Shown here in pieces: positions 1 through 64,000 of a DNA stretch of 64,000 bases. The stretch covers positions 17,464,518-17,528,517 of the forward strand of contig NC_087377.1 of assembly GCF_963675165.1 (NCBI RefSeq), in the 5' to 3' direction. Below the pieces are notes generated by a model. It saw only the letters and a program-made list of their open reading frames with translations. It did not search any database and was not told where the DNA came from. Position 1 is the stretch's first letter, and each line of letters begins with the position of its first letter. The translations under genes and the position numbers were made by a program. This stretch comes from Halichondria panicea. Its lineage: Eukaryota > Porifera > Demospongiae > Suberitida > Halichondriidae.

Positions 1-360
1 TCCAATGTTTGTACTCACCTTCGGTCCTCAATACCTCAATGGTTGATTCGTATTTGCATAATTATACTGCTTTCTTTTAATGTGTCTTATGTTAGAAAGA
101 TGTACATTTAACAATGCTCAAAAGACTATAACGTGTTTTCTAAAAGACGTGTTTATTAATTTTGTGTAATGTATAGAGACCTTCCAAGGTCTAGTCTTTC
201 GAGTGGAGTGCAACGATCTAGTTGTTGAGGATGTCTGTACACAATTATCATATTGCTGTATTAACCAGCATTTAGTGGACACAGCACGAAATCTAACTTT
301 GCCTTATTGAGTATAACAGTCCACTACTCTCCTTTTCCCACTACTCCAGTGACTAAGTTA

Positions 361-570
361 CCCTCCCCCTCCCCCCACACACACACACACAGGCCTACTT
401 CTTTGATGATGACTCTGATGATCAAAGTGGATCAGAGATCAGTCCTCTAGTGCACAAACCCTCCACCAAAAACTCCCCTGTAGCGCACGTTCACATTGCC
501 ACTGGCTACCTCACTGCAGTCGAGGCTATCTCACTGGTGAGGGTGTCACACACACACACACACACACACT
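361..570. repeat. CA microsatellites
   Basis: CA runs at about 376-391 and 549-570 border the first visible TMEM192-like exon. The first forms part of the splice acceptor tract. Similar TG/CA runs occur at 1280-1296, 1440-1524 and 2620-2643. Confidence 0.9.
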
Positions 571-2765
571 GGGTGATAGTATTTCCTTCCTGGCCTGACT
601 TTTCTCTATTATAAACCGAGAAAATTGGCCTGGGAACGAGGCTAGAGGAACACAGTGTAAAATCAAGTCTTTAATATAATCGTAGGTACCGGGATTGCAT
701 CCACTACAGGTCCACTCTATGCACTGTATAGATCTTTATTTGTTTCAAAAACAGCATTTTTTGTTGCTTAAATATGAGCTTTAATTAGGACGTAAATGCA
801 GCCTCTTGTTTTTTTATGGATTGTTGCAAGCAGTGTGAAGTAAAGTCTTAACTTATTGTACAGTTGTACAGTAGGTGTACCTCTAGTTCTTCATTGCTAT
901 CTACCACAGCAACTACAGTAAATGCAGCCTGTAAATGTCTGTACAATACCCGCGTGTAGGTATAATTATGTATAAGGGAATAGTATCAGTCTGTAATGTG
1001 ACTTCTTCGAATCACCTTCATTCTGTACGCCTCTATAATCTCGACCCTCTCTCTCTCTCTCTCCCCCTATAGTTCGTGTACATCCTAGGACTGGTGTTGA
1101 CCACACTATTCCTCCATAATAGTGACTTCCTGCGCTCCAACAACACCTCACTGTGGCTTGATCGTGATGAGCCAACGGACGCCCCCCTTCAACCGGCAAA
1201 GATGCCTGACTATATAGTGGCCTGTTTCGCTATTGCTCATGTTCTAGTCTGGGGCATTGTGGGCGTATTCGATAGGTGAGTGTGTGTGTGTGTCTAGGCG
1301 TATTCGATAAGTGTGTGTGGGCGTATTCAATAGGTGAGTGTGAGTGTGTTAAAATAATATTATCGGAAGTTTGAAGCCTTGTGGTGTGTGATGTGCATGT
1401 TATATATTGATACCAGTTTCGACCTATTTTAACCTCCCCACACATACACACACACACACGCCCACACACATGCCCACACACACATACACACGCCCACACA
1501 CACATACACACGCCCACACACACAGGATTGTCCAATGGCGTCACCAAATACTGCGTAGGAAAGGCTACCTCAAGTTTTACAGCAAGATGAAGAATATCCG
1601 CCGTATTCCATTCATCGTGGTCTCCATCGGACAAGCCCTGGTCCTCGTATTTGTTAGCCTTCTCTACGTGTTTCAAGTGAAAGAGTACAGTCTACTGAAT
1701 GGACTGAGAGCAGTGGACGGCCTCTATATACTAGTAGGAGTGGAGATGCTGATCGTAGAGCCATGTCTTATCTATTATATAGGTGAGAGAGAAAATCTAT
1801 CTATACTTGAATTGCAAACTTCGTTAGAGCTAGAAAATATAATTATGCCAAACACTAGCTACAGTGTACACAGTGGGACCACACTATAGGCTCTGTACAC
1901 TAGCTACAGTGCGTACAGTGGGACCACACTATAGGCTTTGTATACTAGCTACAGTGCGCACAGTGGGACCACACTATAGGCTCCGTACACTAGCTACAGT
2001 GCGCACAGTGGGACCACACTATAGGCTCAGTACACTAGCTACAGTGCGCACAGTGGGACCACACTATAGGCTCAGTACACTAGCTACAGTGTGCACAGTG
2101 GGACCACACTATAGGCTCTGTACACTCGCTACAGTGCACACAGTGGGACCACACTATAGGCTCTGTACACTCGCTACAGTGCACACAGTGGGACCACACT
2201 ATAGGCTCTGTACACTAGCTACAGTGCACACAGTGGGACCACACTATAGGCTCTGTACACTAGTCTACACACTGCAGGTCAAATAGAGTAGCATTCTGCC
2301 ATTTGCTTAAACACACTGTACGTTTCTCCCTCCTCCAGCTCGAGCGACTTGGTTCAATTACACTCGTCAACCACCCGATGTGATCAAGGACACCCAGGTC
2401 GGGCCCAGAGGTTCCACAACTTCCGTATCAGCAGTGGGCTTCAGGTACGAAGGGAGAGAGTGAGGGAGAGTACAGCTATTGATTAAGTTGTGTGTGGACT
2501 GTTTTGTGTCTGTCTCAGCTTCTACATGTACAGCCATTATTTATACCTTGGTAGTATTACTGTACTAGTTGTATTTTATACTCCACTTTTCCTCTTATTT
2601 ATCATCCCCACACACCCACTCCACCCACACACACACCCTCACAGAGATGGTGAGGATTTGGACGAGCTACTGGAGAGACAGGCGGACATGATACGATATC
2701 TCCAACAACACAACGCTAACCTCGGCAGACGAATACTAGAACTGCAGTCACAGAACCTCGAATAA
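393..2765 (+). CDS. TMEM192: TMEM192-like lysosomal transmembrane protein, 3' five exons
   Basis: Five exons join in frame with GT-AG borders: 393-536, 1073-1275, 1526-1782, 2339-2444 and 2645-2765 (TAA stop). The first visible exon is acidic (FFDDDSDDQSGSEISPLVHKP) and ends at the first hydrophobic stretch. The next exons carry hydrophobic segments (YILGLVLTTLFL, IVACFAIAHVLVWGIVGVF, PFIVVSIGQALVLVFVSLLYVF and a fourth ending EPCLIYYI). The C-terminal exon is a charged helix, ELLERQADMIRYLQQHNANL, resembling the cytosolic coiled-coil tail of TMEM192. TMEM192 is known as a four-pass late-endosome/lysosome protein with both termini in the cytosol. The initiator exon is not identified; it lies before 393 or outside the window. 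Introns hold CA/TG microsatellites and a 45-bp minisatellite. The family call rests on topology and the tail motif, so another four-TM family remains possible. Confidence 0.72.
1858..2262. repeat. 45-bp minisatellite, nine copies, in TMEM192-like intron
   Basis: A 45-bp unit (tagctacagtgcgcacagtg, then ggaccacactataggctcag, then tacac) repeats nine times with few substitutions between exons 1526-1782 and 2339-2444. Because 45 is a multiple of three, one frame stays open and reads as a 15-residue repeat (VGPHYRLCTLAT core). It lies inside a well-defined intron, so the open frame is probably incidental. Confidence 0.95.
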
Positions 2766-3320
2766 TTAATAAAAATGTGTGTACCTTTTCTACTATAATT
2801 ATCTAATTATTGTTCTGCTTTGTGGATAATTATATTGTAGACGTCATCTTCTTGAATTGCGTGTGTACATGCAGGCTTCTGTTTTTTCGATATTATTGCC
2901 CCACCCACTCCATTTTCAGTTAATTAGATACGAAATATCTTTCTTTCATTGTCATCTTCTTGCAGGTGCACATGCAGGCTTCTGTTTTCGATATTATTGC
3001 CCCACCCACTAGCTCAATTTAGATATGAATTATCTTCCTTTCATCAACAATTGTGATAATATATACAAGATCGTACGTTGCATGCACATTGCTGTAAAAA
3101 ATGTTGTTAAGTGCCCCACCCATTTTAATAATATGGATATAAAACTTCTTCCTTTTATCGAAAAATCATTTTCATGACAATAATAAAGGATATGCACAGA
3201 AAACACACGATAAATCAGTTCAATTTCCTTAGTTTTTCCGCCATTACCTGGATGAAATAAAAGAAGAGCAATTAAAATAGACAATCGCAAAAAAATAAGT
3301 CCACACAACGAGCATAAATT
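2766..3320. repeat. Noncoding spacer with a repeated segment
   Basis: This is the region downstream of the TMEM192-like stop. A segment of roughly 100 bp (cttctgtttt, cgatattattgccccaccca) occurs at about 2876-2910 and again at about 2969-3010, with a weaker third echo near 3110. No coding exon was recognised. Confidence 0.6.
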
Positions 3321-3323
3321 GTT

Positions 3324-3893
3324 TTTGGCTTCAGAGGAAGAGGGGGTTTTCTTCTAGGCCAGTAAAGGCTCTGCATTAGCATGGTTTGGGTCATCATTAG
3401 CCAGTGTTAAGTAGCTAGTCATTCACACCCACACACACACTGACCTGCCCAGCGATCTGATCGAGATCTTTCTGTCCCTTAGATGTGATTTTTCTGCCAC
3501 TGAAAAAAATGGAAATGGAGTTAAAATACAATCGATGTACACACAGCATCACTCTAATTTGAATACCGTATAGCGCGAAATTTTCGAGGCACTTATATTT
3601 CGTGGATTGGCCTCTAAAAGCCATTTCGTTGCACAATGTTCGCGGAATGACTGCTTACCGGAAGCCACGCCTTTAAATATTTGCATGATAGCAGGTAATT
3701 CTTATTAACGAACACTTTTCGTGGACTTAATTTTCGTGTAGAATTCCAACCCACGAAATCCGCGAAAATTAAGCCCCTCGAAAATTTCGCGCTATACGGT
3801 ATTAAATTTTCAGTTTGGCTTCAGAGGAAGAGGGGGTTTTCTTCTAGGCCAGTAAAGGCTCTGTATTAGCATGGTTTGGGTCATCATTAGCCA
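3324..3893. repeat. 80-bp direct repeat pair
   Basis: Positions 3324-3403 and 3814-3893 are nearly identical (tttggcttcagaggaagagg start, catcattagcca end). They bracket the last recognised RPS19 exon and a MITE. Read on the minus strand, each copy starts with a plausible acceptor (taatgcag), but the downstream frame does not resemble the end of RPS19. Confidence 0.85.
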
Positions 3894-4673
3894 ACTACCA
3901 ACGCCTATTCACAAACATAAATTTTTCGAACAGTCTCACAAATTATTTTTTGGAATGCTGCTAATCAAAACGAACACAGTAATTGCTCAGTGGCCTAAAA
4001 ATCAATACTTTATAATTAAAAATGGCACACAATAAACTCTCACCCGTTGGCACTGTCTAATTCAAGTAGTTTAATCTTCTCGAGCTGTTGGAGAATGTTA
4101 CGATGCACAGAGGCAGCAGCAGTGACGTAATGTGACGGTGCTGTCCCCCTCCTCTTCCGGCCACCGTACACCTTCTTGAGGGCACCCACTCCCACACCTT
4201 GTCTCAGGTAGATGTGTCGAGCAACCGACGCTATAGTAGTGGAGGGGGGGGGGTAAATTATTAGGAGCACTTTAAATAAAGGCGCTGCTTGTTAATAATT
4301 ACGTTGGTGAGACTGGTGTATGTAAAACACGCCCGAGTTTATATGACACACTATAATTATGGGCAAAATGTTCGGGGGGGGGGGGGGGTACGGTTATGGT
4401 GAATATATACACAAAGCTCTACAAAAGCATGAAAGTACCTGCTCTGATGTAGTACCAGTCCTTGTCGTAAGGAGCTAGTTCTTTGTGCTTGCCAGTCTTG
4501 ACAAGGTCCACATAATCGGGCAGCTTTACTTTGCCACTTCTGTAAAAAAAAAGTATCAAAATAATTATTATATAAATGAGTCATTTTTTAGCTTACTTCT
4601 TTAGCCAAGCGGCTAGTGACTTCACGAAGTCGTGAGGATTGACGTCCTTTACTGTTACACCACCGAACGGCAT
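3415..4673 (-). CDS. RPS19: 40S ribosomal protein S19
   Basis: A component of the small ribosomal subunit head, required for 18S rRNA maturation in eukaryotes. Four exons read on the minus strand. Exon 4673-4597 gives [20 protein letters not shown]. Exon 4539-4439 gives [20 protein letters not shown] and ends WYYIRA. Exon 4230-4044 gives [20 protein letters not shown] and [14 protein letters not shown]. Exon 3499 onward gives [18 protein letters not shown]. All junctions are GT-AG and in phase. This matches RPS19 end to end. The C-terminus is uncertain: reading through after GQ gives VSVCVGVND then stop at 3415, while a GT at 3444 just after GQ could be the donor to a last short exon that I could not find. 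The gene is divergent from the TRIM-type gene, about 250 bp apart. Confidence 0.88.
3564..3801. mobile_element. MITE with about 25-bp terminal inverted repeats
   Basis: The left end taccgtatagcgcgaaattt at 3564 is mirrored by the right end ending aaatttcgcgctatacggta at 3801. The 238-bp element has no coding capacity and sits in an RPS19 intron (between exons 4230-4044 and 3499). An internal sub-repeat of the ttcgtgga / tccacgaa type is also visible. A related but weaker pair (tagcgggtat / acccgctata) lies at 24897-25014. Confidence 0.85.
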
Positions 4674-4920
4674 CTGTGGAGGTATTAAAACAAGTGTAAG
4701 TACACTCTACCTTCCATTATCATATCGGCCATGTTACCTTGCTCCAGAGAAAGACACGTGGAAAGTTGCGCATGCGTCAAGTAGTCCCACAAGGGAGGCA
4801 ATAAAAACGAAAAAGTCAACAGTTTTATTGCCGATTCAGCAGAGCGTTGACTTTTGACCCATCACCCCTTTCAACTTTTCTTCAACGCACGTTACCTTTG
4901 GACGTTTTTAAAGTCTACAA
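4674..4920. promoter_or_regulatory. Divergent promoter region RPS19 / TRIM-type gene
   Basis: About 250 bp separates the RPS19 start codon (minus strand, 4673) from the proposed TRIM start (plus strand, 4921). It contains a pyrimidine-rich stretch near 4860-4900 and a GCGCATGCGTC segment at about 4769. The arrangement implies a shared bidirectional promoter. No TATA box was identified. Confidence 0.45.
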
Positions 4921-6009
4921 ATGAGGTATGCTTCATTCTAAAAAGCTCAGTGACACTGTAGTGTATGCCTACAAAGCCTAAGTATTGCATTTGCCTCACA
5001 AAATTTATAATGGAGGTCACCTTTCTTTTCTCCCCTTTTTAGTTCACGGCAGCAGCCAAAGGTACAGTTTCCAGAGTTACAGTTTCCTGACGCGGACGAG
5101 AACGATCTGACTCAGAAAACGATTCTCAAAGGCGTTAAATCTCAACTACAATGCCCCGGCTGCAAACTATTATTCGAGGACCCTCGGGTGTTGACATGCT
5201 CACACACATTCTGTCGACAGTGTTTAGAGAAAGCGCATATTCAACCCAACAAAGGGGTCAAGTCCGAGTCGGGGGAGGAAATGCAGTACATCGTTTGCCC
5301 GGAGTGCAACATGCAGACTGAGTTGCCTGACGGTGATTTCTCTCAACTCCAGTACAACTTTTTCGTTCAGCATATTATGGATCTGATGTCATACTACACA
5401 AGTCCTGAACCCGTGCCGTTGGTCTTTTGCGGAATGTGCCGGAAAGATGGAATTGATGAGTTGCCTCCGGCGGTCGCGAGATGTTCAACGTGTACCATGT
5501 TCATGTGCAAGCAGTGCTATGAATTGCACAGTCTCGACGATTTCACAAAGCTTCATTCAACACTCTCGATTACAGAGAGAACCGATTCCGGGCTTTTCAG
5601 TTTTCTAATTCCGGACGAAACGACAATCAAGACTTGCAAGAAGCACAATTGGAGACCGTATATGTTCTTCTGTATCACCTGCAGTAAAGGGATCTGTGAC
5701 TTCTGCATAAAACAGGACCACAAATTGCATCTGTTTGCGAAAGCCGAGGAATTGCATGCTGATTACTCTACCTATATCAAAGATATTCTGTCTCGTACGG
5801 CTTGCCTCCAACGGAGAACTGAGAATGGAATTCGAACCACACAGGATTTGATGTCCGGGATTCAGTTGCTAGCGGCAACACAGATTGAAGAGGTGCTTCG
5901 TACTCACGATGTGCTCACTAGTGCTCTCGAGGGTCGACTGAATGTCCTGCTTCAGGAAGCAGAACAAATTGCCTCAGAGGCTAAGAAAAAAGACAGTGGT
6001 AGCAAATAA
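4921..6009 (+). CDS. Short TRIM-type RING/B-box protein (putative E3 ubiquitin ligase)
   Basis: Exon 1 is the 5-nt ATGAG at 4921-4925 followed by a gtatgc donor. Exon 2 begins at 5043 after ttttag and runs to the stop at 6009. The join is in frame and gives 323 residues starting MSSRQQPKVQFPE. A C3HC4 RING is visible (CPGC, then CSHTFCRQC, then CPEC) at about residues 47-110, followed by B-box 1 (CGMCRK, CSTCTMFMCKQCYELH) and B-box 2 (CKKHNWRPYMFFCITCSKGI, CDFC, H). The remainder is helical coiled coil ending QEAEQIASEAKKKDSGSK. TRIM proteins transfer ubiquitin through the RING. No C-terminal NHL, filamin or B30.2 domain follows, so this is a short RBCC form. The tiny first exon is my inference; the second exon is certain. 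Confidence 0.82.
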
Positions 6010-6590
6010 TAATAATTGTTTAAACTGCTTTGTCTACAATTTTGTTATAATTGTTTATTGACGCCCTCGAATATAAATGTGAGATTATTAATCGAGGCAT
6101 CTTTGACACCCTCAAATACAACCGCAGATAATGTGCGACTATTAATCGAAGCACAAGTGGGGGAGGGGCTCGGTTCAAAAACAAAGCTAGCTATCTCCAT
6201 TGCAAACTGGAAGGCTACTAAGCAGCCATGAAAAACTCTGTGAAGAATATATACGAACAATGTCTATAATAAAAGGACAAGAAATAAGTTGCTTACACTG
6301 CGACAAGTATCTCTTTCAGTCGTAAGTACATGTGTATAATTATACATAATCGTATAATTATGATGTGTACTATTAGTGCACCGGGATTTGTACAAGTGAA
6401 GCAGTACTATTAACTGACTGTGTATCACATTCGGAACCAGTAATTGCACGTCGTCATTGATAACGTGCAATTACTTGTCGAGTAATCGCGAGCGAGCTTG
6501 TTTTTCGTTATTAAAACTGCAGAGAACTGCGTTATAGAAATTAATAGTATACAGTGGAACCCCTCTATAACGGATACCTTTGGGGAGCAA
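6010..6590. other. Intergenic, no gene recognised
   Basis: AT-rich sequence downstream of the TRIM-type stop. It contains a short direct repeat (about 6060-6090 and 6110-6145: attaatcgaggca / attaatcgaagca) and nothing coding. Confidence 0.5.
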
Positions 6591-6597
6591 TGTTTTG

Positions 6598-6828
6598 GCC
6601 TTGAGATCTTGTATATAGGCATTGTCTGTCTTGAGTATATATTTTCCCACAACTTTGTTTGTCAAGCAGCCGATTTTGTTTGTCATTTTATACTCAGGGT
6701 TGACGACAAGTGGGCGCAGTTTTCCCTGCAAAAGAATTGCGACTGCATTGGCAAAGACATCTCCAACATGATCAGCGAGATCGTTCTTGAATTTTCTAGC
6801 ACAGCTGTAGCCTCTGTATGGATCAGCT
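6598..6828 (-). pseudogene. Decayed fragment of the OTU-like reading frame
   Basis: This 230-bp stretch closely matches 9061-9290, part of the second reading frame of the SecA-like unit. Shared pieces on the plus strand include ttgagatcttgtat, ttccctgcaaaagaattgcg and tagcacagctgtagcctctg. The minus-strand translation is recognisable (QGKLRPLV, MTNK, LTNKVVGKYILKTDN) but has frame changes, so it cannot be a functional copy. It is a local partial duplication about 2.3 kb from the source frame. Confidence 0.85.
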
Positions 6829-6890
6829 GTCTTAGTACATGTAGTTAGTACTATCCTTTCACTGCATGATAGCTAAAATTTTAGAGAGAA

Positions 6891-7571
6891 TTACCGTGGG
6901 ATCACTGCTGTTTTGGCTGCTTGAAGATCCTCACTTTTCATGCACAAATCCTTGTCTAAATCTTTGCAGTTAAACCTGGACTGTAAATTATGAAGCGCAC
7001 GTGATGCGTGTCCTACCTCCTCTGCTGCAAGAGTGAGAAAAGAGCTGCCATTGCAAACCCACAAGCTTGCAACCATTAATTTGAACTTTCGGCATATTTT
7101 TTTAAAGTTATACATGTGCATGTAGTGATCAGTACATTGTAAAGGAAAAGTTATACATGTATAGGAATAATTATCGTTATTTTTAGAAATAATCATTTCC
7201 TACTTTTTTCGCCACAATTAGATTGTATTAATTTTAATAGTAGTCTGTTAGTACTGTAGTTTTATTGCCATAAAGTTTTTCTGCGCGCTGTGCTTTTATT
7301 TTCAGGTTTTTATATAACATTGAGTATAATAGCTGAGTTGCCTAAGGCACTAAATTACAATTCTCAACAATTAACGCTCTACTACTTTTCAAAAAATAAG
7401 CATCACTATACTGAAAGTCTATAATAGCTAGCTATAAAAGTACAGTTTTGTGGTTTGTTCAAAACTCCTACTCTAGCTGATGACAATACTACTGGACTCA
7501 TAAAACTACAACTAAACTCTCTAATATATACAACTAAATATTATATCTCAGTTCATGCAACGTTCAAAGTT
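6891..7571. other. Downstream region of the SecA/OTU-like unit
   Basis: Noncoding. On the minus strand this would hold the 3' UTR of the 7572-9502 frame. The stretch around 7020-7080 (gctgcaagagtgagaaaaga) resembles 19947-19975 and, more weakly, 58935-58950, marking an interspersed repeat family. Confidence 0.5.
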
Positions 7572-9502
7572 TCAAACAGCAAAAGCGGCAAAGTCGTTGG
7601 CAAAATTAATCTTGTCTTGAGCTGTTTTGGTACCCTTAGGCTTGCTTCGATAGTACGGGGACTTGTTAATCCTCAGCTTTTTCTGCTTGACCTTTGCTTG
7701 GGTCAACTCCCCAGGATATAGCTCTCCATTGGACTGCAACAAAGTGAGGTCTATAGGAGTGAACAGCTCATAATCCTGAGGCATGTAGAAGGTGACTGTT
7801 CGAGCAGCAAGGTCAGTGTCAGCTCCAATATCCGACTCTTTCTGGTGTGTAGCCTCGATTATATCATCAAGGTCTTTCTGAGTTACAGTGGCTCCAGGTG
7901 GGATATGCACAGTGAAAGTTGTTGGATCTTGCAACCTGTACGCTCTTGGTTCAATCACTTCAACCAAGGCATACCTCAAATCCAGTAATGCCTTTGTTTG
8001 ATCGTCTATATCACGCTTACCCTGATAGGATTGAGTCAAAGGTCCACAATATCCTCTCACAGTCATAGTGAAGTCATGATTGGCAAGCACATTTTTCAGT
8101 GGTTTAGACCAGATGTATTTCTCGAGGTTGTTGTAGTGTGGGCTTGCAGGGATGGCGTTGGCATACTGGTCTCCTGCGTTAGCACCCCCTCTACTAGGGC
8201 ACAAGTGATAGGATACTTCTGATTCCCTAGGATCCGGATTTAAACGGCTTATCATGCCCACCACTGCCTTAGTATGCCAGCAACGCATGCCAGCGGCATC
8301 TACTAGGTTGAGATTATCCATCGTAACTTTAAATTCGGACAGCCGAGCATCTGTTTCTTGAACAACATTCTTACTGTCGACAGTGAGGTTTTTGTTATAT
8401 CTTCTCCAAGCCTTGCACTTGATAGTGTTGACTTGCTCATACATAGTAAAAATCGTATCTCCCTTCACTGCTTGCTTGTAGAAGCCATCCAGAACTTTAG
8501 TTTTATGATTTGGTGGTCCGGCTCCTATCATGGCGAATCGATTGCCTCTGCGCAGATTATCCATCTGTACTCTAAGCTTGATATGTTCGGCAAACTTACC
8601 GGGCTCATTTGTGATGTCAGTAACAACAGTCTGCCTCAATTTAGCAGCCTCTTGTTTGAGTTGTGAGCGTGAGAGGCTGGGGTCTCGTGAGAAGGCATAG
8701 GCGTGGAACAAACAATTGCTCTGGTCTGCTTCAACCCTCCTCCGAACTCCACTGATCAAGACATCATAATGACCCACTGAATTGGGATCCGGCGGAGGGA
8801 TATACACTAACTCAATCTCATCGTGCGTCTTCTTATTTGACGGATTTATAGAGCTGTCTTTGACTAGCTTTCCATTTTTCTCAGTAAAAATGGTGACCTT
8901 CTGGCCGTAGTGCTCGGCAGCTACTCTCAGTTCCATCAGAGACCCAGGAGTATCCGAGCTGGCTATCTCCTTGGCGTAGAGCTTGGCCACTTTTATGTTA
9001 TTTACAGGTCCGGCCCCAGATGTGTCAAAACTAACTGCACGTATATAATTGGCATGCTGCATACTCTTGAGATCTTGTATAGTGTTGTCTGTCTTGAGTA
9101 TGTACTTCCCCACGACTTTGTTTGTCAAGCGGCCGACTTTGTTCGTCATTGTATACTGGTTGACAAGTGGGCGCAGTTTTCCCTGCAAAAGAATTGCAAC
9201 TGCATTGGCAAAGACATCTCCAACGTGATCAGCGAGATCGCTCTTGAATTTTCTAGCACAGCTGTAGCCTCTGTATGGATCAGCTGATTTGCTGGACATT
9301 ATGATCTTCTGATCTGTAATGAATTGCCGACAAACATCCTCCATCTTCGTGGGAAACTCATCGACAAGAAAACTCAAGCTTGCCACAGTGTCGGTCACAA
9401 TTGTCAAAACGATGGCAGATTGTGCAAGATTTGCAATCCCTCTCAACTGCTTACTCTTCTGTGAAAGCTGCGAGAAAAACTGAGAGACGTTGTAGCTAGT
9501 CA
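7572..9502 (-). CDS. Second frame of the SecA-like unit: permuted OTU-like and nuclease-like regions
   Basis: An open frame of about 640 codons with no intron. It overlaps the stop of the SecA-like frame by GTGA, shifted by one base. It has no ATG at its very start, so in a eukaryote it is either the continuation of the upstream protein after a frameshift or it starts at an internal ATG. Around residues 195-265 it shows LMELRVAAEHYGQKVTIF, then IELVYIPPPDPNSVGHYDVL, then EADQSNCLFHAYAF and a helix KQEAAKLRQTVV. These resemble the C-terminal half (His-Tyr-Asp) and then the N-terminal half (Asp-x3-Cys) of an OTU cysteine protease, in swapped order. OTU enzymes cleave ubiquitin chains. Further on, CPSRGGANAGDQYANAIPAS and YNNLEKYIW recall DNA/RNA non-specific endonuclease-type folds, weakly. 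Function is unproven. Confidence 0.6.
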
Positions 9503-12500
9503 CTCCCTAACGTCTGAGTTGGAGTTGAGTGCACTAGTAACTGCCTCCCCAACATTGCTAAAGATCTTCTTACCACTCACAATCATGGAGGCTGGAACAT
9601 CGGTCTGATGTTGATAGTATGAGGTCAACTCAGCAATGAACCTACCGTCAACCACTTCTCCCAGGTAACCAGAAGTGAAAGAAGTTCGGATTATCCCGAC
9701 AAAACGTTCTTTCATTTTTTGTCCAATTAGTTTAGTAACTTCCTCGAGAGCTAGGTTCATGAATTTGGCAGTTGTAAATGAGACACCTTGTAAGACAGCT
9801 TCTTGTGCCATATACTTGGCAGCTGTTTTCAGGTTTGCTTTAGCAGCACTTTTGGTAGTACTGCTTATAATCTTGGGGATGGCCGTCAGCTGTCTCCCAA
9901 CTTTAGCAATCTTGTAGCCAGCTTTGATTGCCTTGAGACCAGTGGAAGCAAGACGACTCACACCTCCTGTCAAGAGAGAAATAGCGATACCAGTTGCCTT
10001 GGTGATGGCCCATTCTGCCCAACTGAATTCCCCAGTTATCATACCCTCAATACCGTCAATACAGTCAGAGATGCCTTCTCCGATAAGAGCCATTCCAAAT
10101 TGTGCCGCAGCTCCTACCGTGAACACTGTCAGCAGCACACCAGCCACAATCTGAGCCACACCCAACAAGAACACAACCAGCCCCTCCCAGCAGAAACGAG
10201 GCTTTTTCTCAATCGTGTACACAATCTCAAATCCCAGTGTCCACATTCTCGCCAGCTCAACATTAGTGGTGTAGTCGGCATCCGGAATGAGAGAGAAAAT
10301 ACCAACAGGTGTGGCAATGATGTCCCCACTGATGGAGTCAATTTTTTCAATGGCTTCTTGCATTTTCTCTCGTAGAAAACGAAGGATCTCGAAACGAGCT
10401 TGGATCTGGGCATCCAAATTGGCTGTTACCTCTCCCTCACCGTAATCATCCACTTCTCTTCGCTCAAACTCTCTGGTCTGTCGAACAATGGCAACACACT
10501 GGGACACTGTAGACACCTCACTGATGTACACTTCTAGGCTCGAGATTGCAGCTTGAATGTCATCTTTGGCCTTCTGTTTATGGTTGTCCATCTCAGCAGT
10601 GATGGCGGCGTAGGCACGATTGTAGTAGGCAATGGCCGAGTACTGTGGCTCCAACTCTATACTCTTTGTGTAGTACACATGTGCTCTCACAACCTCCCCA
10701 CTTTCTCCGCTGATAAGGAGTTGGTTTCCAAATTGGATGTAGTGGTAGAAGTTGGCAACGGACATAGTCATGGGGGCTGTAGGGTCAAATGGAATTGTAA
10801 CGGACCAGTTCGGTACCTCATTTCTGTTCATCTTCAAAAGCCACTTAGAGAAGAGTGACTTGTCCTTAAGTCCATCGATAGAATAAGGATCCCAATATCT
10901 GATTGTCACTCCAAGTTCACAAATCAGGTCTTCCATCTGCAGCTTCTCCACTTTATCGTTCCTCATTAAAAGCCACTGAGCCCACTGTTCGTTGAGCGAG
11001 TTTATGATGATCCTTTGATCGTCTCTACGGTCGCTGCGTGAATATGTGTACACCAGAGCCAGGCAATATTCTTTGAACAATCTCTCTCGAACTTCAACTT
11101 CTTTGATGTCATAATCTATCATTCGTCTGAGACGTATCGATTCTTCTTCAGCCCTCATATTTCTGATCTCCTCTATGTTCATTCCATCATACTGTGTCGG
11201 CATGGCAGCATAGTTGAGAATGCAACGAACAGATCCAGGCTTTCCCCCACGGGCTGTTCGACCAAAGGCTTGTAACTCCACCTTTCTGTTTCGAGCCAGG
11301 AACGTCACCAGACAGAGCAGACCACCACTAGCATTGACATCGTTCGTCACTTTGATGTTAGTGCCTCTACCGGCGAGGTTAGTGGCAATGATGATCTCAC
11401 CCGGACCAAGCTTTTTTTTGATGGTAGAGAGTTGCTTGGAGTTGCTGTGAGCATACAAGTACACCTTGTCTTCTGGCCAGTGCTCAGTCTTCACGAAGTA
11501 GTCCTTCAAGTCTTCGGCAGTTTTTATGTCTTCACAAAGAATGAGTGAGGCCCTTCCCTTCCTCCAGGGAGCAACTTCTTGACTCTCTTTTCTGACGGTG
11601 TCGACAATCTTCTTAAACCACTGTTCATTACTCTCTACAATTACAGCCGGTTTCTCAAAAAGTTTTCTGAGTTTGAAAGTCGGGATACTGCATACTTGAG
11701 TGTTGTACAGCTCACTGAGAATGGTAGTAGTGTTGCTATGTGCGTCTAGTCCAAGTGTACCAGACATACCATAGATACCTCCATTTCTTTTGTATCTGGA
11801 GAAGAATTCCACATTGGACATGAAATTGGTCACCAGAGAGATGGAGGTCATCGATAAATTGTGTTTCATTTCAAGCATTTGCTGCAGCCCTCCTCCCCAT
11901 TTCTTGTTGAGCTCCATAACTTCGCTGTTTTGGAAATCGATCGGAATTATCCTGCCTCTCGTAATGGCATATTCTCTGTCTTCTTCCATGTGAAGGGCAC
12001 GCAGGGCACTTTCTACATAGACTGGGAGTTGGCTCACAACAAACTCTTCCATTAGTTTTGGCAGCTTGATGGTAGCCTCAATTTCAGTGCCGGAAAAGTT
12101 GAGCTTGGTTTTCATGATTTCTGTGCCTCTGTCGATGATTTCTTCACGTGTATTGAGTATGCAGGCCAGACCGTTTCCAAGCATTAGGAGCTTCTCGGCA
12201 GATGAATAATCTTCGACTGTGTTAGCGGCCTCCAGTGCCCCCTCACTATTGATAGTGAAGGCTTTAAACTCGGGCATGTTTTCGTAATCAGCCAGGCCTG
12301 AGATCATCCTCAGTGTGTGATCAATTGTGAACCCTTCAATGGTTGCCTTCTTAATCTCTTGGTCTTCCTGCAGTAATGCCTCGAACTCGTCCACAGTTAT
12401 AACTCCCAGCTGAAAAGCTGTACTCAAGACCGCGTTGTGAGATTCTACTAGAGAAAATTCCGGGTCGAGTGATTCGTATATGGCCTGAGTGAATAGCTTG

Positions 12501-14647
12501 GGACTACCAGCATAGAGGATTTCTCCAGCAGTGGTCCTGGCTAGATTCAGTGGTCCAATCATGCCCCAGACGGCAGCTACCACTGGTTCAATGTGCAGTA
12601 AAATGGCTGCATTGTGCGAGAGATAGTTGAATTGAACTCCTTCATCCAGCATCAGCATATCCACTTCGTCGACGATTATGGCATCAGAACGTCGACCTTC
12701 TCTGATCTTCTTGTGCTCAAATTCCTGGCGGAGTATGTCACCAGCAAAATTGCCCACTGTGCCGTAGACGACTTGCTTCTTGTAGCATTCGGTTTTCACA
12801 TCGTCCATATCAGCACCATCAGTTCTGTTGAGGTCAGTGTTGTGTGTGACGGTCACTCCAAAATATTGGAAGAATTCCTCCCATTCTTGCACGTCTCTTA
12901 AGGCCAAAATTGGAGAGCTGGTCACCACGTCGACATGTTTGTTCTGGTGTGCTAGAATTATAGCAAATAGGGCCACTATCAGGGACTTTCCCTCGCCAGT
13001 CATTACCTCGATAAGCAAATTGTTGTCGTATCTCACTGCATACACAAGAAGCAGTAAGGAGACCAGCTGGGTCCTGCGTGGAAACCATCCCTTGAACTTC
13101 TGACAGGCACAGTAGAGCGTGATTATTGACTGAGCAATGTGGCTAACAGACATACCTTCATGACCGTTTCCCAAAGTTAGGAAAGTGGATTTACTTGCTG
13201 CCATTGAGGATTGTAACTGCTGCTCAAAATCGAGCTTAATGGAAAAAGTGCCAAGAATTTGATAGACTTCGTTAGCAACATGTTCTACTAAGTCCAAAAT
13301 ATTCTTTGAGACGAGTTTTGATGCTCGAATTTCATGGATTATATCCACTAGAGATTGATGATCTTCGTTCTCAATGGCTGTCTCCACGACTGATGGCACG
13401 TTAAGAGGCTGGCTATCCAAGGCATCCATGACCACTTTAGGCCGCACACAGTATGTTTGAATCAGGTGGAATGTTTTCTTGTGACTGTCATCTTGTAGTC
13501 GCTCTTTACACGACTCGAAAAACCTCAAAAAGTTATGGCCAGACCAATCCTTGCAAAACGCCTCCAGGTACATTTTCTGCATCATTCCATCGTCACTTTT
13601 AGACGTCACATACATATATAGACAGCGTTGCATCCAAAGGTTAGTCTCCTTGAGGTGTTTGGCCACTTGCAGTAGAAGGCTGGCCACTTTTGCTGTCAGG
13701 GGGAGGGAGTCATCAACGGTGAAAGTTGTTGTAATATCGATGGGTCGTATATCAACAAGATAGGAGAAAGAGTCCGCAAGAGAGAGACAATCGGTATCTC
13801 CCAGGTCTGTTTGGAGAATGGCTAGTGAGTCGAGTAGTAGATCCTTCTCTGCAGTTGGAAAACTGTTGGACTGCATGTAATGAGTGAACAAGAGCGTCTG
13901 AGCCGCCTTCAACCACCAACCACTGAGCTCATCACCCTCTTTGATCTTTGAGATGGAGAATTGCACTGATTCAACAATATCAGTGGTGACTGTATCAATT
14001 TCCTCGACTGTTTCACTCTCGAGAAAAGTTGCTTCATCGGGAATGTTCTCATTGTATCGTGTCTGCACTGCTTGTACTTCGACCTGAGAGCTCTCACTGG
14101 CTGAGAAAGGATTGTACACTGATGTCATCACCTGAACTTCAGTTGTGACTCTATCGTCTCCGGTTTCAGTGACTGCACCACCCTCTAGTGCTTGTCTGGC
14201 TTCTTCCTCTTTTTGTACTAGAGCCATCTTCCTTTCTGCTTCCGCTTGAGCCTCTTGTTGACGTCTCCTCTCTTCCTCCAGTTGTCGTTGTTCTTCTAAC
14301 CGTCTTCTTTCTTCCTCAGCCTGTCTCGCTAACTCTTTCTGTCTTTCTTCCTTTTCCTCTTGCTCTTCTTGCTCTCTTCGGCGTCTTTCAGCTTCTTCAC
14401 GTCTCCTTTGTTCCTCTTGCTGCTGTACGTAGTCATCTTTGGGTTTCCAAAAATCTGTCGGACAATAATAGGATGGTAGGCCCATGATTCGGTAGTACTG
14501 GCCCCCTAGGAAGACATAGACTTGGTCTACTCGAACCAGGCGATCAATGGTTTGCAGTTGAAAGCCACTCCATTTTTTACAAGCAGGAAGCCTTCGCCCA
14601 CATACAGCACAGTTGACACCATTGTATTCTGAAGGCTTGCTTCCCAT
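9500..14647 (-). CDS. SecA-like DEAD-type ATPase, very large, intronless
   Basis: The first ATG is at 14647 (MGSKPSEYNGVNC), giving 1715 residues to TGA at 9500-9502. An N-terminal Cys motif (CAVCGRRLPAC, later YYC) is followed by a Glu/Arg-rich coiled coil (about residues 75-155). A SecA-type motor core follows: Walker A MTGEGKS near residue 547, VVTSSPILALRD, YGTVGNFAGDILR, DEVD Walker B near 657, GIYGMSGTLG, ATNLAGRGTNI near 1087 and QAFGRTARGGKPGS near 1124. These match the order of bacterial SecA motifs, where ATP hydrolysis drives protein export. Next come a TPR-like stretch near 1330 (YYNRAYAAI) and a long hydrophobic Gly/Ala-rich region near 1490-1570. It is about twice the length of bacterial SecA. 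No introns are seen, unlike its neighbours. A ttttctgcag acceptor just 5' of the ATG suggests an untranslated upstream exon. Its role in an animal is unknown. Confidence 0.8.
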   Translation of the reverse strand: MGSKPSEYNGVNCAVCGRRLPACKKWSGFQLQTIDRLVRVDQVYVFLGGQYYRIMGLPSYYCPTDFWKPKDDYVQQQEEQRRREEAERRRREQEEQEEKEERQKELARQAEEERRRLEEQRQLEEERRRQQEAQAEAERKMALVQKEEEARQALEGGAVTETGDDRVTTEVQVMTSVYNPFSASESSQVEVQAVQTRYNENIPDEATFLESETVEEIDTVTTDIVESVQFSISKIKEGDELSGWWLKAAQTLLFTHYMQSNSFPTAEKDLLLDSLAILQTDLGDTDCLSLADSFSYLVDIRPIDITTTFTVDDSLPLTAKVASLLLQVAKHLKETNLWMQRCLYMYVTSKSDDGMMQKMYLEAFCKDWSGHNFLRFFESCKERLQDDSHKKTFHLIQTYCVRPKVVMDALDSQPLNVPSVVETAIENEDHQSLVDIIHEIRASKLVSKNILDLVEHVANEVYQILGTFSIKLDFEQQLQSSMAASKSTFLTLGNGHEGMSVSHIAQSIITLYCACQKFKGWFPRRTQLVSLLLLVYAVRYDNNLLIEVMTGEGKSLIVALFAIILAHQNKHVDVVTSSPILALRDVQEWEEFFQYFGVTVTHNTDLNRTDGADMDDVKTECYKKQVVYGTVGNFAGDILRQEFEHKKIREGRRSDAIIVDEVDMLMLDEGVQFNYLSHNAAILLHIEPVVAAVWGMIGPLNLARTTAGEILYAGSPKLFTQAIYESLDPEFSLVESHNAVLSTAFQLGVITVDEFEALLQEDQEIKKATIEGFTIDHTLRMISGLADYENMPEFKAFTINSEGALEAANTVEDYSSAEKLLMLGNGLACILNTREEIIDRGTEIMKTKLNFSGTEIEATIKLPKLMEEFVVSQLPVYVESALRALHMEEDREYAITRGRIIPIDFQNSEVMELNKKWGGGLQQMLEMKHNLSMTSISLVTNFMSNVEFFSRYKRNGGIYGMSGTLGLDAHSNTTTILSELYNTQVCSIPTFKLRKLFEKPAVIVESNEQWFKKIVDTVRKESQEVAPWRKGRASLILCEDIKTAEDLKDYFVKTEHWPEDKVYLYAHSNSKQLSTIKKKLGPGEIIIATNLAGRGTNIKVTNDVNASGGLLCLVTFLARNRKVELQAFGRTARGGKPGSVRCILNYAAMPTQYDGMNIEEIRNMRAEEESIRLRRMIDYDIKEVEVRERLFKEYCLALVYTYSRSDRRDDQRIIINSLNEQWAQWLLMRNDKVEKLQMEDLICELGVTIRYWDPYSIDGLKDKSLFSKWLLKMNRNEVPNWSVTIPFDPTAPMTMSVANFYHYIQFGNQLLISGESGEVVRAHVYYTKSIELEPQYSAIAYYNRAYAAITAEMDNHKQKAKDDIQAAISSLEVYISEVSTVSQCVAIVRQTREFERREVDDYGEGEVTANLDAQIQARFEILRFLREKMQEAIEKIDSISGDIIATPVGIFSLIPDADYTTNVELARMWTLGFEIVYTIEKKPRFCWEGLVVFLLGVAQIVAGVLLTVFTVGAAAQFGMALIGEGISDCIDGIEGMITGEFSWAEWAITKATGIAISLLTGGVSRLASTGLKAIKAGYKIAKVGRQLTAIPKIISSTTKSAAKANLKTAAKYMAQEAVLQGVSFTTAKFMNLALEEVTKLIGQKMKERFVGIIRTSFTSGYLGEVVDGRFIAELTSYYQHQTDVPASMIVSGKKIFSNVGEAVTSALNSNSDVRE

Positions 14648-14679
14648 AGCTGACCGCTTGATCAATGACAGATATTGTT

Positions 14680-15240
14680 CTGCAGAAAAAACAGCTATAA
14701 GGGCAGCTATAACAAGCAGTTAAGGTCAGGTAGTATATATATATAGCTATAAAGAAGTTCAAAATTATTGACCATACTGGAAAGCAAGTCTATTAATAAA
14801 GTACACATGCATGCACATGCACATGCACAATCACACAAAGTCAATACTCACATGTCTCCTTTACAATGAAACGAAGTCACTGGAGCACACTCACTGATTG
14901 ACTTGCAGCGAGATTACTGATTCAAATCGTTCTCTCAATCAAGTAAGATCTGTATGAGGAAAAATTATTGAAACATCATTATATATGCACATGATTATCA
15001 GTTGTTCTTCTGCTTAGTTTTGTTACAGTTAGCATGCAGTCTTCATAATTATTATACTTAAAATATATTACCTTTATCCAAAAAGTCCAATTCAAGGTTT
15101 TCAGCTTGTTCAAAAATATTTGAAGTCCTGTTTTGAAGGCTAGAATGATCTTGCAGTTTAACGCTTGCCAATATATAAGCTGAATTGGTGACGTCATAAT
15201 TAACCAATTGGAAGTTGTTAGGCAAAATTGACAGTCTGCG
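14680..15240. other. 5' flank of the SecA-like gene
   Basis: On the minus strand a possible untranslated exon ends near 14854 (gacat then gtgagtattg donor) and would splice to an acceptor near 14680 (ttttttctgcag). The stretch 14809-14827 is a short catgcacatg run. No other gene was recognised. Confidence 0.4.
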
Positions 15241-16494
15241 CGACATAGCACATTTTTTCGTTGATCTGTCTGTATAAGTTAGCACTATAAAACTGACGAT
15301 TGAAGAGCCATTTCTTCCTGACAGTTGTTCTTTACTGGTCATTGTTGGCATACCAAAACCAAGAATCCCTACAAGTTGTGCCGGGGTGAATTGAATCAGC
15401 TTCATGCAAAAAAACAGACTGTAATTATAACTTGATTCCAAAATAATATCTCTTTGTTCTGCATGCAATAATGTGTTTGCTATTGCTGTGACAGGCTCTA
15501 GGAAAACCAGACTATTGGAGCAGACTAAAATTTTGGTGATTAATGTACCAAGTGATAGAGCAGAGCATTGCCTACACAATGATATGCTTAGTGTTCACAT
15601 ACCTAGTTTCATACCCGAGTTATGCGCGTTGGAAACTCGAAGCCGTAAAATGTAGTATCGAGAAAAACGGCTCTCAAAGATTGCTTAATTAGGAAAAATA
15701 AGGTAATAGTGAAAGTTTGGACGAAGCGTTTCGATGGAAAGAGTTGGATTTAGAGCATCAGATTTTACAGAGAGGTAGTAGAAGGACTGTAGATACTTAT
15801 ACATCAATAACATTTTATTTGAGATTTTATACTGTAGGCATAAATTTAGCTGTAGCTCAATACTAAATTCTGCTCCAATAGTCTGGTTTTCCCAGAGCCT
15901 GTCACATAATACGTGTATAATTATTCATAATAAACACACTGCCGTATACCGGAAATACTGTCATTAGACAGTCAGCGACACATGCATGTACTTGACCTTA
16001 GACATTTCTTCATTGACCTGTCTGTAAGTTAGCACTAACTGACGATTGAAGAGCCATTTCTTCCTGACAGCTGTTCTTTACTGGTCATTGTTGGCATACC
16101 AAAACCAAGAATCCCTACAAGTCGTAGCTGGGTGAACTGAATCAGCTTCATGCAAAAAAAACTGTAATTATAACTTAATTCCAAAATAATATCTCTTTGT
16201 TCTGCATGCAATATAATGTGTTTGCTATTATAATACGTGTATAATTATATTCATGATACTACATATAGAGTGTATCATAATAAGAGTGTGCACTTGCTTT
16301 TATGGTGTATATAATAATTATGTATATATACTATAATTATAGTGACAGCAGGCAGCTAGTGTTTCCAGTGCTCCTATATAGTATTTACAGTATTTCAGTG
16401 TTAACATAAGCAATGGTACTAGATACTGACTCCACAATACCGTGCATAATAAACAAAATACTGTCATTAGATAGTCAGCGACACATGCATGTAC

Positions 16495-16690
16495 TTTTTT
16501 TTTTTTTTTTTTTTTTTATTAAACAAATTTATGCATACAGCAAAGGTAACAGAAAATAGCAGAATAGTAGCTAATCCAAATCAGTTACCTACCTACATAC
16601 ACAAAAACAGTACACAACAATCTAAATTACACTTCATTGATTTACAGTAAATGATTTTTAAAGGATGCAAGTGAAATACCGTCTGCCTTA
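16495..16690 (-). mobile_element. Retroposed insertion with poly(A) tail (poly-T on plus)
   Basis: A run of about 22 T at 16495 is followed by about 170 bp that the sister repeat copies lack. Copies at 15980 and 17160 read straight from atgcatgtactt to gaccttag. The element is therefore a minus-strand retroposon tail inserted into one repeat unit. No coding region remains. Confidence 0.75.
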
Positions 16691-17728
16691 GCATTGACCT
16701 GTCTGTAAGTTAGCACTAACTGACGATTGAAGAATCATTTCTTCCTGACAGCTGTTCTTTACTAGTCATTGTTGGCATGCCAAAATCAAAAATCCCTACA
16801 AGTTGTAGCTGGGTGAATTGAATCAGCTTCATGAAAAAAATTGTATCCAAAATAATATCTCTTTGTTCTGCATGCAATATAATGTGTTTGCTATTATAAT
16901 ACGTGTATAATTATTTCATGATACTACATATAGAGTGTATCATAATAAGAGTGTGCACTTGCTTTTATGGTGTATATAATAATTATGTATGTATACTATA
17001 ATTATAGTGACAGCAGGCAGCTAGTGTTTCCAGTGCTCCTATAGTATTTACAGTATTTCAGTGTTAACATAAGCAATGGTACTAGATACTGACTCCACAA
17101 TACCGTGCATAATAAACACACTGCCGTATACCGGAAATACTGTCATTAGATAGTCAGCGACACATGCATGTACTTGACCTTAGCATTGACCTGTCTGTAA
17201 GTTAGCACTAACTGACGATTGAAGAATCATTTCTTCCTGACAGCTGTTCTTTACTAGTCATTGTTGGCATGCCAAAATCAAAAATCCCTACAAGTTGTAG
17301 CTGGGTGAATTGAATCAGCTTCATGAAAAAAAATTGTATCCAAAATAATATCTCTTTGTTCTGCATGCAATAATGTGTTTTGTTGCATTTTGAGTGCACA
17401 GATCAAAGGAAACACTGTGCCAATATCTGCCATAAGGCACAGGTCAAGCCTTGAACTGTGCCAATATCTAGATACTGGCATAGTATGGCTGAAGTTACCT
17501 AAAGCCCACCCTCCACCCAGTAACCTGAAACGGTCCCTTTTATAGTATAACACTGTTAAACAGATTCAGTGGTAGGCAGGAAAAGTTTTTCATGCGTCTG
17601 GTGCATTCCACAGCCACCACAAGTAGTTGAAACTAGTTGTCCTATAAAACGAGTGATGTGTACATGGAAAGGAATGCACAAGGAATGCAACAAATCAGTT
17701 GTTACACAGCTCACTCGTGCGCACATTG

Positions 17729-17798
17729 GATATATTGGCTCAGTAGTGTCTTTGCCCTCGAGGCCTTTGGGCCTAAGTCACTACTGAGCCAATATATC
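17729..17798. mobile_element. 70-bp perfect-arm hairpin element
   Basis: The left arm gatatattggctcagtagtg (17729-17748) is mirrored exactly by cactactgagccaatatatc (17779-17798) around a 30-base loop. It could be a small MITE or a structured RNA. Related degenerate inverted pairs follow at about 17893-17950 (gccctcgggca / tgcacgagggc). Confidence 0.8.
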
Positions 17799-18436
17799 CC
17801 ATGTGGCACTCGTGCATGTGTCACAACTATAACATAATACGTGTTTATATTCATGATACTATACATATAGAGTGTATCATAATAAGTATTACTGCGGCCC
17901 TCGGGCATTATGTTGCTCCAGTGCAATATATGGCATGTTGCACGAGGGCGCCTGCAATAACTAACTTGTTGCCCAAGACGTTAAACTCGTCTGACTGGTC
18001 ATAATTATATTAAAAGATAATTATGTGTTTTGAAGGTATTTAGTGTATTCATTAGTTTGCTGAATTCCATAGTAAATATTTAGGTTTTCTTATACAGAGT
18101 AATAGCCTATAAAAGGGACCAAATGAGTATTGGGTGAGATGGTGGGGCATAAGTCCAAATGGATATCTCTTAAAGAAATCTACTGCAGTGCATTATGCCA
18201 TATAATCCATGTACATGCATATAATATAATGATGAATTAGTTGCTATATAATGCAGTGCAATAATATGGTAGCCATGGCAGTAATGCAACATGCCATATA
18301 CTGAGCACTGGATTGCTTTGATCTGCCCACTCACTGCATGGGCAACAAGAGTGTATACTTGCTTTTATGGTGTATATATATATATGTAGTGACAGCAGGC
18401 AGCTAGTGTTTCCAGTGCTCCTAGTATTTACAGGTT

Positions 18437-18569
18437 ACACTGTAAAAAATGATGTGTGGTTTTGACGCGGAGTGCGTGGCTATTGTGGCAAACGTGCGTT
18501 TTTTCTTGCGTTTTTTCCTGATAATTGCCACAATAGTCACGCACTTGCGTCAAAACCACACACAGTGTA
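18437..18569. mobile_element. MITE, 133 bp, long imperfect inverted repeats
   Basis: acactgt ... gtgtggttttgacgc ... tattgtggca on the left pairs with tgccacaata ... gcgtcaaaaccacac ... acagtgt on the right. The arms cover most of the element, leaving a short central loop. Confidence 0.85.
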
Positions 18570-18958
18570 GTAGCAATGGTATACTTAGATACTGACTCCG
18601 ACAATGCCATAAACACATGCACTGGAAACACTGTCATTAGACATATTAAGTGACATGCACTCTGACCTTAGAAATGTTTTCATTGACTTGCATGTCGTGT
18701 AAGTTAGCACTAACTGACAATTGAAGAATCATTTCTTCCTGACAGTTGTTCCATACTGGTCATTGCTATCATACCAAAACCAAGAATAACCGGCTATACA
18801 TAGCTGGTGAACTGAGTCAGCTCCTTGAAAAAGAGGCTGCACTGATCATTAATAAAATTGTTGTCCAAATACCTCTGTTCTGAAATTTATAATAATTATA
18901 CTGTATAGTAGCTAGAATGACTCTGAATTACTTACATTGCTTTTCAACTAGGTTGAAA

Positions 18959-19099
18959 ATCATTCAAAGTTGAATCAGTGTTGAAATGAGTATACTCCCA
19001 CTAAACCACAAAGCACTCTAGATCTAGGTGGCTGTCACAGCTTTGTGGTTTAGTGGTTGTGAGTATACACATTTCAATATGCATTCAACTTTGAATGAT
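18959..19099. mobile_element. MITE, 141 bp, inverted repeats
   Basis: atcattcaaagttgaat at 18959 pairs with attcaactttgaatgat ending at 19099. Internal arms (gagtatactcccactaaacc, acaaagc and gctttgtggtttagtgg, gagtatac) extend the pairing. Confidence 0.85.
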
Positions 19100-19659
19100 C
19101 TCTTCAATAGGCCTTGCCCAATTATGTTAGCATAATTTTGAGACTAATAGGAGTGGAGCATTGAGCATTATGACAACCTAATCCTATTAGGCAATTTTTA
19201 CCAAATTTTGGTAGAAAGTATATGATTTTATAGAAGCACTATAGCCTCAATAATGAGTATGCTAATACTGAGTATATACGTATGGAAGGTGCTATATAGT
19301 CAGTGCTACTAGATCAGTTAATTCTTCTCTAAGATTTCTTTCACCAATAATTATAGTTCCTTAGAAAATTATGTAGAAACGTCTGTGATGTTGTAATATA
19401 ATTCTCGTTGATGATTTTTATTGAGACTAATGGGTAATAATTAAAGAACACATTCACTGTTAAAAGTTCCCTTTCTCTTTTGCAGATCAGAATAGAATTC
19501 ACTGTTTTATTAGTGAGTGACATGCACTCTGACCTTAGAAATGTTTTCATTGACTTGTCGTGTAAGTTTAATAGCACTAACTGACAATTGAAGAATCATT
19601 TCTTCCTGACAGTTGTTCCATACTGGTCATTAGTGCTATCATACCAAGCGAGGTACGGT

Positions 19660-19660
<1 letters not shown>

Positions 19661-19702
<42 letters not shown>
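19661..19702. repeat. TG microsatellite
   Basis: A run of about 20 TG units immediately after the last copy of the complex repeat. Confidence 0.95.
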
Positions 19703-19705
<3 letters not shown>

Positions 19706-20440
19706 CTATTTCAGGTGCTCAAGGATCAATGAAGTGCAAGTAAGAGTTTCTATAGGCTTCTAGTAATGTTTTCTTGGCATGCTATTTGTGAATTTGCAAA
19801 ATAAAGCTTTGTTCTCGAGTTATGCCTAGTTTTGCTTACTTGGAATGCCATTGCAGCCTTTTCAGAAGAGTCCGTAGCAAAACTTGTTCACCGAGTGTTG
19901 CTACTCTACTTAGTAGTTAGCTCTACACTAGAACGCTAGCTATTGGTAGCTGCAAGAGTGAGAAGAGAGCTGCAAAGCTCTGCTGACTTGCAGCCATTAA
20001 TTTTAGACTTGAATTTTTGGCTTCGATCGTTTTTAACAACAATAATGGTCGATCATTACCCCCTACTTGAGTTTCCCTGTGATTGCAATGCAGCAAAATT
20101 ATCATCATGATAATTATAATCAATGTGTGTATAAAAGCTAGCTAGTAGTTTTATGTTATGTAGCTTTGGCACCTCCACCAGACATCAGCACCCGCGGTGC
20201 TTTCATTAGTTAAGTGAAACAAAAATTGTTAGATTTTTTGTCTATTTGTAAATCTTATCTGCATTGTTATGCATTGTTATGTTATTGTTGTATTCCATGA
20301 TTGTGTTAACTTGTTTTTATTGACTCTGTTTAGCATACTAGATTTGGAGAAGCTAACAGAGATATATTTTGTATCACGATAAACAGAATGAAATATACAC
20401 AACATTAGGTGTTACTTTGCTTTAGCTCTTGGTATACACT
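19703..20440. other. Intergenic with interspersed repeat
   Basis: The part at 19840-19990 (tgctactctacttagtag, agctattggtagctgcaaga) is shared in diverged form with 58850-58955, so it is a dispersed repeat. No exon was recognised. Confidence 0.5.
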
Positions 20441-20442
20441 CT

Positions 20443-20813
20443 TTATTGTCTTTTCGTACGTAGATGACCGGTGGATGTCAACTGGAAATCGTACAAGAGT
20501 ATTGAGGATTTCGTGACTGAATCTTCCCACTCAATTCGCTTCCTCTTGTTTTCTGGATCCTGTCTTTTTGCCACTCCTCTCCATTTGCTGTTGTATTTCC
20601 CTTCCATCCAGACAACTCCTACCTCTGAATATGAGATCGATCGAACTTGAGCAATCCATGGCTTGATGTTACTGCTTGGACAGCTTCTGACTGCCAGCAA
20701 CTGATCATTCTTGAGACCTGCTAAATCCTGCACCTCCCTAACGTCTGTCCGTGATTGCTTTCGGTAGGCCCCAGTGTACACCTGTATGACATTGAATTTG
20801 AAGGTAGATACCA
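20443..20813 (-). CDS. Exon-like open frame, unknown domain
   Basis: About 123 codons on the minus strand from an ATG at about 20813 (MVSTFKFNVIQVYTG), ending GHLRTKRQ and a stop. It is rich in aromatic and charged residues, with VGVVWMEGKYNSKW, RIEWEDSV and SSILLYDFQLTSTGH, and reads like a folded domain rather than noise. I do not recognise the family. It may be the last exon of a gene or a transposon-encoded domain. The neighbouring methyltransferase-like fragment is on the opposite strand. Confidence 0.4.
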
Positions 20814-20961
20814 TGTGAAGCAAAGCAACCTAAATTTAGGAAGCCTACTCAGTGACCTAAATTTAGAGATGGTATAATTTTTGTGTGTGCACACATGTGA
20901 TCTAAATTTAGGGAATTGTGTGTATATATACTTAATTATGTAATTATCGTACATAACTATG

Positions 20962-21233
20962 AGGCCATGCACTCCAAGTGATACTCTGGTTTCTGGTCCA
21001 CCGCCTGCATCAGATTTTATTCTTGGATTTCTATCTCATTATTGGATTTCTATCTCATTATTTCTACTACGCATGCGCAGAATGGTCCATGTGGTACAAA
21101 AATAAATAGTGTGATAACGATATTCATTTGCAAAATAGTGAAATTGATAATGACATAATGAGAAAAGCCGCCCGCCCGCATGCAATTAGAAAAACTTCAG
21201 GACCAGAAACCAGAGTGTCACTTGGAGTGGCCT
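20962..21233. mobile_element. MITE, 272 bp
   Basis: aggccatgcactccaagtga, then ctctggtttctggtcc, on the left pairs with ggaccagaaaccagag, then tgtcacttggagtggcct, on the right. The terminal AGGCCACTCCAA motif is shared with the element at 54144-54456, so both belong to one family. Confidence 0.85.
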
Positions 21234-21261
21234 AAACATAATAATTATTATACAGCCCATA

Positions 21262-22134
21262 ACATTATTGTTATATAGGTGGCTTAGATTCCACTCATCC
21301 ACTGGGATTTATCCCATCAATTGGATGTGTGGTAGTGGGACACTACTCACTCAGTGGAAAGCTGGAGGAGGACCACTTTAACTTCGTTGAGGAAGGGCGG
21401 TCCAATTTCTTCCCCTGTATTGATCAATCCACTGCTAAGATTCCGATTTGTGTGCTGACAGCCATTATAAAGAAGCTGTCTTTTGAAGGGAGCACTGTTA
21501 TTGATGCCACAAGTGAATCTGGTAAGATTGTAATTATTATAGGATGACAGTGCATGCATGATTACTATTTTATACCCACCATGATTGTATTTATATACTG
21601 ATGTACAAACAACTATGGACCACCTGCCATGATAGTCAGATAGTTTCGGCCTTATTGGGCCTCATCAGCATAGTGTAGTTGTATGTAATAAGTACATGTA
21701 ATAAGATTACATGCATATATACATGCATAATATTATACATGCAATAGTGCATGGGGAATGTATGCATGCACATGTACACAAGTAGAGTATGCATGCAGTT
21801 TACCTAAATTTAGGTATTATTATAATGCAACTGTCTCTAAATTTAGGTACAACGTACAAAGTCAATGGTACATGTATACCTAAATTTAGGTAGAATTGCA
21901 TAACACATCGTTTCATGCATGCATGCAGGTAACTGTGCAATCGCCTCACTACAAGCAGGAAGAGATGTGGTGGTACTCAAGGCATTGGCCCAATTAAGCA
22001 GCACTTGCAAGAAGCCAGCTTGTAGAACTGTCAACAACATAGCTAGCTATGGACTAGACTATAGACTATACTGTTTCAAGCGTTCCATTAACTTCTATAT
22101 ATTACTTTGTATATGCCGAGTATATACGACTTGA
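21262..22134 (+). pseudogene. Beta-class DNA methyltransferase-like C-terminal fragment, two exons
   Basis: Exon 1 runs from about 21268 (after ttatatag) to 21521 (donor gtaagat) and exon 2 starts at 21929 (after gcatgcag). The junction is in phase. The join reads STAKIPICVLTAIIKKLSFE, then GSTVIDATSESG|NCAIASL, then QAGRDVVVLKALAQL. This matches the TxKP, helix, VxDxxxGSG, A-x-xxGR series (motifs X and I) at the end of beta-class N4-cytosine/N6-adenine methyltransferases. The GSG loop is ESG, and the acidic residue expected after the next strand is replaced by KAL, so catalysis is doubtful. No upstream DPPY exon was found. It could be a truncated gene, a transposon-borne domain or a decayed copy. 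Confidence 0.45.
21605..21685 (-). ncRNA. Type I hammerhead ribozyme
   Basis: On the minus strand all conserved core parts occur in order: stem I 5' arm CTATG (21673-21669), core CTGATGA (21668-21662), stem II GGCC-CAATAA-GGCC, core GAAA, stem III of eight pairs (ACTATCTG with CAGGTGGT, two G-U) closed by a 10-base loop, the cleavage triplet GTC (21620-21618), then stem I 3' arm CATAG (21617-21613). Stem I can continue beyond an internal loop (ACAA / TTGT). Cleavage is predicted between 21618 and 21617. Hammerheads self-cleave by transesterification. In animals they occur in retrozymes, Penelope-like elements and satellites. This one lies antisense in an intron of the methyltransferase-like fragment. 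Confidence 0.9.
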
Positions 22135-22139
22135 TCTTC

Positions 22140-23050
22140 ATCTTATTGAATGTTCATCTGATTAAGCAAGTCAATGGGTATCAATAGAAAATAAATGGTG
22201 TTCTCTAATCTTTGAGAAATTAACAGGGATATTAAACTAAAAAAATGATTATGAACAAAAAACATAGCATATTAAAATAAAAGAGAAAAAGAACTTTTAT
22301 AACAGTGAATGTACATGTGTTAAAGACTAATTGGTAAGAATTGAAGAATAATAGGTACAATGCATGAGACTTGAAGACTAGACTAATAGGCAAAATTTTG
22401 AGCATAATTAAGCGATTTTTGGTGTTTTGTGACTTTTTGTGGTTTTATTAAAGGTCAGCATAAAATCGATTTGGTGGCCTAATTTTATATGCAGTAATAC
22501 TAGTGTTATAAGATAAAGGCCTCCACTGCAGGCTGCATGTATGCATGTATAGTAGTGATCACAGTGCTATATTTATTGATGGCCTCTATATAACCACAGG
22601 TCGATTAGGACCATTTCATTGTAATTTGAACTCATATTTAGAATTTAGCAATGTTGGCCCAATACCAAAAAATGACAAACATGAAGAATTGTGGGTCGAG
22701 TGTGGGTCGAGAATACAAATAATTATAAAGGACAAGGAAATTGCATGTACCAAGTACGCATTAATATGTTTTGGCAGTGATAACTGATTCTTTTTTGCTA
22801 TTTTCAACTCCCATATAAATGCGTGCATACACACTTTGCTAGCCTCGGTCCCAGGCCGATTTTTAATAGTAGGAGACCTAGCGTTCAATTGGAGACGGAT
22901 CGGCCTGGGATCGAGGCTAATGCTTTCATGCATGGCAACTGATACATTTCTGCTGGCCAGTAGACTCTCTAGAGCAGAGAGTGACAATTTTCAAATAGTT
23001 ATGTTTCAGTAGATCTAGCTACATGTACATGTAGCTACATAATTTCAACT
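22140..23050. other. Intergenic, one MITE, no gene recognised
   Basis: AT-rich sequence. A hairpin MITE lies at 22840-22919. Near 23015-23040 there is a self-complementary ctagctacatgtacatgtagctac run. Confidence 0.5.
22840..22919. mobile_element. MITE of the TAGCCTCGTTCCCAGGCCGAT family
   Basis: tagcctcggtcccaggccga on the left mirrors tcggcctgggatcgaggcta on the right. Further members or relics of this family lie at 27364-27466, 38835-38952, 48810-48927 and 61958-62013, and a lone end at about 621-643. Confidence 0.9.
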
Positions 23051-23076
23051 CTTACAGAAATAGAATCAGCAACAAG

Positions 23077-23989
23077 ATGATCAGACAAGTCAGACTATTG
23101 ACCAAGCCTCTGCTGTTTTGCAATCAATTAAAGACAGTCACAGGAAAACCATTTAATTTACTGCAAAGTGCAAGACTCTTGAGCTACTGCAATGAAGAAC
23201 CACTGAGTATAATAACAAGTCTCCACAGCATTACCAGCAGTACTTGAGGGACAAAGGAGCCGTATTAAACAAACTCCTGACTTCTCCAAATCGATTCCAA
23301 AAGATTACAAATCGTGAAGATCGCTCCGATTACCCCCTAGAGGCATTGATATAGCTCAAGGCAAAGGCAAATACTTGATGCAACACAGGGGGTGCTCTAT
23401 CCTAAAAGGAGCCGATGATATGGTGATTTTTCACGAGCTCTTCTGGAGATTACGACCAGCTACGGTAATTGAGCTGGGCACATTTACTGGAGGATCTGCA
23501 GTGTGGATGGCGGATATGCTGCGACTCATGGAGGTAGACAGTACCATTTATTCCATGGACATCGAACTGTCTAATCTGGAAGAGAGAGTGAAAGAAATAA
23601 AACCGAGCAATGTACATTTCTTTGAGGGGAACAGCTATGAAATCGAGAAAACATTCACTTCTGAAATGCTCCAATCTCTTCCCCACCCTTGGCTAGTAAT
23701 TGAAGACGCCCACACAAACATCAATGGAATAATGAACCACTTTGGCTCGTATATGAAGACAGGTGACTACTTTATCATCAAGGATGTCCATCCTAACTTA
23801 CCCCGTGATATCGGTAAAGATGGATCCATTTACGGAGATGATTTCGAAACCATTGGCCCCTCGGCCATTATAGAAATGAAGAAGTTTCTCAGCCAACATG
23901 CTAACGAATATGCAGTAGATTCATTTTATACTGATTTCTTTGGTTACAATGGAACATGGAATATGCACGGATATATTAGAAAAATGTAA
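23077..23989 (+). pseudogene. CmcI/cephalosporin hydroxylase-family methyltransferase-like, two frame breaks
   Basis: An intact block from 23330 to 23989 reads YLMQHRGCSILKGADDMV, then RPATVIELGTFTGGSAVWMA, WLVIEDAHTN, DYFIIKDVHPNLPR and YGYNGTWNMHGYIRKM-like end. The E-x-G-T-xxGGSA glycine loop and the IEDAH and KDVHP motifs are typical of the CmcI/rhamnosyl O-methyltransferase SAM-binding family, common in bacteria. Upstream the similarity continues in other frames: LRDKGAVLNKLLTSPNRF to YPLEAL (frame of 23241), then an ATG-initiated MIRQVRLLTKPLLFCNQ (23077). Each change is equivalent to one lost base (near 23225-23240 and 23345-23350). It could be a recently broken gene or carry assembly indels. 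The ATG at 23378 could start a shorter product. Confidence 0.65.
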
Positions 23990-24031
23990 TATTGAACTGT
24001 TCATAATAATTACAAATCATTTTAGCTATTT

Positions 24032-25746
24032 TCATTTAAAGACAGTTGATTTGTAATACTTCAGTTCTTCAATGCTTTCTTTTATGTCCTCCAAAGCTCT
24101 GCATGAAAAAGATAATTAGCATAATTAATAGTATAGCTAAGAGTGCAAAATGGGATTAATAGCACGAAATAGCAAGGCTACTAATTGCACGAGGCGTAAG
24201 CTTGCCAGTGCTTGTTGCTTGTATATTCTCCAGTCGCTAATAGCATATCATACGATTAACTAATTATTACAAGCAGCAGGTAATCTTTAACCTGTGAGCT
24301 CCTCTCTTGAACGGACTTTTCCTGTATTCACTAGGGTACCAACGTCTGGAGGAGGGTAGATACAAGTAACATGATGTCATAACAACAGTATAGTAGTGCA
24401 TGGGTAATGTGGCAAAAAAGCTCACACAATAATTAGACACTTCCTGCAACAATTACAACACACACACACACACACACATAATTTTCAATTCGTACCTTAT
24501 AACAGAAAAAATGTTGGCGATTAGTACTAAAGATAGCCAAAGGATGTACGTCATTGCCATTATGATAGTAGCCATGCCCGAGACGCCAAATAAAAAAAAC
24601 ACACCAATTCACTCGTTATTATAATTATGGTATACAGTCTTACTTCGATAATTCCTTGACGCTGCTCACATCTATTATTCTATAGTGTAGGTGACCACTG
24701 AAGCGTGGCATGTACTTGTCCAGGAACCGTTTGTCCATATGGACGGTGTTTCCCGCCAGTGGACACACACTTTTGGGGGTGTGGCCTTGTACGAACGATA
24801 ACATGGCCTCCTCGGCTTGGACAAGAGATGTGGTGGATGACCGACAGGCAGCTGTGAGTCCAGACTGTACGTATGGGGAGAAGTACATACATATCTTATA
24901 GCGGGTATATTCACATGTATGAACTATACCAAGTTTAATATTTCGTATATTCGTACACCTTAAAACGGTTACTTTAATACATTTTCTTTGTACAAAAATA
25001 ACCCGCTATACGGTATAGTTAAGATCAAAGCACAGCATTGATGTGTTTCTATAGATATTGTTCTAACTCACTTAACATTTTTTTGTGAAACAGTACACTG
25101 TGTACAGATTCTTTCTTTTGCCAAAATTAATCACTACCACACTACACAGACAAAAGTGCACCAGAAAAATGTTGTCTGCCCTTAGTAACCGTGCTTACGT
25201 TTCCATGGTGTTCTGTACACCACGGTCCCATTCCATTCAGTATCGAGTCAGGTTGGTGGATCTTGACCTCTGGACCCTGGGAATGGGAGATTCAGAATTA
25301 TCATAGCCATCATTATCTTGTTAATAATTATTTGAACCTCATCACCTCAGCCACGATGTTCAGGTTAGTATCTGTGACTATACACGCCATCTCCAGTATA
25401 GTATCCACCTCAACATCAAGACCTGTCGGTGAATATATAATAATGTATATCAAGAACTGTGAATATAGTGTGTACAATAGCAATGAGTATAGTGTACATG
25501 TATAATGATAATAATATAATTATATCATACATAATATTATGCGTACCTGTCATCTGATTTCAGAGCAAAGTGGGTTGATACCAGGCGAGTGTAGAGTGAA
25601 TATTGTGTGTGTGTGTGGGGAGGGTAGACGTGTGTGGGTGTGTGTGTGTGGTGTGTGAGGGTAGACGTGTGTGTGTGTAGTAATCTGAACATTTCTCTAT
25701 AATCCCCCACCTCCAGGTCCACCCAGATGATCCTATCTGCACACAT
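24032..25746 (-). CDS. REXO2: Oligoribonuclease (3'-5' exoribonuclease)
   Basis: REXO2 degrades 2-5 nt RNA oligomers in mitochondria and cytosol. Seven exons assemble in phase: 25746-25711, 25553-25547, 25422-25346, 25276-25199, 24864-24644, 24345-24292 and 24098-24032, giving 179 residues. The product reads [73 protein letters not shown] and [17 protein letters not shown]. DEDDh catalytic residues are visible: D and E in WVDLE, D in [13 protein letters not shown] and the H and D of HRALEDI. The second exon is a 7-nt microexon (ATGACAG) that supplies MTG. The ATG at 25746 gives [12 protein letters not shown] with no targeting peptide; the frame is open further upstream without an ATG, so an N-terminal extension is possible. 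It is divergent from CTU1. Confidence 0.92.
25594..25680. repeat. TG-rich microsatellite in first REXO2 intron
   Basis: Imperfect TG/GTGG runs (about 25594-25617 and 25630-25678) lie between coding exon 1 and the microexon. Confidence 0.85.
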
Positions 25747-26070
25747 ATTGCCTATGATACTGATCACCCGAGTGACGTAGCATCTACTGAGCTTCAGTGG
25801 CTGATAACGGCGAGGTCTAACCAAGATGGCCCTGCAGAGGACGATCCTAAATGTCTCGACACACAATTGAATGAGAAATTGATAACCTTTTGAGAACGGA
25901 GAGAGCAGATCTGTAGCAAAGAGTGGTCATTAAATGGCTGCCACGTTGGGTATGGTGTTTCTAATTGAAGCACATTTATTCAAGTGCGCATTATCAAGAA
26001 ACGCATAATTATTACTCAGACAAGTACACTATAGTTTCATTCATTTACTCACTCTCCTGAAGACTATACT
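25747..26070. promoter_or_regulatory. Divergent promoter region REXO2 / CTU1
   Basis: About 320 bp separates the two start codons on opposite strands. The REXO2-side sequence also has an open frame up to a stop near 25935, so part of it may be REXO2 5' UTR or leader. No specific element was recognised. Confidence 0.4.
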
Positions 26071-27204
26071 ATGCCAGTATTATGTGCTGTGTGCTCTACT
26101 AACAATGCTGCTCTGAAGAGGCCCAAAACTGGACAAGTCATTTGTAAAGAATGCTTCTACGCAGCCTTCGAAGATGAAGTCCATCGCACTATTGTTACAC
26201 ACCAACTATTCAGCCCTGGAGAGACGATAGCTATTGGAGCATCGGGAGGAAAAGACTCGACTGTGCTGGCTCATATCATGAAGACACTCAACGATAGACA
26301 TAGTTACGGTCTGAACCTTATACTCCTCTCGATTGACGAAGGGATCACCGGTTACCGTGACGATTCCTTGGAGACGGTGAAACGAAATCAAGTCCAGTAC
26401 GACTTACCGCTGAAGGTTCTCTCATACAAGGAACTCTATGGATGGACTATGGACGCTATTGTACAACAAATAGGAATGAAAAACAATTGTACTTTCTGTG
26501 GCGTGTTTAGACGACAAGCGTTGGACCGAGGAGCCATGGGTCTAAAGGTCGACAAGATAGTGACTGGACACAACGCTGACGATATTGCCGAGACTGTACT
26601 CATGAATATACTGAGAGGAGATATTGCTCGACTTAGACGCTGTACCGCTATCACCACGGGAACGGAGGGGGCCATACCACGCTCGAAGCCATTCAAATAC
26701 ACCTACGAGAAAGAAATTGTTATGTACGCTTATTTTAAGAAACTGGACTACTTTTCCACCGAGTGTGTGTACTCACCCAACGCGTACAGAGGCCACGCTC
26801 GGGCCTATCTCAAAGATCTGGAATCAATCCGTCCGAGTGCTATTATCGATATTATCCATTCCGGGGACAGCCTGTCTGTGAAATCCGATGTTAAAATGCC
26901 CATACAAGGAACGTGCAGTCGCTGTGGTTACATCTCAAGCCAAGAGCTCTGCAAAGCTTGCATTCTATTGGAGGGATTAAATCGAGGTTTGCCTAAACTA
27001 GGGATTGGCAAAGTGTCAGGGAGCACCCTCTCCTCGCATATACGAAAGATGGAGCTGAAAGAAACGGATGATCAATCTTCAGAGAGTTGCTCGTGTGCTG
27101 GGGAGGAAGGAAACAAAGAAGGGAACAAAGATGGCTGCTGCTCTGGAGAAAGAACTGTTAGCAGTGTCACAGTAGGTGATAGCAAACACCTGCTGGACTT
27201 TTAA
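26071..27204 (+). CDS. CTU1: Cytosolic tRNA 2-thiolation protein 1 (CTU1/NCS6)
   Basis: One exon of 377 codons from ATG at 26071. CTU1 with CTU2 thiolates the wobble uridine of Lys, Glu and Gln tRNAs (mcm5s2U34) using sulfur relayed by URM1. Visible are the N-terminal zinc-binding CAVC ... CKEC, the PP-loop ATPase motif ASGGKDS near residue 57, the CTFCGVFRR cysteine pair, the [14 protein letters not shown] motif and the C-terminal zinc ribbon CSRCGY ... LCKAC followed by GLPKLGIG. The tail is rich in Cys, Glu and Lys and lineage-specific. Length and motifs are complete. Fragments of its last 90 or so codons head later duplication blocks (38372 and 63257). Confidence 0.96.
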
Positions 27205-27968
27205 ATTATGTGTGTTAATGTTTCTTTCCACGTACATTATTTATCCATTAATCTACATGCCAAATAATAATGATTTTCGCCAATTTCTGCTACCTAACCT
27301 TGCCTGATTCATGTATATATATACAGATTTCTGATACAGCTAAGCAATTGCAAGTTCCCCACCTAGCCTTGTTCCCATGCAGGCCGATTTGTCCCTAAAA
27401 TAACGATAGGTCGCCTCCTAGTTATCAACCTATAGCTAGAGACAAATCGGCCTGGGAACGAGGCTAGCTCCCACTGACTCAGTTTTGACCCCATTGGTAA
27501 CCATTGGTAACCCGCACCCAATATACCATAATTATAGTGAAGCCCCTCCCAATTTCCACATATTAAATGGTTGGAATGTACATGCAAGGCCGGGATTCTT
27601 GATGTTTTCGGAGAACTGCAAATCAGGACATGATGATGTTTTTTGTGAGGGGAAATTGAGTGAGTGGATGTGATTGGACCAATTATATCAGAAATGGATT
27701 AGATTTAGAGATGAATGTGAGGATTTGGAGTGGCGGAAATATACACTGACCGGATTTTAGTTTCTCGGTAAAAGTTTGGTGGTTTGGCGCAGATTGTTGC
27801 CATTCGATTGTGCATGTTTGTATGTTCACAACGTCATAATGTGGTGAGAATAATTATAAATAGTATACATGCAGATCGATCTATACAATGACAAAAAACA
27901 ATAAATAACATTTTGCTAGTATAGCGGCAGTATAGATAAATAGTATATGTATACTATATCTATATATA
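27205..27968. other. CTU1 3' flank, start of the duplicated block
   Basis: Includes a MITE (27364-27466). The whole stretch recurs at 38660-39470 and, shortened, at 48670-49455, which shows where the duplicated segment begins. No gene was recognised. Confidence 0.7.
27364..27466. mobile_element. MITE, copy heading block 1
   Basis: tagccttgttcccatgcagg on the left and cctgggaacgaggcta on the right. The same element sits at the matching place in block 2 (38835-38952, rearranged left end) and block 3 (48810-48927), so it predates the duplications. Confidence 0.9.
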
Positions 27969-29217
27969 CTATGTTAGTAGCCGTGCTTCAAGGCTTTCCT
28001 GTGAGTTAGAAAAACCTTTTATCCAATTAAAGGTCATAGTTTTGTGCCACTCTTCATCATATTCAAGCAATCCAGCAATGTACGACTTCTCTGAGCCGAA
28101 TTCAGATGCAGCGGTCTCATCGACTTTAATGGCTTCATCTTGCATGGTACTATGGTCATGTTTGCTGAATCTAGAGTGACTTGGCTTGAGCTGAACACCA
28201 CTCGTCGGATTCTTACTCTGCATGCATATAATAGATATTTCACAGTCCTACTATAATTTCTTATGGAAACGAGCATATAATTATACACTCCAAGAATTAT
28301 ATGCATATATATAATTATTGACATACCAGATTGTTTTTTCCTGAGGCAGAAGTTGATACAACGCTATCCGTTCTCTTTCTGCACTGCTTTAGGAAGTTTG
28401 TGACCTAAAAATTAGAAGTGATCTATATAGACATAAAAATGCTAAAAAATGAAACACGCACCTTTTCACTCCTGAGCACATGGAAGATGAACACGAACAA
28501 GCCTTGCAGTGAGTTAAAGATAGAGAACAACCATGCAAACACAATAGTGCTGCTGTTGACTGAGAGTAGACCAAACATCCAAGTCAGCCCGAGCAATGGA
28601 AGGAGAATGATGGTGGCCTTGAAGAGTTGTCTGCATACACAAGCATTGGGATCAACGTGTTACTGAATAGCACGAATGAGAGTTGTCACACTCACGAGAA
28701 TAATTGTAAAGATTCCTTTTTTCCACTTCGTTGCATGGTTGACTTTCTCTGATTATAGACACTGCGCAAAGCAGCCAAGAGGAAGAATACATTCACCTGT
28801 ACAGGTATATAGTCGTCATAATTTATAAGGGTAAACTAATGAGTGCAGATGTGTACTATCAAAAACTGCTGCTATATTATACAATGAGGCAGATTTGTAC
28901 TCTGAGTCAAAAACTGCTGCTATATATATATATATACACTATCGATGCATTTGCAAGCTATATACAGATCTCACCAGAACAACTAGTAGCATCGGTACAA
29001 CAAATGCCCATATGGCTCCTTTATCACCGGCACCAATAGCAATCCAACAACTGAATGTTATAGTATAGGGATGAATAAATATTGTCAGTAGTAAAGATTT
29101 AAAATTATACATGCATTTATATTTGCGCTGGAATTACTTTACACAAATACATGCAAAATAATTGCACGCATTCTATTGGAAATGCATATAATAATTATAT
29201 AGGAAACGCTGTATTAT

Positions 29218-29379
29218 CAGTGGCGTAGGAAGCAATTTCTCAGTGGGAGGAGGGGTTCTAGTTTTTTTAATGGGAAAAAGTACGGCTATCTACATAGGGC
29301 AGCTTGATAAGTCATCTCTATAGAGATGACTTAATATAGCCTCGAAAGATGGGGGGGAAGCCCCCTTCCTACACCACTG
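29218..29379. mobile_element. hAT-like MITE (CAGTGGCGTAGG ends) in copy 1 intron
   Basis: cagtggcgtaggaagc at the left and ccttcctacaccactg at the right form terminal inverted repeats, with an internal palindrome (aagtcatctctatagagatg). The same insertion is at 41122-41275 in copy 2, with a small deletion. It is missing from the matching intron of copy 3. Confidence 0.85.
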
Positions 29380-32300
29380 ATTATGTTGTAACATGCATGC
29401 AGTTGTCTATAGGGTTCCACTGAATTACAAACACTTACTATTGTTTTGTACCATACTGGTCATGAATCAGTGCAGCAGATATAGCCACCGGTATCACTGG
29501 AACAACTGCAAGAAACACATACCCAATGTTTTATCTTAATAATATTTTCATAATTTACCCCATCCAATAATAAAGAATATCCACCATTTCTTGGATATTT
29601 GGTTGAAGACAAGCACCAACATCAGATAGAGCATGATTCCCTCACACAGCATCCAAAAGAACACAGTAGTGAACAGGTAGTGAAGGAGAGCAGCCACAAA
29701 CGCACACGCTACCTGCGAACATTAAATGATCAATATATAGAGTATCATATATATACAGACTCTCGCTAATCCGGCTCTCTGAATTATGATCACCTCGATC
29801 GTTTCGTATATACTAACATAGCTATATAGGTATCTGCAATCTTATTATTGCGATGAATAAGCACTCGCAAAGTTCGCAAATGGAGTAGTCACTATTAATT
29901 TATGATATATAAGGCTTGCTCATAAATATGAATTTCAGCTGCATGTGTCTGTTAAAGTTTTAAGGTAAACTGTATACCAGCTATATATATATATATATAT
30001 AATATTGCATAATTTATAGATACACTGTGACGACTCAAGTGATACCTCGCTGGCCACAGCAGTCTCTACTCCTGACAGGAACACCACGTAACCAAGGAGC
30101 AAAGAAATAGACAGGTTGAGATGAATGAAGTTATGAACCTTGGTCAGTAGCTCTTTTCTAAACATCAACAGCACAGTAAGGTTTTATACATGTATAAAGC
30201 TATTATAATTATAATAGTCCTTCAATAATTACCTCAATGTCAAGAAATAGAGGATAGACAACAGAAGAAAGAAGATGGAGATGGAACAACCAACATAAGT
30301 CACCACTGATAGAGCAAACCTGATCTCTGGAGTTGTGTCCTACAAAAGACCAAGCATAAATAAGTAAATAAGTATTTGCTGCACGAGGCTCACATTCAGT
30401 GCTCCAGTGACATCCATTAGAACAGCAAATGCTGTGAAATGACTGCTCTCACAGACAATATTATATACTCTCATTTGCTTGTCTTCATCCATACTGACTG
30501 TAGTCACACCTTCTGTGGACCATGTGCTGTTGGCTGCATCACTGACAAAATAACGATAATTGTGGTAATTAAAGGTGGACAACAATAAAAGACATGAGCG
30601 CTCACCTAGAAACACTCCAAAATACACATTTTGCATTTTCGGCTACTTCATTCAGAGAACTGCACACACAAGCATGAATTAGTGTTGCTTGTAAGTCCAA
30701 CTACCTTTTGGGTGGTGAAATTGAAGGTTGCCTGTGCCTGAGAGTTAGTTAACTTCACATTGGAGAAGACTTGACTAGAAATAACCTGTGATACTGGTCT
30801 GGTTGTGTTCCTGTATATATAAGCATACAATTAATGAGACTGAGCAGAACATGCCTTAGTATACTGCATGTTGATAAAATACATTTCAAGGTTGGTTTTT
30901 GGAAGAAAATCCTCCAAGTTGGAAAACAGAATGTTGACTGCTATAACATTCCCATCTGAAAATTGAGACAGACATATCAGACATAATATATGGATATACA
31001 ATATTTTGGTTACCACCAAAGTATGAAATACCTAGAGCGCCTCTCTCCATAAGAAGAGCAGCTGGTATCACAGTTTGGGCTGAGCCTGTTTCTTCACTGA
31101 GATTGACAACTTCAGGAAAGATAATGTCATCCAGACTAGTGGTGTCAACTTCAATTGCAGCTAGCACTGGACGATAAATGCAAATAATTATACTAGCTTC
31201 AAATCAACTATCTAGTAAATGGTGAAGTATGCATACCGATGTTTTGTCTCTCAAGTGTGATCTCCGTCACGTTTCCTGTATCCACAGCTTCACTCCTCAG
31301 TGCCAATGACACATACTGACCATATAACTCTGCGTTCAACAGCAGTTGCTGACTCTCAGCAGTAGAATCCTGAGAGTATAATTATTTGCAGTTAATTATC
31401 TATATCTGTATCTGTTCTATAATATCATTATACCATTTGCAATCTTTCCCATCCTTCTGTATTCCTCTTGTCCAGAACATTGTTGAGAATGTTTATAACT
31501 TCCTGCAAGACACAATTATTTAAACAACAAAAGGAACTTAACTTATAGTCTTACTTCACTAAGATTGAGAGAAGACATGGGACTAGCAATCTCAACGTTT
31601 TGAACTAGGTAATTCACACTTGACTTGACGATCGTATTAGTAGTGCTGAGGTCTTGGGGGAATATGGTGGAGTCTCCTGTTGCATTTACACTAGTAGCCT
31701 CCGCAAGAGAAACAAGAAGGTTGTCAACTTTGTTCTGAGATGTATTGTTCTGAGATGCATTTCTAGAAAATAGTTCATTTGCCTAAATGGAGAATAGAAA
31801 ACTAGTGATGATGAAAGATCGTCATGACGATATCATGGGCTTTTAAAGAGAAGAGGGCATGCAATTCAGGCTATTCTCTCAAACTTCATCTGATTGATCT
31901 TGACGATACAGACATTATAATATCAGTATACGTCACAGTGCATGTATTTGTGTAAAGTACTACAGTAACTACAGATTCAGTCTCACCCTGTCATTAAGTG
32001 AGCTGATTACTTCCCTAGTGCAGTTATCAATGTTCACTGCTTCCCAGACACCACCCAGTGTACAGAAACGAGTCGCAGTACCTATAAATGCATGCACATC
32101 AACACACAGTCACATGGAATGATACAGTGATACCTAAAGTTATTCCATTTCCATTTTGTGGGCATTGCTGGGAATATAAAAAGCCAGCCACAGTGGCAGG
32201 GAATACAAGCCCCCATACAGAATCCTCTTCAGCTTCACACTGAACCACGCCTATAGAGATAAACCACAATTGAAGCAAAAACGTTTTCCATTCAGTTGCT

Positions 32301-32643
32301 ACGACCGTAAACGAGTATTAGCTAGTTGGAAATTTATATGCTTGACAATGTTTTCCAAGGCTGCATATTCCACGACTATATGCAATGTCATTGGAGCATT
32401 GTCATTTTCATTGAGAACATTCACTCTAATGCTTGCAAAACGGGGGTGGAGGGGGTGGAGGGGGTGAAGGGGGGTGGAGGGTGGGGGGGGGTGACATTGT
32501 CAGTGTAGCTTTTACTGTCATTGTGTAAGTCTGAGTTGTGGAAGCTATATTATACATGAATCAGGAGCGTATAAGTGAGTGACTTTCTGTTTAAACATGA
32601 ATAAAGAATATGGGTTACCAGCAACTTTTTTGCATAAGCTCAC

Positions 32644-33492
32644 GTTCACAAATTGCTGCTTCTCCATCAAAAACACCAGTAGTGCTGCTACCATCTCCAG
32701 TGCAAGTCCTTGTGTTGTTACCAACCAGAACAAACCCAGCGTTACAACTGTGGCTAGCCATGGCATTAAAAGCATAGTTGCCGTTTTCATCAGAAGTAGA
32801 ACATCTGTATGTCACAAAGCCATTGGTAGAAGCAGTCAAGGGAGGACAGGTTATAGCTATAGTGAAATGAATCTGAAGCAGTAAATAATATTCATGAATA
32901 TATATAGATATACGTTAAAGCATGGGTTAACTGTAATGTTTTGTGTAAGCTTACGTTCACAAATTGCTGCTTCTCCATCAAAAACACCAGTAGTGCTGCT
33001 ACCATCTCCAGTGCAAGTCCTTGTGTTGTTACCAACCAGAACAAACCCAGTGTCACAACTGTGGTTAGTCATGGCATTGAAAGCATAGTTGCCGTTTTCA
33101 TCAGAAGTAGAACTGTCTGTCACAGAGCCGTTGGTAGGAGCAGTCAAGGAAGGACAGGTTATAGCTATAGTGAAATAAAGCAAATGGATCAGTATCTATT
33201 GGAGCAGTAAATGCATGACATTCATGAATAAAGCTATATATTAAAGATGTGTTAACGATAATGTTTTGAGTAAGCTTACGTTTACAAATTGCTGCTTCTC
33301 CATCAAAAACACCAGTAGTGCTGCTACCATCTCCAGTGCAAGTCCTTGTGTTGTTACCAACCAGACCAAACCCAGTGTCACAACTGTGGTTAGCCATGGT
33401 ATTGAAAGCATAGTTGCCGTTTTCATCAGAAGTAGAACTACTGTATGTCACAGAGCCATTGGTAGGAGCAGTCAAGGGAGGACAGGTTATAG
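32644..33492 (-). repeat. Three tandem sushi/CCP exons in copy 1
   Basis: Exons of 213, 210 and 213 nt with near-identical coding and partly similar intron sequence. Each gives ITCPxLTAPTNGxVTY ... NHSCDTGFxLVGNNTRTCTG ... GVFDGEAAIC. All are phase 1-1, so units can be added or lost without breaking the frame. They arose by tandem exon duplication. Confidence 0.9.
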
Positions 33493-35044
33493 CTATGGTG
33501 AAAAATGAAGCAAATGGATCAGTATAATTTTGACCTTCTATTTAAACACTCAACTTACCGGTACAGACAACTTCATCAGTTTCAGACAATGAAGCCACAA
33601 ATCCATTCAAGCAGCTACAGTTGAACTGTTCCCTGTTATTCAAACAAATAGAATTTTGACCACAGTTGCATTGTATGGGAGATAATCTCATGCCTCCAGG
33701 GTAACCATAAGAATTGTAAAAGTCGAATCCATACACTGAAACACCTAGAACAGCTGAGCTATTTTGATGGCGGATAGAATGAGCTCCAGTAGACAAACTT
33801 GTTCTACTTATGTGGCCACAAATCTCTCCACTTGAACAGACAACATTCCTCCAGCCAGTAACAATGGAATTGTCTAATAATATTTGTCCAGTTTGAAAAA
33901 ACTCAGAAGAAACATATACCGTGACATAGTTGGATGCGAAAAGAGCAAACGTTTCGACCAAATAATTATTTGTAAACTGCTCAATTGGAGGGATTATCAT
34001 CATGAATGGGTCTCCCACGTGATTACTACCCCTACCATACGCATACTGTACGACCAGTACTGGAGAAGTGGATTCAATACTACAGAAACTGTTAATAGGG
34101 ATTTCAAATTGTCTGAAGCTCCCTCCACTCTGCAACTGGAATTCACTGACTGATACGTTAGTGTTGCAGTTCACAGCTACACTTGCTGCTCGGGCACTAA
34201 GAACACGAATACGTTCACCAGAAGATCTACCCTCGAGAGATGCTACAAGAAATTTTGAGCCCCATGTCACAGTCGGAGGCACTTGTTCAACCAGGTGGTC
34301 ACAATCGAGTACAACTTGAGGAACTCTAGCACAATCAGATCCACTAAACACAGACAAAGGTTTGGAGCTAGTTATTCTTGTTCCTGTGAGATCATTACCA
34401 CTTTCAATCTGATAAGTTTCCATACTATTCAGTGTTATTGTTGAGGAGTTGAATTTGACAACAGTTTCATTTTCACAAGCCACCAACAAAATCACACTAG
34501 GAAAGTCACTATTAAAGGTGTCATAGGAGATTCCATAATATTCGTATTCATCAACTGCCATTTTAGAACATGGTAACGCTAAATAAGCATCTGTAGTATA
34601 ATGACGATAAGACATTCCATACAAATTGATGTTTCCGTCGGCTTCAACAAGGATCCCCTTGTTCCTTTCATTAACAGATAATACCTCAAAACTGGATGGA
34701 ACGTTTACCCTAGTTGAAGAGTTAGAAACATTCCCACTGATATTAATTGGAGTGACTGTGAAATTAACAGCACTTGACTCTGGGTTTGTGATAAACAATA
34801 ACAACTCGACTGTTGATTGACCATGATTTCTTGGGAAACCAACCACGAATTTTTTGCCAGCACTTGACGAGATCTCATCTAGGATTAATGAACAATTCAA
34901 GGAATACATGAATAATAGTTATATATATTATATAGACTACAAGAATTCAGTCCTACCTGTAACTTGGGCATCACAAGATGGAGCAAATGTGATGATGACT
35001 ATTGTCAATGTCAAAGTAGATCTAGCAATTCTGTAGCTGATCAT

Positions 35045-37312
35045 TATTAATTTTTAGCAACTGACTGAATTTAGCCTGTATCTATTTCGTGAGGAAAAAC
35101 GATATATTGATGTTTAGAGCTAGCCTAACTATTTCCATGGACTCCACAGTTTGTCAGATACAAATCTTGGTCTATAGCAGATCAAGGAACAGTTTGGTTA
35201 AATATCGGTCCTCAAACTGAGAACATATATTTTGCTCGTAGATAAACTTTTCTGGTTCAGGTGTCCAAACTTTCAAGGTTGAGTCACATCAGAGATGTCC
35301 TTTGTCTTTGCACTTGATCCAGAGATATAAACAGTCTTAAAGGTATCGGAAGATCAAGAAGATGAATCTGATTAATAGGATAACTCAGTACAATAAACAA
35401 ATGAATCTTATCATTAATAGACCTAATTAAGCTGTTACGTTATTACGTATTCGTACTTAGAAAAGTATATGCTTCTAAAATCATGATAATTACGATTTCT
35501 TACTTTTAGTTTAAAAAGATATTTCAATTTTCTATTATTAATCGATACTTGAGAGAGTCACCCGCAACAATAGCGTAAAGCACGCCAGTTTCAAAAAAAA
35601 TTTTGCAGAGAAAAAAATTTTTTTATGTGTCGACCATTTACCGTTGTGGTGAAGATAAAAATGCATATTTTAGCAACTGGTTGATCAACAGATTTAGTTC
35701 TATTCAGTGAGGCAAAAATGCTCACTATAGCCATGCAGGCTAAATCTCTGAAATCAAGCCCCTCCCCTAGATTTACTATAACCCCCCCTAGATCTATTTA
35801 ACCCCCCCCCCGTAGTGGGTGCTATTAATTGAGAATCACAGCCCCGTAGATGCAGTTTTAGAGTCCCCTGTCAAGAGGAATGAATGAAAATGACACATTA
35901 CACTCTATATACACATTTTCTCATGTACATTGTATATACATTGTACAAACATGATTTTTACAAGTGATGGCAACAAATGTGACATAGCAACGAGTGAGAC
36001 TGTTTAAATACAACAGCTAGCACCTTCTACTCGACTGACTAAGTATATAAGTAAGTAAATAACATCCTTGGAAAGCATTTTCTCAAAGAAAAACTCAAAA
36101 ACGTCTCACTCCGATCCATGCCTATATTATTACAATTGAGCGCCAAGTAAATTATGGAATAATTATTTGTTGCTGCATGGCTATACAGTATACCATGCAC
36201 TGTCACAAGGTTTTGCCCCAATTGTGGATGCATGATAACTGCACGAATTGCAACACCGTATACGTACTGGTTACTGTTATACGTAGATACCACTATTGCA
36301 GCACTGTACCGAGTTAGTGTTATACGTAGATACCACTATATTGGCTATAATTATCAGAGTTAGTGGTATCTATGTTATTGGCTATAATTATCACCAAGAG
36401 TTCATTAGGAAGAGTATGCAACTCCAATAGACTGTGCACAAAAGGCATTCCGTCTGACCTACCACAGATGCTCACTATTGTAACGGCAACTAGTAGGAAA
36501 GGCAATGAATAAATTAGTAACTATGTTATTCATTGCCTCTCCTACTACTGGCACTTAATTAAATAGTGATGATTATCTTTGTCACTATTATGACTTCTAT
36601 GGTTTTAAGTGGGAGTTGTGTACTCTTAGTCCTAGAGTGACTCTTGTTCCTTGATTATAGGCATGTCTACATCTGTAGCTCTCTTTGTGTCGGACTTGGA
36701 GGCCATATCTGTAGCTCTCTTTGTGTCAGACTCTGGATTGCTATATTTGGTCTAGTTGTTCGCCTAACGGTTATAAAAGCAAAACTCGGCTTGTGATCAA
36801 GGCTAGTATATTTGATCAAAATGCTGAAACAGGTATATACTGATATAAGCAAAACAGTATACTATTTTTGTCTGCTTTCTACTCTATCAGTGTAGGCTAC
36901 TGATTTTGTGTGTGTTAAATTGGTTTGTGCAAAGTCATAAAAATTTAATTGAATTCAACATGATTGTGCATGTGTAGTGATCTTTACCAAATTTAATTAT
37001 CAATGGTCTCGATTCAAGGCCAATTGAGGCTACTGATTTAAATTTTAACATCACACTAAGTCTTGGCTATATATAATATTATAGTAATAATGTGTATTAA
37101 TGTGTGCACGGAGATGAGTATAATGCACTCACTGCGCTCATGCGTTACGTAAGCCTCAAGCATTACAATAACTTCGAACTTATTGCACACTTAAAAAGCC
37201 TGACATTTAAGGTACAGTCACATGACTGCATTTAAAGAATGTCATTGGTAGTAGATCACATGATCAGCATTACATTAACTTCTCCATGTATGAACCTGTG
37301 ATTGTACCTTGA
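35045..37312. other. Upstream region of copy 1, spacer to block 2
   Basis: Putative promoter side of copy 1 (35045-35400, conserved upstream of the other copies), then AT-rich spacer. A poly-C patch (35787-35812) and short tandem copies of a gtagctctctttgtgtcgga / ttggaggccatat unit (36670-36760) are present. No gene was recognised. Confidence 0.55.
36665..36760. repeat. Short tandem repeat, tctgtagctctctttgtgtc unit
   Basis: About 45-50-bp units, two here, four at 48226-48370 and three at 62160-62265. Copy number varies between spacers of the array. Confidence 0.8.
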
Positions 37313-38117
37313 TAACTTCTAAGAAAACATCGCGCTCATTGAAGGCTCCAACTCTACTTCTAAATGGTTATGTACTGCAGCAGGTTTCTAACTACAAGTA
37401 TTTAGGAATTACCATATCGGCTGACTTGAGCTGGCACACTCACATCAATACGATTTGTAATAAAACAAGGAAGTTGATAGGTCTCCTACATCGCAGGTTC
37501 TCTGGGAATTCTTCTTCAACAACACTGTTAAAGTTGTATACATCGTTCGTGAGATCACATCTGGAATACGCATCCTCTGTATGGAACCCATTTCACAAGT
37601 GTGAAATAAACAATTTAGAAAAAGTCCAGAGATTTGCTATGAGAGTCTGTCTGAAGAAATGGAATTTGAAAAGTGAAGAATTGCTCACCTTTACCAGGCT
37701 TCCTTCTCTGCAGCTGAGGCGCCTTGCTGCGGTGCTATGCCACCTTTTCAAAATACTACACAATCTAACTGACTTCCCAAACAACCCAGCAACCAAGAGA
37801 AATATGACTTACAGTAGTAGAACTGTTAACTGTTTTACTCTGGTCCCCTACCAATGTAGAACATCCTTTTACAAATTCTCATTTTTTCCGCATGCAATCA
37901 CAATATGGAATAGGCTGGTTAGCCACAAGGACTTTACTTTAGTAGACTGTACTAGTATAAGTTCATTTAAGTCACATCTGTATTCACATCTAGTTGACAT
38001 GTTGTAACTATTAAAACGTATGTTATAGGACTCACTTCACCCTAGCTTTGTAGCTATTTGTGTATCCTTGCAATTAATTGCTAAATCTTTCATAAAAAAA
38101 AAAAGATAAAAAAAACT
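37313..38117 (+). mobile_element. 5'-truncated non-LTR retrotransposon (3' end of reverse transcriptase)
   Basis: The open frame to 38007 reads YKYLGITISADLSWHTHINT, RKLIGLLHRRF, LYTSFVRSHLEYASSVW, NNLEKVQRFAMRVCL and LPSLQLRRLA. This is the C-terminal region typical of CR1/L2/Jockey-type reverse transcriptases. An A-rich tail (38094-38116) follows. The sister spacer at 62832-62845 reads straight from ttgataact to gcttctcag, which is the empty site, so the insertion came after the duplication. It is truncated and cannot move on its own. Confidence 0.88.
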
Positions 38118-38371
38118 GCTTCTCAGAAATGAAACCATACAGAAACTAGGGGCTACAATATCATCGTTAACATTAATTTTGTTTACTATAATTATATCTG
38201 TACAGAATTGTCTATTGAATAATGTGCCTGAGGAAATAAGTTGATTTGACTGCAACTTTATGTTTCGTTTTGCCGTCTGGGATAAGATAATCATTACACA
38301 AAATTTAACTTTATTTCCTCACTTGTGCATAAGCTTCATTAGACTCCACTTGAATGTCTTGTGCTCTTGTG

Positions 38372-38665
38372 TTGCAGTCGCTGTGGTTACATCTCAAGCC
38401 AAGAGCTCTGCAAAGCTATTGGAGGGATTAAACCAAGGTTTGCCTAAACTATAGGGATTGGCAAAGTGTCAGGGAGCACCCTCTCCTCGCATATACGAAA
38501 GATGGAGCTGAAAGAAACGGATGATCGATCTTCAGAGAGTTGCTCGTGTGCTGGGAGGAAAGAAACAAAGAAGGGAACAAAGATGGCTGCTGCTCTGGAG
38601 AAAAACTGTTAAGACTGTTAGCAGTGTCACAGTAGGTGATAGCAAACACCTGCTGGACTTTTAAA
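38372..38665 (+). pseudogene. CTU1 3' fragment heading block 2
   Basis: Starts at gcagtcgctgtggttacatc, corresponding to 26913 in CTU1, and matches to and beyond the CTU1 stop. It has a deletion after LCKA and a lost base in the Glu/Lys-rich tail, so the frame is broken. It has no N-terminal part. It marks the edge of the duplicated segment. Confidence 0.92.
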
Positions 38666-39470
38666 TTATGTGTGTCAATGTTTCTTTCCACGTACATTAT
38701 TTATCCATTAATCTACATGCCAAATAATATTTATTATTAATGATTTTCGTCAATTTCTGCTACCTATAACCTTGCCTGGTTCATGTATATACAGATTTCT
38801 GATACAATTAAGCAATTGCAAGTTCCCATGCACCTAGCCTTGTTCCCATGCACCTATAGCCTTGTTCCCAAGCCGATCTGTCCGTTAGGTCGCCTCCTAG
38901 TTATCAACCTATAGCATCATTTTAGAGACAAATCGGCCTGGGAACGAGGCTAGCTCCCACTGACTCAGTTTTGACCCCATTGGTAACCATTGGTAACCCA
39001 CACCCAATATACCATAATTATAGTGAAGCCCCTCCCAATTTCCACATATTAAATGGTTGGAATGCACATGCAGGGCCGGGATTCTTGATGTTTTCGGAGA
39101 ACTGCAAATCAGGACATGATGATGTTTTTTGTGAGGGGAAATTTCTATATGTATAGCTATATATAAGTCCACGGATGTGATTGGACCAATTATATCAGAA
39201 ATGGATTAGATTTAGAGATGAATGTGAGGATTTGGAGTGGCGGAAATATACACTGACCGGATTTTAGTTTCTCGGTAAAAGTTTGGTGGTTTGGCGCAGA
39301 TCGTTGCCATTCGATTGTGCATGTTTGTATGTTCACAACGTCATAATGCGGTGAGAATATAAATAGTATACATGCAGATCGATCTATACAATAACAAAAA
39401 ACAATAAATAACATTCCGCTAGTATAGCGGGCAGTATATAGTGTATATGTATACCTTATCAATAATTATG
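38666..39470. other. Block 2 leading flank
   Basis: Copy of 27187-27968 with a rearranged MITE (38835-38952). No gene. Confidence 0.8.
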
Positions 39471-42400
39471 CTATGTTAGTAGCCGTGCTTTAAGGCTTTC
39501 CTGTGAGTTAGAAAAACCTTTTATCCAATTAAAGGTCATAGGTTTGTGCCACTCTTCATCATTTTCAAGCAATCCAGCAATGTACGACTTCTCTGAGCCG
39601 AATTCAGATGCAGCAGTCTCATCGACTTTAATGGCTTCATCTTGCATGGTACTATGGTCATGTTTGCTGAAACTAGAGAGACTTGGCTTGAGCTGAACAC
39701 CACTCGTCGGATTCTTACTCTGCATGCATATAATAGATATTTCACAGTCCTACTATAATTTCTTATGGAAACGAGCATATAATACACTCCAATAATTATA
39801 TGCATATATATAATTATTGACATACCAGATTGTTTTTTCCTGAGGCAGAAATTGATACAACGCTATCCATTCTCTTTCTGCACTGCTTTAGGAAGTTTGT
39901 GACCTAAAAATTAGAAGTGATCTATATATAGACATAAAAATGCTAAAAAATGAAACACGCACCTTTTCACTCCTGAGCACATGGAAGATGAACATGAACA
40001 AGCCTTGCAGTGAGTTAAAGATAGAGAACAACCATGCAAACACAATAGCGCTGCTGTTGACTGAGAGTAGACCAAACACCCAAGTCAGCCCGAGCAATGG
40101 AAGGAGAATGATGGTGGCCTTGAAGAGTTGTCTGTATGTATAAGCATTGGGATCCAACGTGTTACTGAATAGCACGAATGAGAGTTGACACACTCACGAG
40201 AATAATTGTAACTGAGATTCCTTTTTTCCACTTCGTTGCATGGTTGACTTTCTCTGATTATAGACACTGCGCAAAGCAGCCAAGAGGAAGAATACATTCA
40301 CCTGTACAGCAGGGGCGTAGGCAGGAATTTGAGGAAGGGAGGGCTGAGCTGTTAGGGTGCGAAGCGCCAGAAACTACTTGGCGCAGAGCGCCGAAATTTT
40401 TCGGCAGCCGGAAGCCACACCCCCTAATTAATGACTCTTTGCGCATGTGCAAGAAATAGCCACACCTTGCTTCAAGTAATAATACTGCTAAAGCTAGCTA
40501 GCTAGCCGTAGCTAGCTAGCTTAGTTGCACTAAAGAATCAAAGTTACTAGTATAGTATAGCTAGCTCTTGGACATGCTGTTTGTCTGCCACTAATCTATA
40601 CCAGTAATTCCCAGGCTGGACTCATCAGAGAAGGTGGGGCTCTTAGTGTAGTTTTTGCAGAGAAAGGGGGGGCTCCAGCCCCCAAAGCCCTCCCCCTCCC
40701 TACGCCCCTGTACAGGTATAGTCGTCATAATTTATAAGGGTAAACTAATGAGTGCAGATGTGTACTATCAAAAACTGCTGCTATATTATACAATGAGGCA
40801 GATTTGTACTCTGAGTCAAAAACTGCTGCTATATATATATATATACACTATCGATGCATTTGCAAGCTATACAGATCTCACCAGAACAACTAGTAGCATC
40901 GGTACAACAAATGCCCATATGGCTCCTTTATCACCGGCACCAACAGCAATCCAACAACTGAATGTTATAATATAGGGATGAATAAATATTGTCAGTAGTA
41001 AAGATTTAAAATTATACATGCATTGATATTTGCGCTGGAATTACTTTACACAAATACATGCAAAATAATTGCACGCATTCTATTGGAAATGCATATAATT
41101 ATATAGGAAACGCTGTATTATCAGTGGCGTAATTTCTCAGTGGGAGGAGGGGTTCTAGTTTTTTTAATGGGAAAAAGTACGGCTATCTACATAGTGCAGC
41201 TTGATAAGTCATCTCTATAGAGATGACTTAATATAGCCTCGAAAGATGGGGGGGAAGCCCCTTCCTACACCACTGATTATGTTGTAACATGCATGCAGTT
41301 GTCTATAGGGTTCCACTGAATTACGAACACTTACTATTCTTTTGTGCCATACTGGTCATGAATCAGTGCAGCAGATATAGCCACCGGTATCACTGGAACA
41401 ACTGCAAGAAACACATACCCAATGTTTTATCTTAATAATAATTATTTTCATAATTTACCCCATCCAATAATAAAGAATATCCACCATTTCTTGGATATTT
41501 GGTTGAAGACAAGCACCAACATCAGATAGAGCATGATTCCCCTCACACAGCATCCAAAAGAACACAGTAGTGAACAGGTAGTGAAGGAGAGCAGCCACAA
41601 ACGCACATGCTACCTGCGAACATTAAATGATCAATATATAGAGTATCATAATTATATATACAGACTCTCGCTAATCCGGCTCTCTGAATTATGGCCACCT
41701 CGGTCGTTTTGTATATACTAACATAGCTATATAGGTATCTGCGATCTTATTATTGCGATGAATAAGCACTCGCAAAGTTCACAAATGGAGTAGTCACTAT
41801 TAATTTATGATATATAAGGCTTGCTCATAAATATGAATTTCAGCTGCATGTGTCTGTTAAAGTTTTAAGGTAAACTGTATACCAGCTATATATTATATAT
41901 ATATAATATTGCATAATTTATAGATACACTGTGACGACTCAAGTGATACCTCGCTGGCCACAGCAGTCTCTACTCCTGACAGGAACACCACGTAACCAAG
42001 GAGCAAAGAAATAGACAGGTTGAGATGAATGAAGTTATGAACCTTGGTCAGTAGCTCTTTTCTAAACATCAACAACACAGTAAGGTTTTATACATGTATA
42101 AAGCTATTATATAATAGTCCTTCAATAATTACCTCAATGTCAAGAAATAGAGGATAGACAACAGAAGAAAGAAGATGGAGATGGAACAACCAACATAAGT
42201 CACCACTGATAGAGCAAACCTGATCTCTGGAGTTGTGTTCTACAAAAGACCAAGCATATAAATAAGTAAATTAGTTCGCTGCAAGAGGCTCACATTCAGT
42301 GCTCCAGTGACATCCATTAGAACAGCAAATGCTGTGAAATGACTGCTCTCACAGACAATATTATATACTCTCATTTGCTTGTCTTCATCCACACTGACTG

Positions 42401-45400
42401 TAGTCACACCTTCTGTGGACCATGTGCTGTTGGCCGCATCACTGAAAAAATAACGATTATTGTGGTAATTAAAGGTGAAAAACAATAAAGGACATGAGCG
42501 CTCACCTAGAAACACTCCAAAATACACATTTTGCATTTTCGGCTACTTCATCCTCAGAGAACTGCACACACAAGCATGAATTAGTGTTGCTTGTAAGTCC
42601 AACTACCTTTTGGGTGGTGAAATTGAAGGTTGCCTGTGCCTGAGAGTTAGTTAACTTCACATTGGAGAAGACTTGACTAGAAATAACCTGTGATACTGGT
42701 CTGGTTGTGTTCCTGTATATATAAGCATACAATGAGACTGAGCAGAACATGACTTAGTACTGTTGATAATATACATTTCAAGGTTGGTTTTTGGAAGAAA
42801 ATCCTCCAAGTTGGAAAATAGAATGTTGACTGCTATAACATTCCCATCTGAAAATTGAGACAGACATATCAAACATAATATATGTTTTGGTTACCACCAA
42901 AGTATGAAATACCTAGAGCGCCTCTCTCCATAAGAAGAGCAGCTGGTATCACAGTTTGGGCTGAGCCTGTTTCTTCACTGAGATTGACAACTTCAGGAAA
43001 GATAATGTCATCCAGACTAGTGGTGTCAACTTTAATTGCAGCTAGCACTGCATGGACGATAAATGCAAATAATTATACTAGCTTCAAATCAACTATCTAG
43101 TAAATAGTGAAGTATGCATACCGATGTTTTGTCTCACAAGTGTGATCTCCGTCATGTTGCCTGTATCCACAGCTTCACTCCTCAGTGCCAATGACACATA
43201 CTGACCATATAACTCTGCGTTCAACAGCAGTTGCTGACTCTCAGCAGTAGAATCCTGAGAGTATATTTGCAGTTAATTATCTATATCTGTATCTGTTCTA
43301 TAATATCATTATACCATTTGCAATCTTTCCCATCCTTCTGTATTCCTCTTGTCCAGAACATTGTTGAGAATGTTTATAACTTCCTGCAAGACACAATTAT
43401 TTAAACAAAAGGAACTTAACTTATAGTCTTACTTCACTAAAATTAAGAGAAGACATGGGACTAGCAATCTCAACGTTTTGAACTAGGTAATTCACACTTG
43501 ACTTGACGATCGTATTAGTAGTGCTGAGGTCTTGGGGGAATATGGTGGAGTCTCCTGTTGCATTTACACTAGTAGCCTCCGCAAGAGAAACAAGAAGGTT
43601 GTCAACTTTGTTCTGAGATGTATTGTTCTGAGATGCATTTCTAGAAAATAGTTCATTTGCCTGAATGGGGAATAGAAAACTAGTGCTGATGAAAGATCGT
43701 CATGAGCAATATCATGGGCTTTTAAAGAGAAGAGGGCATGCAACTCAGGCTATTCTCTCAAACTTCATCTCACTGATCTTGACGATACAGACATTATAAT
43801 ATCAGTATACGTCACAGTGCATGTATTTGTGTAAAGTACTACAGTAACTGCAGATTCAGTCTCACCCTGTCATTAAGTGAGCTGATTACTTCCCTAGTGC
43901 AGTTATCAATATTCACTGCTTCCCAGACACCACCCAGTGTACAAAAACGAGTCGCAGTACCTATAAATGCATGCACATCAACACACAGTCACATGGAATA
44001 ATATAGTGATACCTAAAGTTATTCCATTTCCATTTTGTGGGCATTGCTGGGAATATAAAAAGCCAGCCACAGTGGTAGGGAAGACAAGCCCCCATACAGA
44101 ATCCTCTTCAGCTTCACACTGAACCACGCCTATAGAGATAAACCACAATTGAAGCAAAAACGTTTTCCATTCAGTTGCTACGACCGTAAACGAGTATTAG
44201 CTAGTTGGAAAATTATATGCTTGACAATGTTTTCCAAGGCTGCATATTCCACGACTATGCAATGTCATTGGAGCATTGTCATTTTCATTGAGAGCATTCA
44301 CTCTAATGCTTGCAAAACGGGGGTGGAGGGGGTGGAGGATGGGGGGGGTGACATTGTCAGTGTAGCTTTTACTGTCATTGTGTAAGTCTGAGTTGTGGAA
44401 GCTATATTATACATGAACCAGGAGCGTATAAGTGAGTGACTTTCTGTTTAAACATGAATAAAGAATATGGGTTACCAGCAACTTTTTTGCATAAGCTCAC
44501 GTTCACAAATTGCTGCTTCTCCATCAAAAACACCAGTAGTGCTGCTACCATCTCCAGTGCAAGTCCTTGTGTTGTTACCAACCAGAACAAACCCAGTGTA
44601 ACAACTGTGGTTAGCCATGGCATTGAAAGCATAGTTGCCGTTTTCATCAGAAGTAGAACTACTGTATGTCACAGAGCCATTGGTAGGAGCAGTCAAGGGA
44701 GGACAGGTTATAGCTATATGGTGAAATGAAGCAAATGAATCAGTATCTCTTGGAGCAGTAATTATAAATACATTAGGGCATGGGTTAATGGTAATGTTTT
44801 GCGTAAGCTCACATTTACAAAATGCTTCTCCATCAAAAACACCAGTAGCGCTGCTATCATCTCCAGTGCAAGTCCTTGTGTTGTTACCAACCAGAAAAAA
44901 CCCAGTGTCACAACTATTGTTAGCCATGGCATTGAAAGCAAAGTTGCCGTTTTCATCAGAAGTAGAACTGTATGTCACAGAGCCATTGGTAGGAGCAGTC
45001 AAGGGAGGACAGGTAATAGCTATAGTGAAATGAATCTGAAGCAGTAAATGACATTCATGAATAAAGCTATACATTAAAGCATCTGATCATAACAGTAATG
45101 TTTTGCATAAGCTCACGTTCACAAATTGCTGCTTCTCCATCAAAAACACCAGTAGTGCTGCTACCATCTCCTGTGCAAGTCCTTGTGCTATTACCAACCA
45201 GAACAAACCCAGTGTCACAACTGTGGTTAGCCATGGCATTAAAACCATAGTTGCCGTTTTCATCAGAAGTAGAACATCTGTATGTCACAAAGCCATTGGT
45301 AGGAGCAGTCAAGGGAGGACAGGTTATAGCTATGGTAAAAAATGAAGCAAATGGATCAGTATAATTTTGACCTTCTATTTAAACACTCAACTTACCGGTA

Positions 45401-46852
45401 CAGACAACTTCATCAGTTTCAGACAATGAAGCCACAAATTCATTCAAGCAGCTACAGTTGAACTGTTCCCTGTTATTCAAACAAATAGAATTTTGACCAC
45501 AGTTGCATTGTATGGGAGATAATCTCATGCCTCCAGGGTAACCATAAGAATTTGTTGTGTCGAATCCATACACTGAAACACCTAGAATGGCTGAGCTGTT
45601 TTGATGGCGGATAGAATGAGCTCCAGTAGACACACTCGTTCTACTTATATGGCCACAAATCTCTCCACTTGAACAGACAACATTCCTCCAGCCAGTAACA
45701 ATGGAATTGTCCAATAATATTTGTTCAGTTTGAAAAAACTCAGAAGAAACATACACCGTGACATAGTTGGATCCGCGGAAAAGAAGAAACGCTTCAATAA
45801 CATAATTATTTGTAAACTGCTCAATTGGAGGGATTATCATCATGAATGGGTCTCCTACGCCATCACTCTCCCTACCATACGCATACTGTGTGACCAGTAC
45901 TGGAGAAGTGGATTCAATGCTACAGAAACTGTTAATAGGGATTTCAAATTCTCTGAAGCTCCCTCCACTCTGCAACTGGAATTCACTGACTGATACGTTA
46001 GTGTTACAGTTCACAGCTACACTTGCTGCTCGGGCACTAAGAACACGAATACGTTCACCAGAAGATCTACCATCGAGAGATGCTACGAGGAATTTTGACC
46101 CCCATGTCACAGTCGGAGGTACTTGTTCAACCAGGTGGTCACAGTAGTTTATATCTTGAGGAACAGAAGCACAATCAGATCCACTAAACACAGACAAAGG
46201 TTTGGAGCTAGTTATTCTTGTTCCTGTGAGATCATGATCACTTGCAATCTGATATGTTTCCATACTATTTAGTGTTATTGTTGAGGAATTGAATTTGACA
46301 ACAGTTTCATTTTCACAAGCCACAAACAAAATCACATTAGGAAAAATATAGATGTCATAGGAGATTCCATAATATTCGTATTCATCAACTGCCATTTTAG
46401 AACATGGTAACGCTAAATAAGCATCTGCACTATATGGTTCAAAAGATAGCCCATACACGTTAACTTTCCCGTCGGCTTCAACAAGGATCCCCTTGTTCCT
46501 TTCATTAACAGATAATACCTCAAAACTGGGTGGAACGTTTACACTAGTTGAAGAGTTAGAAACATTCCCACTGATATTAATTGGAGTGACTCTGAAATTA
46601 ACAGCACTTGACTCCGGGTTTGTGATAAACAAAAACAACTCTATGTGTACTACTTGACCAGTATTTATTGGGAAAAAAAACCACGAATTTTTTGCCAGCA
46701 CTTGACGAGATCTCATCTAGGATTAATGGTTATGCATAATAGTTAGACTACAAGAATTCAGTCCTACCTGTAATTTGAGCATCACAAGATGGAGCAAATG
46801 TGATCACGATTATTGCCAATGCCAAAGTAGAACTAGCAATTCTGTAGCTCAT
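39471..46852 (-). CDS. Adhesion GPCR copy 2 (IgGFc-binding/EGF/CCP x3/HormR/GAIN/7TM)
   Basis: Same architecture as copy 1. The signal peptide exon starts at ATG 46852 (MSYRIASSTLALAIIVITFA, then PSCDAQIT). The long exon runs from 46704 to 45396. CCP exons lie at about 45330-45115, 45020-44805 and 44715-44510. HormR is near 44130-43870. The GPS region is intact ([19 protein letters not shown], then [12 protein letters not shown]), unlike copy 1. The 7TM exons run from 42240 to 39963 and the tail ends SNSQESLKARLLT at 39471. Near 46671 an A8 run on the plus strand (T8 in coding sense) adds one base relative to the sisters and throws the first codons of the long exon out of frame; a homopolymer assembly error is a real possibility. 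Adhesion GPCRs autoproteolyse at the GPS and signal through a tethered agonist. Confidence 0.78.
40310..40710. mobile_element. hAT-like non-autonomous element in copy 2 intron, with empty site in copy 1
   Basis: The 401-bp insertion begins caggggcgtaggcagg and ends ccctccctacgcccctg, and is flanked by tacag on both sides (40305-40309 and 40711-40715). Copy 1 at 28790-28810 reads cacctgtacaggtata without it. CAGGGGCG ends are typical of hAT elements. No transposase is encoded. Confidence 0.9.
41122..41275. mobile_element. hAT-like MITE (CAGTGGCGTA ends) in copy 2 intron
   Basis: Orthologous to 29218-29379, shortened by a few bases near its left end. Confidence 0.85.
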
Positions 46853-48660
46853 TATTTATTTTTAGTAACTGGTTGAATTTAGTCTCTGTATCTATTTCGT
46901 GAGGCAAAACGATATATTAATGTTTAGAGAGCTAGCTTAATTATTGCCATGGACTCCACAGTTCGTCATATACAAATCAATTAGACTTGCGTGGTCTACA
47001 AACAGTTTCACTTTAAACTCTTGGATTGAGCGTGGTTTATAGGTGTCCAAACATTCAATGACAGTTTCGTGGATGTCACTGTCAGGATATATAGGTAGCT
47101 ATCACATCTAAAGTTAAAGAGATCTTGCTTCTGTCTTGCACTTGATCCAGAGCAGTCTTAATAAAGGCATCAGAAGATCAAGAAGATGAATCTGATTAAT
47201 AGGAGAAGTCAGTATACGATAAACAAATGAATATCTTATCATCAGGAGTGTATAAAGAGGAGTATGCGACTCCCACGCACATTCCATTCTAAATCTCAGA
47301 CTGAATCGTCACTAACACTTGTAAACTGTTAGCCATGAATAAAATTAAATATGGGCTGGAGGTACAAACCACAGCAGACCATGTGCGTGTATGCTGATAT
47401 CCTAATTAACTACTACACCTACGTACCCACTTAAGATGCGGTCTGATAGTGACGTGGTATGACATACTTGTACCGTAACCTAGTTTACACTACAACTGCT
47501 ACAGTTGGATACTCCTCTTCATACACTCCTGTTATCATTAATAGACCTTTAAACTGTTACGTAATTACGTATTCGTGCTTACTTATACTTTTAAAGAAAA
47601 GTATGATTCGATAATTACGATTTCTTTTTTGAAAAGGAACTATTTTAGTTACATAATTATGGTTTAATCGATACTTGAGAGGGTCACCTGCAATAATAGT
47701 ACGATGCACGCCGGTTTCAAAATTTTTTTCGCAGAGACCAATTTGTTAGATGTCTACCATTGACCGTTGTGATGAGAGTATACAATATTAAACACATATT
47801 TTAGCAACTGGTTAATTGATCAACAGATTTAGTTCTCTATATATTCAGTGAGGCAAAAAATGCTCACTAGGTCTAGTTTTAATAGTAGCCATGCTAAATT
47901 TCTGAAATATCAAGAGATGATAACTGCACGAATTGCAACACCATAATTATTTAGTCCAATATGTACATGTAGAATGGAATGTGCGTGGGAGTTGGATACT
48001 CCTCTTCATACACTCCTGGTCTCACCTACATCACTATTGTAAACGGGCAACTAGTAGGAAAGAATAACATTAGTTATTCATTGCCTTACTGGCAGTTAAT
48101 TAAATAGTGATGATTATCTTTGTCACTATTATTTGCAAATTTGATTTCGCCTACTATGGTTTTAAGTGGCCTGGGAGTTGTGTACTCTTCCTAGTGAACT
48201 CTTGTTCCTTGATTATAGGCATGTCTACATCTGTAACTCTCCCTGTGTCAGACTTGGAGGCCATATATCTGTAGCTCTCCCTGTGTCGGACTTGGAGGCC
48301 ATTTCTGTAACTCTCTTTGTGTCGGACTTGGAGGCCATATATCTGTAGCTCTCTTTGTGTCAGACTCTGGATTGCTATATTTGGTCTAGTTGTTCGCCTA
48401 ACTGTTATAAAGCGACAACTCGGCCTGTGATCGAGGCTAGTAAGCTTATATTTGATCAAAATGCTGAAACAGGTATAATGATATAAAGCAAAACAATTTT
48501 TGTCTGCTTTCTACTATATCAGTGTAGGCTACTGATTTTGTGTGTGTTATTGTGCGCAAAGTGAATTCAACATGTGCATGTGTAGTTAATGATCTTTACC
48601 AAATTTAATTATCACAATGGCCTCGATTCAAGGCCGCTTAAAGGTGGCCAATTGAGGCTA
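46853..48660. other. Upstream region of copy 2 and spacer
   Basis: Closely related to 60763-62500 upstream of copy 4, including the same gaggagtatgcgactcccac stretch. It holds a TIR element (47243-47531) and the gtagctctc tandem repeat (48226-48370). No gene was recognised. Confidence 0.6.
47243..47531. mobile_element. TIR element with ttatcat target duplication
   Basis: caggagtgtataaagaggag at the left pairs with ctcctcttcatacactcctg at the right. ttatcat flanks it at 47236-47242 and 47532-47538. The copy 1 spacer at about 35406-35420 has a single ttatcattaatagac, the empty site. A further inverted half-copy lies at 47974-48022. Confidence 0.88.
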
Positions 48661-49458
48661 CTGTTAACCTGACTGCTGGACTTTTAAATTATGTGTGTCA
48701 ATGTTTTTTTCCTTGTTCATACGAATTAATCCATTAATCACTAAAATATTTCAATTTCTGCTACCTTGCCCGATTTACGCCAGATTTCTGCAACAAGCAA
48801 GCTCCCACCTAGCCTTGTTCCCATGCAGGCCGATTTATCTCTAAAATAACGCTAGGTCGCCTCCTATATATATAGTTATCAATCTATAGCGTTATTGTAG
48901 AGACAAATCGGCCTGGGAGCGAGGCTAGCTCCCACTGACTCAGTTTTGACCCCATTGGTAACCCACATCCTAGTGAAGCCCCTCCCCTTTTCCACATAAT
49001 GGTCGGAATGTACATGCAGAGAATTCTTGATGTTTTCGGAGAACTGCAAATTAGGACATGCATGATGATGTGTTTTGTGAGGGGAAATTCTATATGTATA
49101 GCTATATAATTATAATAATTAATAATTATTCTACGTTATAGGAATTAGAAATGGATTAGATAAGTGAGGATTTGAAGTGGCGGAAATATATACACTGACC
49201 ATATTTTAGTTTCTCGGCTAAAAGTTTGGTGGTATGGCGCAGATCGTTGCCATTAGATTGTGCATGTTTGTACGTCATAATCATTAAAAGGTGATGGTGT
49301 ATACAGATCGATCTACAGGTCTACTCACTAATATATTATGTACAATGACAACAAACAGTAAAGAACATTCCGCTATATATAGTATAGCGGCAGTATAAAT
49401 AAAATAGTATATGTATACTTTAATAATAATTATATATCATTCAGTTTCTATAATAATA
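48661..49458. other. Block 3 leading flank, CTU1 fragment almost deleted
   Basis: Only the last bases of CTU1 and its 3' flank remain (tgctggacttttaaattatg at 48675), then the MITE at 48810-48927. The rest of the CTU1 fragment seen in blocks 2 and 4 is deleted here. Confidence 0.75.
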
Positions 49459-52400
49459 CTATATTAGTAGCCGTGCTTCAAGGCTTTCCTGTGAGTTAGA
49501 AAAACCTTTTATCCAATTAAAGGTCGTAGTTTTGTGCCACTCTTCATCATTTTCAAGCAATCCAGCAATGTACGACTTCTCTGAGCCAGACTCAGATGCA
49601 GCAGTCTCATCGACTTTAACGACTTCATTTTGCATGGTACTATGATCGTGTTCGCTGAATCTAGAGTGACTTGGCTTGAGCTGAACACCATCACTCATCG
49701 TATTCTTGCTCTGCACATAATATATATTTCACAGTCGGGCACTATATAAACAGTCTGATTTCTATTGAATTTAATATACAATGGAAACAAGCATAAATTA
49801 TATACTCTCCCAATAATAATTATATGCATATATAATTATACACACTTAATTATAATAATAGGCGATCCACCTGTCTATTGACATACCACATTGTTTTTTC
49901 CTGAGGCAGAAGTTGATACAGCGCTGTCCATTCTCTTTCTGCACTGCTTTAAGAAGTTTGTGACCTAAAAATTAGAAGTGATCTAAATGCTAAAAAATGA
50001 AACACGCACTTTTTCACTCCTGAGCACATGGAAGATGAATACGAACAAGCCTTGCAGTGAGTTAAAGATAGAGAACAACCATGCAAACACACTGGTGCTG
50101 TCGTCGACTAAGAGTAGTAGTCCAAACACCCAAGTCAGCCCGAGCAATGGAAGGAGAATTATAGTGGCCTTGAAGAGTTTTCTGCATACATATATATACA
50201 AGCATTAATTGGGATCAACGTGTTACTGAATAGCACGAATAAGAGTTGACACACTCACGAGAATAATTGTAACTGAGATTTCTTTTCTTCACTTCGTTGC
50301 ATGGCTGACTTTCTCTGTTTATAGACGCTGCGCAAAGCAGCCAAGAGGAAGAATACATTCACCTGTATAGGTATATACTAGTCGTCATAATTATAAAGGT
50401 AGGCTTAAAATAAACTGAGTACATGCATGCAAATGTGTACTCAAAAACTGATTTGCAAACCAATGCATGCATTTGCAAGCTATATAGAGATCTCACCAGA
50501 ACAACTAGTAGCATTGGTACAACAAATGCCCATATGGCTCCTTTATCACCGGTAACAGCAATCCAACAACTGAATGTACAAACATTAACAAATAAATAAA
50601 TATTGTCAGTTGTAAAGGTTTGTAATAAGTACGAATTTTTATATTGGGGGAAAGTACGAATTCTTTATTGGGGGAAGCGTTATATGTTGTAACATGCAAG
50701 CCATGCAGTTATTATAGAATTTGGAGATGCAGTTTCTATACTAAATTCACAATATAAAACTTACTAATCTTTTGTGCCATACTGGTCATGAATTGGTCCA
50801 GCAGATATAGCCACTGGTATCACTGGAACAACTGCAAGAAACATATATACCCCAGAACTTGATGCCATGATTATAGTCATCACCGCACATGCATACATAA
50901 ATGGATGAACCCTCGAGGGGTATAAGTACTTCATTCGAAAGATTGTCTTCTTTATTGTGCTCAATTAGATACATGTACTTAGTGTAAGCATCGTATATCT
51001 TTATTTTACCCCATCCAATAATAAAGAATATCCACCATTTCTTGGATATTTGGTTGAAGACAAGCACCAACATAAGATAGAGCATGATTCCCTCACACAG
51101 CATCCAAAAGAACACAGTAGTGAACAGGTAGTGAAGGAGAATAGCCACAAACGCACACGCTATCTGCGAACATTAAATGATCAATATAGAGTATCATATA
51201 CAGACTCTCGCTATAATCTGGCTCTCTGAATTATGGTCACCTCGATATACCGGTCGTTTTGTATATACTAACATAGCTATAGATATCTGCGATCTTATTA
51301 TTGCGATGCCATAAGCACTCGCAAAAATCGCAAATGGAGTAGTTACTATTATGTATATAAGGCTTAATTGCTGGCATGCATGTTGTCCGTTAAAGTTTTG
51401 AGGTAAACTGTACCAGCTATACAATATACAGCAAAATACGTTCAAGTATACCTTTTTGGCCACAACAGTCTTTACTCCTATTAACAGGAACACCACGTAA
51501 CCAAGGAGCAAAGAAATAGACAGGTTGAGATGGATGAAGTTATGAACCTTGGTCAGCAGCTCCTTTCTAAACATCAACAGCACAACAAGGTTTTATGCAT
51601 GAATGCAAAGTTTCAATAATTACCTCAATGTCAAGAAATAGACGATAGACAACAGAAGAAAGAAGATGGAGATGGAACAACCAACATAAGTCACCACTGA
51701 TAGAGCATCCCTGATCTCTGGAGTTGTGTCCTACAGAAGACCAAGAATAATAAGTAAATTAGTTCGCTGCATGAGGCTCACATTCAGTGCTCCATAGACA
51801 TCCATTAGAACAGCAAATGCTGTGAAATGACTGCTCTTACAGACAATATTATATACTCTCATTTGCTCGTCTTCATCCACACTGACTGTAATCACACCTT
51901 CCGTGGACCACGTGCTGTTGGCCGCATCACTGACAAAATAACGATAAGTGTGGTAATTAAAGCTGGACAACAATAAAGGACAATCATGCAGCTCACCTAG
52001 AAACACTCCAAAATACACATTTTGCATTTTTGGCTACTTCATCCTCAGAGAACTGCACACACAAACATGAATTAGTGTTGCTTGTAAGTCCAACTACCTT
52101 TTGGGTGGTGAAATTGAAGGTTGCCTGTGCCTGAGAGTTAGTTAACTTCAAATTGGAGAAGACTTGACTAGAAATAACTTGTGATACTGGTCTGGTCGTG
52201 TTCCTGTGTATATAAGCATACAATGAAACCAAGCAGAACATGACTTAGTACTAGCTGTTGATAATAATTATACATTTCAAGGTTGGTTTTTGGAAGAAAA
52301 TCTTCCAAGTTGGAAAATAGAATGTTGACTGCTACAACATTCCCTTCTGAAAATTGAGACAGACATGGATAAACAGATTTTGGTTACCAACAAAGTTTAC

Positions 52401-55400
52401 GAAATACCTAGAGCGCCTCTCTCCATAAGAAGAGCAGCTGATATGGCACTTTGGGCTGAGCCTGTTTCTTCACTGACTTTGACAACTTCAGGAAAGATAA
52501 TATCATCCACACTAGTGGGGTCAACTTCCATTGCAGATAGAACTGGTCGGTAAATGCAATACCATCATGCATCACCCATACAACATAATAGCAATACAAA
52601 TGGTGAAGTACGCATACCGATGTTTTGTCTCTCAAGTGTGACCTCCGTCACGTTGCCTGTATCCACAGCTTCACTCCTCAGTGCCAATGACACATACTGA
52701 CCATATAACTCTGCACTCAACAGCAATTGCTGACTCTCAGCAGAAGAATCCTGAAGTATATTTGCATGATTGTCAGGTAATTATCTGTATCTGTATTTAT
52801 ACCTCTTGTAATCTTTCCCATCCTTCTGTATTCCTCTCGTCCAGAACATTGTTGAGAACGTTCATAACTTCCTGCAAGGCACTAATAAAAGGGATGTTTT
52901 ATTTAACTTGTATATAGTCTTACTTCACTAAAATTGAGAGAAGACATGGGGCTAGCAGTCTCAACGTTTTGAATGAGGTAATTCACACTTGACTTGACGA
53001 TCGTATTAGTAGTGCTGAGGTCTTGGGGAAATATGGTGGAGTCTCCTGTTGTATTTACACTAGTAGCCTCCGCAAGAGAAACAAGAAGGTTGTCAACTTC
53101 GCTCTGAGATGCATTGTTCTGAGATGCATTTCTAGAAAATAGTTCATTTGCCTGAATGGGGAATAGAAAACTAGAGCTGATGAAAAATCGTCATGAATAA
53201 TATCATGGGCTTTTAAAGAGAAGAGGGCATGCAACTCAGGCTATTCTCTCAAACTTCCTCTGACTGATCTTGACGATAATTATAGACATTATAATATCAG
53301 TATACGTCACAGTGCATGTATTCGTGTAAAGTACTACAGTAACTGCATGCAGATTCAGTCTCACCCTGTCATTAAGTGAACTGATTACTTCGCTAGTGCA
53401 GTTATCAATATTCACTGCTTCCCAGACACCACCCAGTGTACAGAAACGAGTCGCAGTACCTATACATGCACATCAACACACAGTCACTTGGAATGATATT
53501 CAATGATACCTAAAGTTGTTCCATTTCCATTTTGTGGGCATTGCTGGGAATAGGAAAAGCCAGCCACAGTGGCAGGGAAGACAAGCCCCCATACAGAATC
53601 ACGTTCAGCTTCACAAACCACGCCTATAGAGAAACCATAAAAGCAAAAAACGTTTCCATTCATTTGCTATGACTATAAACGAGTATTAGTTGGGCAGAGT
53701 TCAACCAATAGTGTTTATGTATTCGGGTCGGTTGGAATCCGCCCAACTAAACGAGTATGAGGATGCAATCTCAGCCTCGCTTGTGTAAAGATTACACCCG
53801 AACTGTATAGTCTGAACACATCAATTTTAGCAGGTAGACATTTTAGCCATTAATACTGCAATGTGATTGGCTAAAGGTAGTAATGTACTTATACTTAGAC
53901 AACGAGTGCTGCAAGCTGCGCTGTGCTAATGCCTCTCACCATGTTATGCTTTCGCTCAAAACCTCAGTAATGTTACTATAGATAGAAGAGAAGAGGGATT
54001 GGAAACAGAAATGCCCTTGAAGTACTATCCGTATTTCCCCGCTTTTTTAATCGAGGCTTATTTCTAACGTGGGACTTTAAACATGAATAATTCATGAGAA
54101 TTGTTTTTGCTGTCTATGAAAAGTCCACGAGCAGTTTTACTGCTAAGGCCACTCCAAATGAGACTGTAGTTTCCCGTCAGAGACTCCAGTAAATTATAAG
54201 CGGATGTGAGCAGTATTATCATTATTCATTACTATGAGTATCATTATAAATGTGTTGCGTCATCAATGAATTTAAATTAATCACCCACAAAAATGTAACC
54301 ATACACACATACAACCACAAACAGTAAACAAAGAACAAGAAAAAAAGTAATTTCAATATTTCATTGGATATTTAGAAAAATAATGGCCATAATGCGGTAG
54401 CTAAAGCAGGAAGCGCGAGTTGGACGGGAAACTACAGTCTCATTTGGAGTGGCCTAAACATCAACTTCAAATCACAGTACACCACTTAGTGACACAACCT
54501 TATAGCTAGACTAACACAAGGTGAAACATGGATTGCTTCAGAGCTACTATCTAAACTTCATTGTAGAAGCATCACGTGCGTGAACCAGGACCTCATGAAA
54601 AGAAGAAGAAATTGTATGATCTCACACACTGAATGCATATGCGCAGAAGAAGGGGTGTATCCGCAATAGATTAAAGTTTGCAATGGCTGCTGGCGCGTGG
54701 CACTCACAAAAAGCAAACACTTTAGTGCAAGGCTAACTCATAAAGTTGAATAGAAAGTTTGTGTGAACAGATGATACTACCAAAGATTCTGAAGAGACTG
54801 CAACAGCCTTCACTGTGAGTAGAATGAGCCATAACTAGCTTATAGAGCACAAAGCTTTAGGTTGCAAATCCGGCCACGAATCATAATCGAAGTGAATGTG
54901 CTGTTAGTTTTCGTCGCATTGCAACTGTTGGAGCAGTTACAGCTGGAATACACACACACAGCCAGCCAGCAATAAGACACACAACTAATGGGAAGAGTAC
55001 AATACTTACTCACCAGTGACAGTCACATTAAAGGTGGTGGTGTTCATTCCAACAGGATTGACTGCTGTCACAGAATACAGGCCACTCTCACTGGGTAGTT
55101 GAACATGGTCTAGAGTGAATGTTGTGGTGGCTGGTGGAGAGGTGGTGCTGGTGTTTGTGATGGTGAGGACTCCTGTCCTCCCAGTGACGGCTGTAGCTGG
55201 AACACCATCAATGAACCAGGTGATCTCTGTCAGTGGCAGGTTGAAGTCAGTGATGGTTACAGTCAAGGTGAGAGTAGAACCAACTACAACTTCAATGTCT
55301 ACATCAACAGGGAGAGTGGGGCCAACTGTATGCAAGAAGAGATACATTTGTACTGCAATGATTACTGACTATAACACACTAACCAGCTTGAACGATGATA

Positions 55401-57531
55401 CTGAAAGAAGAGTCCATTCCGAAACGATTAGTTGCATTACATCGGTACATCCCATAGTTATCGGTAGTGGCTATTAAACTGAAGTTTCCACCAGTTGTGT
55501 CATTCCCAGTGTAAACAACTTCTACAGTACTGGCTACATCAAACCGCTCCCAAACAATTTCTATAGGAATGTCTCCAGTTACAACACACACAAGGTCCAC
55601 AGCGGTGTTCAGTAGCACAGGATCCGGCTGAATGGTGGTCACAACAGGAGGGTCTGCATGGTTGAGAGATATTAGTGCAGTTAGGCATACGTAGTTATAT
55701 GTCATACCTCCCAGCTCTATTGTCACAGTGTTACTGGAATAATACGTCTACCACAGATTAGTATACTGCATACAACTATATAGAGCACTGGATTATTGTG
55801 TGTAACTATGATCAGTGGCCATCAACAATAGTTATTATTGTCCAATAAAAGCAGATTCAGATATCTCAGCAGAATATTGAAGGAAAGAAAAAAGGATATG
55901 AACATCACTTCAACCACGAGAGGATCTATGCACTACTGACTCCACCGTCCACTGCTAATACTAGAGGAATACAGTACTTTTACACATAATTATGCATGAG
56001 CGCATACATGAAGGAACCACATTAAATGGTCTTGAAACAATCAGTATAATCTATTTAAACACTCAACTTACGGTTACAGACGAGTTCATCAGTTCCAGAC
56101 AACGACGCCACAAATCCATTCAAGCAGGTACAGTTGAACTGTCCCATGTTATTCAAACAAATATAATTTTGACCACAGTTGCATTGTATGGGAGATAATC
56201 TCATGCCTCCAGGGTAACCATAAGAACTGTAAGAGCCAAATCCATACACTGAAACACCTAGAACAGCTGAGCTGTTTTGATGGCGGATAGAATGAACTCC
56301 AGTAGACACACTTGTTCTACTTATGTGGCCACAAATCACTCCACTTGAACAGACAACATTTCTCCAGCCAGTAACAATGAAATTGTCTAATAATATTTGT
56401 GCAGTTTGAAAAAACTCGGAAGAAACATACACCGTGACATAGTTGGATACAAAAAGAGGAAACGCTTCGACAAAATAATTATTTGTAAACTGCTCAATTG
56501 GAGGGATTATCATCATGAATGGGACTCCATAAGCATACTGTGCCACCAGTACTGGAGAAGTGGATTCAATGCTACAGAAACTGTTAATAGGGATTTCAAA
56601 TTCTCTGAAGCTCCTTCCACTCTGTAACTGGAATTCACTGACTGATACAACAGTGTTGCAGTTCACAGCTACACTTGCTGCTCGGGCACTAAGAACACGA
56701 ATACGTTCACCAGAAGATCTACCCCCAAGAGATGCCACGAGAAATTTTGATCCCCATGATACAGTCGGAGGTACTTGTTCAACCAGGTGGTCACAGCCGC
56801 CTATACCTTGAGGTACTTGAGTACAATCAGATCCACTAAACACAGACAAAGGTTTGGAGCTAGTTATTCTTGTTCCTGTGAGATCATTATCACTTTCAAT
56901 CTGATATGTTTCCATACTATTTAGTGTTATTGTTGAGGAATCGAATTTGACAACAGTTTCATTTTCACAAGCCACCAACAAAATCACACTAGGAAAGTTA
57001 CTACTAATGGTGTCATAAGAGATTCCATAATATTCGTATTCATCAACTTCCATTTTAGAACATGGTAACGCTAAATAAGCATCTGTAGTACTTGAATAAA
57101 AAGATATCCCATACAAATTGATGTTTCCGTCAGTTTCAACACGGATCCCCTTGTTCCTTTCATTAACAGATAATACCTCAAAACTGGATGGAACGTTTAC
57201 ACTAGTTGAAGAGGTAGAAACGGTCCCACTGATATTAATTGGAGAGACTGTGAAATTAACAGCACTTGACTCTGGGTTTGTGATATACAAAAACAACTCG
57301 GGCTTGACTGGTCGAAGTTGAGCAGTATTACTTGGGAAACCAACCACAAATTTCTTGCCAGCACTTGATGAGGTCTCATCTAGGATTAATGAACAATTCA
57401 AGGTTTACATGCATAATAATTATAGACTACAAGAATTCAGTCCTAACTGTAATTTGTGCATTACAAGGTGAAGAAAATGTGATTATGATTATTATCAATG
57501 CAAAAGTAGATCTAGCAATTCTGTAGCTCAT
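49459..57531 (-). CDS. Adhesion GPCR copy 3 (IgGFc-binding/EGF/Ig x2/HormR/GAIN/7TM)
   Basis: The start is ATG at 57531 ([20 protein letters not shown], then SPCNAQIT signal peptide). The long exon (about 57391 to 56072) has the IgGFc-binding-type domain and an EGF-like motif and is open throughout. Where copies 1 and 2 have CCP exons, this gene has two Ig exons: 55653-55384 ([29 protein letters not shown]) and 55325-55014 ([30 protein letters not shown]). HormR follows at 53630-53380, then GAIN, the GPS ([25 protein letters not shown]), 7TM (51730-50014; [20 protein letters not shown]) and a tail ending [14 protein letters not shown] saw no frame break in the exons followed. It is the best candidate for a functional receptor of the array. 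The ligand is unknown. Confidence 0.82.
53688..53748. mobile_element. Tiny inverted-repeat element
   Basis: tagttgggcagagttcaacc pairs with ggttggaatccgcccaacta. acgagtat flanks it on both sides, a likely target duplication, so this is a 60-bp insertion. Confidence 0.7.
54144..54456. mobile_element. MITE, 313 bp, related to 20962-21233
   Basis: taaggccactccaaatgaga, then ctgtagtttcccgtc, at the left is mirrored by gacgggaaactacag, then tctcatttggagtggccta, at the right. Confidence 0.88.
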
Positions 57532-59281
57532 AGTAATTACAGAGTTTAGTCTCTAGATCTATTCAGTGAGGCAAAACGGATATAATATTGATGTTTAGAG
57601 CTAGCCTAACTATAATATTATTGCCATGGACTCCACAGTTAGTTATACAAATCTTGGTCTATAGCAGATCAAGGAACAGTTTGGGCAAATATCAATCCTC
57701 AAACTGAGAAAATATTATAACTAATGAGCCCATAGCTTTCTGGGGTGGGCATTTTACTTTCGTCAGGCACAAACTTACTCTAGCTCAGCTTTGCAAGGTT
57801 TACTGACTCTGCAATTGCTCCACCATGTACTGTACTCTATCTAGATTGAGCACAGTGTGTGTCAGCTCTCTCTGTGTAGTTCTGGCAAAAACGGAATCAA
57901 TTACACTCGACGAAAATCGAATAGTTGGACAGTTTTTTCTAGTGATCACAGCTCCGACTGATCTATGCTGGAAGCAACGCTGGTTAAGTCCCATAGCCAC
58001 CTGTTGGTGTTTCTGTCTATAGCACTGACCAGGAGCAGAAGAGGGGATGGAGCATCTTACTAGTAGACTATATGCATAGTATTGCAGATTTTTTTATTTT
58101 ACAAATTTGCAGAGGTAAAAAAATAGCTATAAAATGTAAGCTAATACTAATCTGAGACCTGATACTATACAGACAGAGAACAGTATACAGTTAATACACG
58201 AAAGAGTACGGAGAGATTACAATTTAAGTTTGTAGCGAAATCCCATCCACATTAAAATTCAGGTTATTCCAGGCTGAGGTATAGTAGATCTATCTATAGG
58301 AAAAAAGAAGACTGAAACTTAGCAAACTGGACAGATAATTGTTGGGTGTTCTGGTGTCTGTGCGGGTATTGGTGGTATACTTGCTTGATAGTGGAGAATC
58401 AAAGATACTGAGACTATTCACTCTAATGCTATAGGGGTGGTGACATTATCATATATATATACTAGCTCTTACTGTCAATGTGTAAGTCTGAGTTGTCTCA
58501 AAGTCTAGCTAGATATGATGTGACAAAATTAATAGTTGACCAGTATCAGGCTCAAGTAAATTTAATGTCATTATTATGTATTGTAGTTTTTTTGTACAAA
58601 AATCAAAGGAAAAACTATAATTATGCTAACAAATGCCATAGACTAGGATCTACAACTGTAGTAACCACAGACCGTGCTCTATTATTCTGTGGTTGGTATT
58701 TTTGGAACAGTTTGGTAGTTAGAGCATGGCTGGGGTAGTTAGAGCACGATTGCTGCTAAGTGATTCTATAAGCTTCTAGCAATACTATCTTACTAACAAA
58801 GGCTCTATTCTCGAGTAAAGGCTAGTTTGCTTACCAGTACGTTGAAGGCCATTGCAGTCTCTCCAGAATCAGGAATAGCAAAATATTTTCGTAGAAGGTT
58901 GCTATTCTACTTAGTAGACTAGAGCCAATAGCTATTGGTAGCTGCAAGAAGCTAAAAACTACAAACCAGTTAATGCACTGTTTTACGCTCGTGCTCTATG
59001 CATTATTGGCCTCGCGGAAGTTCTCGAAGCTCATGTAGCTCGAGGCGAACTAGTACATGGAGGTTGTCAGGATGATCAGTGGCCATCAATAAAAGCAGAT
59101 TCAGATATCTCAGCAGAATATTGAGGGAAATCAAAAAGTCATCACTTCAACCACGAAAGGATGTGTGCACTACTCCACTGCCATTATTCGCAGGAATACA
59201 GTACTTTACACATATAATTATGTATGAACGCATACAGTCTTGAGTAGACTAGAAACAATCAGTATAATTATGACCTTCTAT
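57532..59281. other. Upstream region of copy 3 and spacer to copy 4
   Basis: 57532-57720 resembles the upstream flank of the other copies. The part 57780-58020 is not shared with the other spacers and has an open minus frame (57800-58000) without a known domain. 58850-58955 is a dispersed repeat shared with 19840-19960. 59070-59281 matches the Ig-side intron of copy 3 (55812-56050), showing that copy 4 derives from a copy-3-like gene. Confidence 0.55.
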
Positions 59282-60762
59282 TTAAACACTCAACTTACCG
59301 GTACAGACAACTTCATCTGTTTCAGACAATGAAGCCACAAATCCATTCAAGCAGCTACAGTTGAACTGTCCCATGTTATTCAAACAAATAGAATTTTGAC
59401 CACAGTTGCATTGTATGGGAGATAATCTCATGCCTCCAGGGTAACCATAAGAATTTGTTGCGTCGAATCCATACACTGAAACACCTAGAACAGCTGAGCT
59501 GTTTTGATGGCGGATAGAATGAGCTCCAGTAGACACATTCCTTCTACTTATGTGGCCACAAATCTCTCCACTTGAACAGAAAACATTCCTCCAGTCAGTA
59601 ACAATGGAATTATCTAATAATATTTGTTCAGGTTGAAAAAACTCAGAAGAAACATACACCGTGACATAGTTGGATACGCGGAAAAGAAGAAACGCTTCGA
59701 CCAAATAATTATTTGTAAACTGCTCAATTGAAGGGATTATCATCATGAATGGGTCTCCCACGCCATCACTATCCCTACCATATGCATACTGTGCGACCAG
59801 GACTGGAGAAGTGGATTCAATGCTACAGAAACTGTTAATAGGGATTTCAAATTCTCTGAAGCTCCCTCCACTCTGCAACTGGAATTCACTGACTGATACG
59901 TTAGTGTTGCAGTTCACAGTTACACTTGCTGCTCGGGCACTAAGAACACGAATACGTTCACCAGAAGATCTACCATCGAGAGATGCTACGAGGAATTTTG
60001 ACCCCCATGTCACAGTCGGAGGTACTTGTTCAACCAGGTGGTCACAGTAGTTTATATCTTGAGGAACACTAGCACACTCAGCTCCACTAAACACAGACAA
60101 AGGTTTGGAGCTTGTTATTCTTGTTCCTGTGAGATCATGATCACTTTCTATCTGATATGTTTCCATACTATTTAGTGTTATTGTTGAGGAATTGAATTTG
60201 ACAAGTGTTCCATTTTCACAAGCCACAAACAAAATCACATTAGGAAAAATAAAAATGTCATAGGAGATTCCATAATATTCGTATTCATCAACTGCCATTT
60301 TATAACATGGTAACGCTAAATAAGCATCTGCAGAACTTGAAGGTAATAAGATATCCCATACAAATTGATGTTTCCGTCAGCTTCAACAAGGATCCCCTTG
60401 TTCCTTTCATTAACAGATAAAACCTCAAAACTGGATGGAACGTTTACCCTTGTTGAAGAGTTAGAAATGTTTCCACTGATATTAATTGGAGAGACTGTGA
60501 AATTAACAGCACTTGACTCTGGATTTGTGATAAACAATGACAACTCGATTCCTGAAATTGTATTCACCGCATTTCTTGGGAAACCGACAACGAATTTCTT
60601 GCCAGCAGTTGATGAGGTCTCATCTAGGATTTTAATGGAACATGCATAATAGTTAGACTACAAGAATTCAGTCCTACCTGTAATTTGAGCATCACAAGAT
60701 GTTGCAAATGTGATCACGATTATTGCCAATGCCAAAGTAGAACTAGCAATTCTGTAGCTCAT
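59282..60762 (-). pseudogene. Orphan N-terminal copy 4 of the receptor family
   Basis: It has a signal peptide exon (ATG 60762, MSYRIASSTLALAIIVITFA) and the long IgGFc-binding/EGF exon down to about 59299, but no CCP, Ig, HormR, GAIN or 7TM exons before copy 3 begins. Near 60343 two extra bases relative to copy 3 (acttgaaggtaataag versus acttgaataaaaag) split the long exon into two frames (ending YYLQVLQMLI and resuming before the [10 protein letters not shown] motif). It is probably a truncated pseudogene. It lies directly 5' of copy 3 on the same strand, so use as an alternative first exon would be geometrically possible but for the frameshift. Confidence 0.82.
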
Positions 60763-63256
60763 TTTTATTTTTAGTAACTGGTTGAATTTAGTCTCTGTAT
60801 CTATTTCGTGAGGCAAAACGATATATTAATGTTTAGAGAGCTAGCTTAATTATTGCCATGGACTCCACAGTTCATCATATACAAATCAATTAGACTTGCG
60901 TGGTCTACAAACAGTTTCACTTTAGGCGTCCTTAAACTCTTGGATTGAGCGTGGTTTATAGGTGTCCAAACTTTCAATGACAGTTTCGTGGATGTCACTG
61001 TCAGGATATATAGGTATCTATCACATCTAAAGTTAAAGAGATCTCCCACTTGCTTCTGTGTTGGACTTGATCCAGAGCAGTCTTAATAAAGGCATAAGAA
61101 GATCAAGAAGATGAATCTGATTAATAGGAGAAGTCATGAAGAGGAGTATGCGACTCCCACGCACATTCCATTCTAAATCTCAGACTGAATCGTCACTAAC
61201 ACTTCTAAACTGTTACCATGAATAAAATTAAATATGGGCTGGAGGTACAAACCACAGCAGACCATGTGCGTGTATGGTGATATCCTAATTAACCGCTACA
61301 CCTACGCACCCACTTAAGTTGCGGTCTGATAGTGACGTGGTATGACATACTTGTACAGTAACCTAGTTTACACTACAACTGCTACAGTTGGATACTCCTC
61401 TTCATACACTCCTGTTATCATTAATAGACCTTTAAACTGTTACGTAATTACGTATTCGTGCTTACTTATACTTTTAAAGAGAAGTATGATTCGGTAATTA
61501 CGATTTCTTTTTTGCTATTTTAGTTACATGATTATGGTTTAATCGATACTTGAGAGGGTCACCTGCAATAATAGTACGATGCACGCCGGTTTCAAACTTT
61601 TTTTCGCAGAGACCAATTTGTTAGATGTCTACCATTGACCGTTGTGATGAGAGTATACAATTTAAACACATATTTTAGCAACTGGTTAATTGATCAACAG
61701 ATTTAGTTCTCTATATATTCAGTGAGGCAAAAAATGCTCACTAGGTCTAGTTTTAATAGTAGCCATGCTAAATCTCTGAAATATCAAGAGATGATAACTG
61801 CAGGATTACAACACCATAATTATTTAGTCCAATATGTACATGTAGAATGGAATGTGCGTGGGAGTTGGATACTCCTCTTCATACACTCCTGGTCTCACCT
61901 ACATCACTATTGTACCAGACAACTAGTAGGAAAGAATAAACTATGTTATTCATTGCCTAGCCTCGATTCCAGGCCGCAGGGAAAAGCTGTTGAACGGGCT
62001 GGAGTCGAGGCTATTCATTGCTTTACTGGCAGACAATTAAATAGTGATGATTATCTTTGTCATTATTATGTTATTTTTCAAATTTGATTTCGCCTACTAT
62101 GGTTTTAAGTGGGAGTTGTGTACTCTTCCTGGTGAACTCTTGTTCCTTGATTAGGCATGTCTACATCTGTAGCTCTCTTTGTGTCGGACTTGGAGGCCAT
62201 ATATCTGTAGCTCTCTCTGTGTCGGACTTGGAGGCCATATCTGTAGCTCTTTTTGTGTCAGACTCTGGACTATATTTGGTCTAGTTGTTCGCCTAACCGT
62301 TATAAAAACTAAAACTCGGCCTGTGATCGAGGCTATAAAGTAAAACAACATTTTGTCTGCTTTCTACTCAATCAGTGTAGGCTAGTTCCTACTGATGTTG
62401 TGTGTGCTAAATACTATTGAGGTTTGTGCAAAGTCATTAAAATTATCAACATGTGCATGTGTAGTTAATGATCTTTACCAAATTTAAATTTAATCATGAC
62501 AAGCCTATCTAGAGCTATAGCTCACTGCATGCACTGATAGCGTAGCTACGGTTACATTATCATCAACCACACTATTGATGAGTCATGCAGGAAGCACATT
62601 GTGCTTGAAAAACAGATGACCTTTTTTTATTAAAATATATTTTGCTCCCCCCTATCAAGAATCCTGGATCCGCCCCTGAAGGCCGCTTAAAGGTGGCAAA
62701 TTGAAAACATGATTTAAATTTAAAAATCACACTTGGCTATAGCTTTAATGTGTGCACGAGGATGAGTATAATGCACTCACTGCACTCATGCGTTCATTTA
62801 AAGAATGTCATTGGCAACCTGTGATTGTACCTTGATAACTGCTTCTCAGAAATGAAATCATACAGAAACTAGGGGGCTACAATATCATCGTTAATATTTG
62901 TTTACTATGATTATATCTGTGCAGAATTGTCTATTGACTAATGTGCCTGAGGATAGTAATAAGTTGCTTGTTTAGCAGCTGCTATAATATCATAAAAGAG
63001 TGATACATTCAATTTAAAAACAAACTGTAATTGACATTTGAGCACCTTAATACAAAAACAGGTCAGTTCTATCAACCTAGGTACTCGTGTTTATAATTAT
63101 TTCCCCATATGCCTGATTTGACTGCAACTGAATGTTTCGTTTTGCCGTCTGGGATACAGGATAATTAGTACACAAATCTCTGTCACTTATTTCCTCACTT
63201 GTCCATAAGCTTCATGCATTAGACTCCTGCATGCACTTGAATGTCTTGTGTTCTAG
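60763..63256. other. Upstream region of copy 4 and terminal spacer
   Basis: Closely matches 46853-48600, with the tandem gtagctctc repeat (62160-62265). A hairpin MITE is at 61958-62013 (tagcctcgattccaggccgc / gggctggagtcgaggcta). The empty LINE site is at about 62838. No gene was recognised. Confidence 0.6.
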
Positions 63257-63544
63257 TGTTGCAGTCGCTGCGGTTACATCTCAAACCAAGAGCTCTGCAA
63301 AGCTTGCATTCTATTGGAGGGATTAGATCGAGGTTTGCCTAAACTAGGGATTGGCAAAGTGTCAGGGAGCACCCTCTCCTCGCATATACGAAAGATGGAG
63401 CTGAAAGAAACGGATGATCCATCTTCAGAGAGTTGCTCGTGTGCTGGGGAGGAAAGAAACAAAGAAGGGAACAAAGATGGCTGCTGCTCTGGAGAAAAAC
63501 TGTTAAGACTGTTATATAGTAGTGTCACAGTAGGTGACTTTTAA
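63257..63544 (+). pseudogene. CTU1 3' fragment at the array end
   Basis: Begins gttgcagtcgctgcggttac and follows CTU1 from the zinc ribbon ([32 protein letters not shown]) through the acidic/Cys tail to VTVGDF and a stop. The frame is mostly intact but there is no N-terminal ATPase part. It is better preserved than the block 2 fragment. Confidence 0.92.
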
Positions 63545-63749
63545 ATTTATTAAAGTAGATCTAGTTATTGTATATCAATCATTATGTATTTAATTTCCAA
63601 TCTTATTAATGTGTTATAATTAACTTAACACAACTATAAACATACATTTTTACGACAGATATAAAACGGATTAAGTTGCACTCATTTTCTACTAACTATT
63701 TTTTGGTGATAAGTTTATTGGGATAAGCTTTAACTACAGTCTCTGGTAT
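63545..63749. other. Intergenic between CTU1 fragment and PTP-like exon
   Basis: AT-rich, no feature. It probably contains the 3' UTR of the PTP-like gene. Confidence 0.4.
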
Positions 63750-63830
63750 TTACAGTACAGCAAAGTTGGCGTATTGATCAAATGAGTTCATGTAATTCTT
63801 GAGAACCTCGTGCACGAGTATGTACTGCTC
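63750..63830 (-). CDS. Last exon of a protein tyrosine phosphatase-like gene
   Basis: The minus-strand exon starts after cacacacacag at 63830 and reads EQYILVHEVLKNYMNSFDQY, then ANFAVL and a stop at 63750. EQY-(I/F)-x-(V/Y)-H/Y ... L/V ... Y is the usual end of the PTP catalytic domain (final helix), seen especially in receptor-type PTPs. Only 26 residues are visible and the rest lies beyond the window, so the call is tentative. A GT/CA microsatellite (63834-63900) fills the intron side. Confidence 0.55.
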   Translation of the reverse strand, partial: EQYILVHEVLKNYMNSFDQYANFAVL

Positions 63831-64000
63831 CTGTGTGTGTGTGTGTGTGGAGTGGGCAGGGTGTGTGTTGTGTGGAGGGAGTGGGGAAGGTGTGCATGTG
63901 TGGAGGTACATTACACGTACGCAACACAAGTGCAATCTCGACATTTTTAATTCAAGTACAATGCATGCAAATGACATAATTATTGCAACTAGCGAGAAAT

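Follow-up and report, generated by a model that had tools for sequence, protein, structure and literature searches.

On its minus strand, the 64,000-nt stretch of Halichondria panicea DNA analyzed here (the window) carries at 21606–21682 a complete type I hammerhead ribozyme with an open stem I, a 4-bp stem II and an 8-bp stem III, and every part named in the first-pass annotation, which had read such a ribozyme on this strand, is present in the sequence. Stem I pairs CTATG (21673–21669) with CATAG (21617–21613) and is extended by ACAA/TTGT pairing beyond a 5-nt bulge, CTACA. Stem II is GGCC/GGCC with the loop CAATAA, the core CTGATGA lies at 21662–21668, and the core GAAA lies at 21644–21647 with its last A paired within stem III, where two of the 8 bp are G-U pairs. 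The motif has the core CUGANGA..GAAA..NUH and the three helices with stem I open that define a type I hammerhead, and by eye the stem I bulge CTACA and loop II CAATAA resemble known type I contact partners. From the GTC triplet and the position of stem I, self-cleavage is predicted at 21617–21618 (minus), with C17 at 21618 and the next base at 21617. Scans of the window with a pattern, with model R1 and with a structural descriptor found this one hammerhead and no tandem partner.

The ribozyme sits inside a copy of a non-autonomous TIR DNA transposon of 2,875 bp (19447–22321), and the earlier statement that no mobile element is obvious around it was wrong. On the ribozyme side, the TIR (22287–22321, minus) is diverged and its inner edge is approximate; on the other side, the 35-nt TIR (AACACATTCACTGTTAAAAGTTCC..., 19447–19481, plus) matches the opposite end of the full element at 97% in inverted orientation, and the target-site duplication AAAG is found at 19443–19446 and 22322–22325. 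The copy is collinear with positions 1–1097 and 7791–8573 of the full element, with the middle deleted and with two inserts, namely a MITE-like one at the deletion junction (20929–21232), unaligned to the full element and with inverted ends by eye, and a second stretch that the alignment shows to be missing from the full element (19521–20204). In what follows, C1, C3, C16 and the like are contigs of the genome (G000), and L001, L032 and the like are fetched stretches.

The gene fragment around the ribozyme belongs to the transposon and is part of an accessory gene, gene1, of which one exon lies at 21279–21521 (plus), followed by a GT-AG intron at 21522–21928 that holds the ribozyme in antisense and by the last exon, as open in the window, at 21929–22134. 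The exons rest on their ORFs and on splice signals read by eye, and the intron on its splice signals and the frame across the junction, also by eye, which supports the antisense intronic position originally given for the ribozyme. A query typed from the gene1 exons matched the window and five other copies at 92–94%. A Pfam search found no family for gene1, and the methyltransferase-like label that these exons had received comes down to a likeness by eye. On the same strand as the ribozyme, 20443–20829 is a C-terminal remnant of a DUF7869 gene (DNA match 94%) that is near-identical, by eye, to L032:1606–2052, the last ORF of at least 90 aa on the ribozyme strand. The DUF7869 domain itself is deleted from the window copy, which encodes this downstream remnant only; it is a deletion derivative and not an autonomous member. 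The palindrome CCTAAATTTAGG occurs at 20829–20840, 21803–21814 and 21879–21890 of the window and recurs in introns and spacers, and also in a related transposon end on C6. Elsewhere in the window are a CmcI/rhamnosyl O-methyltransferase-like gene (23318–23989, plus; PF04989, 2e-19) and a PP-loop gene (26035–27204, plus; PF16503 and PF01171), presumably for a tRNA thiolation enzyme.

Full DUF7869 transposons of this kind (family A) are 8.6–11.2 kb long, and the window copy is an internally deleted version. The full elements at C11:2900100–2911263 and C12:5015753–5024325 are 99.9% identical, with a 2.6-kb insert in the former, and two further elements on C8 have 9.8 kb between their inverted repeats. 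Full family A elements have AACACATTCACTGTTAAAAGTTCC inverted repeats at both ends, and a clean 4-bp target-site duplication is present in four of the five copies checked (window AAAG, C11 ATAG, C12 ATAT, C8:3308877 AAGA), with the fifth, C8:5623577, fitting only with one base of slack. On the ribozyme strand of the C12 element (L032), DUF7869 is matched over two ORFs (1.2e-30 and 8.3e-26), which presumably are exons, and the protein would be the transposase; gene1 lies on the opposite strand, and its last intron holds the ribozyme. No reverse transcriptase was found among the 8 of 13 L032 ORFs of at least 90 aa that were scanned (2 of them as their L002 copies), and on these ORFs the element does not belong with the Penelope-like elements.

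All six full-length matches of the ribozyme-side transposon end contain the ribozyme (window, C3, C8 twice, C11 and C12), and stretches L001–L006 have about 1.1 kb or more around it in common. A seventh, partial end (C6:1188925) is without the ribozyme, but it is a broken relic whose intron is interrupted by other DNA. The other transposon end occurs at 99% identity at C1:7053674 and C1:9676671 and at 90–91% in two C5 copies, and no ribozyme end was found for these. Four homologues of gene1 have no hammerhead in the 3.5–5 kb around each, which fits a later gain of the ribozyme, but weakly, because the homologues are distant (35–53% protein identity). At about position 2229 of L004 (C3:1893844–1893846), two family A ends abut with one base between the inverted repeats, a layout that would fit the junction of an excised circle or two elements placed head to tail. 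Seven places in C13:5504397–5982395 also have the 23-nt sequence of the transposon's terminus, with up to 2 mismatches; in two of these (L053 and L054) the transposon body is unmatched bar one weak 53-nt match, so that another repeat would seem to share this end.

Further copies, for which the first-pass annotation had proposed a genome search, were found with a 34-letter core pattern that allowed up to 3 mismatches: it matched 16 places genome-wide, all with 0 mismatches, and its reversed control matched none, although only copies D and E are independent of it because it was written from the other 14. These 16 intact copies amount to 8 distinct ribozyme sequences, and ten of them lie outside family A, six in the pairs of family B, two in the pair of family C, and D and E. 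The three family B loci have same-strand hammerhead pairs 840, 818 and 841 bp apart within a segment of about 8 kb that is present three times, and the B unit is in part a dispersed repeat whose other copies, among the matches listed, are without the ribozyme part. Family C is a single same-strand pair 531 bp apart. The anticipated pairing of ribozymes thus exists on the same strand, but not at the 150–400 bp that had been suggested for it. The dispersed repeat (L007:1204–1489) has an inner palindrome and dozens of copies listed, with the best 40 of 740 candidates scored, and it stops roughly 20 nt or less from the 5′ boundary of the ribozyme in family B.

D is a single ribozyme that follows, at a distance of about 0.7 kb, a long ORF encoding a Pif1 helicase and an endonuclease domain, the domain pair of Helentrons, and E is a single ribozyme in a relative of D; the two are alike upstream and diverge 11 nt behind the ribozyme match. 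The surroundings of the D ribozyme share no 12-mer, direct or inverted, with upstream D. The Helentron-like element in L046 and L044 (C1:13257–13265 kb) has two long ORFs, of 881 and 1707 codons, that overlap in different frames and, by eye, an OTU-like start. Around the ribozyme, the alignable length is 88 nt between A and D, 105 nt between B and D, 75–81 nt between C and D and 82–83 nt between A and B; families A, B, C and D/E have these 75–105 nt in common, and the remaining matches between loci resemble dispersed repeats. A decayed seventeenth copy (L012:1488–1561, C1:8147813) is 90.7% identical to the window copy over 43 nt of its 5′ half; model R1 gives it 29.5 bits, and as judged by eye it has lost stem I and the cleavage triplet.

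The structural descriptor was composed after the motif was known and asks for a 5-bp stem I, CTGANGA, a stem II of 4 bp or more, GAAA, a stem III of 6 bp or more and H at 17. It matched the window once and had no match on either strand of 594 Mb simulated with a first-order Markov model, which bears out the original judgment that a chance match is very unlikely. The loose pattern CTGATGA..GAAA alone is not significant, with 1 match in the window against 1.8 expected. Nothing in the window passed the Rfam gathering cut-offs; searching 501 nt with an E-value threshold, we obtained as the best Rfam match RF02275, Hammerhead_HH9, at 21595–21686 (42.3 bits, E 1.6e-9), below its cut-off of 52. Genome-wide, with 58 of 9,483 candidates scored and a limit of E up to 10, the window ribozyme was the best HH9 match (E 9.7e-8) among the 15 listed, all of which were under the cut-off; matches 2–12 were accepted on sequence and not on score, and matches 13–15 are two C10 type III repeats and C9:2565685. 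The weak HH9 matches mean little, because a search at E up to 10 rings in 11 of 14 control genomes. RF00163, Hammerhead_1, had no match in the genome, a silence that carries no information because the same search found nothing in any of its 14 control genomes. Model R1, whose training set includes the window copy itself, gives 105.5 bits at 21606–21681. A covariance score below threshold had been named at the outset as grounds for dismissing the ribozyme, and taken literally this is what Rfam returned (42.3 against 52 bits for HH9), but in our judgment more weight belongs to the E-value and the chance estimate, together with the 16 intact copies in the genome and the compensatory changes described below. 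The pattern CTGATGAGN{8,16}CGAAA gave 35 matches against 26 in its reversed control and is therefore mostly background. The core pattern had no match in viral contigs, and a match in a Bacteroidia MAG was rejected as being, by eye, without stem I or NUH.

The minus strand folds slightly better than dinucleotide shuffles in what is a weak test (z −1.56, 18 of 200 shuffles as good). Its minimum-energy fold (−20.7 kcal/mol) retains stems II and III and has stem I in the register ACAACTA/TAGTTGT instead of CTATG/CATAG; the hammerhead fold has −16.2 kcal/mol, and computed without tertiary contacts the native stem I pairs have a probability of about 0.24. Tertiary loop contacts, described as general for type I, would be expected to aid the hammerhead fold (PMC6155905). 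Every one of the 8 distinct copies has a Watson-Crick pair at the native position 11-76 (A-U in 5, G-C in 3), whereas at the alternative position 6-76 six of them have a Watson-Crick pair and two have G-U, and the hammerhead register is therefore favored a little. The ambiguity, by which 21669–21682 could pair with 21609–21617 through either ACAACTA or CTATG against CATAGTTGT, is kept in the other copies and could switch the ribozyme off.

Among the 8 distinct copies, with L012 left out, 19 of 76 ungapped columns are variable as against 0 of 12 core columns (P 0.023), a comparison in which searches that require the core are biased toward unchanged cores; the six fixed bases of CTGATGA are invariant and its position 7 varies. 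Stem pairing is kept in 159 of 160 cells (27–45% in slid controls), and the stems covary, with two pairs changed on both sides: 11-76 (A-U/G-C, 3 copies) and 24-31 (C-G/U-A, 1 copy). Of 500 shuffles, one was as high on each of three measures (paired cells, cells with changes on both sides, covariation score), all of which the kinship of the copies inflates; 113 were as high for the number of pairs changed on both sides and 434 for further pair types. Within family A, substitutions number 3 in 77 for the ribozyme and 15 in 309 for the intron (Fisher p 0.5); the ribozyme is not slower than the intron, and this family alone gives no sign of selection on it. Gap columns there number 0 in the ribozyme and 64 in the flanking intron, by itself no test, and the penultimate gene1 exon has 2 differences in 246 between the window and the other copies, against the 15 in 309 of the ribozyme intron. 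In family B, 0 of 79 ribozyme columns vary as compared with 16 of 354 downstream (one-sided p 0.037, uncorrected), an identity that gene conversion could also produce and that leaves our weighing of the explanations as it was. The two units of a B pair differ by 2.3–4.2% downstream, and first units are most like first units, which makes the pair older than the loci themselves.

That the motif is a chance or dead lookalike of a hammerhead is highly improbable: it scores under the Rfam gathering cut-off, the competing fold has −20.7 against −16.2 kcal/mol and a decayed copy, L012, exists, but the descriptor found nothing in 594 Mb of simulated sequence, and 159 of 160 cells are paired over the 8 distinct copies with two pairs changed on both sides. 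It is unlikely, too, that the ribozyme is a working part of the DNA transposons that trims the transposon's RNA from the sense strand (on the 5′ side of the DUF7869 gene for family A, on the 3′ side of the Rep-helicase ORF for the Helentron-like D) or whose hairpins double as a Helentron 3′ terminator; hairpin terminators are described for Helitrons (PMC4778049). Such a role would be consistent with the location of the ribozyme on the main-ORF strand in both element types, with the D–E homology that stops 11 nt past the ribozyme match, with the unchanged core and the compensatory changes, and with the invariant B ribozymes next to variable downstream sequence. Against it, the family A ribozyme changes no slower than its intron, the two C1 and two C5 copies of the other transposon end have no ribozyme end found, and five other loci partly matching the segment behind the D ORF have no R1 match. 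In addition, the likeness of D and B continues for 24 nt past the ribozyme match, a longer stretch than that of D and E, so the D–E edge, seen in two copies, does not have to mark the end of the element. We hold it to be quite doubtful that one hammerhead lineage is kept active as a functional part in at least two unrelated kinds of DNA transposon, as a eukaryotic counterpart of IStrons, where it might serve RNA processing of the transposon or form the 3′ terminal structure of a Helentron.

A small probability likewise goes to the ribozyme being a relic of a retrozyme or a Penelope-like retroelement, in which a dimer would have given rise to circular RNA and this to reverse transcripts, with family A as a truncated monomer. 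The same-strand pairs of families B and C (818–841 and 531 bp) point in this direction, as do reports that animal type I hammerheads lie mostly in tandem repeats (PMC7229834) and that schistosomes have a SINE-like hammerhead element (PMC8490949). However, these spacings are outside the reported 150–450 bp, the B pairs lie in a thrice-repeated segment of about 8 kb and their unit includes an unrelated dispersed repeat, no target-site duplication or retroelement edge is seen at the 75–105-nt unit, and no reverse transcriptase occurs among the scanned ORFs, which come from loci other than those of family B. The copies found number 17, a lower bound because the searches reach near relatives only. 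In the window, the single hammerhead without a tandem partner gives no support to the earlier proposal of a small circular-RNA retroposon remnant, and pairs are found only elsewhere; a retrozyme-like dimer as the donor is plausible.

We favor, with moderate confidence, the reading that a structurally complete and probably competent hammerhead rides as a passenger on a TIR DNA transposon. The full-length ribozyme-side ends of family A carry the ribozyme and the element families share the ribozyme region only, which supports this passenger reading. Closely similar motifs in other, unrelated repeats of the genome suggest that DNA transposons, not a usual vehicle for hammerheads, spread this ribozyme; its presence at the window locus would be due to the DNA transposon that carried it there. 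The ribozyme may have entered the accessory-gene intron, in antisense, before the transposon amplified, and would since have been copied through DNA transposition, with the window copy an apparently old, internally deleted derivative. The unit moving between element families would be approximately the ribozyme itself (75–105 nt), and the likely donor a dimeric, retrozyme-like or Helentron-borne copy. A minus-strand transcript (the DUF7869 strand) would be cut at 21618/21617, leaving a 2′,3′-cyclic phosphate and a 5′-hydroxyl. The motif, the transposon, its copies and the kept pairing are direct observations, from which we infer ribozyme activity, transcription and the direction of transfer, as well as the lack of a role. 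Passenger status alone leaves unexplained the intact core in 16 of the 17 copies, found though these were by searches that favor intact cores, and the identical B ribozymes with differing flanks.

HH9 stems from amniote introns, and it is among the known hammerheads nearest to ours, being the best Rfam match and having a similar loop II (CCAAUAAG / CCAAAAAG) and an intronic location. The ribozyme described here differs from it in scoring below 52 bits, in its several copies, in its 8-bp stem III and in lying antisense in a transposon gene rather than in sense orientation in the intron of a host gene; amniote intronic type I hammerheads form a described class (PMC6155905). With the metazoan retrozymes (PMC7229834) it has in common the type I fold, a stem I bulge with loop II and, at some loci, same-strand pairs. 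Retrozymes are described as tandem repeats of 150–450 bp (PMC7229834), whereas the window copy is single and DNA-transposon-borne, with 17 copies found, the pairs are 531 and 818–841 bp apart and the 64-kb window holds no tandem repeat of the motif. Penelope-like elements and Terminons (PMC7229834, PMC6431247) are also mobile elements with type I hammerheads, and the Terminon hammerhead is reported to occupy the 3′ end, a position somewhat like the one it has in the Helentron-like D and E; our carriers, in contrast, are a DUF7869 TIR transposon and a Pif1/endonuclease Helentron-like element with no reverse transcriptase among the scanned ORFs, and stem III has 8 bp, not the minimal form. IStrons (PMC4227781) are likewise described as having a ribozyme aboard a DNA transposon, but theirs is a self-splicing group I intron in bacteria, and ours is a hammerhead of the self-cleaving type in a genome with spliced genes.

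For the animal hammerheads covered in PMC7229834 and PMC6155905, the main explanations so far are retrozymes, Penelope-like elements and satellites, along with a few introns that were co-opted, and the DNA-transposon match W16.2 is not listed among the four hammerhead families in PMC8490949. In the open-licence papers surveyed, we found no description of a hammerhead in a TIR DNA transposon or a Helentron, and nothing on DUF7869. If the passenger reading is true, DNA transposons join the vehicles of ribozymes, and there is a route by which isolated intronic hammerheads could arise. Activity and constraint can be compared across the 16 intact copies, which comprise 8 distinct sequences within a single genome.

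Hammerheads of another type are present in the same genome. Three type III hammerheads lie within about 67 kb of one contig, at C10:2046567, 2094855 and 2113816 (L028:1493–1564, L029:1493–1568 and L030:1493–1564, all minus), each with stem III open, a GTA triplet and the stem II GTTCT/AGAAC, in a 125–143-bp repeat, and all three pass a type III descriptor. Type III hammerheads are usual for plants rather than animals. At C16:2894468 (L055:120–320) there is, by eye, a possible further type I hammerhead, whose stem III is long and interrupted and whose stem I is GTGCAG/CTGCAC.
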